A stretch of 64,000 bases of DNA from Periconia sp. R9002. Lineage: Eukaryota; Ascomycota; Dothideomycetes; Pleosporales; Periconiaceae. The position numbers and the translations under genes are program-made. Positions 1 through 64,000 of this stretch are shown piece by piece; within the stretch, counting starts at the first letter, position 1, and every line of letters starts with the position of its first letter. Below the pieces are notes generated by a model. That model made no database searches. It saw only the letters and a list, made by a program, of their open reading frames with translations, and was not told the DNA's origin. Location of the stretch: assembly GCA_023627715.1 (NCBI GenBank), contig JAMAHW010000057.1:104612-168611 (forward strand), given 5' to 3'.

Positions 1-845
1 TCCCAACAAATCTCACTCCATCCCTTTACCCCCTTACCCTGAACATATTTTAGAAGAAGAAGCAAAAAACGACCGCCAGCGCCTTTGCGTTTGGTGATCT
101 GGGGGGGTGGGAGGATGTGATGGATGGATGTATGTAGCTGAAGTGAAAAGTGATACAGTGCTCGCTGGGGTGGTTGCTTGGTTGGTTGGTAGATAGATGG
201 GTGTATGATTGTGAAGAAGGGTGAAGAAGGGTGTGACGTGAGTGCAGAGACGGGAGAAGGTAGAGAGAGAAAGAGTATAGTGTAGGTGGATGAGGGGGGG
301 AGGAGGACGAGGAGGGAAGCTTTGGTATAACTGTTTATGGGTGTAGGGTTGAGAGACGTCTGTTTCTTTGGCTTGGGGGGTTTTTTGGTTTGTGGTGAAG
401 GTTGGTTGGTTAAATGTGGAGATGTGGATTAAGGTGGGAATGGATGAGATGGGGAGAGAACGAGTGTGGATGAAGGAATTGGTGGGTTTGTTTTGTTTCT
501 GGGGTAGGAGGGTGAAGGAGGGATGGGCAGGGGAAAGGGATGGAGGTAGAAGGGAGGAAAGGAAGAAAGATGGAGAGCGGGGAAAATGAAAAGGAATCGA
601 AGAGATAAAACAAATAAAAAAAATCATTGGACATGTATGAATGATACATAGGTACACATTTGTTGTATATTGTTACAACGTGATAAATCCCCCCTTTCTC
701 CCCCCACCGTTTCTTGTTTTACAACAACATCAGCCCACTTTTCTTCTATTGCCACAAGAAGGATGTTTATAATACATAGGTACACCGGCTTGTTTCACCA
801 TGTCTTCACTGTACAATACCCATCTATTGCCTCTCACCGCCAACA
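1..845. other. Low-complexity intergenic sequence
   Basis: No gene is supported here. The plus strand is strongly G/T- and purine-rich (runs of gggtg, ggttgg, gaagaagg), so long pyrimidine-rich frames stay open on the minus strand and translate to Pro/Ser/His/Thr-rich low-complexity peptides. This looks like an untranslated or upstream region of a gene beyond the left edge plus the 3' flank of the mitoribosomal gene. Confidence 0.6.
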
Positions 846-2507
846 TCAATCACGATACACCTGACGGACGACATTTCTCGCGGGTTTCGGATTGGCGTCC
901 CTGTCCTGCATTAGTCTCTCCAGGCTCTTCGCCTCTGCGCTGTCAGGACCCAATGTGGTTGCGTTCCGAGTCGTCGTTGAGGACCTTATGATGCGGAACA
1001 AGTCTTGGCTGTTGTCTTGATCCCGTCGAGCTGTGCCGGTGGGTGGTAGGTCCCGCAGCTCGCCGCGCTTGATCAAGGCACTCGCGCCCTCTGCGCGTTC
1101 GACCGATATGTGGATGCGCGCGTCCGTGTCGACGGAGGCGAATTCGGGTGTGACTTCGAGCTTGGCGCCGCCGGGGGTCTGGTGGTCGAATGTGTCCGTG
1201 CCGCGGATGCTCATGCTCCTCGAGGTGTCCGCGTACTTTTGCGGGTCGTTGGTTACAAAACCGGCGATACCGAGGCGGGCGTGTTTTTCCTTGTTGTTGG
1301 GGAGTATGCGCGGTTGTAACACGCGGGAAGTCACGGGTGTGGGTTTCTCCTGCGGTCCGAGTAACGGGTGATTCATCATGTACGAGGTGGTGCGCAGATA
1401 TCCTAGACCAGCTGAGGGATGTGTGGACAGAGGAACGGACGAGTCATCGAACGTTTGTTTTGCCACGTTCCTATTGTTGTCCGCGGAATAGCTGGTGTCT
1501 TTGGCTTTCAGATTGGATATGCGCAAGAAGGGAGCAACGAGTCGTTGGAAGATGCGGGAACGCAGAGGATCTTGGGCGGCTTCTCTACGCAATTCCTTGA
1601 TCTTGTTGTCGATTTCCTCCTGTGAGAAAACTGACCATTTTTTCTGCAGTTCGCCGGATACTTTCTCGGCTTCCTTCTGATCAAGGGGAAGCTCGTTTGT
1701 CTTGTGCCAGTTACTTTGGCGAATGGTGTAGATTTCGGTCTTGACGTATTGAACTAGAAGCTGGTGGAACTCTTCCTTGCGCGAATCGAGCTGTTTCGTA
1801 ACGTAATGTGTGAATTCTTCCGAACTCATTCCGGGAAGCCAAGGCCCTTCGTACTTCCAACGGCGGATTTTGTGGCGCTCCACATTAGTTTCTGGGATAA
1901 CGTGAGGTTTGAACACGACTTCTGGTACATTCTCCTTCTTCTTCTTCTTTGCTGCTCGAGCTCGCACTTCGGCCTGCAGATTATCTTCCATGGCTTTTTT
2001 TATGTTTTCAAAGATTGCTCCAGCATCATCCAGACCGTCCTTGTTGTGATGAGAAGTAATGTCGGACCGATATTCGAATGCACCAGTGATTTTCCATTGA
2101 TCCACGCCCTGGTCGCGCATTTTATGCATACCCCTCATCATCGGAATGTCTAGTTGTTCAAATTTCTCTCGCGTCCGCACATGATCAGCGGCGGAATCGT
2201 AGTCGGTAATATGTTCAATGGAGTCCAGCTGCGTCACCCTGATGACGGGGTTACTTGTTTGAACAATGCGGGATCTGGAAGGAATGGGCCGTTTCAATCC
2301 CCAATCGCCGCGAGCCAGTGAGCTCTTTGTGGTAGCAATTGCTTGATGTGTAGGATACGGTAGGGTTGCAGTGTCTGAGGCTTTTTGTTGGATACCACCG
2401 AGATCGCCGGTTATGTTGGGTCGTGGCAGGGGGTTCGGGAGGGAGAACAGACGGGAATTGCGGAGGAGGTTCGCTGCGGGCGACACATTCTGACGTCGGA
2501 GGACCAT
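846..2507 (-). CDS. MRP51: Mitochondrial small-subunit ribosomal protein Mrp51 (bS1m)
   Basis: A 553-residue uninterrupted frame. The N-terminal third carries the Mrp51 signature: after a basic, Ser/Asn/Arg-rich leader that could be a mitochondrial targeting peptide comes a block with ARGDWGLKRPIPSR (about residues 65-78), then VIRVTQLDSIEHITDYDSA and EKFEQLDIP. This Trp-Gly-Leu-Lys-Arg-Pro block is typical of fungal Mrp51, a 37S mitoribosome subunit involved in translation of mitochondrial mRNAs. A Lys/Glu-rich helical stretch (AAKKKKKENVPEV) and a long polar C-terminal region follow. The protein is longer than the yeast protein but in the range of filamentous ascomycetes. No intron is needed. 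The next gene upstream is also on the minus strand, separated by about 520 bp. The family call is firm; the exact start is the first ATG. Confidence 0.88.
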   Translation of the reverse strand: MVLRRQNVSPAANLLRNSRLFSLPNPLPRPNITGDLGGIQQKASDTATLPYPTHQAIATTKSSLARGDWGLKRPIPSRSRIVQTSNPVIRVTQLDSIEHITDYDSAADHVRTREKFEQLDIPMMRGMHKMRDQGVDQWKITGAFEYRSDITSHHNKDGLDDAGAIFENIKKAMEDNLQAEVRARAAKKKKKENVPEVVFKPHVIPETNVERHKIRRWKYEGPWLPGMSSEEFTHYVTKQLDSRKEEFHQLLVQYVKTEIYTIRQSNWHKTNELPLDQKEAEKVSGELQKKWSVFSQEEIDNKIKELRREAAQDPLRSRIFQRLVAPFLRISNLKAKDTSYSADNNRNVAKQTFDDSSVPLSTHPSAGLGYLRTTSYMMNHPLLGPQEKPTPVTSRVLQPRILPNNKEKHARLGIAGFVTNDPQKYADTSRSMSIRGTDTFDHQTPGGAKLEVTPEFASVDTDARIHISVERAEGASALIKRGELRDLPPTGTARRDQDNSQDLFRIIRSSTTTRNATTLGPDSAEAKSLERLMQDRDANPKPARNVVRQVYRD

Positions 2508-3027
2508 TGCGATGCGACAGCCGCAGGAGGGGTGTCAATGGCGGCCGAAGTGAAAGTAGTGATGGAACAGAGCGAGATGGGTGTCTGAAAGTTTAGGACG
2601 GCTGACTAAGGGTAGATCCGCGCTTCAGGACTAGCGTGAGGTGGACAGCGTTCGACGCAAACATGCATTCGCACATGTAGTTTGTTTGGACATAAATATT
2701 GATTCCACAACGGACTTATTGTCCTGTTGGCTTTTATGTATGGAGGTTCTCTGAATAATGCCTGGAAATGAATCCCAACCAACTGTCCATCACCTTTGAA
2801 CCACCCTCCGGCACACCTTGAAAGGATATATCAAAGCTGCTTCAAAGCAGGTTGTGCTTGCAATCCTGCATCTTGAAGGCGGTTCTTGCACACCCTTGCT
2901 CCTTTCCCATTGTGCTTTATTGGCAATGGACGGTGTCTGGAGAGTGATGGAGGGTTCGTCTAGTGAATGGTGACTGCTCGCTTGGGTCTGAACGTAACAT
3001 GCTATCGCGCAAGACTCAAGTCCATGT
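2508..3027. other. Intergenic region between MRP51 and RTR1
   Basis: About 520 bp with no supported gene. It should contain the MRP51 promoter and the 3' UTR of the Rtr1/RPAP2 gene. An 81-codon minus-strand frame (2790-3035) overlapping the RPAP2 stop has no recognisable composition and was not called. Confidence 0.5.
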
Positions 3028-3942
3028 TCACCCATTCAAATGTTTGTCCCAATCTTGCGCATCATCCTCGTCATCCTCGTCTTCGTCGCCTTTCTTTCTT
3101 GCGGACCGCGGAACGTGGCCTTCGATTGCCATGTGTGATTGCATGATGCTGTTCTCCGGCAGCGTGGGAGGTTCCGGCGGTGCAGTCGCCACCCTCTCCC
3201 TGATTTTTTCCTGTATGAGTTCCTTGTTGGCTTTGCTAAGCCGTCCCGGCTTCTCCCCGCGCTCAATGGCGAGATCAGCCAGAGCATCGTCATGTGCAGC
3301 CCAGGCAGCGGCGACATCCTCCTCCTCTTGATCGGCAGCTGACTTGGGCTCGGGCTGCTTCTTTAATCGCAGCGGAAGGGCCTTGTGATGTTCCTCCTTG
3401 TTGTCCACCATGAGCTCAATCTTGTCGCCATGGCCCCCTTGTCGCAGCCACGCAGGCTCCTCGTTCAGCTGCACCTTGACATAGAGGGCCCTGCGCGCGC
3501 AGTCTTCTGAACACCACACTTCGAGAGCTTTCCTATCCACGATCTGGACACCCTTTGAAGTGTCGACGAATTGCTTTTTGGCGGGCGACCGAGCCTTGCG
3601 CTTTGGACGGGGGCAGAGGGCATAGCCGCACTTGTCGGCGATGTTGCGCTCTTCGATAAGCGAGTCGTAGTCGGCGGGTTGGAAGGGAACTACAGCCTGT
3701 CTGAAGCGGAGGGCGTCGGAGGTTGAGGGACGGCGTGGATCCGCGTCTGGCGACTCGGGAAAGTCGAGCAGGGTTATGATGTTCTCCAAAACCTCCCTCT
3801 CGACGATTTTGCGCTCCTCGATGATGGTGGCATGCTGCAGGGCGACGTCGAGGTGTTTCTTGTTGACGGGGCGGTCGGTCGCGGCGGTGGGTGGCGGGTT
3901 GGCGGCGACGGTGGTTTTCTTGAGGATGGATCTGGGAGGCAT
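3028..3942 (-). CDS. RTR1: RNA polymerase II CTD phosphatase Rtr1/RPAP2 homologue
   Basis: A 304-residue single-exon protein. Residues about 100-170 carry the Rtr1/RPAP2 zinc-binding module: CGYALC (Cys105, Cys110) and WCSEDCARRALYVK (Cys144, Cys148), giving the family's C-x4-C...C-x3-C arrangement, followed by VQLNEEPAWLR. Rtr1/RPAP2 proteins bind RNA polymerase II and remove Ser5 phosphate from the Rpb1 C-terminal domain in early elongation; RPAP2 also assists polymerase import. The N-terminus is a helical region (HATIIEERKIVEREVLENIITLLDFP). The C-terminus is acidic (DEDEDDEDDAQDWD). The start ATG fits the family start and faces BBC1 across a 922-bp divergent promoter region. Whether the fungal protein is itself catalytic is debated for the family and cannot be settled from sequence. 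Confidence 0.9.
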   Translation of the reverse strand: MPPRSILKKTTVAANPPPTAATDRPVNKKHLDVALQHATIIEERKIVEREVLENIITLLDFPESPDADPRRPSTSDALRFRQAVVPFQPADYDSLIEERNIADKCGYALCPRPKRKARSPAKKQFVDTSKGVQIVDRKALEVWCSEDCARRALYVKVQLNEEPAWLRQGGHGDKIELMVDNKEEHHKALPLRLKKQPEPKSAADQEEEDVAAAWAAHDDALADLAIERGEKPGRLSKANKELIQEKIRERVATAPPEPPTLPENSIMQSHMAIEGHVPRSARKKGDEDEDDEDDAQDWDKHLNG

Positions 3943-4864
3943 AGTGGGTGGTAGGTGCCTAGGTAGGTGGTGGGGGAATGAAGGCGGGAGGAATAGAGAG
4001 GTATGTATGCCTCGATGAAAGAAGGGAAGCGGTTCTCTATTAGTAATTCCTTAAATAATGGCCGTCCGTCACTTGTTTTGCATGATGCACTTGGAATTAC
4101 GCTTTCGGATAGGCAAGCAGCTAGGTAATTATTTAGTTTTCACTCACGTGGGAGCATGAAGTTCCTAACAGGCATCTACCTGTAGGCAGACGTCAAATCT
4201 TTGCCAAGCGTTCTTTGGTTCAACATGCTGCGGAGAACAAGAACAATTGATTGCAGTGGTACATAGCTATTTATGTGTAGGCGAATATGTATACATACCT
4301 TTCTCTGAGGTTGCCTGACGAATGCGGAGGCGGCTAACCCCCCATGAATCATAGCATTTACACACATCGATACGGACATGTGTCGTTGGCGTGAAGACTG
4401 TAATTTCAGGTAGTGGTCGCCTAGCTCCATCTTCGATTTATTTATTTATGTACTATGTTATGCAACAGGAGTGACTACATGTACAAGTAAATGTCCGCCG
4501 CCGCCGCCTAAAACTGTGTGTCTGTCTCCTCCGACCGCCCGACAGCTGCCGCCTCACACGCCATAGCCCCATCGAACATCACCTCCATCCCACCTACACC
4601 CACCCACTCCCACCTAACCACACCTCCACCCTCACCCTGGCGCAGCCCTCCCTCCCCTCTGCCAGTTCCGGCGCCTGCCATTGCTGCTTGTCGCCGTCGC
4701 TGCTGCTGCCGCCTCCCTTCATTCTAACTCCACATAGCTCTTACATCCATCCATCCCTCTAGTGGCGGAGAGAATACCTGCATCTCATCCCCCGCCTCGC
4801 CTCGTCACCCACCCTCCCGCCGTCGCCCTTCTCCATCGCCATCGCCATCCACCGTGTCCACACA
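3943..4864. promoter_or_regulatory. Divergent promoter/5' UTR region of RTR1 and BBC1
   Basis: 922 bp between two divergently transcribed housekeeping genes. The right half (about 4500-4864) is strongly C/T-rich on the plus strand (repeated ccacc, cctcc, tccatcc), the usual composition of fungal core promoters and 5' UTRs, and ends in accgtgtccacaca directly before the BBC1 ATG. No clear TATA box is seen. An 84-codon minus frame at 4176-4430 has no support. Confidence 0.55.
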
Positions 4865-7800
4865 ATGCCTCACTTCAAGGTCAAGGCCGTCTACAAGTAC
4901 GACTCACCCCACGAGGACGATCTCAGTTTCAGTGAGGGTCAAATTATCACTGTAACCGAGGTCGAGGATGACGATTGGTACGTGGGCGAATACATTGACG
5001 ACTCGGGCACCAAGCACGACGGTCTCTTCCCCCAGAACTTTGTCGAAAAATATGAGCCTGAGCTGCCCGCCCGTCCCAACCGCGCATCCAGGCACAAGCC
5101 ATTGGAGCAGTTGGCCCCCCAGCCAGCACCCCCGACCCCCGAAGTTCCCCAGCAAGAACCCGCGCCGGCTCCTCCAGCTCAGGAGGACGAGGCACCGAAG
5201 CCCCCCCAGGTGCCTCCACCCGTCGAGATACCTCAGAGCCCTTCTCCCCAGGTCACCTCTCCCACCTCGCCAATCTCGGCCCGCAGCGGAGCTCTAAAAT
5301 CTCCAGAGATTCCACAGGAGCCTCCCGCTGCTCCCAAGCCTGCTGCCCCAGAGCCAGCATCGGCTGCGCCTGCTAAGAAGGCCCCTCCCCCGGTAGCTGC
5401 GAAAAACAGCGCTTTTTTGAACCGCATTGCTGCCTTTAATGCGCCCGCGGCCGCCCCCATACAACCGTTCAAACCTGGTGGTCAGCCTAGTACTTTTGTG
5501 AAGAAACCTTTCGTGGCTCCTCCTCCTAGTCGCAATGCGTATGTCCCACCCCCTCGTGAAGCTCCGCAGGTCAAGACATATCGCCGAGATGAAGATCCCG
5601 AGGTCGCAGAACGTCAAGCGCAAGATCAAGAAAGTGCAGAACGTGCGGGGCTTACTGGCAATTCCACCACCAATGACGGAGACGGGGAAGAGCAGGCACC
5701 CACAGTCAGTTTGAAGGAGCGTATTGCACGACTCCAAAAAGAGCAACAGGAGCAAGCCGCTCGCGCCGCCGCATTGGCAAAAGAGAAGCCGAAGCGACCT
5801 CCCCCGAAAAAACGCGCAGAGTCTCACGAAGCTCGCGGAGAGGAAGGCGAAGCTGCGTTAGACAGATCTGTGACATCTGATTCACGGGAGCGTACTTCTG
5901 CTGAGCATGCTCGACCACCTCGATCTGCTCATGGTCTCCAGTCACCTGACCAAACCAACCGCGATCTTATGAGCGATGCCAACGACGCCGACCAATCGGG
6001 CGCTGGTGAAACCGAAGATGCGGATGGGACATCAACTAGTGTCGAAGATGACGATGAGCGCGCAAAACAAAAGTCTTTGCCACGCGCGCCTGCTGCACCT
6101 TCCAAAGAACCTGATGTGGGTGACGAGCAAGACGTCGAGGAGGAAGAGGACGAAGAAGAGGAGGACGAAGAGGCCGCAGAAGCTCGGCGAAAACTGGAGC
6201 TTCGAGAGCGTATGGCTAGAATCGGAGGTGGATATGGCATGCCTGGCATGTTCGGTGGAGGTTTGCCCATGGGTGTCCCACCACCCAAGAAGAAGAAGCC
6301 CGAAAAGAAATCTACGGCCGATAGCGAGGAGTATTCTATGCCTCAGCGAGTACCTATGTTCGGATTGCCCGGCGTAAGGAGTCCCGAGGTCGAGAACAAG
6401 CAATTAGTTGTCGAAAAGGAGGACGAAGAATCTCACGGAGCAATCTCGCAGTCTCGCCCGGCCGATGAAGTGCCTGATGTGGAGGATGTAGCTCCTCCAT
6501 CGTTGCAGAAGACCCCCACAGCTGAGCGCTCGCCGCCGTTTTCTCCAGAAAGTAAGCACCATCTCATTAAAAATCTTATTCCTAGGAAGCCAATCCATGG
6601 CTCCTTCATTCGTGAGACTATTGGCGCATTTCGGTCATCATCTTCTGCGAACGTGTCAAAAACGTATGTTACGTTTGACGGGGACACAGAATATGTCATG
6701 ACTGTTTGTGTGTCTAGTATGTCAAGCAGTGGTGATATGAGCGAGTTTACATCCCCGAAAGTTACGCTGACATGAATGGTAGAGCGTCCAGTGCCTCCAC
6801 CGGTCCCCACGGCTGACCGTCCGGCACCCCCTGTTCCCTCAGCCTGTAAGTTGCAACAACCAGATAATGATCTTCTCTGTGTAATAACCCTCGGCCAGCT
6901 CGCCCGGTCCCTTCAGTACCCGTTCGGTCTCCTAGTCCTGGTTCAGAATCAGGCGACGAGTTGACGGACGCTCAGGCCCCTGAGTCTGCAACCTCACCCA
7001 AAACACCCTCAGCTCTACCTCCTCTCAAAAATCGGGATTCGTATTTAGCATCAGACGAGATGTCTGGGGATTCGCCAGATAAGCGTGCCATGCCCCCCAT
7101 ACCGTTGGCCAGCCCTACCTTATCTCCAACAACCACTCGTCCACCACCACCTCCACCTCCCTTTGCAGCGCCTCCATCCCGTGCTCCAACATCGGAAAAC
7201 GTGTCCAAGAAAGTCGATCGTGAAGGCGAAACCGACTACGAAGGCGACTACGACACCGATATTGCTTCTGGTGCAACTCACAAGGACGCGTTGAAATCGC
7301 ACGTCCGGGATTCAAGCATGGAAGATAGTATGACAGCAGACGAAGCTCCGATCCGGTCTCCAATAACGCCTTCAGCCCCTCCACCATTACCTCCGTCCGT
7401 ACCCCGAGCTGTACCGCCACCACCCCCGCAGCAGCCACCAAGCAGAGCATCGCTAGACGCTCCAAGAGGCGCCCCTCCTCCGCCCCCAGTACCTCATCCC
7501 ACGCGAGATGTACAGGAGGATGACGATGAGTATGATCCATACCGGTACACAGGGCCTCCGCGTGGAGCACCGCCTGCTCCCAAGGCGATACCCCCGCCTC
7601 CGCAGAACCACCCTCCGCCACCACAGGCCCGCCCACCACCTCCTGCTCTCCCACCAATGCCGCCTTCTATTCCTCCTGCTCCCCAGCAGCAGTCCCGCGA
7701 TTATTCAGACGACGACGAGGATGACCTGTACTCTGCTCCTCCACCACGAAAGTCTCATGATAGGCCTCCGCCTCCTCCACCTCAGGCTCCACCGCCGCCA

Positions 7801-8721
7801 CAAGAAAGGCCAGCCCCACCTCCCCCACCGCCCCAGGAACGGCCCGCACCCTTACCTCCACGCGAGCCAGCTCCACAGCATCGAGCGCCTGTCGGGAGGA
7901 AATCCCTCGATGTGAACCGTGCCGTCCAAGGCCGTGTTTCTATGGATGCGCCTCGCCCTTCTGTTAGCCAAGACTTTATTGCGACGGATGTGGATCTCGG
8001 CGCCTCGTCGCACTGGTGGACACAGCCGAACATGTTGCCCCCCTCTTTGCAAGGCCGAAAGGACGTACTCGTTGATTTGAGCGAGACCAGATCTGGCAAC
8101 ACCATCGACAAGGTTGTCCAGGTGCTCTACATGGATTACTCACAAACGATCATCTCTGCTCGCTTCGAAGCGAACAACGTTTCCAATGTCGAGCTCGAGC
8201 AAACCCAAGAGCCTCCTCCCGCACGTCTTCGTCAGGACCAGCTCGAAGATGCACACCAGCAGTTTGGATCAAGAATCGCCAAGGACGTAGAGTCGAAACA
8301 GAACACCGTCGTCGGTGATGGCACCCCACAAGGTCTCATTCTCCAAGTTCTGAGCCCTTATAAGAACGCGCTGCGTCCCGTATCCACTCGTTCCTTCGGC
8401 GCCCTTGTCTACGCCAACCTCGCAAACGCATCCACACAACAATACGATGAGATCCGGCCCGGCGACATCATCTCGTTCCGCAACGCCAAATTCCAGGGAA
8501 AGCATGGTGCCATGCACGCCAAATACTCCGTCGAGGTCGGTAAGCCGGACCACGTCGGCATTGTGCAGGAGTGGGATGGCAGCAAGAAGAAAGTGCGCGT
8601 CTGGGGCCAGTGGAAGGAAAGCAAAAAGGTCAAACCCGAGAGCTTCAGGATGGAGGATCTCCGGAGTGGCGAGGTCAGAGTGTGGCGCGTTATGAGCCGT
8701 CATTGGGTTGGTTGGAATTAA
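4865..8721 (+). CDS. BBC1: SH3-domain actin-patch protein Bbc1 (Mti1), three exons
   Basis: Exons 4865..6551, 6783..6845 and 6899..8721 give 1190 residues with phases matching at both junctions. Donors are GTAAGC and GTAAGT. The first intron (231 bp) is long for this window and has GCTGAC near its 3' end. Residues 1-65 are an SH3 domain (AVYKYDSPHEDDLSFSEGQI, then DDDWYVGEY and GLFPQNFVE). A proline-rich and charged middle follows, with an acidic stretch and RERMARIGGGYGMPGMFGG, a motif shared by fungal Bbc1/Mti1 proteins; exon 3 opens with more polyproline. From about residue 945 to the end lies the conserved globular Bbc1 C-terminal domain (SHWWTQPNMLPPSLQGRKD to RVWRVMSRHW). Bbc1 binds type I myosin and Las17/WASP at endocytic sites and restrains Arp2/3-driven actin assembly. 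The ends are firm; intron 1 boundaries are the least certain point. Confidence 0.88.
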
Positions 8722-10162
8722 TCAAAGCATTGCGTGTAAAGAGATGAGGAGGTTTTGAGGTTTTTTGCTGGCTGGCTGCCTTGAGTGCGGATCCGCTCGC
8801 TGCTGCTGCTACTGCCCTTGATTGTGTGTCTAGCACTTTCATCTTTTTGTGCTTTTTTTTGTTCGTACTGTCGCTGTGACTACCTACTGTATGTAGATCG
8901 TCCCCCCCAAAGGTCTGTCTTGTAGTATGACGGGAGGAAGGAAGGAAGCAACTGTGTAGAAAGAAGGGATGTGGATTGGACCCCACCCAATGTTTATTTA
9001 CCCATCCTTTTTTTTCCAATGACGTTTGCTGTTTGTTCATTGTTGCTGTTTGCGCGTGTAAACCCCCCATGGATGTAGTAGTAGTAAGATGTACACTCTG
9101 AGTGTGTGTTTGATGAATGGAGCGGAGCATTTCTTGCTTATACTTGTCTTTCATACGAGGAATTTCTCGTTCGTGAAGGGTTTGCCGTGTCTCAGTGTCT
9201 CATCCCCTCCTCCACCACCTCTTTTCTTTTCCATCTTTCCCATAATCCACCATCCCATCTCATACCTACCCACCCATCTATCCCCTTTAGAAAAACTTCA
9301 TTGTTACGTGATAACCAACTAACTAAACACACAAATACCCCAAATAACATACTTAGGTAGTTAGCATCACGGCCGACATTTTCCTCCTTTCTTCTTGTAT
9401 AGAAGGCCATCGTAACGTAATGTAAAACGAAAATGAAAATTGGATGGACAGGCAGAGGGGAAATAAGGAAATAGTCTGTTCTGTTTGACGTTGGTGGGTT
9501 TGCCGTGTAAATGAAACTTAGTGAAAGAGTTCGCGATCTGTGTCTAATCTGTGTAGCTCCAACGTCGGGTGCTCTGCCGTACGTATATATCAATTATCTT
9601 ATATATTAAACCTTTGACATGTATGAGAAAACGAAGAACAAGATGAACAACACATCTTGTCCCCCTTCCCTTTTCCTTCAGGTGTTTACGCAAAAAAGAA
9701 AACGTATGTACACCTCGAACCTCATCCTCCCCCCCGTTCCCACGCAAAGAATATAATTCTTGTCGATGTGACCTAGCCTTTGTCTCAATAACGATAAAAA
9801 CCTCATCAAATTCAATTCGATATAGACATTAACTTATGAGACGGTGTTATACACGAATACACGTCTTCTTAGTTATCGTTGGATTGCGCTTTGTTTGTTG
9901 TTGATCTGGAGTACCCATGTTTGTATCCGCATTTACAAGGAATTAACTGTCCGTCGAGGACATTGGACTACTCTACACGCCCTTCTACTCCCGTAATCAT
10001 TTGACGGGAAGGTAGATGCCAGCTAGATAATAGCACTGTTGCAAGTAGGGGAGTGGAGTGAGTGAGTGAGTTTTTGCGGGTCTCTTGGGAAGCGATGTAG
10101 AAAGGGAAGGAGGGAGGGAGGTTGGGATGAGATGGAGGTACGGTATGTAAATACATATCCGG
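8722..10162. other. Gene-free interval downstream of BBC1
   Basis: About 1.4 kb with no supported gene. It starts with the BBC1 3' UTR and continues as T-rich then mixed sequence with short microsatellite-like runs (gagtgagtgagtgag near 10057, ggaaggagggaggg near 10106). All frames are short and of biased composition. Confidence 0.5.
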
Positions 10163-10605
10163 GAGTCTGGGGGGCTAAAGATTGCAGTGAAGTGCGGCTC
10201 GTGGGTGTTGAAAAAACTGCGATGAAATATGTACAAATTGACTGGTTTAAAGTTTAAACTCCTCTGGGGGGCTAAAGATTGCAGTGAAAATGCGCTGCAG
10301 AATATGCCTTTAAGGGACTAGCTTCACCGGTTCCAACTCTTCCGGGGGAGAAAAGATTGCAATGAAACCGCAGCGCATACTGTTATGGACCCCCCCCCCC
10401 CTAACGGGTACGGGCCCCTTGCCCCGGTTTTTCGCCCGTGCTAGAGTGAATTGGGTTTAGTTTGGGTAGGGTTTGTAAAGGTTATAGGTCCTCATCTGGC
10501 TTCAGGGGAGGGGGGGGGGGTGGCCCATACCGCCAAGGGGGCCTTTAACAAAGCGCGCTGCGGTGCGCACGCAGCGCATCAGTGCGCTGCAGAATAAAGC
10601 TCCAA
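10163..10605. repeat. Cluster of short direct and inverted repeats with homopolymer runs
   Basis: A 25-bp motif, ctggggggctaaagattgc plus agtgaa, occurs near 10167 and 10264, with a degraded third copy (ccgggggagaaaagattgc) near 10342. TGCGCTGCAGAATA occurs near 10290 and 10583. CCGCAGCGC followed by TGTTA and a C-run lies at 10369-10401; its inverted, diverged counterpart (G-run... TAACA... GCGCTGCGG) lies at about 10510-10564. The flanking homopolymers are C12 (10390-10401) and G11 (10510-10520). No reading frame is supported. This may be a degraded non-autonomous transposon, but I see no clean terminal repeats or target-site duplication. Confidence 0.45.
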
Positions 10606-13094
10606 TTCTTGAGCGTATCTGTCGCGGAGGTTGAGAATTTAAGCGTTGGTAGGTCTCTGTTCCCAAAACCGGTATAAAATAGTACTCACTGCCGCTTATC
10701 ATCGTATGTAAGGGGATATGACAGGGCTAGAAGATGCCGTATGTACATTGAGATGATTTGTACGTATGAGGTTCTGGATGAGATACCGAGGACTAGGGTT
10801 GATGGTAAGAAAGAAGAAGGGAGAGATGGACGTATATTGTTATGTCGTCACTTTGTTGCAGGAGGGAAGATACCTGTGAATGGGTATCAGTTGTAGTCTC
10901 AAAGATCGATACAGCAATACTTGAACAGATGGAAACCAGTATCACCGAAGTTTTTCTTCGAAAAAGTAAAACGATCTATCGCTCTCATGAAATGAAGTGT
11001 CTACGGTTAAAGAATTCTCAAAGCAGGGAGTCGTGGGTGTTATACTTTGTCTTCCATCATCCAATGCAATTCTCAGTGCTCCGAAAATGTGCTCCAGGAG
11101 TGAGAGCAATATCACACATCTTTGTAAGAGCTTTGCTGCGTCCGCGGCGCGTATAAGGCACCTACCCCAACTTATTTTGTCAAGACCGACTCCAAAGATG
11201 TATAAAATCCGTGCCAATACCGTCAATGATATTTGTAAGATCCGTGCAACGAGCCAGAGTACTGTGTGGTCTGTTCAATGTATGAGAAGTGTAAGCTGCA
11301 CCTATCACGGAGGTGTCAATCCCCGCGGATTGAGGAAAGCTTCACATCTGCATCACCATCCTCTGCTTGACTGCCGACAGGACCTCCACTGCCTGACTTA
11401 TTGCTATCATGCTGTTTCAGTTGTAGATTACCATGCTCCGGTCATGATTATCCTGTTCCAATTCGTGTACTGCTTCTGTGTCGGAGAAGTCGCTGCGATC
11501 TAGTATGTCTTCATAATCGTGGAAGCTCGGACGAGGATCTCGATGCTCGCATGGGAAGAGTGGACGCGGTTTGAGGCGCGTGGAGTGACGTGCTGCATTC
11601 ACCCTTGTACGCCGAGAAGGTCAGAAGGATAGGGAAGGTGGTTGCTGTGCTAGCATGAACTGCCTTGGACGAAGAAGAGAGGGAGAGGGAATTCACGATG
11701 TAGTGAGGAAGCGGTGCCACAGCAACCACCAAGCCGCAGTCAACTGCACGAGCGGGACTTGTAAAAACCATTGATGCCATGTAAATAGACGAGAAAACAA
11801 TAGCAGTAGGCAAGAACGAGGAGCACAAGAACCAAGGCCGCAGTGTACCACAGATAGATTACGTGCTGTATCAAAACAAAACCGCTCACTGCCTGACCAC
11901 GCACCTGGGCACCCACTCACGTGGCTCCCCTCCACGCTCCCCGCTTCCCTAGGTACATACCTATTACCTCTTTCTTGTAATACTATATATATCACGCAAA
12001 GAGAACTCCTAATATCTGAAAAAACAAAATGCTAACTTATCATGGTGTAGGTGGTTAAACGAATACGACTCGAACGGGAATTTCTTTTTTTGGTCTTTTT
12101 TTTTTCTTTTATGAGTTCTGCTTGCTGTGAATGCTATGTAAGATATGAGGAGGTGCAAGGTTCGAAACGAGGCGTTGGGGCTTTTGTCTTTTGGTTTTTG
12201 TTTACTTTGGGTGAGTCATTTTTGAGGGAAGCACGGGTGTGGGCGTGGCAAGAGAAGCACAGGGACTACGCTATCCAATAGTACGGTAAACCAGAGCCTT
12301 CTTCCTCTTTCACATCTTCAGAGCTACGGAATGATTGAGCTTCTTGGTTGGCAAAAGCTGTGCAAGTATTTACAGGGCCATGGAGACTGAGATGTCAATT
12401 ATGCATTCTTTCCCACTGCCCTCACGGCTGACACACCAACTTCGAGTTGGATGACTTTGCTATTGTTGTAACTCCCTCTGATTTCTTTTCAGATACAGTC
12501 TCCATTGTCAAAAATGGTATAGCTAGCTGAGCACGAGCTCGTGGAACTGAGTCAATGAAGTACCCCCCTTCCCTCCCATGCCCCGCAGACTTTAACGTAT
12601 GCGTTGGTGAATCGTGAAGAAACCACCAAGAGCCTTCTGCGTTTGCCATGGTTTCAGCAATTAGATTCAACACAAAAAGTCTGAGAGCACAGAGTGGCTC
12701 AGATCACTGGCAAAAAGCTTGATGCCATCGGGAGAGGTGCACTAGCGGCGCCAAGTGAGATAATATAGCTGGAAATTGAGTTGCAATTGCCAATAGCAAC
12801 AGTTACTACATTGCAAGCAATTCTACATATCCACACATTTCCACTGCCAGACTGGCAGAGCAGCTGGCATTAGGAGGTGTAACTCCACCTTCGTCACGAT
12901 TGTCCACATCATTCGTGCTACAGTGTGGATGATACGGAGTTTCATTTCTTTGAAAGGGCATTCATTACAAGTGGGTTGAGGTTCGCAAATATCGAGAGCA
13001 ATTTCTCCAGCCTCCTGCCCAAAAACATTGCCCACGGCTTTCCCTGGCCTCATACCCCACGACGCAGCCTCCAAAGGCACCGAAATGTTGTAAG
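10606..13094. other. Gene-free interval
   Basis: About 2.5 kb in which no frame shows recognisable protein sequence. A minus-strand frame at 11417-11602 has an acidic, protein-like composition (DYEDILDRSDFSDTEAVHELEQ), but I could not join it to convincing neighbouring exons. Another minus frame at 12823-13110 is unrecognised. TATA-like sequence (tactatatatatcac) lies near 11981-11994. Confidence 0.4.
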
Positions 13095-13220
13095 CTATTT
13101 GGATTGACACAAGAAGATATTGACGGAACTTCCCTTCCCGAGGGCAAGTAACACTTCGCCGGTCTTTTTGCTAAGATGAAAATCGAGGCTGAGGCTATGC
13201 ACGTGCTCGAACGCCGTCAC
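13095..13220 (-). pseudogene. Fragment of an HMT1/ATM1-type ABC half-transporter
   Basis: Forty-two codons on the minus strand read VTAFEHVHSLSLDFHLSKKT then GEVLLALGKGSSVNIFL and reach a stop. AFEH(V/I)HSLSLDFHLxKKTGEV...GSS(V/I)NxFL is the cytoplasmic loop segment of the transmembrane domain of heavy-metal-tolerance/mitochondrial ABC transporters. No Walker A, signature motif or other membrane segments are found nearby, so only this piece is present. Its 5' end abuts the 157-bp repeat immediately upstream (13221 onward), and the frame continues without a stop into the repeat. It is an isolated fragment, not a functional transporter. Confidence 0.65.
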
Positions 13221-13583
13221 CAGACAGAGGATCGTGTGTATACCACACACGATCCTCTGTCTGATATTCTCCTCGGCGTCGGATCGACCCTAGAATAGAT
13301 TTGTCAACAGACGCGAGTAAGCATTTTGGAGATGAACGTACCTGGCCGGGGGCCGATCCGACAACTGAACATTAGCCAGGCAGAGGATGTACGCATTTTG
13401 AAAGCCGCATACAATCCTCTGCCTGATATTCTTCTCGGCATCGGACCTAAATAGGTTTGTCAGCAACCGCATGTAACCATTGTGGTGGAGATGAACATAC
13501 CTGGCCAGGGTCCAACCCGATATAACCATCACTCAGGCAGAGGATGTATGTGGCATGATACCACATACACGCTTCTGCGTGTG
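13221..13583 (-). repeat. 157-bp tandem unit with exon-intron structure and hairpin
   Basis: Three palindromic blocks start at 13221, 13377 and 13534 (spacing 156 and 157 bp). The first is near-perfect: CAGACAGAGGATCGTGTGT faces its exact reverse complement across a 5-bp loop (13221-13263). The next two (13377-13425, 13534-13583) are diverged. On the minus strand each spacer looks like a spliceosomal intron: intron A 13447..13500 (GCCAG|GTATGT ... GCTGAC ... TTTAG) and intron B 13290..13341 (GCCAG|GTACGT ... TTGAC ... TCTAG). The exon between them, 13342..13446, is 105 nt and open in one frame (SDAEKNIRQRIVCGFQNAYI, then LCLANVQLSDRPPA). The copy next to the ABC fragment reads ENIRQRIVCGIHTILCLV in frame into it. 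So a whole exon-intron unit has been tandemly duplicated. The exon sequence is not recognised. Confidence 0.6.
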
Positions 13584-14963
13584 GGGCCTACCCCACCTGG
13601 GGGAGGAAAAGCTATTTGAATGTGGAAGTTTGCAAAGAAGCATCATTTTTGATGTCCATGCCGTGAAGTGCTGTTCATCGATGAAATTTTGTGACTCGGA
13701 CAAGGACTGCCCCCCAGATGCTGAAAGATGTCTGAACAAGTACTATGGGAGAGGGGAGAAGGAGCACTGCCTTGGTGTTCTTGAAGGTTCAATCGGACAT
13801 GCGGAATAGACTCATGTGTCCTATCGAGATGGCGGAGAGCAGGGTTTGTGTATGCCAAGAAGTGGATGAAATGAACGTGGCAAGTATCAGCCCGATGAAG
13901 AAACGCCAGGAATTTCTTTGTATGTTCACTAAAGGGTATTCATTAGTAATGTCTTTGGGAAGGAAAGGGACTGTGTACTAACTAGGTCCAGATCCAACGA
14001 CTACCATTGGACGCGCTCGGTCACGCCATCATTTGGAGACGACCAGAAAGAAAGAGTTGAGAGTCCCTACATGTTCACTCTGAATCCGAAGGTGACTCAT
14101 CGTCGAACTTGCTTGCGGACCTCAAGGGCGATCGAGGATATCGAGACGATAGAAGCTAGGGGCAAATCAGAACTGTCTGTACCCGATCCGTGTTCGGTTC
14201 GGTGTTGACAGAATGGTGGGCCCGAGCGATGGTTCAGGGAGCTGAGATTGTTTGAGAGCCTGCATTGGCAGATTGAAATCTCCTTCCTGAACGAGTCAGC
14301 AAACTGAGCTTTGTTTGCTCACGCCAGGAGGTGGCAGTAACAGCTATGCCTTACCGAGCCTGCTTGTCGGTCTGAAAAACCATGCCGAGATGCTGAATAC
14401 GTGGAAATGCTGGCTCGTCCAAGAGCGTAGAAGGCCAGTGTAGTGGAAGCAAAGGTATCGAAGAGGGTTGTAGGATGATGAAGCAAGCGTTGGTAGAGGA
14501 GAGGAAGAGGAGCGGATGAAGAAGAAGGACGTGAAAAGAAGAGGAGGAGTGTAAAGTATCAGGCCACTGGAGAGGGGCAAGATGAGTGGCTTTGGCAAGA
14601 GCGTGCAGGGTTGAGCGTACAGTCACCCGCAGGAGCTGTCTTGGCAAACACTCCCCCACGCTAGACCGACAGTGACGCTGGATTGAGCCAGAGCTACAGA
14701 AAGACGACTCTCAAGTACTTCCAAGGTCACCGCAGAATGAAGCTTTCAGCCAGCGAAGCCGTACAAACACAGGCAGTTGCTCTACACTCAATGTTCACTG
14801 TAGTCGCTGGCAAACATAGCTGGCATTTGCAGGTCCGTTTTCACATGAGGCAAGAAGAAGCAGCATGTCCTTTGAGGTGAGTTCTAACCCAACAGCGATG
14901 AGGAAGAAAGGATAGCATAGGGTGGTTACCATCTTACTGTATCTATTCCAACTGTGTATTTAA
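13584..14963. other. Gene-free interval
   Basis: About 1.4 kb with no recognisable coding sequence on either strand. Several 60-100-codon frames overlap one another with no conserved motif or plausible splicing partners. Confidence 0.4.
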
Positions 14964-15788
14964 CTAATCACAATCCCAGGCATAATCCGGATACCGCTCC
15001 TTGAGCGCATTCTTCACCACAGGCAAACAATCTTCCTTCCGGTAGACGTCCTCATCAGGCCAGCCATGCTCGCGGTAAATACATCTGACCATCTCTACCA
15101 TACCGTCGGCATCTTGGCCGAACTTGGTATACATATCAATCACACGTCTTTCGTTCAGGGGTACCATGTTAAGGCTGCGGAACTCATCCTTCAGGAGCTC
15201 GAAAAAGTCAGCAATCGCCCACGCAGGACCCGCTGCTTCTGCCCAGATCTCCTCCTCCTCTTGCTCTTCTTCATCCTCACTCTCTTCCAGATCCACCTGT
15301 TCCCTCGTCGGAAACTCCCTCGGCCCTTCCGGCGCATTCATCCAGTGCACAATGCCTCTCACCGTATCCAACAGGAACACTGGCGACTCTCTTCCGCCCA
15401 CGATAAGTCCTACAATATGCGGCGGCACGCGCTCGTACAGGAGACCTTCGGTCGTGATACGTAGGCCATCTGCCTCTTCTTTGGCGAGTTCGCGGTCAAG
15501 ACGCGGGTTGTGGTAGTCGCAGAAAACGGCGTACGCAGCGCCCTGCATGAGCAGATTATCATCGGACGGTTCTTCGATATAGGGAAGATGTGCAAGCAAT
15601 GAAATAACCTCATCCGTCTTGCCGAAACCACGAAATCTATCAGGTGTGATGTCTGGCCATCCTGTGGCGGGCGGCCGGATCACAGCAGAGTTGGGCAGAT
15701 ATAATTTCGTGAGAAAGTCGTAGTAGGATTGGATAGCTTCAATAGTAGCCTCGCGCGAGTATTCAGGTATCTCGCTGAGGCGCGGCAT
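14964..15788 (-). CDS. Conserved fungal protein of unknown function
   Basis: A single-exon frame. I start it at the internal ATG giving MPRLSEIPEYSREATIEAIQ (274 residues) rather than the ATG 20 codons upstream, because the earlier segment is low quality and this start opens the ordered part. The N-terminal half looks like a folded domain (YYDFLTKLYLP, PPATGWPDITPDRFRGFGKT, VISLLAHLPYI). The middle has GGRESPVFLLDTVRGIVHW, then an acidic run (EESEDEEEQEEEEIW), then DFFELLKDEFRSLNMVPL. The C-terminus has MVRCIYREHGWP and KNALKERYPDYAWDCD. I recognise this only as a fungal hypothetical-protein type and assign no function; its layout is loosely reminiscent of SMI1/KNR4-like regulators. No signal peptide or membrane segment is seen. 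Confidence 0.75.
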   Translation of the reverse strand: MPRLSEIPEYSREATIEAIQSYYDFLTKLYLPNSAVIRPPATGWPDITPDRFRGFGKTDEVISLLAHLPYIEEPSDDNLLMQGAAYAVFCDYHNPRLDRELAKEEADGLRITTEGLLYERVPPHIVGLIVGGRESPVFLLDTVRGIVHWMNAPEGPREFPTREQVDLEESEDEEEQEEEEIWAEAAGPAWAIADFFELLKDEFRSLNMVPLNERRVIDMYTKFGQDADGMVEMVRCIYREHGWPDEDVYRKEDCLPVVKNALKERYPDYAWDCD

Positions 15789-15920
15789 CTTGAGCCGTAG
15801 CAAGGTTCTGGAACTGGGTCTGAATTCGCCTGAGTTGGTAGTATACACAGATGAGAAAGGGTAGTCTTGGTAAGATGAGTGAGGAGAAGATGTAGCTAGG
15901 CGTAAGCGTTCGTAGGGAAA

Positions 15921-15931
15921 CTATATATAAA
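15921..15931 (-). promoter_or_regulatory. TATA-like element upstream of the unknown protein gene
   Basis: ctatatataaa lies about 135 bp upstream of the start of the minus-strand gene that begins at 15788, a plausible TATA-box distance in fungi. It rests on sequence match only. Confidence 0.4.
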
Positions 15932-16366
15932 GTCACGGAAGCATTTTGTGGATTGCGTTCGTCACTGGGGCTATAACATCTTTTACCTTTCTGGGTTACC
16001 TCGCTATCGGCCCCCACAAATAGGTGTTCCACGCTCGTGCTTCATGCAGGCTCACCTCAGCGTAAGACATTAACTTGGGAAGAATTTTACGGAGTGTAAG
16101 AATGGTTCAGGCGCGCCTAATTTTTACAAATTCAAGCCGAATTTGCCAAGTTAAGGTATTGACATCCCAGCAAGAAGAGGCGCAATCATTGCAAAATAGA
16201 CTAATGAGTGTAGAATTGATTCTAATATTCGAGCAAGATACTGCCATGAAAACGCGATAAAGTGTGCATAAAGACAAATAAGAAATAATCATTCTAATAA
16301 CGGAAATCAAACCCTCCCAGAAAGCAAGAAGAAAAATCATGAGCTAAATCTATCCTTGCGTTCTAT
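15932..16366. other. Intergenic region between two minus-strand genes
   Basis: About 430 bp, A/T-rich towards 16366. It should hold the promoter of the 14964-15788 gene and the 3' UTR of the secreted-protein gene. No gene is seen. Confidence 0.5.
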
Positions 16367-18450
16367 CTACGCTGTAAATGTGACATTCACTAAACGACGG
16401 CCGTCTTCTTCTAGCACCTGAGTCTCGTCGTTGAAGCTGCGTCTTCGCAAACCATTCTTGCCTTTTTCGTAAGTTTCGTTGTATCTGTACTTGGGTTGGT
16501 TATTTGGCGTGTAATAGTTGTCGTATGAGAGTAGCACGAAGCCAGGGTCGTCTGTGATCTTCTTTGGCCAACATGGGTTGTCCCTGAGACCAGCGTCCGG
16601 GGAAGGGGGAACATCGAAGGCGGAGATGGTAAAGACAGGGCGATGCTCGACTGTGATGCCGAGCGTATACTGTATTGATGTGGGGTTCAGGCGCGTAACT
16701 TTGCGGTCGAAGTATTTCGACTGGGCGGCATCGATGGCCTGCTGCGGAGTCAACTCGGCGAGGGGCACCTTGAAGCAGATGCTTTGCCACATTCCCTGGG
16801 CTCCCCCATTTTCTGCGGCCGGCAGCCAGCGCATCAATTGTCCAGTCTTGTCTTTGCCAGCCTGGGTAAAGGCGACGTCTGTCTCGCTGAGAAGGTAAGC
16901 TGGCGGATATTCGTCTCGGTCGCACCTGGGCTCCTGTCGATACGCTGCATCTTGCCATCCGGCACCTTTATGCTCCCTAGACCATACATCGGTAGCTTTT
17001 GCTGCAAGGCGTTTTCGGGACTTGGTCGCGGCTTCTTGAGGGCAAGTCAATCGACCCCATGATGGGTTTTGTGCAATGACAGATTGGTAGTGGTAGCAGG
17101 CCTGGCCCCATTTCCTTTCGCACTTCTTGGCCACATCTGTGGTCTGCGCATTCGCTGCATAGGACAGTGTGGTAATGACGAACTCGTGGGTTGTCTTACC
17201 CGCATTGCCACATTCTGTGGAGATGAAAGTATTCATGCTCTTTCTCTTCGGATTCTGGTTCTTGGGTGCCTTCCCTCTCTTGTCTAGGCCATCATCGACG
17301 CCTTCATCTGGATCAGGGCCACCCAGCGAACATGCAGCAGCAGAAGAGGAGGTCTCATGAGCGGTTGTCTTCGTGGGAGTCTGGCTGCCGTGTGATGTAG
17401 TAGAGATAGGTCCCGTGCTAGTGGTTCGTGGAGGAGGACTAGACGTCTTCGGAGGGTCAGACTTTGGGGGGTCAGACTTTGGGGGATCAGACTTTGGGGG
17501 ATCAGACTTTAGGGGAGGTGGCGGAGGATCTGACTTTGGAGGGGGAGGTGGCGGAGGATCTGACTTTGGAGGAGGAGGTGGCGGAGGATCTGACTTTGGA
17601 GGAGGAGGTGGCGGAGGATCTGACTTTGGAGGGGGTGGTGGAGGATTAGATTTTGGAGGATCAGGTTTCTTTGGGGGCTCATCCGGCTTCTTGGGTGGGT
17701 CCGGTTTAGGATCAAGTTTCTTGCAGTCCGCCTTATTCTTTCTTCCACAGCCTTGACTCACATCCACGGAATCAGGCGCTGCAAGCAAAAGATCGAACAC
17801 ATCGAAGCTTGGCCAGTCTGGTATTCCACATACTCCCCCAACCCAATTCATGTACTGACCGGCCTCAAGACCATTTTCTGCAAATGTCTTTGCGGTCCTG
17901 ACCGCTGCTTTTGTTGCGCCTTGAAGTTCCGCTCCACCGGGTATGGCGTCGATTCCAACCTCAACTATCAATTGGAAAGTTTGTAGTATGATGCCGCAAA
18001 AGACGTTTAGGAGTTTTTCCATTCCTTCGGCGAAGGCTTCCACGAGGAATGTGAGTACTGCTTCGACTGTTGGATTCTCGCATTTGCATTTCGATGGCAC
18101 ATATCTGAATCCTTCATCATCCTTGCTAGCTTGTTTTCCGAGCAATTCTCTCATTTCTGGAAAGCTGAGACCACTCCTCTGAATACCACTGAGATCACAC
18201 TATAACAGTTACCAGGCAGCTCCTTAATGTCATAAAAAGGGAAACTTACTTCCGAATAACTAGGGCCGCCTTTCTGTGTCTCACAATATTTTATACAGGG
18301 AAATGGTCCCTTACTCCAGTTCGGTCTTGGTGATTCGAAGTAATACCTGCAGGCCCCGACTTTCTGCCAAAATGCTACTAATTCAGCTTCACTTTCGCCT
18401 GTGGCGATACCGCCTGAGAATAGAAGACATATAAGAAAAAATATTATCAT
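16367..18450 (-). CDS. Secreted protein with proline-rich linker and C-terminal NucA/NucB-like domain
   Basis: Two exons on the minus strand: 18450..18250 and 18178..16367, with a 71-bp phase-0 intron (GTAAGT ... ATTCAG), giving 670 residues. The N-terminus is a signal peptide (MIIFFLICLLFSGGIATGES). Residues about 95-205 have a Cys-containing segment with a hydrophobic helix (LLNVFCGIILQTFQLIVEVG) and MNWVGGVCGIPDWPSFDVFD, a layout that reminds me of the C-terminal part of killer-toxin-like fungal chitinases. A Pro/Lys/Ser/Asp linker follows (about 218-316, PPPPPPKSDP repeats). A dibasic LDKR site near 365 could be a Kex2 cut. The C-terminal domain contains CDRDEYPPAYL (from about residue 486) and LMRWLPAAENGGAQGMW, resembling the CDEYPxA core of NucA/NucB deoxyribonucleases. 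A secreted nuclease is inferred, not shown. Exon 2 alone lacks a secretion signal, which supports the spliced model. Confidence 0.7.
17452..17650 (-). repeat. Two coding minisatellites in the proline-rich linker
   Basis: A 15-bp unit (gggggatcagacttt on the plus strand, encoding PPKSD) is repeated about four times near 17452-17512. A 30-bp unit (gtggcggaggatctgacttt plus ggaggaggag) is repeated about four times near 17515-17640. Copies differ by single G/A changes, so they expanded recently. Both units are multiples of three and keep the frame. Confidence 0.8.
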
Positions 18451-21400
18451 CGCAACGAAAAGAGTGTTGTGCCTATTGCTTCAGACAAAGTTTTTCGAAA
18501 AGAAAAAACCAAATGGGAGGAAATGCAAAGTTGGATATGGTGGCAGGTTGGTCTCATTTTTTTCTCGTCGAGCATTCGATTCTCTTAAATATGCAGAATG
18601 ATCAATATCCCGATATGCCCTTTCTCCAGTTTCGTTTTTGGAAGGAGTGACATTTGGGGCTGTATGTAAAACGACTCGTAAGAATTTACTCTATTCAGCA
18701 AGTGTTACATTAAGATAGAGCCTCGAGGGCATTAGGGGCTAGGTAGACAACAGCCTCTCATCATCCATCTTTGGGTAGGTGGCTTGAATTCCAGTAAGCT
18801 TACAGGGGCTCGAAACATTACCTCAAGTACGGATGTCAGAGAACAAAGCAGTGATTATTATCTTTAGAACAATCTGAGATGCATATGACCGATGACTTTC
18901 TCGCGCGAATCTAGTTCTGCACTCTTTCCACCACTCCAGGGAAATGGGCACCAAGGGCGCTTTATTTCAATCATGTGTTCTACGAGATCACTATGCACAT
19001 CGTATTTTTCTACTAATTTAGAAAATAGACATTTGCAGCTTATTTCGATCATGCGGCCCATATTAGGATAGCATGCACACCTGGGCATGCACATGGAGAT
19101 GCAAGTAAGCCGCCCGGACAGACACAATCACGTGATACATTCAAAACAATATAGCGACTGGTCCCCTTTTACATAGATCCTAGTCGTGCTGGTTTCTGTT
19201 TACATCCCAAAAGGTGAGCTCGTTAGTGAGTCGAATGGCCCTACATACGTGCTCGTGACCTCGCCAACCTCATTTCCCACCTGCATACATGTATTTCCCC
19301 CTCCCTATCCCCACCCCGATTTTTGATATACTATATATACAAAATAACTTGAGATCTTTTCCGTAAACAACTGAGCGTTGGGTTGTTTACCTTAGTTAGA
19401 TAGTTGCTGCGTTCTGTTCTTCCCAATATTCGGATTTGCTAACTTTAAGATTCTAGGCACTGACAGATCTTCCAGATCATTCGTATACGGTTTCGGATTT
19501 ATTTTTGTCCGGGGTCCAGAGTTCGAATCACCATAAAGGTGGTTGAAAAAGCTGGGCTGTTCTTTTTTTGCATTAGGGGAAGGTGAAGGAGGCGGGCGGG
19601 TCTGTTTACTGAGCCGTCACCTGTGGCGTCACTCTGGGGACAGGCACGCTAAACTGCCTACAAGGCCACAGAAAACGGCCTTGCAGGGCGGGGCAGCAAT
19701 TTGACAGGCTTTGGTTGCTCTGCTACCTCTAGATCTCTCGGATCGGGCACGAGCACCCCTTCTTTACCTCACACCTAGTCTGCCCCTCACCCTCTTTTCT
19801 CTGCCACCCTCCGCGTTGTCTCCTGCTCTTGATGCATACTTTTTGACTTGTTTCAACGCAGAAAGTCTCAGATATTCTCCACTCGTTCAACAAGCGGCGG
19901 CAACCTCCTCACCCCCCGAGTGTGACCGTGCGTTGATAGATCATATCGATTACCCCAGTGAAAGCATTCGGAACACCACGCACACAGCTTCACCGTATTC
20001 TTACCAATATTTTTTGAGCAGAACTCCAGATATTGTCAGCTTGAGCACTGCATCTCGCTACCACCGAAGCCCCTCACCCCCTCGAGCCATCGCCGTCGCC
20101 ATCGCCATGCCATAGCGACCAAGGGCCTCACCAGGATCGAAGTTTGCCCTCCCGATACATTCCGTAGCCAGGACTGCAAGCAATATGCTGAGAGTCAAAT
20201 CTCTGAGTTTGGAGTCTGTAATACACAGAATAAAGAAAACGGCACGACAAAGGTGTTTGCGGGGGACCGAGATACATTCAAGGCAACTGGGCGATTTATA
20301 CCAATATGCGTGGGATAGCCGACGAATTTCTGGAAGGACTATACAGGCAGTTTCGATTTGGTGTATACCCTTGTCTCAATCTGCAGTTATTTTCCTTCGT
20401 ATCTTTTGGAAATGCCTCTCGGGGTGCAAATTTCGTGGAGCAGGCCTCTGTTCTCATGCTTTGTGCATTCGAACACAACGAGGACATCGAAACAAAGTTG
20501 AACAGTAATACTCTGCAGAGACAGGTGTAGATTGACCCGTCCGGTAAAAAAAATTTGCGAGAGCTTTCCCTATGTCCTACTATAATTTTCATATAATTTT
20601 GACATAATTCGGTCTGGCGACCATTCTTCTGAAGCGCGAGATGTAATTGCACTGCTTAGAAGCTCCCAGCGACATATTATAGCGAAGCGGCGGGTGCGTC
20701 TCTGCGTCTACATTTTTTCGTGCTCCTTCTTTAGACAAAAGAGGCTTGCAATGGCTGATTGCGGTGCAAATAAATGCATGCCAGGATGGACGATAACTAG
20801 GAGGGCTGCGAGCCTTGCAGGCATCTTGAAGTGCTATGCAGGCTTTGGGGGGGGGGGGGGGGGCTTAGTTGCCTGCTCAATGGGCGGCGGGTTTCGCGAC
20901 GGTTTGGGCCTCTTGTTGCCCTCACTCTGCCCTCCCCACCTCCTTCAAGTCTCCCCCCCTCACCACCTTCTCGTGGATGGCTGCAATGAGAATGATCTTC
21001 CCAGAGATTCTAGGAAGCTACTCCTTTCACTTTCTTGCACTGAGTTCCGCTTCAAATGCAAGCCGGACGCCTTGCCGAGGAGGCGGCAGCAAACACCCCC
21101 GCAAAACGACTACCCTCACACCCCGCAGCTTTTGAGTAAAGTACTCCTGACCACTAATTTCACGCAGGACGCTCTGATTATTTACTGAATACCGCCGGGC
21201 ACTGCGTTCATGAGGCGACAGGCTACAAGTTGGACGACGGGAGCGCGGCGGCCGTCGCCTCTCCTGCGGGCAGAGACTTTCTTTCGAGGTACGTCCGTAG
21301 CACGCACAACATTCTGCCGACTTTTGAGGGGCGTGTAAGTTACAGAAAGAGCCCTACGCAGATGCCAAAGGTCCTGAAGAAGCACACTCTGCACCCGCGA

Positions 21401-24400
21401 CACTCGTCTCGCTTCAAAAAGCTGTCCGTCCGACGAGCGTTGATGACGGGGACGGCACTCCCGCAACTTGGTACTGAAGACTTGGACGCTCCAAAATCAT
21501 TTCTCTAGGAGGAAGGTAAGGGTTCGAATATATCCAAAAGCAGGCCTGAGGAGAGATAGGCTAGAGCCACAGAGGCTTGTCTCTGGGCCAAATTTCCCTC
21601 TGCCTCCTCCGGCTGTTCGGCGAACCCGGTGCTTGCTCGACGCACTGCTTCAGAGAGCAGGCTTTCAGCACGAGTTGAGGATGTCTAGGTCGATCGTGTT
21701 GAACTGACACTTCCTAGGTTCATTCTGTAAAGCAACATCTGCGAGCGGGCCTCGATCCAATTGCATTATTGACTGACAGAGGCATAGCTTCCCTAGAGCA
21801 TCTGCGACCTCCCTGTTCAAACCCATTACTGGAAACATAATTTCGTTGTGGGGGTTTCCATCCTCAAATGCCCGGCGGATTGCATATCTCCTTGAAGACA
21901 TAAATAGGTAAGTAAGCTCTGTTTCCGACCACCCTTTCTTTGAGGACTCAGCAAGTAAATCCAGCCATTATACACTGGAGAACTTAAAATGTTGATGCTG
22001 GTAACTCTTTACTGATTGGCTTTTGCATCGATAGGTAGATACTGAGAAGACGCCCTCATAACCTGGTATCCTAACGAGGAGCTCCCACGTACGCTACACA
22101 GATTCGGCAGCACCCAAGGGCCTGAAGCGAAAGGAAGATAAATCATGAAGATGGATGAAGGTCGTGAGAGTGATGCACTGCTTTGACGTCTTTTTGAGGA
22201 CATTGTTGACAAAAGTATGATTTCAATCGTTGACGATCAGAAACCAGGAGCCCATGGAATCGCTTCCGTTCCTTTGCCGGCCCTCCGTGCCACGTTTCCC
22301 CGATCGCACCGCTTTGACCACGATAACGGCTCCGTTGATCGCTTCCATAATCAGAAGAGCAAACAGCAGTGGCTTTTGGAGAAGGACCAGATACGTCGGA
22401 TGTGTGTCGGAGCAAAGCGAGGTCTGCACATTCTCATCGATTTATGCTTGCGGCCTTCCTCCAGTGGATGAACACCAATACAGTAAGGCCACTCGATCGT
22501 TCAAGGATAGGATGTCGCAATATCGCAAGCGGAGAGCACAGAATAATGTTTTCCGTACTGCCCTCGAATGCATAGTCTTCGGCCGGTCTATCTTGTAACT
22601 GACAAGGATAGTTTTGCTAGCGTTCGAAGGAAATTTGCTTGCTTGAGCAGCAACCTGTTAGTCCAAGAGCGACTCAGGGCACGCGCGGTTCATGTGTGGC
22701 ATTTAATATAATACGAAATTCCGGTCATTCGGATACGGGCTCACTCCACGAAGATGAAGGGAAAATATGTCCGACCACGGTTAGGCGCTGCTCTCAGAGC
22801 GCCTCTCAGCAACATCTGATTATTCAGTGCTCACCAACAGAGCAAGATATCTCTCAGAGCCGATCGTCTCCAGGCCGAAATCATTGTCCAGGCTCATGAG
22901 GACTGATTGCTGTGAGTTTCCCTGTCTGTCGATGGGGAATCCTACTTCCAGTCTAACGGGAAGTGAATCTAGCAAATAACGGACACTTTGCGAGTGAAAA
23001 TCTAGAAATTTCGACCGTTCCCACTGCAACTTGTGCATGGGAACGGCGGGAGTTAGCATCATCCAAACCGTCCTGTCGTAACTAGGCAACTGGACGTCTC
23101 TGTCCCGCCACATCTTGTCGATCCCAGCCCGACGACGACGTCGCAATCTGTTCACCAGCAACAACGACACAACCGAAGAATATCTCAATAGTAGGCTTCT
23201 TCTAGGCCGTACGAAACAACTCATCTGCTTGGGTGCCGAGCCCCATTTACGGCTGACTCCAAAGGAGCTTGAGATGCAGAAGGCGTGGCCGACACCGTTC
23301 TGAATACCTCTTTCACGATATTGGGGATGTGCGTGCTCATGGCAACTTTGAAGAACAAAAGGGAAGGTGTGTACGGGGCGAAGAATGGCAGACGGCAGTG
23401 GCAGAGCCGGCAGATGCATGGGTAAATTATACGTACCGTGAGAACTTATTGAATGAACAATTTGGAGAGCTTGCAATCTACACTGACAGCTGCCATAGTG
23501 GTTCGACTATAGGGAATGACAAAAGGTGAGAGCACGTTCATGCGCCCCAGAGTGCCGAATTCTACGACCATCGCACGTCTCTTCATAATTTGACCGTTCC
23601 AGAACACCTCAGATCGACTTAGTAAGGAAGTCCGTCGAAGTCTCATGTCGAAAAGCTGAGGGCGAAACATATATTCACACGCGGTGGAATGGCCGAAGAA
23701 GTAGGCTTATATCACCCGCAGCGACTGAAGTTTGGTGAGGCCCGCATCGAGGCCAAATCGCTCCTAGGATCATAACTTGAATCATCGGTACGTTCCAACA
23801 CGGTTGCTCCAGAGTTGAAGTCATTTATATGACTAGATCCAACTGCGGACAAGATCAACATAGACATCGAGGATTCTATCATGAAGCATGGTCAGCGGTT
23901 TTTGAATGTTCGAGGATCCCCTGAATTGGAATAAGATGACCGCAAAGTAGGCTTCGTTAGTTTTCACGAGATCCTCCGTCGCGGCACTTCCGGCGAGTCA
24001 TAGGAAGTGTCCATCTCGACAACATGTAACAGTCATTTGTGACCAAAACTGGCGCGCAACGCCGATGCCACGGTCTGGAGTTATTCTCACCCTAACAAAT
24101 AACCAACATTCCACGTCACTGTGTAGCGCGAGAGCTTCAGGAAGCAAAACACGAGTTCCGCGCATTTTGGTTTTATCCGTCAACTATCCTCCTCCATCGA
24201 CCCATTCCTTGTTATACCGAAGACAGATCCGACTCTCGAAAGTCAGAAAACTTGTATGGCAGCGTTCTCCAGACGTTGATCGAAGCCCTGTACAAAGTTC
24301 TCTCACATCTCCGGGGAGACGGGTACCGGTTGTTGTACGTGGCGTTTTGTGAAGGGTATTGGATGGTACGCAACCTTACCTTCGAGCAGGTACAGAGTCG

Positions 24401-26015
24401 ATGGCATCCGTCGACGTATGACCTCTTGGCAACGTTTCGATTTCCCAAATGTGATGGTCGACCGAGAAAGATGTGTATCGACATGCGATACTCGTTGCCT
24501 ACTAGAGGCGGCATCACGGGCGGGGCAGGGCAAGCAGGATGGGGGGTTTCGGGCGAGGAAGAGACAAACACGTTGGCGGCGTGCGTCCATGAAGTACGTA
24601 CCTTGCTCAAACAGAGCTTGATGAAGTTGAGTGTCTTCTTGAAAGACATGGACAGCCAGAGACTGCTTTATCTGCCGGCCGATTCGGGGTAGGCGACGGG
24701 AAGGCGGAGGGCGCACAACCATGCGGCGTTCTCTGGAGACTGTCGCGCAGTCGCATGGCTGCTGCGCATATGATGGTAGCGAGGTGGAAAGGCTTTTAAG
24801 AAAGAGAAGGGTCTCCAAAGACATGTGGTAGGGTGGGAGGTGGTATGGGGGTGACGAAGGGTATGTCGTGGCGTGGTGTCGAGAAAGAGCGAGTAGTTGA
24901 GCACGCACGGTTGTTTTGGCGGCAACCACCACCCACCCGACAACATTGAATGCGTCCACCGTAGCAGCGATGAACCAACCCGGATATTCTATGGAAAATC
25001 AGGACCAGGCAGAACCAAGAAAATGCCAGGTACCCTACTACATACTTGACCGGAATTTCCACAATGAAAGCGACATGCAGCGCTTCAAATACTGCTATAG
25101 ACGATATCCACGGCTGCCAGGGATGCCACCGCATCAACCAATTTTGCGCATGTTCTTAGTGTATTTTGGGTACGACATATGTACTACTATCATAATTTCT
25201 CATAGGCCTTAGCTGGGATCCGGAGAGTCGAAAGGTCGAAGGGTCACCATTCACCGCTGACCATTCACCCTTCACCCGCCGTTCCAACGCATTGCTCTGA
25301 ATAAAAGCTGTAAAGCCGATACTCGTTATGAGATTTGCATGAGTTAGCATTAGCTCGCAGAGAGTGCTTCAAATTTTTATATTTAATGGGTAAACATTTG
25401 AACAGTCAACACGCCAACGATGCATCGAAGCGACTTGAGTGAATGTGATATCACGTGGTCGCCAGCGGGCACTGGGTGTCCAGATGTCGCATCATCAATG
25501 AGTACCAATGTACATATTCTGTGTACTAAAAGCTTGTTTAAATTAAAAAAAAAAAAAACTGTATTAGAACTATTGTTTCCGTAATTCCGAATTTCATACG
25601 GGCAGGGTGTTCTGCTTGCGTGCATTCGACATCGTTTACGCCAAGCTTTTTTCTTGGCGCACAAACGCGCAACTGAGGCACTGGGACTAAATGCTATGAG
25701 CCGCGAGTACGTGCCACGACATCATAGCAAGCAAACTCTCTTGGCTACCCGCTGATACTAAAACCAGTACTCGTGCCTTCCAAGCTATTCCACGTGGACA
25801 ATCAGCAAGCGCTCCTGACCGGAAGACATTATGTCCCACCCCAGCCCACCAAGTTTGCCCTCTGCTTTGTCGCCAGCATGGATTCTCTATTTGCGCTGCC
25901 CCAAACAATCTGCAGGCCATCCCGGATGGCCAATGTCACATATCCAACATCCCTCCCAGTCAATTCTACAGTACGAACCATCTCTTCAACACCTTTCACG
26001 CAACCTTAGCAAAAA
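18451..26015. other. Long gene-poor interval
   Basis: About 7.5 kb with no gene I can support. It includes a G17 homopolymer (20847-20863) and an A-run near 25547-25558. Short mixed frames overlap in several phases. The largest (minus, 22820-23476, 218 codons) has no family motif and a normal-looking shadow on the other strand. No transposase, reverse transcriptase or integrase motif was recognised. The last 300 bp before 26016 is probably the promoter and 5' UTR of the chromo-like gene. Confidence 0.4.
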
Positions 26016-27665
26016 ATGCCAGCCTTATCGAAGGCTGCCGCCGAGCACCGTCGCCACAACCAGATTCCGCGCAAAAGGCCTCAAGTCGTCTCCCAGTCAT
26101 ATAGACAAGCACCCCGCGTCCGAAAAGCGCCTCCCAAGAAAGACCAAAAGAAGCAGGCGGTGGGAAATGTATACCCTCAACCAGCCCGTGGAGAAAACCG
26201 AAAACGCTTCCCTGGAAATACTGGCGGTTCGTGGCCCGTCCGCAGGATACTCGCATCTCGTCAAAAGCCAGGCGATCCTTCTGTTTTGGAATACAAGGTG
26301 CAGTGGGAGACCAGCTGGGAAGAGGCATCCACCATCATTGGCTCTGCTGTTGCCGATTGGCAAGAGGCACAAAGAGCCAATGAAACATTTGTGTATCGGG
26401 CGAAAGAAGGAGCCGAGTGGACAGTGTTGAAAGACGAGGCAAAGGACGAAAATGACCACGAAGATATGCAGTGGGACATGTGGGTTGCCATTCATCGAAA
26501 TGTTCGGGTGGAAGTTGAGAAGGATTGGTTCGAGGGTCTCGCAGATGATGAATTTGAGTTCGTTGAGAGCAATGGAAGGGGTGTCCTGGGACGTACGGGT
26601 GTATATACTGGACAGGGGGGTCTGTCTGCTTTGGAGACTCTGCGAACCGCGTGGAAAGATTTCAAGGCGCATCCTCTGATATCGGATTACGAGATCGTCT
26701 ATGGCGATATCATGGTCCGTTACGTTGGCCAGCTAGATCCGCGATGCGAGGAAGCCATCCGCAATCCCTCTCGCCGTCATGCGCTCCCAATCTGCACCAT
26801 TGTTCGTGCCCTTCAATCACACAATCTCTCCCGCCTAGACGTCAACGCCTTCTGTCGCTCACATAACGCACATGCCTCTTCCAAGCGTTGGTGTGATGTA
26901 CTGTATAGACTGATTAACACCGCTCCTTTCATCTTTAGATCTGGCACTTGGATCCAGCTGCTGGCTCTCCTGCTGCTCAGCGGCGACGACTTTCGGGATC
27001 ATTTAGACAGAGTCGGAGTCCAAGTGGACGAAGAATGGCCATCTCGAGCGCGCGAATATGCTATGCATATGTACTATGAGACAGTCATGGACGATCGCGC
27101 GCCTCACGATATTCAGGAAACATTCTTTTGCTTGCGAGAATTCTTCAGGGACTTGATGCCAGATGAAGCTGAGCAACCGAAAGAAACAGTGGGATCGCCG
27201 TCTGGTAGTGTGTATGGTACAGATGGAATCAAGCTGCCACCGCTTGATGACGCCATCACTACACTTGCAGAGATTTCGGATCGGGAATATGACTCGGCTA
27301 TGCAAAATGCATCAGCAAGCTCTAGCAGTTGCTCTATCCTCTCTCCGACACTAATACAAAAGTCGCAATTGCCGCCACCTCAAATGCATACACCGTTCAC
27401 TGAGCTTAGCCCCACCAACCACGTACCTCACCTGAACGTTCAACAAGGCTCAATGCAGCAGGAAAATGTCGAAGCACTATTTGGGCAGTTCGTTCAGTGG
27501 TATCAAGGAGGGACTGGGCACAGAGACTCTGCGGTGCCACACACGCCAGTACCCCAGACTCCGACACGACGGATGAGCGGTAGCGTCAACAACAGGAGGG
27601 AGAGCTTCCGCCAGGTCTTGCCATCTTTTGCAGAATTGAACAGCAGACGGATAGAGGATTTGTGA
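26016..27665 (+). CDS. Chromo-like domain protein
   Basis: A single-exon 549-residue frame starting in a good fungal context (aaaaaATG). After a basic N-terminus (RRHNQIPRKRPQ, RVRKAPPKKDQKK), residues about 73-125 look like a chromodomain: WPVRRILASRQ, then LEYKVQWETSWEEASTII, matching the W/Y-x-V-x-x-IL...YxVxW...TWE pattern of methyl-lysine or nucleic-acid-binding chromo folds. The middle (about 195-390) is predicted helical and has no family I recognise (LETLRTAWKDFKAHPLISDY, RWCDVLYRLINTAPFIF, WIQLLALLLLSGDDFRDHL). The C-terminus is Ser/Thr/Pro-rich and ends LPSFAELNSRRIEDL. A nuclear chromatin-associated role is inferred from the chromo-like segment only. It could instead descend from a retroelement-type chromodomain protein, but no integrase or reverse transcriptase lies nearby. 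Confidence 0.75.
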   Translation: MPALSKAAAEHRRHNQIPRKRPQVVSQSYRQAPRVRKAPPKKDQKKQAVGNVYPQPARGENRKRFPGNTGGSWPVRRILASRQKPGDPSVLEYKVQWETSWEEASTIIGSAVADWQEAQRANETFVYRAKEGAEWTVLKDEAKDENDHEDMQWDMWVAIHRNVRVEVEKDWFEGLADDEFEFVESNGRGVLGRTGVYTGQGGLSALETLRTAWKDFKAHPLISDYEIVYGDIMVRYVGQLDPRCEEAIRNPSRRHALPICTIVRALQSHNLSRLDVNAFCRSHNAHASSKRWCDVLYRLINTAPFIFRSGTWIQLLALLLLSGDDFRDHLDRVGVQVDEEWPSRAREYAMHMYYETVMDDRAPHDIQETFFCLREFFRDLMPDEAEQPKETVGSPSGSVYGTDGIKLPPLDDAITTLAEISDREYDSAMQNASASSSSCSILSPTLIQKSQLPPPQMHTPFTELSPTNHVPHLNVQQGSMQQENVEALFGQFVQWYQGGTGHRDSAVPHTPVPQTPTRRMSGSVNNRRESFRQVLPSFAELNSRRIEDL

Positions 27666-28386
27666 GAGAGCGTAGAATGAATACATCTTTTAACACTACT
27701 GCGCAGAGATCAATTTGTATGAACCGCCGAAATTTCTTGTACAATGTTCAATTGATGAGTGTCCGTGTATGTTTTTTCGTTTTCATCAACGCAGTTGGTC
27801 ACAGCTGTGATGCTCTTCCGGTTCCAACACGCTGATACTCCAACAGTCATAATTTCTATAATAAATGTGTGTTCAAAAATGGGTAATACAGAAAGATGTT
27901 GTCATTTCAGCTCTCCATGCATTGTTCCTTCATGCTCGACGCTGAATCATACAACCCTCTCAAGGTAAGATCAAGAAGCGCAGGAAATGCACCATATCGA
28001 GTCTACGCAAGCTTGGAAGCCGAATAAACCTATTAACCCTGATCCACCAAGAAAAGCTTGAATAGACGACCCTTTGTCTGATGTCTGGTTGACAGATAAC
28101 GCCGCGCTCCAGAAATAGCTTAATGGCAAGAGAGGTCAGCGTTACTAAGCGTGTGTGTGCATTTCCCCGAATTTCGTCGGGGAAATCTACGTCACCATAC
28201 ATTACGGAAAAGATCGCCAGAAAATGTTTTGGAATCGTACAGCAGATACGGCTCAACACCAGGCGCGCGGAAATAAGATGCGAGATATATCCGGTGTTTC
28301 ATTCGCCGCTACATAAATGCGGTGTTGGCCCGCTCTCGAGGGCGAACGCTCATTCATCGACTTCCACGACGCCTTTTCCACACGCA
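27666..28386. other. Intergenic region upstream of the DHA1 transporter
   Basis: About 720 bp with no supported gene. It should include the 3' UTR of the chromo-like gene and the transporter promoter. An upstream in-frame ATG (28123) exists, but the added residues are not transporter-like, so I start the transporter at 28387. Confidence 0.5.
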
Positions 28387-30088
28387 ATGGCTGCTTCGGT
28401 TGCTGGATTCCCAGTCGCGCAATCTTCCTCGGGTTCGCGTTCGTCTTTGAGTTCTACCAAGGCCCCAAACGACCACGAGAAGTCCGAGAAAAATCCGGAG
28501 GATGCACCAGTGCAGAATAACACAATGCCTGATCTAGAAAAGGCACAAGATGAAGCTGCGCCTGTGCCTACAGGCGACAAGAGATATCTGGTGGAATTCG
28601 ATGGCCCTGATGACCCAGATAACCCCAAGAATTGGTCGACAAAAAGAAGATGGGCAATCACCAGCATGATGGGACTGCTGGTCTTCTCAGTCACCTTTGC
28701 CAGCTCAATTTTTAGCGTAAACATCGGCGTCGTCGAAGAGTTGTTTGGCACCACCAAAGTAACCGCGACTTTGGGCGTTGCGCTCTTCGTATTGGTATGT
28801 CACCAAATTCCAATTTCCAACCGGTGAGTTGACAAGGGTGTAGGGCTTCGTCTTTGGTCCCATCGCATTCGGTCCCATGAGCGAGGTCCTCGGACGTCGC
28901 ATACCATTATTCGCAGGCTTTGCTCTTTTTGCAATCTTCCAAATCCCCGTGGCGGTCGCGCAGAACGTCGCTACGATATGCGTTGGGCGGTTCTTGGGCG
29001 GTTTCTTCGCTGCAGCGCCCTTGTCGGTCGTGGGCGGGGCTCTCGCTGACCTGTGGGATCCCATTCCTCGATCTTATGCGATTTGCATCTTTGCAGCAGG
29101 TGGATTCGCCGGGCCAGTCGCTGGGCCCATCGCGGGTGGATATATCACGCAGTCGAGTCTGGGCTGGCGGTGGACGTCGTGGATCACGCTCATCATGGCG
29201 GCGGCGTTTGGTGTAGTTGGGTTGCTGATTATCCCGGAGACCTCTGCGGCTCGGATCTTGCAAACGCGCGCAGCCAAGTTGCGCAAGGACTCTGGGGACA
29301 AGAACTACCACTCCAAAGCAGACGCCGAAAAACTCACTCTCGATCGAGTTCTCCATGTATACTTGATTAGACCTTTTAAGATGGTGATCCAGGAGCCCAT
29401 CCTCGCACTCATGACTGCATACATGTCCTTCCTCTACGGCATTGTCTACCTCCTCTTCGAAGCTGTAAGTCCTCCTCTCCCGTCCTCTACCCTCAAAGGA
29501 CCCACTCAACAACTCCTCCCGCAGTTTCCCGTCTCCTTCCACGAAGAACGCGGCTGGACCCTCGGCAACTCGCAACTACCTTTCACAGCCTTCATCGTCG
29601 GTATCATCCTCGGCGCCGCCCTCATGTCGTACTCCGCCCGTACAAACTTCACGCGCGCCTACAACCTCCACGGGCGCGCGATCCCCGAAGAGCGCCTCCC
29701 TCCCATGATCATCGGTGCCGCCGCCCTACCCATCGGCCTGTTCTGGTTCGGCTGGACCTCCAACCCCAGCATCTCGTGGGTCCCGTCCGTCATCGCCATC
29801 GTCTTCATCGGCATGGGCTGCATGGTGCCTTTCTGGCAGGGCATGGCGTATCTCATTGACTGCTATGGGTTCTACTCTAACTCGGCGATTGCGGTGAATA
29901 CTTTTATTCGGAGCTTCTTTGGCGCTTTCTTTCCTCTTTTCACACATGGCATGTACAAGAACCTCGGTGTGCCGTGGGCGAGTAGCTTGCTTGGGTTCAT
30001 CTGCGTGGCGTTCTTGCCTGTGCCGGTTTTCTTCTATATGTACGGCGCGAAGATTAGGGAGAAGAGTAAGTGGGTGCCAACAAACTAG
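28387..30088 (+). CDS. MFS transporter, DHA1 drug:H+ antiporter type (polyamine/multidrug-like)
   Basis: Three exons, 28387..28794, 28844..29464 and 29525..30088, all phase 0, giving 530 residues. Introns are 49 bp (GTATGT...TAG) and 60 bp (GTAAGT...CAG). A hydrophilic N-terminus ends in the DHA1 signature DPDNPKNWSTKRRW (about 75-88), which precedes the first membrane segment (AITSMMGLLVFSVTFASSIF). Motif A is present as GPMSEVLGRR after the first intron, and GRFLGGFFAAAPLSVVGG and GPVAGPIAGGYI are typical of Tpo1/Flr1-like carriers. About twelve membrane segments can be followed to VFFYMYGAKIREKSKWVPTN. The family exports drugs, polyamines or secondary metabolites by proton antiport at the plasma membrane; the substrate cannot be told from sequence. 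Intron 2 is a multiple of three without a stop, so retention would add 20 residues. Confidence 0.9.
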
Positions 30089-30554
30089 CCCTGGAAGTCC
30101 TGTACACACATACTACAGAGTGATTCGCATGATTTATTTACGCATAGCAACGGATGGCTATTCTTCCACCATATACTGTATTCATACATACGTAGACCTT
30201 TAGAGAGAAGAAAAAAGCAGAATAGAATTTTCCTTTTCAACTCTTGCTACGCATCACTTCGCATCACAAGTGTTGAACCCGCGAGCAATCATGTTGTTTT
30301 ACGATGGTATATTCTTCTTTTGGTAAACCAGGCTGTCTAAATTACTACGCGTCTACGCCATAGACGTTCATTTTCAAGGAAAAGAAAAAGAAAACCCTCA
30401 AGCCATCTGTTTATCCTCCAGATACACGAGTTGCTGCCGGATAGCACCGCAGAAGTGTATCCAGCTATACCATATACCCACCCATCCATTCCATCCATCC
30501 AGATACAGCTCGAAACAAACACTCCTCTCTCCTCCCTACTACGCTAGCAGTTGT
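30089..30554. other. Intergenic region
   Basis: About 470 bp of A/T- and C/T-rich sequence after the transporter, with no supported gene. It separates the intact transporter from the fragment patchwork that begins near 30555. Confidence 0.5.
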
Positions 30555-30670
30555 TTATCCGTGAGCCAAGAGAAGCGCGGCAACATCAAGCTCATCCCGA
30601 CGACGACCGCTGAAGCTGGATGTAGGTTCATGTGAGAAGGAGGGATCACGATCAAGCTCACTCGGTGGAC

Positions 30671-30767
30671 GAAACTGTACCACCAATCGAGAACTCAAAG
30701 TCCGCATACTTCTTCCAGTACCCAAAGAACAGAGGAAACTTCGCCAAAAAGCAGTCGAACACGAACC
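30671..30767 (-). pseudogene. Prp39 N-terminal fragment
   Basis: The minus strand reads FVFDCFLAKFPLFFGYWKKY then ADFEFSIGGT, closely matching the N-terminal HAT-repeat region of the U1 snRNP protein Prp39 (xDxFLxKFPLxxGYWKKYAxxE). It joins the SF3B1 fragment upstream with a frame change at the shared ggttcg, and runs into unrecognised sequence downstream (ELDRDPSFSHEP, ELDVAALLLAHG, stop). It is a piece of about 30 codons, not a gene. Confidence 0.75.
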
Positions 30768-31003
30768 AAGATACTCATACAGTGCTTGGGCAAGCTGGAT
30801 GAGCTGAGGGTCTTCGTCGCACTTCTCCACCACAAGCCGTAATTCGTGAAATTAGGTCAGCAGCTTGTTGGCGAACAGTAGCCGATTTGTTGTTTAGTCT
30901 AGCAAGAACAGTAGCCACAATTTGTGTAAGGTATGGCTTCGCTCGTTCTCTAAGAGCGTTGATAATGGTGATAAAACCATCAATTGCGACGGGATCTTCG
31001 AGG
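30765..31003 (-). pseudogene. SF3B1/Hsh155 HEAT-repeat fragment, frameshifted
   Basis: The minus strand encodes [40 protein letters not shown] and [13 protein letters not shown], then after a one-base frame change [23 protein letters not shown]. This is the well-conserved HEAT-repeat segment of U2 snRNP SF3B1 ([15 protein letters not shown] is nearly invariant). Only about 80 of some 1200 residues are present, with a frameshift. The 5' end is fused to an RBM39-like piece and the 3' end to a Prp39 piece. Confidence 0.85.
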
Positions 31004-31024
31004 GGTTTTGGGGCACACCGCACG

Positions 31025-31078
31025 TGCCGAGATTTGCTGAACCAAGACTGTTCGTTTGTCCCGATCATCTTCAGGGAC
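31025..31078 (-). pseudogene. RBM39/Rsd1-like RRM1 fragment
   Basis: Eighteen codons read [19 protein letters not shown], matching the start of the first RRM of RBM39/CAPER-type splicing factors (ERDxRTVFVQQLAARL). The frame then changes into the SF3B1 piece. The fragment is short, but its charged lead and VQQ-AR core are characteristic. Confidence 0.6.
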
Positions 31079-31154
31079 GGACGGGGCGGAGTCGCGAATC
31101 ACCAGCGCCTCCTACCATTCCCACAGCTCGCCATATTTCGTGCTCAAGGCACGA

Positions 31155-31173
31155 TCGGAAGTTGATGTTACAA
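31155..31173. repeat. Shared 19-bp motif, copy 1
   Basis: tcggaagttgatgttacaa. The same 19 bases recur at 31872 and 32210. In this copy the flanks differ from those of the other two apart from a diverged cgtgctcaaggcacga on one side. Confidence 0.8.
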
Positions 31174-31427
31174 TCTGGATGAGCACAGTTTGCAATGTTC
31201 AGACCTTGTAGGCGGACTGCGTTTTGGGCTAGGGTGATGATGAACTTGTTCGTTATGGAGTCCAAGATGGTTGACATTGTTGTCCATTTTCGCTTTCAGT
31301 AGTCTGGCTTCGTTCATGAGGCATCGTGTTTAGATCCAGCTCACTAACGTCTTTATTTTCGGAGCTGATGTGTTCGGACTCCTCAGTCGAGGTCACGTCC
31401 ACGGTGTCGGCGGTATCAGCAAAAAGT

Positions 31428-31823
31428 CTACTTGTACGGGCTTTTGCTGGGACGTCGCTGATTGAAGTTGCGTCCGTTGAGGCCCTGGAGGGCATTCTCG
31501 CCACCAGTGACGGATTCGAACTTGACATATACGTCACCCTCAGAGTTGGGATCGGCAGCAACGTGAACGAATTTGCCGTACTTTTTGTCGCATTTAAGTT
31601 TGATCTTTACGTCGAGTGGCTTGACCCAGTCGGGCGAGGGTGCCTCCGGAGAAGTGTTCACTTCATGAGGGAAAACAAAGGTGCTGCCCTCCTGAATTCC
31701 CGAGCGGAACATGGAGTCCTTCTGGGCGATCTTCTTGCCAACACCCTTCGAGTTCCTCGTCTTCCAGCTATTGACTCCCTTCTCAAGAGCTTTCTTGTTG
31801 GGAATATTGCGGCGACGGGGCAA
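31428..31823 (-). pseudogene. Chimeric open frame: SPF30-like piece joined to RBM39-like UHM piece
   Basis: 131 open codons. The first half, NKKALEKGVNSWKTRNSKGV then GKKIAQKDSMFRSG, resembles the C-terminal basic region of the Smn-related splicing factor SPF30 (KKxSMFRxP). The second half, KCDKKYGKFVHVAADPNSEG, DVYVKFESVTGGENALQGLN, GRNFNQR, matches the C-terminal U2AF-homology motif of RBM39/Rsd1 (YGKVxHIxxDPxSxGDIYxKF, GGENALxGLNGRxF). The two are joined in one frame through an unplaced linker (IQEGSTFVFPHEVNTSPEAP). The UHM is cut before its last strand. An expressed fusion cannot be excluded, but the surroundings argue for a shuffled fragment. Confidence 0.6.
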
Positions 31824-31839
31824 CGTCGTTGACCTTCCG

Positions 31840-31950
31840 CACGAGATCCATCTCCTTCCGATGTGCTCGGGTCGGAAGTTGATGTTACAAATGAAATGCG
31901 AGTCTGATTAAGTCATTCTTACAAATGATTTTGATGGCGAGCATACGTTC
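31840..31950 (-). repeat. Copy A of a 110-bp dispersed duplication
   Basis: This segment matches 32178-32288 at an offset of 338 bp: both contain cc-atctccttc, gtgctc, the 19-bp motif tcggaagttgatgttacaa (31872-31890 here), aagtcattc and gat-ttgatggc. Differences fall largely at spaced positions, as in diverged coding sequence. The minus strand reads LAIKIICKNDLIRL here and VAIKIIRTNDLMRT in the other copy. Confidence 0.75.
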
Positions 31951-32000
31951 GTACAGCTTGCATTGCCAGTCTATATCCGTTGTTGTCTTCTTTAAGAAGA

Positions 32001-32189
32001 TCACTTAGCAGCCTGGGCTGGGAAATTATCAAGTAGATGCTTAGTGGACTCTGCAGTGAATTTGTCGTTGCCCAAGCCTACACCGAAAACACAGCAAAGA
32101 TGGCTTTTGTAGTCGAAGGCGCCAAGTAAACGGCTGCTATGCCGTTCATTGCTCGAATCGGCTTTGATGACCTTCTGGGCGAAACCCAT
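32001..32189 (-). pseudogene. Unrecognised protein fragment
   Basis: The minus strand encodes AQKVIKADSSNERHSSRLLG, AFDYKSHLCCVFGVGLGNDK and FTAESTKHLLDNFPAQAAK before a stop. The composition is protein-like, but I do not recognise the family. It lies between the two copies of the 110-bp duplication and is on the same strand as the named fragments. Confidence 0.4.
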
Positions 32190-32288
32190 CTCCTTCTAAC
32201 GTGCTCAGGTCGGAAGTTGATGTTACAAAAGACTCGCTGTTCTCATCAAGTCATTCGTACGAATGATCTTGATGGCAACCAAGGTCGA
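32178..32288 (-). repeat. Copy B of the 110-bp dispersed duplication
   Basis: This is the partner of 31840-31950; the 19-bp motif is at 32210-32228. Upstream on the minus strand (about 32290-32460) is an acidic segment reading MARSKKMNLSTLPAAKVEPA, then in another frame EFDMFDLDDDDDDEDEENID, NENPKVVVLDENKIGNSTL. That looks like the N-terminus of an unidentified protein with a frameshift. Confidence 0.7.
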
Positions 32289-32510
32289 ATTGCCTATCTT
32301 ATTCTCGTCAAGCACGACAACCTTCGGATTTTCGTTCAAATCGTCGTCAATATTCTCCTCATCCTCATCGTCGTCATCGTCGTCAAGATCAAACATGTCG
32401 AATTCCTTTTTTGGCAGGTTCTACTTTAGCGGCAGGCAAAGTAGAGAGGTTCATCTTCTTTGAACGTGCCATGTGCTATATAATCAGCGCAATTCATTGA
32501 GAGGAAAAGG

Positions 32511-32775
32511 TTATCTATGGCGCAGTAGATGTGTGTCGGCGAGAAAGACCTGGATAGTGTACCACATGGAGTTGTAACTAAGCCAATAGAAAGTCTGTGC
32601 TGCAGCATAAATGTGTACGCTATTGCACACAGCTCTCAGGACGAGACCGATTTCTAAGAGAATGACCGAGAGAGCAAAACCGTGAGGGCGACCAAAGATG
32701 TCAAGGACCTTGGCAACTGGAAGCTTGAGGACTCCACCCATGACGCCGGGCTAGACATTGACGTACGCCAACAAG
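32511..32775 (-). pseudogene. Siderophore-iron MFS transporter fragment 1
   Basis: The minus strand reads HSLLAYVNV, an in-frame stop, then [60 protein letters not shown] and MWYTIQVFLADTHLLRHR. This is the TM2-TM4 region of Sit1/MirB-type siderophore transporters (GGVxKLPxAKxxDIxGRPxGFALxV, YAAAQxFYWxGYN, ADTSSLxxR). It is truncated on both sides and carries a premature stop. Confidence 0.85.
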
Positions 32776-32804
32776 GAATGCTGGCACGGCGAGTGAACTT
32801 GTCC

Positions 32805-33014
32805 ATCTCAGATTTCGAGTGATGGCTCGGTAGTGGTCAATGGTGAAGGTGCGTTCGCCATCGTTGCCAATCTCCGTGACAGTGTAAGAGGGGGTCTTCT
32901 GGAGGGACTCGATAATAGAATCCATAACATCGACGAAGACGACCTCATAGCCGGAGTTGTGAAGAAACTGGGCTACAAAGCCACGACCGATGTTGCCGCC
33001 TCCAAAGTGAACAG
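32805..33014 (-). pseudogene. Mannitol-1-phosphate 5-dehydrogenase N-terminal fragment
   Basis: The minus strand reads [66 protein letters not shown]. This is the NAD-binding N-terminus of fungal mannitol-1-phosphate dehydrogenase, including the GGGNIGRGF dinucleotide-binding loop. A one-base frame change follows (SKSEMDK continues in another frame), then it is cut and joined directly to siderophore-transporter sequence. Only about 70 of roughly 390 residues are present. Confidence 0.88.
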
Positions 33015-33224
33015 CAGATGCGCAAATGCGCAAGAATATAGTGGATGATTGTCCTAGGGGACCACACAATAACGTGCCGTCGAAGTGGACGGGGACATCG
33101 GCATCAAGTTTTTCCTCGAGACGGGTTCAGTTCAAGTGAATTGCTGGCTGGTATATGGGCACAAAAATACAGCTCGCTCGCAGGCAGAGCAAAGCAAAGT
33201 TTTCCTCTTTTCCGGTGAAGGATA

Positions 33225-33390
33225 ACCAACGCTCGTACAAGAAGAGGATGCGGTGGTAATCACCCTGCTTCTCTTCAAAATCGAGATATTTGCGCCAATT
33301 CTCCAGGTCTGATTCCTCCAGTTCTTCGACGTGGAAGTACGCACGTTTGATGTTGTGTTCGTAATCCCGGCGGACCTGTACCGACTGCTG
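33225..33390 (-). pseudogene. Prp39 HAT-repeat fragment
   Basis: The minus strand reads RRDYEHNIKRAYFHVEELEE, SDLENWRKYLDFEEKQGDYH, RILFLYER. This matches the central HAT repeats of Prp39 (FExxIxRPYFHVxxLxxxxLxNWxxYLDFE...RIxxLYERCL). It ends abruptly after LYER and continues in unrelated sequence. Confidence 0.75.
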
Positions 33391-33523
33391 TAATTGACCA
33401 TGAAGTTGAAATTGAAATTGATCCTCACAGAGTAGTACTACCCTGGGTATCGACACAGGTAGGGGTACACTTGGTAACGTCTCTGTATTTGACCATATAT
33501 CTCGTAATAGTGTTGGTCAAGCT

Positions 33524-33784
33524 TCAGTCGCAATACAAGAATGTAGTGTATGATGACCCAGGTAGCCACTCAAGAGCGGGCTGTCCAAATGGCCATACAC
33601 GCAGGGGGAGGAGAAGGAAGAGTAGCCCGCTAGTAACGAGAAACACTCCTGCGGCATCAAACTCAATCATGTAGTGGCGGATCGACTGCAATATGGTGCG
33701 GTTGCTTCGGACGGGAGGAGTGAGACCCTGAGCCCGGGCTGCGAATCGGTAGTTGAAGAGGAATAGGATAAAGAGCGGCATCAT
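33524..33784 (-). pseudogene. Siderophore-iron MFS transporter fragment 2
   Basis: Eighty-six codons read MMPLFILFLFNYRFAARAQG, LTPPVRSNRTILQSIRHYMI, EFDAAGVFLVTSGLLFLLLP and on to a stop. This corresponds to the loop and TM7 region of Sit1-like transporters (SGRTxxQSxxxYxxEFDxxGxxLxxxGLxLFLLPF). It covers a later part of the protein than fragment 1 but lies upstream of it on the same strand, so the order is scrambled. The cap around WPFGQPALEWLPGSSYTTFL looks like another piece. Confidence 0.75.
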
Positions 33785-34194
33785 TCTTCGCGACTATCTC
33801 GTTGAGTTCGTTCTTGATGTCGCGAAGAAAGTGGCAATTGGGGGCGAGCGACGTATGAAGAAGACTTCGGGTCAAACACCGGCGAAGGAAGAGATGGAAC
33901 GTGGTCAATCTCATCTTCCTCTTGTAAGGTGTTTTCGGGGATGGAGGTGAGGGACGTATAAGATTGGACAGGTGTTAATTCGACGGATGAGCATGCTTGA
34001 GGCTGAATCTCGAGCGATCAACAGGAAACGTCTCCAGGGATCTATCCGCCGAAAGGTCTTTGTCGAAATCGGTAGGGACCATTGCTTTGGTCATCTCGAC
34101 GTGCTTTATGCAACGCTTCGACTTCCTTACCAATCGATGAAACGAAAAATTGACCAACCAATATTCCATCAATAACCCACCGATAATCCACTTT

Positions 34195-34345
34195 AACACC
34201 GATCATGACGATCTCGGTTTCGGTAGTCACGGTGGCGGCCGCAGCCACCTGCATCCAATATTCCATCAAGAATCCCCTTTAAACCGGATCATGGCGATCA
34301 CGGTTTCGGTAGTCACGATGGCGGTCGTAACCATCTGCATCATGG
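34195..34345. repeat. 86-bp imperfect tandem duplication
   Basis: gatcat-gacgat-cggtttcggtagtcac-gatggcggccg occurs at 34201-34241 and again at 34287-34328, with similar flanks (tattccatcaa... cac-ttaaac). One minus-strand frame of the right copy reads GYDRHRDYRNRDRHDP, an Arg/Asp-rich peptide continuing the Prp39-like frame upstream. Confidence 0.6.
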
Positions 34346-34386
34346 TTGTAACTAATATAACCATTGATATCTTTATCCAGTAGTAG

Positions 34387-34575
34387 GAACTCCTCAGCTG
34401 CATCTTTACTATCACGGGTCATCAAATACTCCATATAGAAGTTGGTTAGTTCTTTAAATGCCTCTGGTGAAAAGCGGTCCTTTCCACGTGACAGCTCGTA
34501 AACGTCCTTGACGCGGCTATGGGCCTCCTCTTGATCAATTGCCGGTTGAGCTACCTCGAACTCGCGCTGGCAGCC
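34387..34575 (-). pseudogene. Prp39-like C-terminal fragment
   Basis: The minus strand reads CQREFEVAQPAIDQEEAHSR, VKDVYELSRGKDRFSPEAFK, ELTNFYMEYLMTRDSKDAAE, EFLLLDKDINGY. This is similar to the region near the Prp39 C-terminus (DxxxAHxRVKDxYE...xELxxYYxxYLxxRGxKDAAxEYxxLD). Identity is less certain than for the other Prp39 pieces. Confidence 0.5.
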
Positions 34576-35029
34576 GGATATACAAGGCCAAGACGAGCCC
34601 AGAAACTATTAGCAGCCAACGTTCCCCGGCTGTCCTACCCTTGTTAAAATGTAGTTATATGCAGACAAGGTTGTCCACGGGTATCCTACTGTAACTCGTA
34701 AGATGTGACCAGCAAGTCCCCCATAGAACATACCGAAGCTCTCTCTCCTGGGTTTAAAGCATATCCTCCGTGCCGCAAGGTATTTTACACCACCATGACA
34801 TAAAGGCCGGTCCGATCTTGCACAGAGGTTCGAGTTTTTGGTTCAAGTCAGCAATGTTGCTTTCGCACTCAGGCTTGAGTTCCAAGACTTCATCCTTCGC
34901 GTCATATTCGATGAGTTGGTTGAGAGACTCAAGAATATAGTAAATGATTGTTATGGCCGATCATGGCCGCAAGCCAAACGACGATCAACATCACAAAGCT
35001 TTCCATGTTGAAAAGCTTTTGTAAGTCAT

Positions 35030-35130
35030 TTGTCGCTGAAAGAGGGGCAGTGATTGTAGTTGCGTCCGTTGAGATCCTGCAGGACTTTCTCACCAACATT
35101 GAGAGAGTTGAACTTGACTTAAGGGTATCC
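35030..35130 (-). pseudogene. Second, degraded RBM39-like UHM fragment
   Basis: The minus strand reads VKFNSLNVGEKVLQDLNGRN then YNHCP, clearly related to the VKFESVTGGENALQGLNGRN then FNQRRP of the fragment at about 31480-31640. DNA similarity (tcaagttc... ctcaacggacgcaact) supports a shared origin. Confidence 0.55.
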
Positions 35131-35345
35131 TATAGCAAGGCTCAAGGTTTCGGTGTCGATGTCTTTTTTCAGGTATTCGAGTATCTGACAGCCCTTTTTA
35201 GGTCGGAGGTCAACGCGGATCCTCGTCATGTCGCCTATTGGCTGTTCGCTACGGGCATCTTTGATGATGTGCTTCCTCTAGAACCCGACCTTGCCATGCA
35301 AATAATGATTATGTGTATAACGTTCTTGAGGAGTTGCTCGGTGGT

Positions 35346-35563
35346 GTCGCGCTTGTCGATGTTGTGCTTCTCAACTCACTCGTTGGTGATCTCGGCGCGG
35401 GTATCATAGTTTTGAAATACAACCCGTCCGAATGATCGATTTAATGCTGCCATAGTGAAGTTGTGCTTGGGCTGCAGAGCTTTGAGGATGCTAAAGAAGT
35501 CATGAACAGCAGTCTAGCACTTGTCGATGTTGTACTTCTCGTGCAATTCGTTGGTGAGCTCGA
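35346..35563 (-). repeat. Duplicated ~45-bp segment in the patchwork
   Basis: gcttgtcgatgttgtgcttc and following bases (35350-35393) recur in diverged form at 35520-35563 (acttgtcgatgttgtacttc), 170 bp away. On the minus strand both encode E(I/L)TNE..EK(H/Y)NIDK. The parent protein is not recognised. Confidence 0.6.
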
Positions 35564-35609
35564 TGCAGGGCAGAGATCTATCAACTACGCAGCACATAGA
35601 CGATATTGC

Positions 35610-36060
35610 CTACGTAGAAGCTCTTTTATCGCAGTTGCAACGGCAATACAAACAAGCAAGGTTGCTTCTAAATTGATACTGCTCTCTTTGCCTCGAAGGG
35701 GAGCTCGCGAAGCTAGAGATGACTGAAACGCGATGTCGGATGCCAGGTGCCCCCAAGGCAGGCAAGGTGGGGTTACCATTGCCGTCGCTCTCGACCCTGG
35801 ATCCCATGGTGCAGGTGAGATGGTAGTTTGACTGGCACTGTAAATATGTAAGTGTCTGCGTGTGGCGAGGTAGCAGGCAAGCTATCAGTGCCGTACGGGC
35901 AGCTGATGAAAGCTCTGCTCGGTCTGTGAGGTGTACTTACAAACGGCAGCAACGCCCATCGAGGAGATGGCCAAACGAAGCTCAAAAACGTGTTCAAAGA
36001 ATCTGCAAAGCATATCAAGGGCTCTGAATAGGAGCAATGAGGCGGGTGATGGTGTCGTGA
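35610..36060 (-). other. Left-over fragments at the right edge of the patchwork
   Basis: The minus strand shows a possible intron from GTAAGT (35940) to TTTACAG (about 35842), flanked by short protein-like segments (FELRLAISSMGVAAV before, MGSRVESDGNGNPTLPALGA after). On the plus strand KLKNVFKESAKHIKGSE then a stop also reads like a protein tail. None could be assigned. This stretch may be the boundary where mosaic DNA meets the promoter of the next gene. Confidence 0.3.
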
Positions 36061-36541
36061 TGGGGTGTTTTTGATGGGGTAGACAGGTGAGTGAGGAGGA
36101 AGATTTCTACGGTCGACCCAAGCTAGCTGTAACGCACAGACATAAACAAAGCTCTGATATCAGTGCTTTACCTAGCCTTGCCGTGCTCCTGCAATTGATG
36201 TGCAGTATAGTTATTCATATCTTCAATAATCGAGCAGTATTACACAGACAGAGGCTATGCAACTTGCACTGACCATGCAGCTTCTCAATATACAGTGCCG
36301 TGAAGTGAGTTGGTGGTTCTTACAAGCTGCACTGGGCTCTGATAGTCCATAGCAATCCACGTAGTTCTGTGTTCACCTTTGATATCAATTGCAACAGAGG
36401 TGAAGCTGCCTCTCTTGACCTGGTCTGAGCCCACGATGGACTCACCTCCTCCTGTGCACCCTCTGCTCCTCTCTTCAATCCCATCAAATCAATCTCATCA
36501 CAATCCCACCACAGTACCTCACAACCTCATTCTCCTCCAAG
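36061..36541. promoter_or_regulatory. Upstream region of the poly-tryptophan-tail protein gene
   Basis: The last 100 bp before the ATG is C/T-rich (cacctcctcctgtgcaccct, cacctccaag), like a fungal 5' UTR. No clear TATA box is seen. Confidence 0.4.
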
Positions 36542-37315
36542 ATGGCAGCAAGCAGCAGCTCCTCTTCTCTCCAAGACCGACTCCGGGCCAGTTTGAAGCC
36601 TCTTCAAGACCGCCTACTTGAAACATTCAAGTACGGCCACCCTACCACCGTCGAACCTCGCTCTCCCACACAGCCTTTCTTTGCCGGCAACGCCGACCAC
36701 TTCCAAGCCCTCGACAACAGAGACATTCCTTTCTTTGTGGTCAAGACCACAAGCCCAACCGGTGCCGAGCGTGTGTTCGGCGCGGACTCTCCGGTGCCTG
36801 AGAAGCTCCAGAGAGCCGTAATGACATACAATCGGTGCCGGGAAGGCGCAGTCGCCCTCTTCCCCGCCCTAGAGAAGTTGTTTTGTGGAGACGAAGAGAT
36901 AGACTCCTTCGAGCAGTGGTGTGTGGAAGTAGAGGAACCAGTCTTCCTCCTTTTCAAGGAGAACGAGCTCGGCAAGGAGAAGATCTCCACCCACGACTGC
37001 TTCTTCATCCATAAGAAGCACGAAGACACGACTTTCGTCTTCGACCCTACGGGATACCAGTTCGGCTTCGACGACTTCCTCTGGACGTACGAGGAGTACG
37101 ACAAGCTCATTGGATTTTCCCCTTTGCTCGTACGCCCAGAGGCGGAGTTCACACTCCACAAGGAGCTCCACCAACAACTGCTCAGTTCTAGGCAGGATGT
37201 CGACGCCCAGCAGTTGGGCATGGTCTTGGATCTCCGCTGCAACCTCGAGGAGAACAAGACACAAGAGCAGACAAAGAGTGGGGATGTCTACACTTGGTGG
37301 TGGTGGTGGTGGTAG
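36542..37315 (+). CDS. Hypothetical protein ending in six tryptophans
   Basis: A 257-residue single-exon frame starting MAASSSSSSLQDRLRASLKP. The body has well-ordered composition (FFVVKTTSPTGAERVFGADS, MTYNRCREGAVALFPALEKL, ISTHDCFFIHKKHEDTTFVF, FGFDDFLWTYEEYDKLIGFS) and codon use of a real gene. I do not recognise a domain. There is no signal peptide or membrane segment. The frame ends DVYT-WWWWWW-stop, encoded by a pure (TGG)6 microsatellite. An expanded repeat or small indel has probably replaced the original C-terminus, or the real stop is reached through an unseen splice. Its position at the edge of the fragment patchwork is notable. Confidence 0.72.
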   Translation: MAASSSSSSLQDRLRASLKPLQDRLLETFKYGHPTTVEPRSPTQPFFAGNADHFQALDNRDIPFFVVKTTSPTGAERVFGADSPVPEKLQRAVMTYNRCREGAVALFPALEKLFCGDEEIDSFEQWCVEVEEPVFLLFKENELGKEKISTHDCFFIHKKHEDTTFVFDPTGYQFGFDDFLWTYEEYDKLIGFSPLLVRPEAEFTLHKELHQQLLSSRQDVDAQQLGMVLDLRCNLEENKTQEQTKSGDVYTWWWWWW

Positions 37316-39074
37316 TGGTGATGACGAAGAAGTAGTTCCGGGGGGTTTATTAAAGCTTTATGATACCCAATGATACCCATTTTGATTCTTTTCCTGCAAG
37401 ATGTCTAGCTTTGTACTTCACTTCATGATCGCGTGACACTGTACAAGACGTATTGCCACAGGCTGCGATATCAGCCTTTCCAGTCACTTTCCAACAGGGG
37501 AGGATTGTATAGCAGGACATATATCGTATGGTTTGTAAAAGCAGCAAACTTCTTCCATCCTGTGGCCTATGTTCTAGGTGAAACAGTGACCTGTCGAGAA
37601 GTTGGAAGTTATATGTGATCTTGTTGTGCAATGCCGCTACAAGATTTACTACTATAGGTAACTATATCAGTCCGCTCAATGAGTAGCAGTTGAACTGAGG
37701 TTATATGTCTAGATGTCAGGTGTGATCTTTATAAACTTACAAATGTATTCTGCTCCTATGAATAGACCGTAGTTTCCATCAGGCTATGTCGAATGTGTAG
37801 CAACTTCATGTAGAGTTGTTTTCTCGTCATCTCGCAAGAATTAGCACTTTAGGTGACTATATCAACCCTTTTAATGGGAAACAGTTGAGACATGGTCATG
37901 TCTCGAGATCTACGCTGTATACTTTTGTAATCTACGGGTAGCCTCCAAAATACTTCCCAAATGCCGATATAACGCGTAGTTCTTAGACAGCAGGATTCAT
38001 AATCCAATGATTCTAGTTCACCGGAATGGCGGGCAGGGTAGCATCGCATACGAACCTGAGTATAACGCACCGTGATATTAGCCTGTATGCAAGTCCCCAA
38101 CAGAAAACCCGGGACAAAAATTTCCTGATACCGTGTTTCGCACCTTCAGCTATCCGGGTAAATGATGTAGAATACGAGGATTAGATTCCAGAATCTCGGT
38201 TCTCTCGCTTACTTATGAGGCTGACCGCCTAAAAAGTATTGGGAGGTAAGAAACGGATGTTGAACCCTGAAGATCAACCGCTACTTACCCAGGAACACGT
38301 ATTTTTAGCAACCTATGAAATGTAGCGGTTTCGGGGAGATATATTGCGTGCATGATTTGGTCCTTCTAGCCGCTCACCCAGTCCATGGAATTTCTTGCAA
38401 AAAGCCGAACCTGGGATATGAATTTCAGTTACCGCATCTTTCGGTATTGACTTTGCCATTCCACTTTTTGCATTGATCGATTACAAGCTTGATGAAGATG
38501 ACTCGAGTTTCCTCACGATCAGAAATTTGAACCTGTAGCAACATCTGCTCTCTATGGTTCTGCGTGGTGTGATCGCCAGATGCGGATTTGTGATGCAGAT
38601 TTAATATAAAACACGAATTCTGGTGGTACCTCACCACAGATGTGCATACACACCATGGAGTTGATTAACCAATAAGACCGTTACCATATCCACGCTTGGC
38701 TGTCAGCTCTGATTAAGCCCTCAACGTTATCAGCTCTCTTGATACTGCCGAACGCCTGGATGCTCATCGAAGGATTCGCGTTGTCAACCTGGACGCAAGA
38801 AATATCGTTTTTTGAGGGGTTATGCATGTCCCAAGTGCCGTGTTCATATAACTGATCGTGTATGTATTCGAAGGAGGCAGGTAGAGAGTACCTGGTGGCT
38901 TACCTCGGTCCGCATTCGCGGTAATGCACTGAGAAGTTCGAGTCCAGTTGCCTATTGAAACCGTTTTCCTCTTCGCAATTGATTGGTGTAATCAGTCACG
39001 GTCTAAACATCGGTATGGATCTCAGGTAACGTCCTTGGCTAGGGACGTGCACACAGGTAACTATTCCAGTTGCC
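37316..39074. other. Gene-free interval with one diverged repeat
   Basis: About 1.75 kb with no supported gene. A segment at about 37655-37710 (taggtaactatatca...caatgagtagcagttga) is partly repeated at about 37850-37905 (taggtgactatatca...taatgggaaacagttga), roughly 195 bp apart. The right end is the peroxidase promoter. Confidence 0.45.
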
Positions 39075-39082
39075 TATAAATA
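39075..39082 (+). promoter_or_regulatory. TATA box of the peroxidase gene
   Basis: TATAAATA lies 115 bp upstream of the peroxidase ATG at 39190, at the expected fungal distance, followed by a C/T-rich leader (cctcttttccctttctccatttc). Confidence 0.55.
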
Positions 39083-39189
39083 CATGTAGTTTGAGTCACC
39101 TTTCGCAAATTGAGATTGTACAGCGTCAAGCCACTGATCTTGGTCATACCCTCTTTTCCCTTTCTCCATTTCAATTAAAGCGTTTCGAG

Positions 39190-40514
39190 ATGAAGCTTTC
39201 CGCCTTTTGCAGCTATGCTGCTCTGTCGTTCGCTCCATTCATCAGCGCCTACCCAGGCATGGGGGCGGGTATGGGTGAATTCCACAGTGCTGCAAAGGAA
39301 GCTCGTCAAGACACCAAGCAACTCATCGGAGACTTGAAAACATTGAAGGATAGCCAGCTCACAACTGTTGGCAAGGCTATCAAAGCCATCATCACAAACC
39401 AACAAAACGCCCTTTCTACCGAAATCGATACCTCAGCGCCTGTAGGAGTACGTCAAACACGAATAGTACTACTCCACTAAGATAAGCTCTACTGACATAC
39501 GAATTAGACACCAGACAGTGCTGCATGCAAAGCCGATCTCTGCTGTGTATGGAAGTGGATATCATACGATATGACCGCAAGATTCAATGGCAGCTCAGGC
39601 CGGTGCACAAAGTTTGCGCGTGCCGCAGTGAGACTGGGCTTTCACGATGCAGCCGCATGGAATACCACTAGTACCTGGGGCGGAGCAGACGGTGGTATCC
39701 TGCTCACTGATGAAATCACTCGCTTCGAAAACAGCGGCCTCGAGACCATCGCAGACCAAATGAAGACATGGTACAACAAGTATAACAAGTACGGCGTGTC
39801 CATGGCCGATCTCATCCAGATGGGCGCAAACATCGCCACTGTTGTGTGCCCGCTCGGCCCACGTATTCGTTCTTTCGTCGGCCGAAAGGACAACGCCAAA
39901 GCTGCACCTCCTGGGCTGCTACCTGCTCCCGTCGATTCAGCAGACAAAATCATCAAACTATTCGCGGCGAAGACAATCGATGCTAACGACCTTGTCGCAC
40001 TGACTGGTGCTCATACTACATCTCAGCAACACTTCTTTGACACAACCAGGGATGGCGACCCACAAGACACTACCCCCGGCGTTTGGGATGTGAATTTCTA
40101 CTCCGAGACGACAAAGGATACACCTCCTCGCGTGATTAAGTTCCCAAGCGATATTGCACTTTCCCAAGATTCAAGGACTAGTCCGGCATGGCAAGGGTTC
40201 CAAAATGCGCAAGGTCGTTGGAACTCCGTAAGTGATTACCTATCTTGAGGCTCAATACTCGCCACTGACAATTTCAGGATTGGTCGAAAGCATATACTAG
40301 GATGTCTCTTCTCGGTGTCAACAACATCAACGACTTGAAAGAATGTACAAAGGTTCTTCCCGCAGCGAGAACTACTTTCGTCAATCAAGATCAGGTGTTG
40401 CTGGACAGGTGGCTTCAGGGAGAATTTGATCAGTTGAATAACATGGTCGATGACGCTATCATGTTGACTGGTGTCATCACGGGCAGAGATGTGAACGTGA
40501 CGGAGGAGGCTTGA
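39190..40514 (+). CDS. Secreted class II fungal haem peroxidase (AA2-like)
   Basis: Three exons, 39190..39447, 39508..40227 and 40278..40514, all phase 0, giving 404 residues. Introns are 60 and 50 bp with CTGAC branch sites. The start is the ATG opening a signal peptide (MKLSAFCSYAALSFAPFISA). The distal haem site is AVRLGFHDAAAW (Arg128, His132, with Asp133 as a calcium ligand), followed by the family's GGADGG. The proximal histidine is in LVALTGAHTT (His255). Class II peroxidases use hydrogen peroxide to oxidise phenolic or other substrates outside the cell. I see no clear evidence for the exposed catalytic tryptophan of lignin peroxidases or the Mn-binding acidic trio of manganese peroxidases, so a generic low-potential enzyme is likely (inference). 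An N-terminal helical segment of about 60 residues before the peroxidase core is longer than usual. Confidence 0.88.
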
Positions 40515-41108
40515 TCATTTTTAGTTCTCCCATCATTGATTGCGACTTTTCGTTGAGTAACGGTGTTCAATTTGGCTGTCAGAAATTATTTTTACGAATT
40601 CAAAATCATTCTACGTTCACTTTTTGACATGTGATCAAGACAGTGGTTTCGATTTGTCTCATGTCTACGTATTTTTGTTTGCATCGTTGTAGAGATGTGA
40701 TCCTCTTGCGAAATGACCCGACAGCCAGCCACCCAACCACGTATACAGAATGAAAACGATATCGGAATGGATGATAAATAAGAAGCGGTAACTAGTGTGC
40801 ATTGACGTACCACATTTCACGAGATATGAAAGCAAATATGCTTTTATTGGTGGAAAATCATGTCAAAATGCTCTCCACACTTCTACGCTTCGACAAAAAA
40901 GATCTCAAAATATACCCACAAGAAAATTAGAGCACTGCATGAAACAATGTTTTGCGCGTATCACTTTCGATGGGAGACGTTAATACTATTCATGCAACTA
41001 GGATGCAATGTTTCGTAAATGGAGACGATCTCCGTCTGTACTTCGACATATGTCGCATCGTCGGCCCAACAATGCTCAAGTTTTTACGACGGCCCATCCT
41101 GTGGAGTC
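40515..41108. other. Intergenic region between convergent genes
   Basis: About 590 bp of A/T-rich sequence between the convergent peroxidase and permease genes, likely both 3' UTRs and terminators. No gene is seen. Confidence 0.5.
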
Positions 41109-42715
41109 TCAATATTTGTATCTCAATTCCATGTTCTCTTTGTCGGTCAAATCGCTAAACTCGATATCCGGTCGATGTTCCTTATCGAGCGTGTCCCTCC
41201 TCTTGTTCTCCCATCTGTAGTATGCTAGGAGGATGAGTACAGCTACAACAACCGTTGAATCCACAGCAACGATTGTGATCTTGGCTGGTGTGTATTCGGG
41301 TTTATCCTCATTTCGAAAAGTCAAGGGGCCAAGGATGTTGCCGAGGCAGAAAGACATGAGTAGGATGGCGTTCATCGTAACTTTCTTCGTGTGGCCCTAT
41401 TAAAAGAATAAGTAGTGAAGTAACTGAATAGAGTCAGGTTTCAACTTACCGCAAAATTACAAGCTGCGAAAGAGTACGAAAGAGGTAGGAATGACCCCGT
41501 GACATGCGTGAAGTAGTTCCCAACCAGCCGGCCTGCGCGATTATGCGTGGGTAAAAACGCGATCAAGCCACCTCCCAAGATGCCTCCCCACGCTGTCCAA
41601 ATGATCTGCATCATTCCACGCCGGTTGTATCGCGCTGCAATCTGGGTTCCGAGGATGACACTTATTACTGCAATAAAACCCCCTGGAATCTGTAGCAATG
41701 CAGTGACTTTGTTTGAGAAGCCGAAGGATGAGATAAGCACGCTCTGGAAAGAGCCCACAGCACCATTCGGAATGCTAGCCGCCGTTGTAATGTAAGCCAG
41801 CAACCAAACTTGAGGATCCCGGAGTGTTTCGACAAATTGATAAAACTTGAATGTCTTGTTCTCAATGCCGGTATTGTTTTCTCGAAGACGCTCAACAGCA
41901 ACCACTTTCTCCGCATGCGAAAGTCGGCTTGACATCGGATTGTCCGGCAACAACATCACCACTACGATACCCGCGGAAATGGTTATTATACCGACAACGA
42001 GAAACATAATTTGCCAGTTGTTAAAGCGCGTGCCCGTGTAGTGCTGGAAACCGTATGAAATCAACGAGCCTGCCATGACTGCGCATCCGACGCCGATGTA
42101 CCAGAATCCGATGCGCTTTGGCTGTTCGTGCCGCTTGTACCACATCGACGTAACAAGGATCAAGCTTGGGCTGATGGCGGACTCGAACATTCCTAGTAGA
42201 AACCGGCATACAGCCAGCGAAGCATAAGAATTGCACGCAGAGGTACACGCCACGACGGTTCCCCACAGTATTACCATTGTGCCAAGATATTTTGCAAGCG
42301 GGAGACGTTGCATAAGGTACGCATGAGGCAGTTCGAAGATTAGGAAGGCGAGATAAAATAGCCAGGACAGCGTGCCATACTCTTCAGTCGTGATATTTGC
42401 GTCTTCGAAGATACCCATTACCGCCGCATAATTAACTGTACTCGATTAGCGCAAGCTATCAACATTGTTCCACTTTGTGAAGAACATACGCAACGATTTG
42501 TCGAGATATTGAAGGAAGTAGCAGGCGAACATGATCGGAACAATCATCCAGTCGATCCGCCGAACCAATGCTCTCTCATCGACTACAGATTGCTCTGTTC
42601 CGGTCTCATTATCCTGCAGAAACTCTAGAGCTTTATCCGCGTTGCGATACGCCGCGGATTTGGCAGGCAAGCCCTCTTCGGACTGTCTGATATGGTCGAT
42701 CTTATTCTGATCCAT
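41109..42715 (-). CDS. MFS anion:cation symporter, Dal5/Tna1-like permease
   Basis: Three exons on the minus strand, 42715..42490, 42435..41450 and 41396..41109, giving 499 residues; phases match. Introns are 54 and 53 bp (GTATGT...CAG; GTAAGT...TAG). The protein starts MDQNKIDHIRQSEEGLPAKS. The first membrane segment, WMIVPIMFACYFLQYLDKS, runs across the splice into LLNYAAVMGIFED, the hallmark YLDK-x-LNYA motif of allantoate/nicotinate/vitamin permeases. GMFESAISPSLILVTSMWYK, KRIGFWYIGVGCAVMAGSLI and LPDNPMSSRLSHAEK are also typical. These proton symporters take up organic anions such as allantoate, nicotinate, pantothenate or sugar acids at the plasma membrane; the substrate is not predictable. 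The divergent GH16 gene lies 1.4 kb away. Confidence 0.9.
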
Positions 42716-44080
42716 CGTATACGCAAATTATACGCCGGCCAAACGGTGGGGAAATGCGACTTCAAATTCCAAGCGATCTGTACGCAAGAATCAAAGGATG
42801 CCTGATCAAGTATAAATAGCACTCATCCAGATCCGCGCCTCACAGCCGTGGGGTCGACTGATACATGCATTCCTACACCACCCCCATCTTTCTCGCAACC
42901 ACCCAAAGAAGAAGGCAATCCGCAGCATACTTGAATGACGCAGAGATATGAACTTTGTTGCTTGCCCGGGATTGGTTGTGATCGACCTGGTAGTGTCCGC
43001 GCATGCATACCGGTTACGAAGTGCCGATGCGGGGTCAGATAGCTTATCGCGGATCAAGGCGAGTGGCGGAGGCTTCGAAGATTGATCACTGTTATAGATT
43101 GATACCTTTGTATGGAAAAGGGACTTCCATCAATAAAAGAATGGCGGGATATTCGCGCTTGTGCATGGAACGGTTGAGATTGGTTTGGTAGAAGGATTGG
43201 TTTAGTTGCGTGAGGCGCTACGTAGTTGGTACCACATGATGTAGCTAACAAACGTTAGTGTACACAGCAATCAATGTTAGGCTACACTAGTCATAGGGGC
43301 AAAATGTATCTAGCAGACAATCACACATCTCTGCAATCTCATAGATACGCATGTATTCCATGAGAAGTCATCGGTTCGTATGTCCTCAAATTCCATAGTC
43401 GCACGATTTTTATCTTGCCCGTGTTTTACGCTCGAATCATTAGATCTTGCGGGGTGTCTTTTTCAGAGCAATTATATCCTGCGCTATGCCAATTCTTGAA
43501 TCATTGCTTTGGTTCGAACAATATCTATAAGATATTTGAAGTGTTTTCTGCGCATACGAATCAGGTAAGGATGGTGGATGGACATACAAGTATGCATACA
43601 TGCACGTGCTTTAGTATTGGTTTGCTTGTGTGGCGAATGCACCATACACTGATCCGACTTGACTAACAAAATCATGCACAAAGGCGAGAAATGTTGAAAT
43701 AAAGGTGATCATAATGCGCACCGGCAAGTTCAAGTTCACTTGCTCGCCACATAATGCCCCGACACTGACCTTCCCGAGTAGGGGACATAGCCTGATCTAA
43801 CTACCGACGGTGCAATATATCCTAGACAAGTTATAGGAATTCGTGGGAAAATTGGGCAATTTTATAGCCGGGGATATGTTTTATTGATTTACAAGTCAGT
43901 TTGGAGAGATGTCAATGCCAGCGATTGGCGGACATTGAGAACGGCGACAAGGGCCCCCCTGGGGTTGTTTATAGAGAAACAGGTGATGAAACTAGAAACA
44001 AGATATCCACCAACCGAAACAGAGTCCCCACAATATGGGCCAATTGATTCTGCACGGCTCTCTTTGCGCAGAATCAAACT
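42716..44080. other. Gene-free interval
   Basis: About 1.4 kb between divergent permease and GH16 genes, probably their two promoters. No reading frame of interest was seen. A/T-rich short motifs occur but no named site is supported. Confidence 0.45.
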
Positions 44081-44086
44081 TATAAA
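44080..44086 (+). promoter_or_regulatory. TATA box of the GH16 gene
   Basis: tTATAAAc lies about 84 bp upstream of the ATG at 44165. Confidence 0.45.
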
Positions 44087-44164
44087 CTTCACTGCCCCCG
44101 TATACAACTCACAGTCCTCTTTCCTTTCGTTGCACAACGCCGACCGTTCGTAGCCATCTTCAAG

Positions 44165-45040
44165 ATGCAGCTCTCGTTCTTGAGCGTGTCTTTGCTATTT
44201 CCACTCCTTTCGGGTGCAGCGGTAGTGGAAAAGCGCGCGACAACCCTCATTCCCAAATCCGCCTTCGACAGTGTCTCTAAGCTCGAGCAATACTTCACAT
44301 ACAACTACCCATGGGGCGGAAACACTCACAACGGCGGTGCGCGAATGGACCAAGCGCATGTCAAGATTCCTACTCCCGGCCAGTTGACCATAACGGCGCA
44401 ATACGTAACAGGTCAGCCACCTGCTACTCATGGCGGGCAGCAGATTCCCATCAATTACCTATCTGGAGCTGTCGGCGCAAAGCAACAGTTCACCATTCCC
44501 GTCGGTGGCGGCTTTATTTTCTCCGGGAGTTTCCAGGCAACGACTACGAAGGGGACGTGGCCCGCGTTCTGGCTAACTGCCGTGAATGGGTGGCCGCCGG
44601 AGATCGACATGGCTGAATGGAAGGGTAGCGGCAAGATCAGTTTCAACACATTCAACACCAGCAGCTCGTTACAGTGGAAGGATGTGGATTACAATAACCC
44701 GGGGAACTGGCACGACATCAAGTGTCAGGTAAGGGACCGTGGGAACGGGAAAGATGCGCAGGTCAAGTACTGGCTGGATGGAACGGAGGTTACTACGCAT
44801 TATGGGAAAGATTATGTGGGGAAGCCACTATATCTGTATGTTGTCACCGGCAGATAAAATGGGAAAGATCAAGTACTGATGTACTACAGAATCATCAATC
44901 TTCAGATGGAAGGGAGCAGTGGTAGTCCTGGGCCGAAGACAGGTAAGGAATACACCACAGATTGAAAACAAGAGCGTGGAGTTAACCGCAGTTCAGATAC
45001 AACTTATTCAGTGAAGAACTTCGAGGTTACCATGTTATAA
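44165..45040 (+). CDS. Secreted GH16-family glycoside hydrolase
   Basis: Three exons, 44165..44835, 44890..44942 and 44997..45040, give 255 residues. The splices restore the conserved strand KPLYLIINLQMEGSSGS and the tail DTTYSVKNFEVTML. Introns are 54 bp each (GTATGT, GTAAGG donors). An N-terminal signal peptide (MQLSFLSVSLLFPLLSGAAV) is followed by VEKR, a likely Kex2 site that would give a mature start ATTLIPK. The catalytic signature of GH16 is present: PPEIDMAEW, with Glu146 as nucleophile and Glu151 as acid/base (ExDxxE). TWPAFWLTAVNGWPPEIDMA and PGNWHDIKCQV fit the jelly-roll family. GH16 enzymes cut or rearrange beta-1,3/1,4-glucans, xyloglucan or galactans; the substrate is open. Without splicing the frame stops at VVTGR. 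Confidence in family is high, in exact 3' exons good. Confidence 0.85.
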
Positions 45041-45754
45041 TCAAGACTGTCGCGTTTGCATTCTCCGGAAGTGAAGAACTGCACGCGCTGTATATAGCAC
45101 AGTATCAAATCCATACAAGTGGTATCAATTGATGGACCAACCACGCCAAGGGCATCGAATCGCATTAAATTACTGAGTATATACGAAGTTCTTTGAAGAA
45201 GTTACTAGCTAACTAACCTCTATATAAGAAAAGTGATATGTTTAGCAAAATAACAGCTTCTATGGATTTCTATCAGTTTCGATGGCCCTGGCGTCTTAGC
45301 CCCGTTGCGACGGTTCCACTTCCACCACTTGTAGCAACTGGCATTTACGATATCGATGGCATAATAGAAAACATAGAAAGAGCCTTGTGTGAAATGGAGC
45401 TTCTACTCAACTCCCTTCCCTCCGAAACAGGAGGGATGCGATACACGATTGTTTGAATAGTGCAGACTGGTAAATAGTGTCTTCACATGACTACGCGCAG
45501 CAAACGCGAAAAGAGATTGGTGACGTCATCAAAATGTGCTTCCTATCCGTTTCGCAATAGGGGTTTAAACTAATCAGCACCCAATTAAATGAGACGGGAG
45601 ATGTTCCAAGACGCGATCCTACGACGCCCTCAATCGCGACCCGCATCACCAGTATTGTTCAGTTATCACCCATATTGCCCGCAGTTTCCTCCAGTTCTCT
45701 GCCTTTGCAACAACAAGCTTCACCTCAATCATCTACTCACACTTCATCTCCACC
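45041..45754. other. Intergenic region
   Basis: About 710 bp. A 72-codon plus frame at 45238-45456 (GIYDIDGIIENIERALCEME) has protein-like sequence but no recognised family or neighbouring exon, so it is not called. The right end is C/T-rich, fitting the leader of the next gene. Confidence 0.4.
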
Positions 45755-46574
45755 ATGCCTGCTGTCAGTCGCCCAAGTAATTCCGCAAGCAACCGCGTGG
45801 AGCCATATCCTTCCAGTTAGTTTGCCCTCCAACCTTTTTCTTGTCGCCAACCGTATCCTTGACCAAGCTGACGAGCTCAATCTTCACCTGTTAGAAGCCC
45901 CACCCGTGCAGGCAACATCCAATGAACAGGGCGATAAAGCAAGCAGCAACACCGCAGACAACGGCGCACAGGACTCGGGGCGTCCAGCAAGCTATCTTGA
46001 TATCGAGCTTGAAGAAAAGGATGGCGAAGTTCCCTGCTATGAAAACGTAAGTCCAGTCTTGACGCTGCTACCACTTATCGCTTATACAAGTACAGGCTGC
46101 AGTGATACGTCGGAAACTGAACAATCTCATAGCTAAAAAAGTTCACATTCCCGGAACCAACAAGCCCTTCACTCAAGCATCTCTGACGCGAGAGCTGGGC
46201 AAAATCGCGAAGAGCCATCATCCAATTCGAACGGCTACTGGCGTGAGTAATCGCGGACCGGGCACCCAAACCGTGACCAAGTTCTTGAAAAAGAGTGGGG
46301 CCATGGCCGGAGGCGAGTCTCAAACCTACTATTACGGGACAATGCTGCTTGAAAAGATGCGCATCTGGAATGGTGAGAAGAAGACAGCGGCTCGAGAGAA
46401 GGCTGAGCAAGAGTGAGTGTTGTACGGGCCAGAGTGACATTGCCTTAGCTGACCAGTTTCAGTTTTCCGAGGGGGCACGCCAGAGTTGATCCAGATACTA
46501 CCAGGTTCACCATGACCATAGATGATCCCGTTACCAAAAAACAGGTGGTAGAGATGCGACGTGGTGTAGACTGA
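45755..46574 (+). CDS. DUF7726-like protein, four exons
   Basis: Exons 45755..45815, 45868..46046, 46096..46412 and 46463..46574 give 222 residues. Introns are 49-52 bp. Intron 3 (GTGAGT ... GCTGACCAGTTTCAG) is clear and replaces an apparent stop after KAEQE with DFPRGHARVDPDTTRFTMTI and on to RRGVD. The conserved part runs from VPCYENAAVIRRKLNNLIAK through FTQASLTRELGKI and TVTKFLKKSGAMAGGESQTY-YYGTMLLEKMRIWNGEKK. This matches the fungal pattern YDxCxEIRRKI..FL......FxREI......xxxxFLxKxGxxxGxxSxxYxxAYxFFEKxRI that I associate with DUF7726, a small presumed DNA-binding fold common in filamentous ascomycetes. Function is unknown. The first exon and its GTTAGT donor are the weakest part: phase fits, but the branch site is poor. 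Confidence 0.65.
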
Positions 46575-48119
46575 TTCTGTTCTCCGCTTCGCGATGTCAT
46601 CATTTGGTATGAGGTTCAGACGTACCTGTTGGCGTATCGGACTGATTTAAAAAGGTATTTCCAATTCGACTAGGGTGGTCAAGGGTTCTTTCTGTGCAAG
46701 TTGGATGGATTTGTAATTGGCGTAGAGGCATGTAATCCATTGCGGAGTTCGGTGAATATACTTGTAACATTCTTTGTATGCTCATATTTGTAGCGTGTTG
46801 TACTATTTATCCTAAAACATGGAATTCTCGATAAATGAGCCAGCGACTAATACAACTGTGATGTTTCAACGAGGACTTAGCAACATCAGGCTTTGACTTC
46901 CTTTCGGATGCTTGAGTAGCGATCGGAGAACAGATGTTTTAAAGAAAATCCCAGATACCCAACGCAACGGATAGTCACAGAAATACAAACAATCTACCAT
47001 CTACAACGGGATATTCAACGCAGATATTCACTAAGCCTGAAGTACTTTAATCTCCTCCTACCCCATCCCCGCTGGCCTCCTAGAAATAGATGGGCATCGT
47101 TGCTACCCTGCATGAGCGAGAGCTTTATCCACCGTGGTCTCCATGCATCTTTTCTGCAGAGTAAAAACTCTCACAAGAGCTAAAACTTTGTTTCCAATCA
47201 ATAGGAATCTAGCTCATGAGCCGTGAAAAAGCCAGCGAAGATGCACTGTAACATGACCAAGATAGAGTTGAAAGGTATACAGGTAGACCCAATAGGAATG
47301 AGGTTGTTATCCACACATATAATCTAGAACTTTTCACCGAAGAAACTTACCACGTGCTTATTTGTCTTAAAAGTCGATGGAATGTTTTGGCATTGGATGC
47401 ATTTGTTGAAGGCAAAATCGATATTCGTCTTACCTAAGGTTGCAGTGCCCTGCATGCATGCAACCAAGCACCACCCCTTCAGCCACCCTCACAGTGACAC
47501 AGCACCTGATGCGACATGAGATTTGTGCACAGTGAGTCACTGCAACCAGCATCCCAATCCAACAATCAAAATCCTCCGTACAACCCGCAACTAATCAGCG
47601 ATACCCCAATAGCAGCTCGACCATGACATCAAGCGTCAATCAACGCCGACTCGCCCCCGCTGCTGATCACCCCATTGCGGCATTCCCTGCTATCGATCTC
47701 CATCACCAAACCCTGAACAGAAAAGACTGCGAGGCTTGTGACATGGCAGGTCGCTGCGATTCGGCGCGCCGCATATGCGGCTGAAGCGAGACAAAAAAAA
47801 ACGTTGGGATTCAGGGCGATGGAAGGATTTATTGATGCTGCGGCTCAATTGCTGTGCTGTGCTGTGCCTCGGGCGAAGCTGACATGTTACGCACGCCGCC
47901 TGCGCTTTCACCGTTGCACGAGACTACGTATTCGGGGCTTTGTTTTTTTCTTGCGATTCATTGATAAAGAGGGTCTCCCGTCCTGTTCATGTTGGAAGAG
48001 TGATATCTCAAGGACTTGCATCTCTTCCTACATTGATAAATACATACACAGTCCAACTACAACTACCATTCACTATACACACCTCCAATCAATCATCCAC
48101 CACCACAACTACAACAAAA
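46575..48119. other. Gene-free interval
   Basis: About 1.5 kb with no supported gene. The last 120 bp before 48120 is C/A/T-rich (caactacaactaccattcac) and ends caacaaaaATG, a typical leader for the secreted-protein gene. Confidence 0.45.
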
Positions 48120-48572
48120 ATGCATCCCACAACAACAATAGCCACCCTCCTCTTCACCCTCACCGCCGCGCTTCCAACCAGCCTCAACCCGCGAGCCGGT
48201 GGACCCGCCATCGACCCCATCCCCTCCACATGCGCCATCACCGACGCGAATCCCTCACCCTCTCCGGTCGACTTCCTCCCCGCCCCATCGACAACTAGCG
48301 CATCCCTCTACTCAGCCTACTTCCCCCCTTACTCAACCAACACGACGCAAATGGCCCAGCAATGCCTCGAGCAATGCTACGGCTACGGCGACCACACCGA
48401 ATGCAAAGCCGCCTTTTTCACAGACAACATGCTGATTCCCGAGGGCCAAAGGGGCGCTGGGCAGCCGGCGGCGGCGTGCTTGCTGTATACCCGTGCGCTA
48501 GTGATAGAGGACTTCGAGGCAGCGCCCGAGGGGCAGGGGACGGGTGCTTTCGCGAGGAATCTCGAGTGTTGA
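48120..48572 (+). CDS. Small secreted cysteine-containing protein
   Basis: 150 residues, single exon, with the start at the ATG in acaaaaATG just before a signal peptide (MHPTTTIATLLFTLTAALPT). The mature part is Pro/Ser/Thr-rich at first and then has a compact segment QMAQQCLEQCYGYGDHTECK, AACLLYTRALVIEDFE, ending NLEC. Six cysteines (38, 82, 86, 95, 120, 150) could form three disulphides. C-x3-C-x8-C followed by a later CLLY is reminiscent of PAN/apple-like modules in fungal secreted proteins, but I do not assign it firmly. The small size, secretion signal and cysteines fit an effector-like or cell-surface protein (inference). Confidence 0.7.
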   Translation: MHPTTTIATLLFTLTAALPTSLNPRAGGPAIDPIPSTCAITDANPSPSPVDFLPAPSTTSASLYSAYFPPYSTNTTQMAQQCLEQCYGYGDHTECKAAFFTDNMLIPEGQRGAGQPAAACLLYTRALVIEDFEAAPEGQGTGAFARNLEC

Positions 48573-51500
48573 TGGCGATTGGGTAGTTGTGATGTGTCTA
48601 GACGAAATGCAGGCGAGAGATGCTGCGGAGACGGAGGTGTCGGAGCGGCGCCTTGGTGGAGCGCATGTTTTTGGGAAGCGAGGGTCTCGTGTAGGCCGGG
48701 GGTGGGCATGTCGGGATCGTCACCACGATATAATTGCGGCGTATTGGGAGGGTCTTGTTCTTTTTTGGCATCGTTATCGTTAGCTCTCTCTCACATTGCA
48801 TGTAGCGTTTAATGTTTAAAAAGTGTTGGATTATTTACCGGTTTTTGCTCTTGTGGGTGATGGTGGTGGTGTTGGGACTTTGCCGCTTCATCACTGGTCT
48901 CGGTGCGCATTGCCGATGTATTGCTTTGCTGCGTGTTTTTGTTGGCGATAATGCGAGGTGGGTAGCTATCGACTCAGTCGCACTATTGAAATTTTGATAG
49001 CCTGACTGTCTGCGTTCAAATGAGGGAATCCGTGTCGTTTTCGTGGGTCGCCAGCAATCAATCAATCAAGCAATCAAAGACGGGAAAGAAAAAAACCAGC
49101 CCTAATCCAAGAACGTAGGTAACGACTTTCAATAATAAAAAGGAGTGTATATGGTCAAAAAAAGAACGTATTTAGTGATTTGAAAAAGGAGCGACGAACG
49201 ACACACAAAAAATCCAAAAAGTCCAAAAACCAGAGAAACTACGATCTAAAGGAACCCCCTCTCCTTTATCCTCACCACAACAATCGGGCCCGCCGCCTAA
49301 AGAATCCCTCGTTTCAGGAACCTCACCACCTCCAATCTCCGAAGGGGAATGCCAAAACTCCGAACGGCGGCACTTTATGACGCGCAAGAGCCTCATGACG
49401 CAACCTACTCATCTATTTCGTCGCATGCACGTGTGTCTCGTGTGTATTATGTGAGGATTTATTTTCTGTTGTGGAGGTAGGTAAGTAGGTAGATGTGTGT
49501 GTGCATGGGAAAAGGGTGTTTGTGTGCTATTTTTATGGGAATGCAGAAATGCGGCTCTGCGTCAAGCTTCTTAAGTGAGATTCGCTTGGGCGCGCGCGCG
49601 TGGGACCCATGTCAGGGTGTGCCCCTACCCTACCCTATGGACAAAGGAGAAAAGTACAGTCTGAGTCTGACTGCTGTTGGTCGTTCACCGCTTATTTAGC
49701 AGCTGTAGAGAGAGAAGGAGGGTGGTGATGTGTGTATGTTGTTGGAATCCTTCAATGTAACGTGGTGTTCTGAATGTGGTGAGGGATGCTGGAATCAATT
49801 GATTGATACAGTCAGTACCTAGCTATGCCATATGCAGTCTATTGCCAATAGTTGCAGAGAACCCAACTTGACTGTAGAACAGATTGGCATTGATATTGAT
49901 GTAGGTATTGTCTCCACATACCAATTGCCCAATTAACGTTAGTAGTCGTAGTTAATAGCTAGGTACTCTAGTCTACCATTCCATAGTCTACAGTCTGGGG
50001 TATCCATACTTAGAAGCGGCCCAGCAGCCCAGCGAGCGCAAAACTACTCACCTCAACCATGTATCTCAAAATAACAACGTGTACTCTCCTCACAAACGCC
50101 ATCCACATTCCGATCAAGCCAAACACTCGCATTCCGATCCCGCCCGCATGCATCATCGCGCGTGCGTGTGTGCGTAGTCCGATCAATCCCCCACCACCAC
50201 CACCATGACGCGCGCTGCCGGTCAGTTACCGAGTAGCCGTCGCTCAGAAACCGAAAACCAAAACACCTTTCAGCTACATTACTCCACGTCCCTGTACATC
50301 AAACGATCTACACCCCTAGGCCAATAAAAAGAAGACCTGCTCCTTGATTCCCCTAAACAAGATTCCACATCAATCAATCAAACATATGTAAGCCTCACGT
50401 TAACTGACGTGACGTAGCCGTGCGGTGCGGAATTATTCCATTTTATTTTTAGCCAAACAATGCAGCCGCCACAACGTAAGTTGGTGGCCCGTGCGCCCCA
50501 CCGCCGCCGCCGCCGCCCCGGATTGAGGATCGATGAAGCGAGCGAGCGAGATTCCTTTTTTTTTCTCGCCTTCGCTAGAAAAAAAAATAGTGATTACTTT
50601 ACTTTTTTGCTGCCCCCACCTTCACCTCACGGGGGGGCCGAGCACACATGGTTGGGAATGTGGGAATTGCTTAAATGACGAGCGTTTCACAAAACGGGCG
50701 CCGCCGCGCCGAGGGTTCGGGATATGGAGGGAGTTAGGTAGGCTAGGACGGAGTAGACCATTGGTAAAGTTGCGTGGGGAGGTTTGTGTATGTATGTGGG
50801 TTTAAGAATAGTAATCGACCAGCCTTGTTGCTCCGATTGATTGAGAACATGGTGGTCATTTTTGGTGTGAGGTTCAATGTGGGTTATTGATAAATGGCGA
50901 TCTTGGTCTTGGTTCTTGGTCTTGGTCTTGGGAACGGAGTTTCTAGGCGTTGAAACGCGAGGCTTGCCTACTTTCCCTCGCGCGCTTCTCGTCTTGGCGG
51001 AGGGAGAGGGGAGGTGCTATATTGAGCATGGGGTGGGGTTGGAGTTGGAGTTGAGAGTTTCGTGCGTGTAGCGAAGGAGCGAGCGTGCGCGCGGAAGAGA
51101 GGTTAAAGATAGTATGCGTCTGGTGTAAGAAGTTTGCTTGCTGGAGTGGGTGGTCCATGTGTGTGTGCGCTTGATGTTGATGGGATTGGTTACGGAAGAT
51201 GCGAGCATCGTTCAAGATTGACACATTTGATTGACCCCAGAAAGTAACTGTGTTACCTAGAACAACAACGGTATGCATGCATCTAATTGGAATGACACAA
51301 GAGCCGCACTGCACACATCAAGGATGGAAACATAAGGCTCGCCCCCACGCACACACACATTCACACCCCCTTCCCGTCTCAATCCAGTACCGGCAGTCTG
51401 CACAAGAACAGCACCTCGCGTGGTTCCTGCATATGCACCTCCATGCGGCCACCACCAAACAACCATCCCCGTCCTTTCAAAACACTTAGTAACTCGTAGC

Positions 51501-54189
51501 GTTGGATACTATGTCCTACCTATTCCACAGACCACCCACCCGTCACGGTCTTCCCACGTACATACGCCCTTCAAGTCCGTCACCCACGACACCCCGCCTC
51601 TAAAAAAACCACGCGCGGCTCGAGCACGAGTGCACGCACTGCAACGCACGTTGTGTGTCGAACAGACCCCCTCGCGCCGAGTTGCCGATTGTGTAGTTGT
51701 TCGTTCGGAAGGGTTTCACCTTGGGAGTTCATCTGTATATCGTGGGTGTAATCTTAGAAACAGCACTTGGGAAGCGTCACATGCCACTTCGCGATCGTTG
51801 TGATCGGAGAGGGCCATGATCAGGCCATATTGTTAGATTTTTAGTATTGGGGAGTGGGGTATATCGAGTGTGCGAGCAGACTCTTGAATACTTTTGCGTT
51901 AATTCTTGAGAATGTTGAGGCTAGACGTCGACTTGGGTTGAGTTGGAATTAACTGAAATGTATGAGGCCCACTTTCACGCCCCTGGCTAAAGAAACCGAC
52001 ACGGTGGAATTGGTCGGCGAGATCGCCCTGTCATTATCATCATCATCATCAAAACACGCCAAGGCCACACGATTCTTTTCTTGGAGTGAAGACCCAATGC
52101 AGAGGGTTCACTGGAGGCCTCAACGCGTAGTAGCGACTACGGATTATAGTCTCCAGAGGTGGGCACATACTCCCCTCCTCACTCGTTAGGTAGCTGTACA
52201 TCATCCGCGCATGTGCGCACAACGCTCCTCGTCGTTTCTTGTGCACATTTCAAGAATAGAAGCGGGAGTATGTGCGTTTGCGTCGCCGCATAACGAATTA
52301 AGCAAATGTGGAGATTGGAATGTTCACAACGGGGGTGTGGTGTGGTTTGGGGGGAGGGACGGGGGACCTATATTGGGATGGGCATTTCGGTAAACTAGGG
52401 CTTCGGTATAGGCGACGGGACGTGATTGGTGAATTTGGTAGTGTTGTCGATTTGAGTATGATGGTGCATACCACCCTACTCGAGGACAGAGCTTCGAGTT
52501 CAGCAGCGCATGGATCCCTGCTGGACTGATGAATAGTGACAGCTTTGCAAGCATCAAACATTTCATATTGATCTAGGTAGTCTTTTGGGGACTGGTTTGT
52601 ACAAACCTAGCGTGGAAAACGTTTCTCGCCCCCATTGACGATTCCATCACATGCTCGTATCAACAATCCTGGGGATCAATGTAGAGAGAGAAAAAAAAAG
52701 GCAACGACAAAACCGCGAACAAAAAATCACCGCTTCCAAATCCGGCGAGTGTTCCAAAGACATTTCCACAAAACCCAAAACGTTGTTCGCGCGTGCGTCC
52801 CACCCTGTGCATGCATATCGTCTCTAAACGCCCTGCATATTCCACAACATATGTTACCCGTGCGGACCACCACCACCACCTCCCTACACACCCCGAACGC
52901 ATCACCACGTACTTACAGCTACCTAGCCACAAACCACACTCCCACTTCCCCATCGCACACATATCTTCCCCCCAAAAACCCTCTTGTCCATCGCTGAAAA
53001 CAATACAGTACATAGGTACCATAATCCGATCCCCCGTGAGGGGGCAAAGACAAATAACCTGTGCAAGTAAGTAGCCACACACCTCGAGGCGTCAAGATGA
53101 CGAGCTGTAATCCCTCCCGGAACCTCACAATTCCGCACCACAAACCACCACCAAATCAAACCATAGCAAACTATCAATGGACATTTGCAGCTTCTAGCCA
53201 ATCCCCCTGATTGGACCGCCGCGACGGACCAGGGGGGCAACGGGGTGGTCGGTGTGTGTGTGTATCGGGACTTTTAGTTTTTGCTGATGCCAACCAGCTT
53301 TCGACGCCCGTTTCAAGCAAGCACCCTGTCCCCGGATTCAGGAAGGTGAGGTGAGGTGAGGTGAGAGAGGTCGGATCGTCGCGTTGGGCAGGGGGTGGGG
53401 GGGGGGTCTTTGGTCTAGGGTGTGTGAGAGAGCGCAGAGGCGACCGCCGACAACGACGACGGGTGGTGGTGGTGCATGAGAGGTCTGTGGACGGTGGACA
53501 CGGACACGGACGTTTTTGTGGTTCGTTCGGTTGGTGCTGGAAGGGGGGTTAAAGCCCGAACCGAGTGGTGGGTGGATGGGTGGGTGGACGGATGTCGTGC
53601 ATGGATGCTATAGGGACTTGTGCGGAAGGGGGAGGGGTTTGACAGTGGGAATTTGGGGGTTCGTATTCTGGAACGGTTTTTTTTGGGGGGGGGGATTGTT
53701 TGGTATTGTTATTGGGTTTGATTTTTGATAGATTCTGTTAAGACTAACTACATAGGTTCGGCCGTGGGTACTGAATCGTGAACTACTGAACTTTGATAGA
53801 TTGAACTTTGTGTTGGTTGTTTGGCCGTTGCTTTCCTTCTAATTAAAGATGTAAATGAGATGGGCAAGATTGGGCCCGTCCGTTTGGGGTTGGTAGACTT
53901 CCTAATTGGTGATTTTCCTTTCCCTCCCCTGGTGGTTTTCCTGCCTGTACTTCATTTCCAGGGCTGCCTGTTTGGTTGCAGAAATGGAATTAAACAATAT
54001 TCCCGCAAGAAGAAAAGAAACTTGAGAATGAAAAATCAGAATTTAATCGTGAAAATACAAGAAACTGTCATCAAGAACTCCAAAAGTTCAAAAACCGGAA
54101 GCGCCAGGCTACATGAAGAGCTATGCAATGGTATAGACAAGTTATGAAATCGTGACAAAAACAGAAAAGCGTAATCACCAGGCTGCTGT
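48573..54189. other. 5.6-kb gene-free, low-complexity interval
   Basis: No supported gene. The sequence is rich in short simple repeats: tcatcatcatcatc near 52036, gtgaggtgaggtgaggtgag near 53346, cggacacggacacggacg near 53500, ggtggatgggtgggtggacgg near 53571, GCGCGCG near 49590 and G8-12 runs near 53395 and 53690. ATG-CAG-CCG-CCA-CAA-C|GTAAGT at 50460 resembles a start exon, but no following exon was found. It lies downstream of the bZIP gene. Confidence 0.5.
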
Positions 54190-54992
54190 TCATCCGCTCT
54201 CCGTCTTGACCGCTATGCTCTTATACTCCCCGTGAAGGATATCGAGGAGCTTGCGGAGCGTATCGGAATTGCTGCTTCGCCGCCTCATCAACTTCCCGTC
54301 GTCCTCTTCGCCCTCGGCATCGTCGTCATCTTGCGTTAGCAGTTCAATGGTTTTTCGGAGCTTCTCGTAGGCGGCGTTGAGTTCCGAGTGTGAGGTTTCG
54401 AGCTTGTTATATCGTTCCGTGAGGGCGGAGAGCTGGACTTCTAGGTCGCGGGCGTGCTTCTCCTTGCGCTCGCGGAATGCTCGTTGTGCTGCTCTGTTCT
54501 GGGCTCGTCTCCTCTGCTGTTTGTTAGTGTTTGCGTTTGAGCGGAATGCTGCGATAAAATACGTACTCCTGAAGTTGTGTGCTGGCGGTCTGCGGCTCCG
54601 GATTGGGCTACTTGACCGTACACCTGGTCGAGCTGCTGGGGAAGTGGTGGAGGACTGCAGTAGGAAGGCGTGTCATGATCTGAGCCGAATTCGGGAGGGG
54701 TCATTGGTATTGGGTAGCTGCCGAAGTGCATCGGCTCGCTGGAAACTTGGGGGTAGTATTCCTGTGGCATCTGTGCGGGAAACTGATCGTAGGTGGAAGA
54801 AACCTTTCGGCTGTTTAGTATTCAACCTTTTCGTCATAAGAATGTCGGAAAACGTACCGGTGAGCCACTGAGGCTGGGGACTTTGGAAAGATCAGGAGGA
54901 AGTTCGTAGATGGCTGACTGATGTGAGGGAGGAGGTGGGGGGATGTAGGCATTGTTCTGGCCCATCCAGTAGTCGAACGATTGAGAATCCAT
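54190..54992 (-). CDS. AP-1-like bZIP transcription factor, three exons
   Basis: Exons on the minus strand, 54992..54858, 54803..54567 and 54516..54190, all phase 0, give 232 residues. Introns are 54 and 50 bp with GTACGT donors. The N-terminus is MDSQSFDYWMGQNNAYIPPP. The middle is Pro/Gln/Ser-rich (MTPPEFGSDHDTPSYCSPPP). Exon 3 opens with the basic region QRRRAQNRAAQRAFRERKEK (from residue 125). The spacing RAQNRAAQRAFRERK contains the fungal Yap/Pap1 signature NxxAQxxFR, which sets these proteins apart from Gcn4-type factors. A leucine zipper follows (LEVQLSALTERYNKLETSHS, ELNAAYEKLRKTIELL). An acidic tail and KLLDILHGEYKSIAVKTESG end the protein. It lacks the long C-terminal cysteine-rich domain of Yap1, so oxidant-sensing by that route is unlikely. 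It should bind DNA as a dimer in the nucleus; targets are unknown. Confidence 0.88.
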
Positions 54993-57900
54993 TTGATCGC
55001 GGTGTACAGGATGGATGGATTACCAAGAATGAGTTATGGAGTTGCTGATGGAGAGTCGAGGGATGGGGGTGGTTCAGCGACCTTAGCAAGGCTGTGTAAT
55101 CAGAGTTGATGATGGCAAAAAAGATGCAAAGTGGTTTGAGATTGACTTATGGATGCTTATAGCTCGAATTCGGCTTACACGATTGCGGGCAAGCTGAGAA
55201 CTTATAGGGCGGGATATACAGACGAGCTGCTGAAAACATGGCCGCGGCGGCCGGTGGACGGGATCCCTGTCGCTCAACTCATGGGGACAGAAACGGGAAA
55301 GCATGGGCCACTATGGTTTTTTTCAGGTGCAGGGCTGCGACGGTCCCCAAGATGCATGGAGGGGTCCAAGTCTCCTAGTCCGGATGTCTGGGCACTAGAA
55401 GAGGCAAGCTTTTCATCTCGAGTTATTCTTGTCAGTCACTGGTTAGCCGTCTCGTATCCCGACGTGGGTCGTGCATTCCAAGTTATGCGCTAAGCCTATC
55501 TGGGGCTGTGATAAACCATTGGTTAGAACGGCGCTGGCCCCATGTCCGTCCTCTTCCACCTTCCACCCCCCATGTCATCCCCTCTTCTCCCCAGCCCAAC
55601 GTGGATGCATCAATGCATCGCCGACGTTCATCGTGCATACCTATCGAATTTGATACCAGTGAGATGATTAGCAGTTTCACCATGTCGACATATCGCTTGC
55701 TGTTGCCCGCCGCCTCTACCTACCTACCTACCTCTAGCACTAACCACGAACCAGTTGGTCAACTATACTTAGGCAAAGTCCGGCCGGCGAGTGTTGCTGA
55801 ACCACAGAGTCCGATGTGTGTTTGTGTGTCCCTCTTCATGTCCACGACGATTAAAAAAAGAACAACCACGACAACCGACAGCAAAATTTGACCTACTGTG
55901 ATCAATACTACTGTCGCAAGGCCACCTCAAAACCTACCAACCCCAAAAAAATCAAGAATCTGCATGTTCGACTCATCTTCCAGCCCAGCTTGTAAGATAG
56001 CCGTTCCCCCATCCTGCTGCAAAGTTTCGTCTAGTGTTCTGAACACTGTGGCGTCATTACCGATCAGCATGCAACGTTCTTTCAGCTGAGCATTATTATT
56101 CCTACACCTACCGAACACCTGCATACCTAGGTACAAAGTCACGACCATTTCTCGGAATGCTACGGGGCCTACGTTGGCCGCGTCTCGGTCGAGAGTCGAG
56201 CGAACAAGGCGGCGGCACCGAGCTACCTAGGTACTCTGAGTCTCCAGCTCCCGTCACCGACTTCTCTCGGTTATTCCCAGCCAACATCCCACCCTTGAAA
56301 ATGTCTACAAAATGATCTTCTCCAACACCCCCTATGTCAAGACCAACCATGTGGCGTCTGATGTCAGGAAAGGGGTCGAGGGGCCGGCTAGTTGATCGAG
56401 TACACGTCGTTGCAGCCTCTGAGCCTCACAGGACCAGTAGTTCTCCCCTAAACCACGCGCCACAGCGATTTAAGAATGCCCAAATAGAGAATTTGATGCA
56501 GTGTAACGGTAAGCGAGGGCCCACGTCTCCTACTCGACTCCTAGAAACAGCCAACCCCCAAGTGAGCAGAGGCCACCGTTCTATGCACGCATGCCGCGCA
56601 CTATACCAGAACGTATAGGAAATCCGAGTCGTCGGCAACTTTTAAAGCATTCTGCTCTATCTCTTCGGCAGGGCGGCAATTTAACCATTCTACCGTCCAA
56701 CATCGGATGCATGTTGGCCGATATCGAAAAAATCTAGAGTTATCTATGGGGGGGTTGACGCCATACACGTTCAGGCGTTGTACCCATCATATGACTACTT
56801 TTGCATGAGCGAGCTATATGCACATCGCTCAAAATCGTACGTTGTTGCACTTCTCCACATGCAAATCTATCAATCTCCACCGCCAAGTCGCCCACCTCAA
56901 CAAACAAGACATGTGTCCTGCATAAGCTCTGGAGAGAAGTTGGCAAATGGCAGGTACGTACACGTTATTATCCTATCTAGGCTCCTTAGTCACTCTTGAA
57001 AACAGACATCATCGTGGTCAAGCCACTACGTACATCTCGTTCCTTCCGATCTTGCAAAGAGCGAGCAAAAAAGAAGAAAGAAAAAACGCCGTGCCATGTG
57101 GCATGCAGAGTAAATCTTCCACCATTCCTTGCATGAGGGTTCTTATTGCCAGACCGCTCCAGCAGCGAGTACCCACACCCTCAACCAACCAACCGGGCAT
57201 CAAGCCACACCTCACCACCTCACCAGGTAGGGGGTCCCATGCACGCTTGCAGAACTTATCTAGACGACCTACGCTACCTAAACGAAATCCATCTTATCTC
57301 ATCACCAGCCCAATTACTTCACCCTCCCTCCTAGAACCCTACGCACTCCTCAGTGTCCTCACTCATCGACATGCTGCTGCCCCGCTGCTGACACATCGAG
57401 CTTCCTGCAACGTAATGAGGTTCCTCTTCCCCAAAGCTGACACACCCGCCTGCTTAAGCGAGCCACTCTCCCCTGTCTATCTACCTCCCTGGTCTTTTTT
57501 ACACACTTCATCGACAACACGTTTGTGTGCAACGACGCGCGCCATCGTCGGGCGGAGAGCCGCTGCTAGCTAGACTGGATACGATAAGGCTGCACTTTTC
57601 GCCCTAGCTTGTGCCCTTGGTAGCACCGTAGGGCTCGGAGGAGTGGGTGCGTACAGGTTAGTAAGGACCTGTTTTGAATAGGTAATACAAAGTAGGCTTT
57701 CACCAAAATATGTAGGCTATGTAGGCTAAAACCACGCATACGGGCCGTTTTAGTGTGTCGGCCTAAGCCTAGACTTGGGGTTTTTGGTGGGGCCAATCAG
57801 AGGACCTTTTGTAAAACTACTCTATACATTTGTAGACATCCATGAGTTTGTTGAAAGAAACAAGTTAAACAATTGCCAAAAACTCAAGTACCGAGAAGAT

Positions 57901-60046
57901 TAGAATACCATTAGACATTTTCACAAATCGTAACCCCCCTCCTCCCTTCCAGCCTACGTACGCACGCATAGGCGCGTGTGGGTGATGCATCGCACCGCAT
58001 CCTTTGACATCAACCTCAACCCAGCCCGCTAACGTCAAAAAAACATACGAGTAACATCAATTCCTGGAACCTTTCCGAACAACGCATACCGCCATTATTC
58101 CCCAAACATGCAATCCATCCAATTCATCCCCATTAATGTCCCAAATCAGCCTATCCTCCGGCAGTGAAGGGGGAACTCGGACCTTCCTCTCCCATTCACA
58201 GAGTCTACCAGCATCGGGTCATACGTATAAAAAAGGTGTACTACCTATATGCTCTAACTCCGCTTCTCCGCTTGTATCATTTATTGCCTGTCAAATATGT
58301 ACCTACAGGCATCAATCATTGTTAATGACCCGATCCTTCACCCCTCCCTCTGTACGCTCTTGTACGTAACGTAACTCCATCCCTTAATTCCGCGAGGCTC
58401 TCGTGGCATGCATCGGATCTGGGCGTCGGAACGTGTGCTTTCGATTGTCGGGTAAGGAACTTTGTGTGATGCATCTTCCAATGGTACATACGAGATCCTG
58501 CGTATAAGCACCTTACTTCTGAGGTGCAGATAACGGTAAGGGGGGCTTAGACTTGTGCGTGCGTGGGGTCCCCTTTTCCTTCGCCGATACGGGAAGTTGA
58601 ATAGGGGTGTGGAACCGTGCGTACATATATTGCTGTGTAGTTTTCTCCCGTTTGCGGAAGGGGTTGCGAAAAGGCGTGTAAGGGGCTAGCTTGGGTTCGC
58701 GTTCGGGGAATGTTTATGGAATGGGCTTGTTATGTCTCGCGTGTTCGTTTGCATCCTGATCATGTTGAAGATTATGTTTATGTGTTGTTCCTGAGGCGGG
58801 TGCTGGGAAGCTCCCTAGGCGAGCAAAGTCCTTTGCGGGTGGTGAGACCGTTCTGGGAAAGAGGTATATCCCGTTTTGGGAAACATCGGGTTTTCTTGGG
58901 TGGGAGGCTCAGCCTCCGTCTCCTTAACCGCCCGATGGAAGTCTTGGGGGAGGATGAAGGAGGAGTGATGCGGTGAGCAGATTCTTGTTTTCTTGGGGTT
59001 TGGAGGCTGGAAGTGCGCGGGATGAGCGTTGTCCAAGAGGAGAAACGGTAATAGCTTAAACGAAACACGGCATATTTTCTGCATTCAGATCTCGTGGGCA
59101 TCGGAGATTTCATCAAGGTTTTAGACGTGTGGTGCTGTGTTATTGGTTCGTTCGTTCGTTCGTTTAGGAAGGTTTCAACGCCTGAACGAGGCGGCCGTGG
59201 ACTCGACTCTGCCTAGTCATTGACACGCGTACCAGGTCGGCCATGATAGATGCTTGACGCTTCTCTCTGCAGTGTGGTAGCGGCAGGATGCAGCAAACTA
59301 AACCCAGGTAAAAGGCAGGAAGCAAGTGTATCTCGATGGCTAGAAATGAGGTCTGTCTCGCGATCGTGATTCAAAATTATACATACCTGTTTCCCTTTGA
59401 AGAAGCAAATCCGTGTTTGCAATACGAAAGTGAGAGCAAAGAAGTCATCGGGATCGGTCCAATGCAACGTGATATAAGGCACGGTGGGATTGCAAACCGG
59501 GGCGTGCCCCCGGCCCGTTGCTGCGGGTGTGCCATTGGGTTGGATCGGATGTACATATGTAGGTGCATGCATGCTTGTGCATACTCCCAAGCGTTTCCGC
59601 GGTGTTTACAAAGAAATTGGTAATGGGTTTGAAATGCTTTCCCGCGGAATTCGGGCTTGGGGGTGGTGACGTCTCCTTGGTTCGATGGGGTTCGGTCTGG
59701 GCGTGGGCTTTGGGGGAGTTCGTCCACGCCCACGTCGAAGTCGGATTTGATGCTTTGGACTTGAGTTTCCGATCGATTCAAAATTTCCAAAACAAGATTT
59801 TTCGTGTCTTGTAGAAGTTCGAGAAGTTTACATCGAATGCAGCTGGTGAGGGTGGACGTTTGAGGTGCTTCGCAGACAGTCAAAGGCCAAGGGGCTGGCG
59901 AAAGGTGCAAGAATCATTACTCGCAAAACTTCAACATCACAGCAAAGAGTATCAGCAAAATTTGTCCTTCGATAACATTTTCAGAGTGTTGAGGGCCCGA
60001 TGTTTCTTATATCTTCAGCTGCAAAGTCCATTGCCACACGCCGTCA
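54993..60046. other. 5-kb gene-free interval upstream of the bZIP gene
   Basis: No supported gene. It contains the bZIP promoter, likely a long 5' leader, and scattered simple repeats (ctacctacctacct near 55728, ttcgttcgttcgttcgttt near 59145). A minus frame at 59377-59910 contains a protein-like stretch (CIRCKLLELLQDTKNLVLEI, LNRSETQVQSIKSDFDVGVD), possibly an exon of an unmodelled gene, but no partner exons or family could be found. Confidence 0.45.
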
Positions 60047-61222
60047 TCATGCCTGTGTGTTGCCACCCTCCTCACTGCTTGCTTTTGCCTCTCGGGCAAT
60101 TTTTCTCCAGCTTTCCGGATACCCACGATCCAGGCGCCAATCCTCGCATTCCTTTGCCATCTTCTCTAGGAAAGAATGTCGCCACCCGTCAGCCGCATCC
60201 TCCTTAAAGCTTATAGGCCCATACTCCCACGACAAGAGTTGTTCTGCTCTGGCGCCATCATTAGACTCTAGCAAACCGACCGCGATGCCAATGATGCCAG
60301 GCCAGTCGTCCACGCCGTAGAATACGCTGGCAGAGCATCCGCTGCAAAAGTAGCGCTTGACGTTAGGAGATGAGGCGTAGTACGTCAGGGTACCGATAGA
60401 TGGATCTTCAGCGTCTATGAGGGCTTTCAAACCAACTGTCGATTCCACAAACGACTTGGAACCTGGAACTGAAAATGAAATATGCTTCACCTCCGAACAA
60501 GTCCAACTCCATACATCCGTGCCCCCGAACAGGCGGCAGGAATTGCAAGCGCAGAAAGATGCGGACGGCTTGAGATTCGTAGGGTCAATGTACCAAGGTA
60601 GATCTTCCTTCTTAGCCCCTGAGTAATGTCCTCGCTGCCAGACGAAGCTCACGCCCTTGCATTTACACTGAATCGAAACAGGGTCCTTTGTCTGCGAGTG
60701 ATACGCCTGCAGTCCATCACCTCGAGGCCAGTCAGGCGAATAATCCGAAACTTCCTTCTCCTTCGCCCGTTCGATATGTCTTGCGGCTTCGCTCCCATCC
60801 TGATTGAGCCTCCTCATCCACATAGTCGCCCCTCCATCTTTTGTATCCCCGACAAAGATATGATGTGTGATCTTCAAAACATCCGCATCGACACTGTCAA
60901 TCGTCCCCGAGAACACGCCCAATTCTTCGTCCGGTTTCTGACGGTTCGCGAAGAACATGGGAGTCGAACACGTTCCGCAGAACAGTACGTCGTAGTTCGA
61001 GGTGAAGTGGAAGACGCTTAGCTTAGTAACGTCCACATTCACACGAGGCTCGGGCCAGGGCGCGTCGCAGGTATAAAGCGCACCTGTTATATGGCGGCAA
61101 GAGTCGCAGTGGCAGGCGGAAGTGAGGAGGGGGAGTTTGGATGTGGGGACATGGGTGCTGAAGGTGTTGGCTTTGCAGAGACAGCGTGCTGTCAGTTCAA
61201 TTGAAGTTTCGTTTGCAGCCAT
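60047..61222 (-). CDS. Protein with two GFA (Mss4-like) zinc domains
   Basis: A 391-residue single-exon protein built of two GFA/CENP-V-type domains. The first has CLCKANTF (Cys14, Cys16), SACHCDSCRHITGALYT (Cys37, Cys39, Cys42) and LFCGTCSTPMFF. The second has CKCKGVSFVW, ASFCACNSCRLFGGTDVWSW and YFCSGCSASVFYGVDDWPGI. These are the paired zinc-binding cysteine sets of the GFA fold; single-domain bacterial members act on S-hydroxymethyl-glutathione or related thiol adducts. Both domains keep their cysteines, so both could bind metal. A Trp-rich C-terminal tail follows (WEYGPISFKEDAADGWRHSF, CEDWRLDRGYPESW). It is cytosolic by appearance, with no signal peptide. Tandem-GFA proteins are common in ascomycetes and their substrates are mostly unknown. 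Confidence 0.88.
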   Translation of the reverse strand: MAANETSIELTARCLCKANTFSTHVPTSKLPLLTSACHCDSCRHITGALYTCDAPWPEPRVNVDVTKLSVFHFTSNYDVLFCGTCSTPMFFANRQKPDEELGVFSGTIDSVDADVLKITHHIFVGDTKDGGATMWMRRLNQDGSEAARHIERAKEKEVSDYSPDWPRGDGLQAYHSQTKDPVSIQCKCKGVSFVWQRGHYSGAKKEDLPWYIDPTNLKPSASFCACNSCRLFGGTDVWSWTCSEVKHISFSVPGSKSFVESTVGLKALIDAEDPSIGTLTYYASSPNVKRYFCSGCSASVFYGVDDWPGIIGIAVGLLESNDGARAEQLLSWEYGPISFKEDAADGWRHSFLEKMAKECEDWRLDRGYPESWRKIAREAKASSEEGGNTQA

Positions 61223-62398
61223 GGTTGTGCAATAGATCCCTCAGGACGAGAAAGGTGAAGCAGGTTGTACGGAAAAGAGATTCTAATTTATATAAGTGTA
61301 CGCAGTTCGCCGTGAGATTTATGTGTTATGGTCGGCTTTTGCATGAAGAAGAGCGATTGGTCAGCACCAAGGAAGCTGTGGTGGGGTTCTCGTATTTGGA
61401 CGCGACGAACGCGACAACGCGACGAATGCGAGAATACGAGAACGCGAGAACTCGTGATCAGCAAGATCCTAAATTGTGTAAGATCGTAAGACCAATCAAG
61501 TGGCTCGTCATCGCCTTGTGTGAGTGTCGTAGACTTCTAGGATTGATGCCTAGACCAGCTCCGGCTGTATCTCATTCCCCCTTGCCGTCTTCGAAGAGGA
61601 AAAAGAGGGTAGGAATTCTCTTCATTTGTGAATCGTAGATTGTAGCATTCATCTTCAATAAACCTATGGAGAGCTGTCAGCCCGAATGTGCAAGATTGGG
61701 ATGAGCGCATTCTAATTTATGCATGCGGCCAAAGAGGGTATAGTTTGTGTAATAACTTTGAACTTTGCTATAGTAGCACATGAGATTAATGTCCAATAAT
61801 TTAAAGTCTAGCGTAAAAGGAGATAGCATTGCCAATTTCGGTATCCAGATCGTTTCAAAATGTACACACGAAGATGATGCGTAATTGATTAAAAAGAAGT
61901 ACAAGCTATTGGACAACTTTGGAGGGACAGTTTTTCACTGGTGGAAGCAGCTCTTTTTAAGAAGGTGAAGGCGTATATCATGAACTGTGATCTGTCTCTG
62001 GAATAAATGAGTGGGATCTCTTGATCCAGGACGAAAATGTATTGCATCAACTAGCATCATGTTACCTTAAGAGAAGTCGAGGATGCGTCTGCAATATTCC
62101 GTATCAATGGTCATATTGCGCTGATTTGAGGCCATTTTGAACAAATACTACAATATCTAGGAGTTCAAATATATGCCTGTCCAGTTCACGACTAGCAGAA
62201 AGTTATTGTTCTCGTACGATAGTGGGTAGCATTAGGTACATCGGCACGGCCCGGCACCATTATTGCATCCGTTCCGTCTAGGCTTTGTGTCTGCCTGCTG
62301 GAACTCAACTGATCTCAACAGACTATGTAGAGTAAGTTTTCAAATATAAATATGAAATTGATTTCCTTTAGACTGTATCAATCCATGCTCAAGTAAAA
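61223..62398. other. Intergenic region between divergent genes
   Basis: About 1.2 kb between the divergent GFA and HD-domain genes, with A/T-rich stretches. gcgacgaacgcgacaacgcg near 61401 is a small imperfect repeat. No supported gene. Confidence 0.5.
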
Positions 62399-63224
62399 AT
62401 GGTGGCTGTATTAGGACATCTTACGCGTGTTATCGCAGGTATTCCTGTGCCCGATACACCCCTCGTTAACGCAACTATCAATTATGCACTAGAAAACCTC
62501 CCGACGGAAACCTATCATCATGTGATGAGGAGTTGGTTGAACGGCCAGGCTATCATCAATCACCTTCCAGATGCAAATCTTTCGAGTGTGGATCAAGAGG
62601 CTCACGCTGTAGCGGCCATTTTGCATGATATGGGCTTGTAAGTGTGCTTGGATCTGGGATACCGGGAAGTTTTGATGTCGCTGACTAGTAACAGCAGCAA
62701 CAACTCCCAATTGCTGTCCCATGACAAACGCTTTGAAGTCGATGGGGCCGATGTCGGTGAGTTTTTCTACACGCTGTAACTGGATTAAGCTCACGCGGAA
62801 TACAGCACGCTCGTTCCTCCAGCGAGAAGGTGGAAAAGAATGGAGCAAAGCTCGTCAGCAGGCTGTGTGGGATTCCATTGCGATCCATGGCGTCCCAAAT
62901 ATAGCCCTTCACAGAGACTTCTTTTCCGCGCTGATTGCTACTGGCACTTTTGTTGATTTGGTCGGGCCTGAAACGGCTAGAGCATCGAATGGAGACATCG
63001 TCACGGTTACCCGAGAGGAGTATGAAGGCATTTTGAAGGAATTTCCTTTTTCAGATGAGGATAGAAAGTTTTTTGTGGAGCAATTGGTAGACCTCTGTCG
63101 TACCAAGCCGGATACCACGTATGACAACTACGTAGGTGACTTTGGAGAGAGATATTTAGCAAATTACTCTCGGGTCGGTCATCGGGCTATTGATTTCATG
63201 GATGTTCAGCCGTCGTCTAGATAG
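62399..63224 (+). CDS. HD-domain protein, cyanamide hydratase-like
   Basis: Three exons, 62399..62637, 62695..62756 and 62806..63224, give 239 residues; phases match at both junctions. Introns are 57 bp (GTAAGT ... CTGAC ... CAG) and 49 bp (GTGAGT ... CAG). The protein follows the fungal cyanamide hydratase/Ddi2-like pattern: LPTETYHHVMRSWLNGQAII, then EAHAVAAILHDMGL with the HD metal-binding pair (His76, Asp77), LLSHDKRFEVDGADVARSFL and AVWDSIAIHGVPNIALHRDF. The enzyme type converts cyanamide to urea, or acts on related nitrile-like compounds, using a metal held by the HD residues. The length fits the family. The 3' splice site of intron 1 is CAGCAG, so two acceptors one codon apart are possible. 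Substrate is inferred only. Confidence 0.87.
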
Positions 63225-64000
63225 ACCCGTTATATGGGTGGATTTTGGGGTTGAAGTCCAAGCAAAGTACGTCTGCTAGTGTAAAAATAGAATATCACTC
63301 CACTCAAGCTTAGCAACCTGCTTCGAGGATGTCAATCTCATCATGATGGCGTTGGAGCAGTATATCGAAGTTGCCTGGCAGTAAAGGAGCTACTCACATG
63401 GGTAGAAACCTGTCAATGTGTCAGTAGTGTGGAATAAATTTGACTATATTCCAGATGTGTGAGCGTCAATGATAAAAGACATTCGTGCGCAGTCCATATT
63501 TCCAAAGCCTCTGTACAATATTAGACCCTTCGCAGCCAAACCAAAAAAGGGACTACTGGGTTGCTCACAATCTCAAGGCTGAAAGATAGCATCTTTCGTC
63601 TCCACAAGATATCGCAATGCGCCAGGCAACAATTTGTTTTAAATCGACGAAGAGCGTTACTATCATTATCTTGAGACCCCGGCTTTCGATATAATTGACC
63701 GATTTGCCGAAGAGAGTCATGATTGGTGTGGAGGAGTACTCGATGCGCAGGTTGAGCAGCTGAGGAGGATAAGATTCACGATGTTTGCGACTGCAGAGCA
63801 ATATAGAATTCTTTCGCCTGAAGTAGGATAAAAATAAGCGTTCGTATAGAGATCATACCACTTTGTTTTACACTGAACCGAACAAAATGTCCCATCACAG
63901 ACACAATCAATACACGTCCCGATTCTTCTCCCGCCAAAATTCAAAAACTTGACTTACTCAAAACCCAATAGCCCTTGATAAAAACCCAGACTGACATCAG
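63225..64000. other. Right-edge interval
   Basis: About 780 bp with no supported gene. A minus-strand frame at 63717-63944 has CIDCVCDGTFCSVQCKTKWY, which is cysteine-rich but unrecognised and may be chance or part of a gene extending past the edge. Confidence 0.4.

Follow-up and report, generated by a model that had tools for sequence, protein, structure and literature searches.

What process could have gathered short pieces of many unrelated genes, all in one orientation, into a few kilobases of a fungal genome? The question is raised by a 64,000-nt stretch of DNA from Periconia sp. R9002 (the window, on contig C57), in which a patchwork of conserved-gene fragments had been predicted at positions 30555 to 36060 from the letters alone.

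Composition of the mosaic

Genome searches establish that the mosaic is real and larger than first noted, with 32 pieces of 11 genes (32 to 252 nt each) covering 3887 of the 5001 bases between positions 30569 and 35569. All 11 donor genes are found elsewhere within the same 42.9-Mb genome. Every gene named in the original prediction was confirmed, comprising PRP39, SF3B1, an RBM39-like gene, an SPF30-like gene, a siderophore-type MFS transporter and mannitol-1-phosphate dehydrogenase, and five overlooked donors were added: PRP4 kinase, a HAD hydrolase and three open frames that have no Pfam name, called C57b (C57:245.7 kb), C6g (C6:593 kb) and C30a (C30:380.7 kb). Splicing genes account for five of the 11 donors (SF3B1, PRP39, RBM39, SPF30 and PRP4 kinase). 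At the right end of the predicted extent, positions 35570 to 36060 contain no donor match exceeding those of shuffled sequences.

Searches of the genome with three 2-kb slices of the region recovered 28 of the 32 pieces (E values of 4e-12 to 4e-86 for 25 pieces, and of 5e-7, 2e-6 and 8e-5 for three weaker ones). The other four (32084–32195, 34200–34238, 34287–34333 and 35451–35569) were located by local alignment to the donor loci. With the same settings, donor loci were hit 36 times from the mosaic versus once from the other 57.6 kb of the window, and the single control, 3.4 kb containing an ordinary gene, had no match but itself. Piece and donor are 70 to 96% identical, not approximately 100%. 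The features are as follows, with percentages giving identity to the donor.

30569–30662, minus, C57b piece, 90%
30677–30763, minus, PRP39 piece, first exon, 90%
30765–31007, minus, SF3B1 piece, 88%
31020–31078, minus, RBM39-like piece, exon 1, 88%
31106–31209, minus, C30a piece, 79%
31289–31414, minus, C57b piece, 94%
31455–31631, minus, RBM39-like third-RRM piece, 91%; splits C57b pieces that are nearly contiguous in the donor
31633–31687, minus, C57b piece, 91%
31683–31822, minus, SPF30/SMNDC1-like piece, 86%
31826–31857, minus, PRP4 kinase piece, 94%
31830–31943 and 32168–32281, duplicate within the mosaic, 80% between the two copies
31858–31934, minus, short bits of C30a and PRP4 kinase, within the left duplicate copy
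31935–32004, minus, PRP4 kinase piece, 89%
32003–32081, minus, RBM39-like exon-3 piece, 91%; same segment in the C11 mosaic
32084–32195, minus, PRP4 kinase piece, 70% (old)
32196–32230, minus, short bit of C30a
32231–32306, minus, PRP4 kinase piece, 86%
32302–32448, minus, PRP4 kinase piece, 81%
32533–32784, minus, MFS (siderophore-type) transporter piece, 83%; 36 of 42 mismatches at third positions
32798–33015, minus, mannitol-1-phosphate dehydrogenase piece, 93%
33031–33052, minus, motif D6 (22 nt), 15 nt 5′ (sense) of the mannitol dehydrogenase piece
33105–33213, minus, PRP39 piece, 76%
33224–33401, minus, PRP39 piece, 92%
33402–33482, no strand, SINE-like repeat inserted in a PRP39 piece; 14-bp duplication 33388–33401/33483–33496, 13 of 14 identical
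33483–33532, minus, PRP39 piece, 84%
33536–33557, minus, diverged copy of motif D6, 3 nt 5′ of the PRP39 piece
33603–33782, minus, MFS transporter piece, 93%; overlapping segment in the C12 mosaic
33857–34011, minus, C57b piece, 90%
34015–34090, minus, C57b piece, 83%
34200–34238, minus, RBM39-like exon-1 piece, 92%; in one copy of an 86-bp tandem duplicate (34170–34341)
34287–34333, minus, RBM39-like exon-1 piece, 87%; in the other copy of that duplicate
34341–34562, minus, PRP39 piece, 88%
34566–34817, minus, piece from 3′ of the RBM39-like stop codon, 85%
34818–34924, minus, SPF30-like piece, 85%; starts within ~10 nt of a donor exon start
34930–34951, minus, motif D6, 5 nt 5′ of the SPF30 piece
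35051–35121, minus, RBM39-like third-RRM piece, second copy, 77% (old)
35136–35275, minus, C6g piece, 96%
35319–35401, minus, HAD hydrolase piece, 84%
35451–35569, minus, HAD hydrolase piece, second copy, 71% with a gap

Alignment against the donor frames places all 32 pieces in a single transcriptional sense, that of the window minus strand. Successive pieces are in direct contact at 10 of 31 joints (from a 5-nt overlap to a 3-nt gap), and gaps of 7 to 126 nt occupy the others. Donor introns are few, 31 of the 32 pieces come from within the donor open frame that was used, and the C57 pieces are uninformative as to whether the templates were spliced or unspliced. Reading frames agree at 11 of 29 joints, close to the 9.7 expected by chance, and thus no frame is kept and a chimeric protein-coding gene is rejected. 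Stops and frameshifts do occur in the pieces, and the earlier description of a site where genic pieces were repeatedly stitched together, rather than a normal pseudogene or tandem duplication, is upheld. The SINE-like copy at 33402–33482 looks like a separate insertion.

Further mosaics and the source of their pieces

A same-genome search for donors and similar mosaics, as had been proposed, mapped the donor loci and revealed at least two further mosaics, on contigs C12 (470–475 kb) and C11 (255–257 kb), that are built likewise from overlapping donors and are each of a single sense. RBM39 and C6g are common to C57 and C11, while RBM39, SF3B1, MFS and HAD are common to C57 and C12. Exact 21-mers shared with donor loci run in the same sense in 378 of 378 cases for C57 (10 of the 11 donors contribute, SPF30 none), 104 of 104 for C12 (four donors) and 67 of 67 for C11 (two donors), with none of 549 reversed over the three mosaics. 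Among matches between the mosaic loci, no donor-donor joint is held in common. The C12 MFS piece reaches 14 nt further into its donor than the C57 piece, and the overlapping RBM39 pieces measure 231 nt in C11 versus 79 nt in C57. Our tentative view is that a pool restricted to some 13 genes, including five splicing genes, supplied at least three non-coding mosaics. Motif D6 is present in the C57 and C12 mosaics; its interpretation as a spliced leader or intron end found no support.

One intron appears to be retained in the C11 mosaic. An intron-like stretch, apparently complete, precedes RBM39 exon 2 (alignment score of 31, shuffle maximum of 24), and the stretch before the exon-3 piece scores 18, at the 95% level of shuffles. 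This apparent intron would mean that mature mRNA was not the C11 template, and that pre-mRNA or DNA must be assumed. The idea that every piece starts at an intron branch point, taken from two C11 RBM39 pieces, was dropped as a rule because piece starts in the window fall within exons, and the C11 starts are explained by divergence of the intron upstream.

The divergence of the pieces from their donors was sorted by codon position. Mismatches at first, second and third positions number 97/1214, 60/1216 and 293/1210 in C57 (8.0, 4.9 and 24.2%), 22/299, 12/299 and 64/297 in C12, and 14/185, 11/187 and 39/184 in C11. The pooled share of mismatches at third positions is 0.65 over the three mosaics (bootstrap 0.59–0.70), whereas simulated copying and decay from a resident gene gives mean shares of 0.43 to 0.45 and a maximum of 0.51. 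Neutral decay of resident-gene copies, as simulated, thus falls far short of the observed third-position excess. Two mosaics also share non-resident states at 4 of 79 sites in RBM39 and 7 of 76 in MFS; the HAD segment common to C57 and C12 has such states at 0 of 58 sites, much of that alignment being flank. The third-position divergence and the shared non-resident states suggest that the pieces were sampled from a restricted pool of diverged homologues. Judged by sequence, these sources look like formerly constrained genes that are absent from this assembly, whose pieces later decayed with no kept frame. The common pool of at least three loci, the non-resident-like source and the absence of a kept frame go beyond the original prediction.

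When mosaic residues were compared with homologues in search of a source lineage, no source was found and most differences resembled decay. For PRP39, the mosaic residue occurs in 0 of 18 homologues at 16 of 23 amino acid differences, as in plain decay, and at 2 of 23 the mosaic, but not the resident gene, has the majority state of the 18 homologues. Second-position divergence is near 20% in 32084–32195 and 35051–35121 and near zero in others; piece ages thus differ, which argues against a single event. Identity to the resident gene is high for some pieces (C12 HAD, 98%; C6g, 96%; C12 C114g, 95%), and 30569–30662 and C30a have no third-position excess. The two C57 MFS pieces differ from each other in third-position mismatches (36/84 versus 9/60, p = 0.0005).

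Template switching and its rivals

The best explanation, to which we give a probability of roughly 40%, is that the mosaics were built by template switching, many times over, on pre-mRNAs either inside a related lineage or derived from one. Short sense-strand copies of a restricted gene pool would have been joined as a polymerase moved from one RNA template to another, probably during LINE-type reverse transcription of nuclear pre-mRNAs. We infer joining on RNA because RNA templates impose a single sense on every piece. A polymerase that switched away and back could produce the collinear C57b and PRP4 kinase pieces that are interrupted by other genes. The templates may have come from a lineage approximately 17 to 20% diverged from the resident genes at synonymous sites, in which case the mosaics arose inside a related fungus, or were copied from its transcripts or those of a lost second gene set, and would since have decayed by very roughly 4 to 5% per site. 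SINE-like copies flanked by duplications point to past activity of LINE-type machinery in this genome. Chimeric retrocopying by template switching, one of the mechanisms originally offered, stays possible because all pieces share one sense, although its mature-mRNA version conflicts with the apparent C11 intron. Against template switching, neither a flanking duplication nor a poly(A) tail was identified for any whole mosaic. The unequal ages, the pieces nearly matching the resident gene or lacking a third-position excess, the HAD segment with no shared non-resident site, the contrast between the two C57 MFS pieces and the decay-like PRP39 differences also weigh against this explanation. A repeat search (minimum 16 nt) found none linking the outer ends of the mosaic, whose true positions are uncertain, and neither a template-switching enzyme nor a source species was identified. 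A search for PRP39 in viral contigs found nothing.

A close rival, and a possible one, starts from genomic DNA. A diverged gene set, whether introgressed, of hybrid origin or since lost, would have been broken up and its fragments pieced together again at a small number of sites through end joining or microhomology-mediated replication, with the single sense left by selection, in that antisense pieces silence essential genes, or by the original arrangement. The apparent intron retained in C11, the piece from downstream of the RBM39 stop codon, the close joints with short overlaps and the same kind of non-resident source in three mosaics are all consistent with re-joined DNA. However, end joining should yield both orientations, yet no 21-mer is reversed, and all but one of the C57 pieces fall within donor open frames, although the donors have few introns. 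It is unlikely that all the loci descend from a single old mosaic or gene array that duplication and rearrangement spread around, with different parts kept at each locus. Donors, non-resident states and motif D6 would then be common to loci as observed, but inter-locus matches contain no common two-donor joint, and overlapping pieces overrun each other in C12 MFS and C11 RBM39. Ordinary retro-pseudogene fragments of resident genes under neutral decay would show unkept frames, stops, frameshifts and pieces as close as the 98% C12 HAD piece; the third-position share, above the simulated maximum, and the concentration of many pieces from the same few genes at few sites make this reading improbable.

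We see very little chance that the locus acts in trans through antisense or small RNA, with a predicted plus-strand transcript that would be antisense to some dozen genes, five with roles in splicing. Uniform orientation, the reuse of the same donors through mostly different pieces at three loci and the exact donor matches of the 378 C57 21-mers would suit such a role, but perfect 21-mers would target the cell's own genes, and the pieces are decaying rather than maintained. The best RNA family match in 28 to 38 kb scores 18.2 bits, relative to a gathering score of 45. Pack-MULE and Pack-TIR elements contain captured gene sequence, and DNA-transposon capture (Pack-type, Helitron or other), as first proposed, would resemble the many genic pieces collected here at one place. 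This origin is nonetheless highly improbable. No terminal inverted repeat rises above shuffles (longest candidate 13 nt, versus 13 to 17 nt in 20 shuffles), and no hairpin-CTRR end lies at the edges; the one candidate is interior to a piece, and seven equal-length stretches elsewhere in the window have 0 to 4. Least credible is an assembly chimera of present-day genes, because identities are only 70 to 96% and a SINE-like insertion with a 14-bp duplication lies inside; at least three loci are also involved.

Relation to known systems

In Magnaporthe, LINE-made chimeric retrogenes (MINE, and the tripartite WEIRD/Mg-SINE/MGL) join two to three RNAs in a process ascribed to template switching, and are described as carrying LINE or SINE parts and flanking 10- to 20-bp duplications (PMC2104539). 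The mosaics resemble these retrogenes in that copies of different genes are fused directly, in the same sense and in a fungal host, and this genome too has a SINE-like family with duplicated flanks. They differ in that the C57 mosaic has 32 pieces from 11 genes, no LINE part was seen, one mosaic has an apparent intron and the source looks non-resident. The intron-like stretch in C11 also departs from the spliced templates of a LINE-mediated chimeric retrogene. Fungal Helitron capture (PMC4289320) likewise collects gene sequence at one locus, but the mosaic edges have no hairpin-CTRR end. Pack-MULE/Pack-TIR elements (PMC8277862) similarly hold captured gene sequence in one element, but the mosaic has no terminal inverted repeats. 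Our literature search found no paper on such mosaics, though one may have been published.

Should a single sense and a splicing-rich, restricted pool also hold in more genomes, they would point to a pathway that repeatedly writes RNA into a fungal genome. Such writing, if true, would involve many joints per locus, beyond the two- to three-part retrogenes described in PMC2104539. The synonymous signature would make the mosaics fossils of hybridisation or transfer, keeping coding sequence of a lineage absent from the assembly. As a long shot, RNA-templated writing might draw on a restricted, mainly splicing-factor transcript pool of a related lineage (a hyphal fusion partner or hybrid), such that foreign sense pieces accumulate at few loci over time and transcription of the other strand would give a heritable antisense record against those genes. 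A truncated SPF30 model in Periconia macrospinosa (DM02DRAFT_650516) has a 67-aa SPF30 piece followed by frame-shifted SPF30, fused to repeated other sequence. In comparison with the mosaics this protein record has one recognised donor, and it could be an ordinary pseudogene.

Composition of the C57 mosaic

The window spans positions 104612–168611 of contig C57. Genome searches combined with realignment to donor loci resolve window positions 30569–35569 into a patchwork of 32 pieces, 32 to 252 nt long (median 109), which match 11 donor genes elsewhere in the same genome (267 contigs, 42,939,567 bases) and cover 3887 of 5001 bases. Searches with three 2-kb slices yielded 28 of the pieces, and the remaining four came from realignment. 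A sensitive search of the gaps between pieces identified additional, smaller bits, among which those of C30a and PRP4 kinase at 31858–31934 and of C30a at 32196–32230 score above every shuffle. Three intervals in or beside the mosaic (34091–34199, 34925–35050 and 35570–36060) gave no donor matches above shuffles, and these are perhaps pieces of further donors. At the same settings, 36 donor-locus matches fall in the mosaic versus one in the remaining 57.6 kb of the window, and a single 3.4-kb control, which carries an ordinary gene of the Mrp51 family, matched only itself in the genome. The mosaic on this contig (C57) is a real, unusual structure, a new form among gene-fragment mosaics or chimeric retrocopies, and probably has no function. 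At least two similar mosaics lie on contigs C12 and C11.

Donor genes and the basis of their identification
SF3B1: Pfam PF08920
RBM39-like: RBM39 linker, PF15519
PRP39: PF23241
MFS, mannitol dehydrogenase and HAD hydrolase: Pfam
PRP4 kinase: PRP4 homologues lead the PDB matches
SPF30: the name survival-of-motor-neuron-related splicing factor 30 given to some homologues; Pfam Tudor matches weak
C57b, C6g and C30a (labeled by contig): no Pfam match; gene status from open frames
C114g and C30b (labeled by contig): two extra donors, in the C12 mosaic only

Donor intactness was judged solely from open frames. The nearest homologues, which mark the genome as that of a pleosporalean fungus, are from Periconia digitata for PRP39 (73%) and from P. 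macrospinosa for MFS (75%) and SPF30 (81%). Splicing genes make up five of the 13 donors, a share with a chance of ~1e-6 to 3e-5 given an assumed background of 1.5 to 3% of genes and a category picked after the data were seen.

At ten of the 31 successive joints, neighboring pieces overlap by up to 5 nt or are at most 3 nt apart, and eight of these joints connect different donors; the others have gaps of 7 to 126 nt. Pieces from C57b donor positions 4473–4527, 4535–4660 and 4685–4778 are collinear and almost contiguous in the donor, with pieces of other donors between them in the mosaic; PRP4 kinase donor pieces 4887–4404 (142 nt missing) and 4382–4313 likewise enclose an RBM39 piece. The reading frame is the same at 11 of 29 successive joints (9.7 by chance). 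One composite joint is itself duplicated (31830–31943 and 32168–32281, 80%), and mosaic building therefore continued over time. The mosaic has no TIR, and neither edge has a Helitron end. Elsewhere, window positions 13243–13548 hold an adjoining 150-bp direct duplicate that is 76% identical.

Related loci, introns and a recurrent motif

The genome was queried with five of the 13 donors. RBM39 identified the mosaics on C57, C11 and C12; C6g those on C57 and C11; SF3B1 those on C57 and C12; and PRP39 that on C57 alone. MFS matched C57, two pieces at C12:471 kb and, as a fourth locus, C12:545.9 kb. Because the search scores best candidates only, the mosaic count is a lower bound. The C12 mosaic contains SF3B1, HAD, MFS (two), RBM39, C114g (two) and C30b pieces, and the C11 mosaic two RBM39 pieces and one C6g piece. 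C11 also has a weak match to PRP4 kinase over 65 nt (69%), which scores 31.0 bits, between the shuffle 99% level of 29.2 and the shuffle maximum of 32.8. At C12:545500–546300 (locus L078, 1–801), a 106-nt MFS piece lies beside what looks by eye like a ~90-nt direct repeat in three copies, within 800 bases.

When the C11 and C12 loci themselves served as queries, further matches fell at C9:502.8 kb and C13:480.6 kb; at C30:354.7, C6:611.8–612.2 and C107:7.5 kb, which resemble copies of a single dispersed repeat; and in a short dispersed repeat with copies on eleven other contigs. Near the C11 mosaic, short stretches at 4275–4340 and 6567–6716 of its locus (L062) match many other contigs and are probably dispersed repeats. 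Window positions 54455–54504 (50 nt) match, at 86%, a site on C68 that lies ~2.5 kb upstream of SPF30, and this may also be a dispersed repeat.

In C11, a stretch before RBM39 exon 2 aligns to the resident intron (score 31 versus a shuffle maximum of 24) and, by our own reading of its splice sites, would be a complete intron. The exon-3 piece opens in ~20 nt of matching intron sequence; further upstream, the intron alignment score of 18 equals the shuffle 95% level.

A motif termed D6 precedes several pieces.

Locations of D6
Window 33031–33052, 33536–33557 and 34930–34951: D6, 22 nt, C57 mosaic
C12 locus (L071) 1682–1703 and 1795–1816: diverged D6, C12 mosaic

In C57 it lies 3 to 15 nt 5′ of pieces from three donors (SPF30, PRP39 and mannitol dehydrogenase); the diverged copies lie 12 to 24 nt 5′ of the two C114g pieces in C12. 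Allowing ≤3 mismatches, the genome holds 12 matches, four of them in the C57 and C12 mosaics, and two for the reversed control. D6-like places on C60 (901 bases) and C52 (601 bases) carry no donor piece.

Source of the pieces

Mismatches to resident donors at codon positions 1, 2 and 3 number 97/1214, 60/1216 and 293/1210 for C57 (31 pieces; the one omitted derives from downstream of a stop codon and has no frame), 22/299, 12/299 and 64/297 for C12 (seven pieces; second C114g piece omitted), and 14/185, 11/187 and 39/184 for C11 (three pieces), the C12:545-kb piece being left out. We simulated, on C57 codons, resident genes being copied, with the copy decaying neutrally and the gene evolving under constraint, to 9 to 12% divergence (six settings, 40 runs each). 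The observed pooled third-position share is 0.65 (bootstrap 0.59–0.70) versus simulated means of 0.43 to 0.45. Because it lies above the simulated maximum of 0.51, most divergence seems to have arisen in homologues distinct from the resident genes, while those homologues were still constrained coding sequence. Subtracting second-position decay and a matching gene share leaves a third-position remainder that we estimate at ~17 to 20%.

Non-resident states common to two mosaics occur at 4/79 sites in RBM39 (C57 and C11) and 7/76 in MFS (C57 and C12). The C12 MFS piece reaches beyond that of C57, as expected for separate sampling from one source. The HAD segment (C57 and C12), whose alignment is largely flank, shares 0/58 such sites. 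Several observations run counter to a non-resident source, however: identity to resident sequence reaches 98% for C12 HAD, 96% for C6g and 95% for C12 C114g; piece 30569–30662 and the C30a pieces lack a third-position excess; and the two MFS pieces of C57 are strongly unlike each other (p = 0.0005). Among 23 PRP39 amino-acid differences compared with 18 homologues (one donor residue counted twice at a duplicated target site), the mosaic has the majority state and the resident gene is derived at two. At 16, none of the 18 homologues carries the mosaic residue, which suggests that the mosaic has decayed. The 11 MFS differences, compared with eight homologues, point in the same direction or are uninformative.

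Single sense and the mechanism of assembly

All 32 C57 pieces lie in donor sense on the window minus strand, and exact 21-mers agree in sense with donor loci in 378/378 (C57), 104/104 (C12) and 67/67 (C11) cases, contributed by 10, four and two donors, respectively, the other donors sharing no 21-mer. Counted by donor, the agreement is 11/11 (probability 0.001), with the sense of donors lacking Pfam names set by their open frames. The C57 mosaic also contains a SINE-like copy (33402–33482, 81 bp, 14-bp duplicated flank) from a family with at least 37 matches (40 of 319 first-look candidates scored for the 2-kb query). Sampling of 24 copies showed a (TGAAAT)-type tail at one end and a variable opposite end, with flank duplications recognizable by eye in several; this family suggests LINE-type machinery. 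Nuclear retention of splicing-factor transcripts might account for the recurrence of splicing genes.

We tentatively favor repeated template switching on pre-mRNAs as the maker of the mosaics (probability about 0.4), because RNA templates would force one sense on all pieces, LINE-type machinery is suggested, and retrogenes of two or three parts in a fungus have been proposed to arise by template switching (PMC2104539). Patchwork assembly at the DNA level, to which that single-sense constraint is not intrinsic, is a close second and might well account for the mosaics instead. As for related species, the terms 'pseudogene', 'gene fragments' and 'chimeric' are absent from the P. macrospinosa genome paper (PMC5910433). 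One protein record from that species, DM02DRAFT_650516 (P0277), hints that the phenomenon extends beyond this genome: it reads as 67 aa of SPF30, then frame-shifted SPF30, then repeated other sequence, and the species also has a full-length SPF30 model (P0194).
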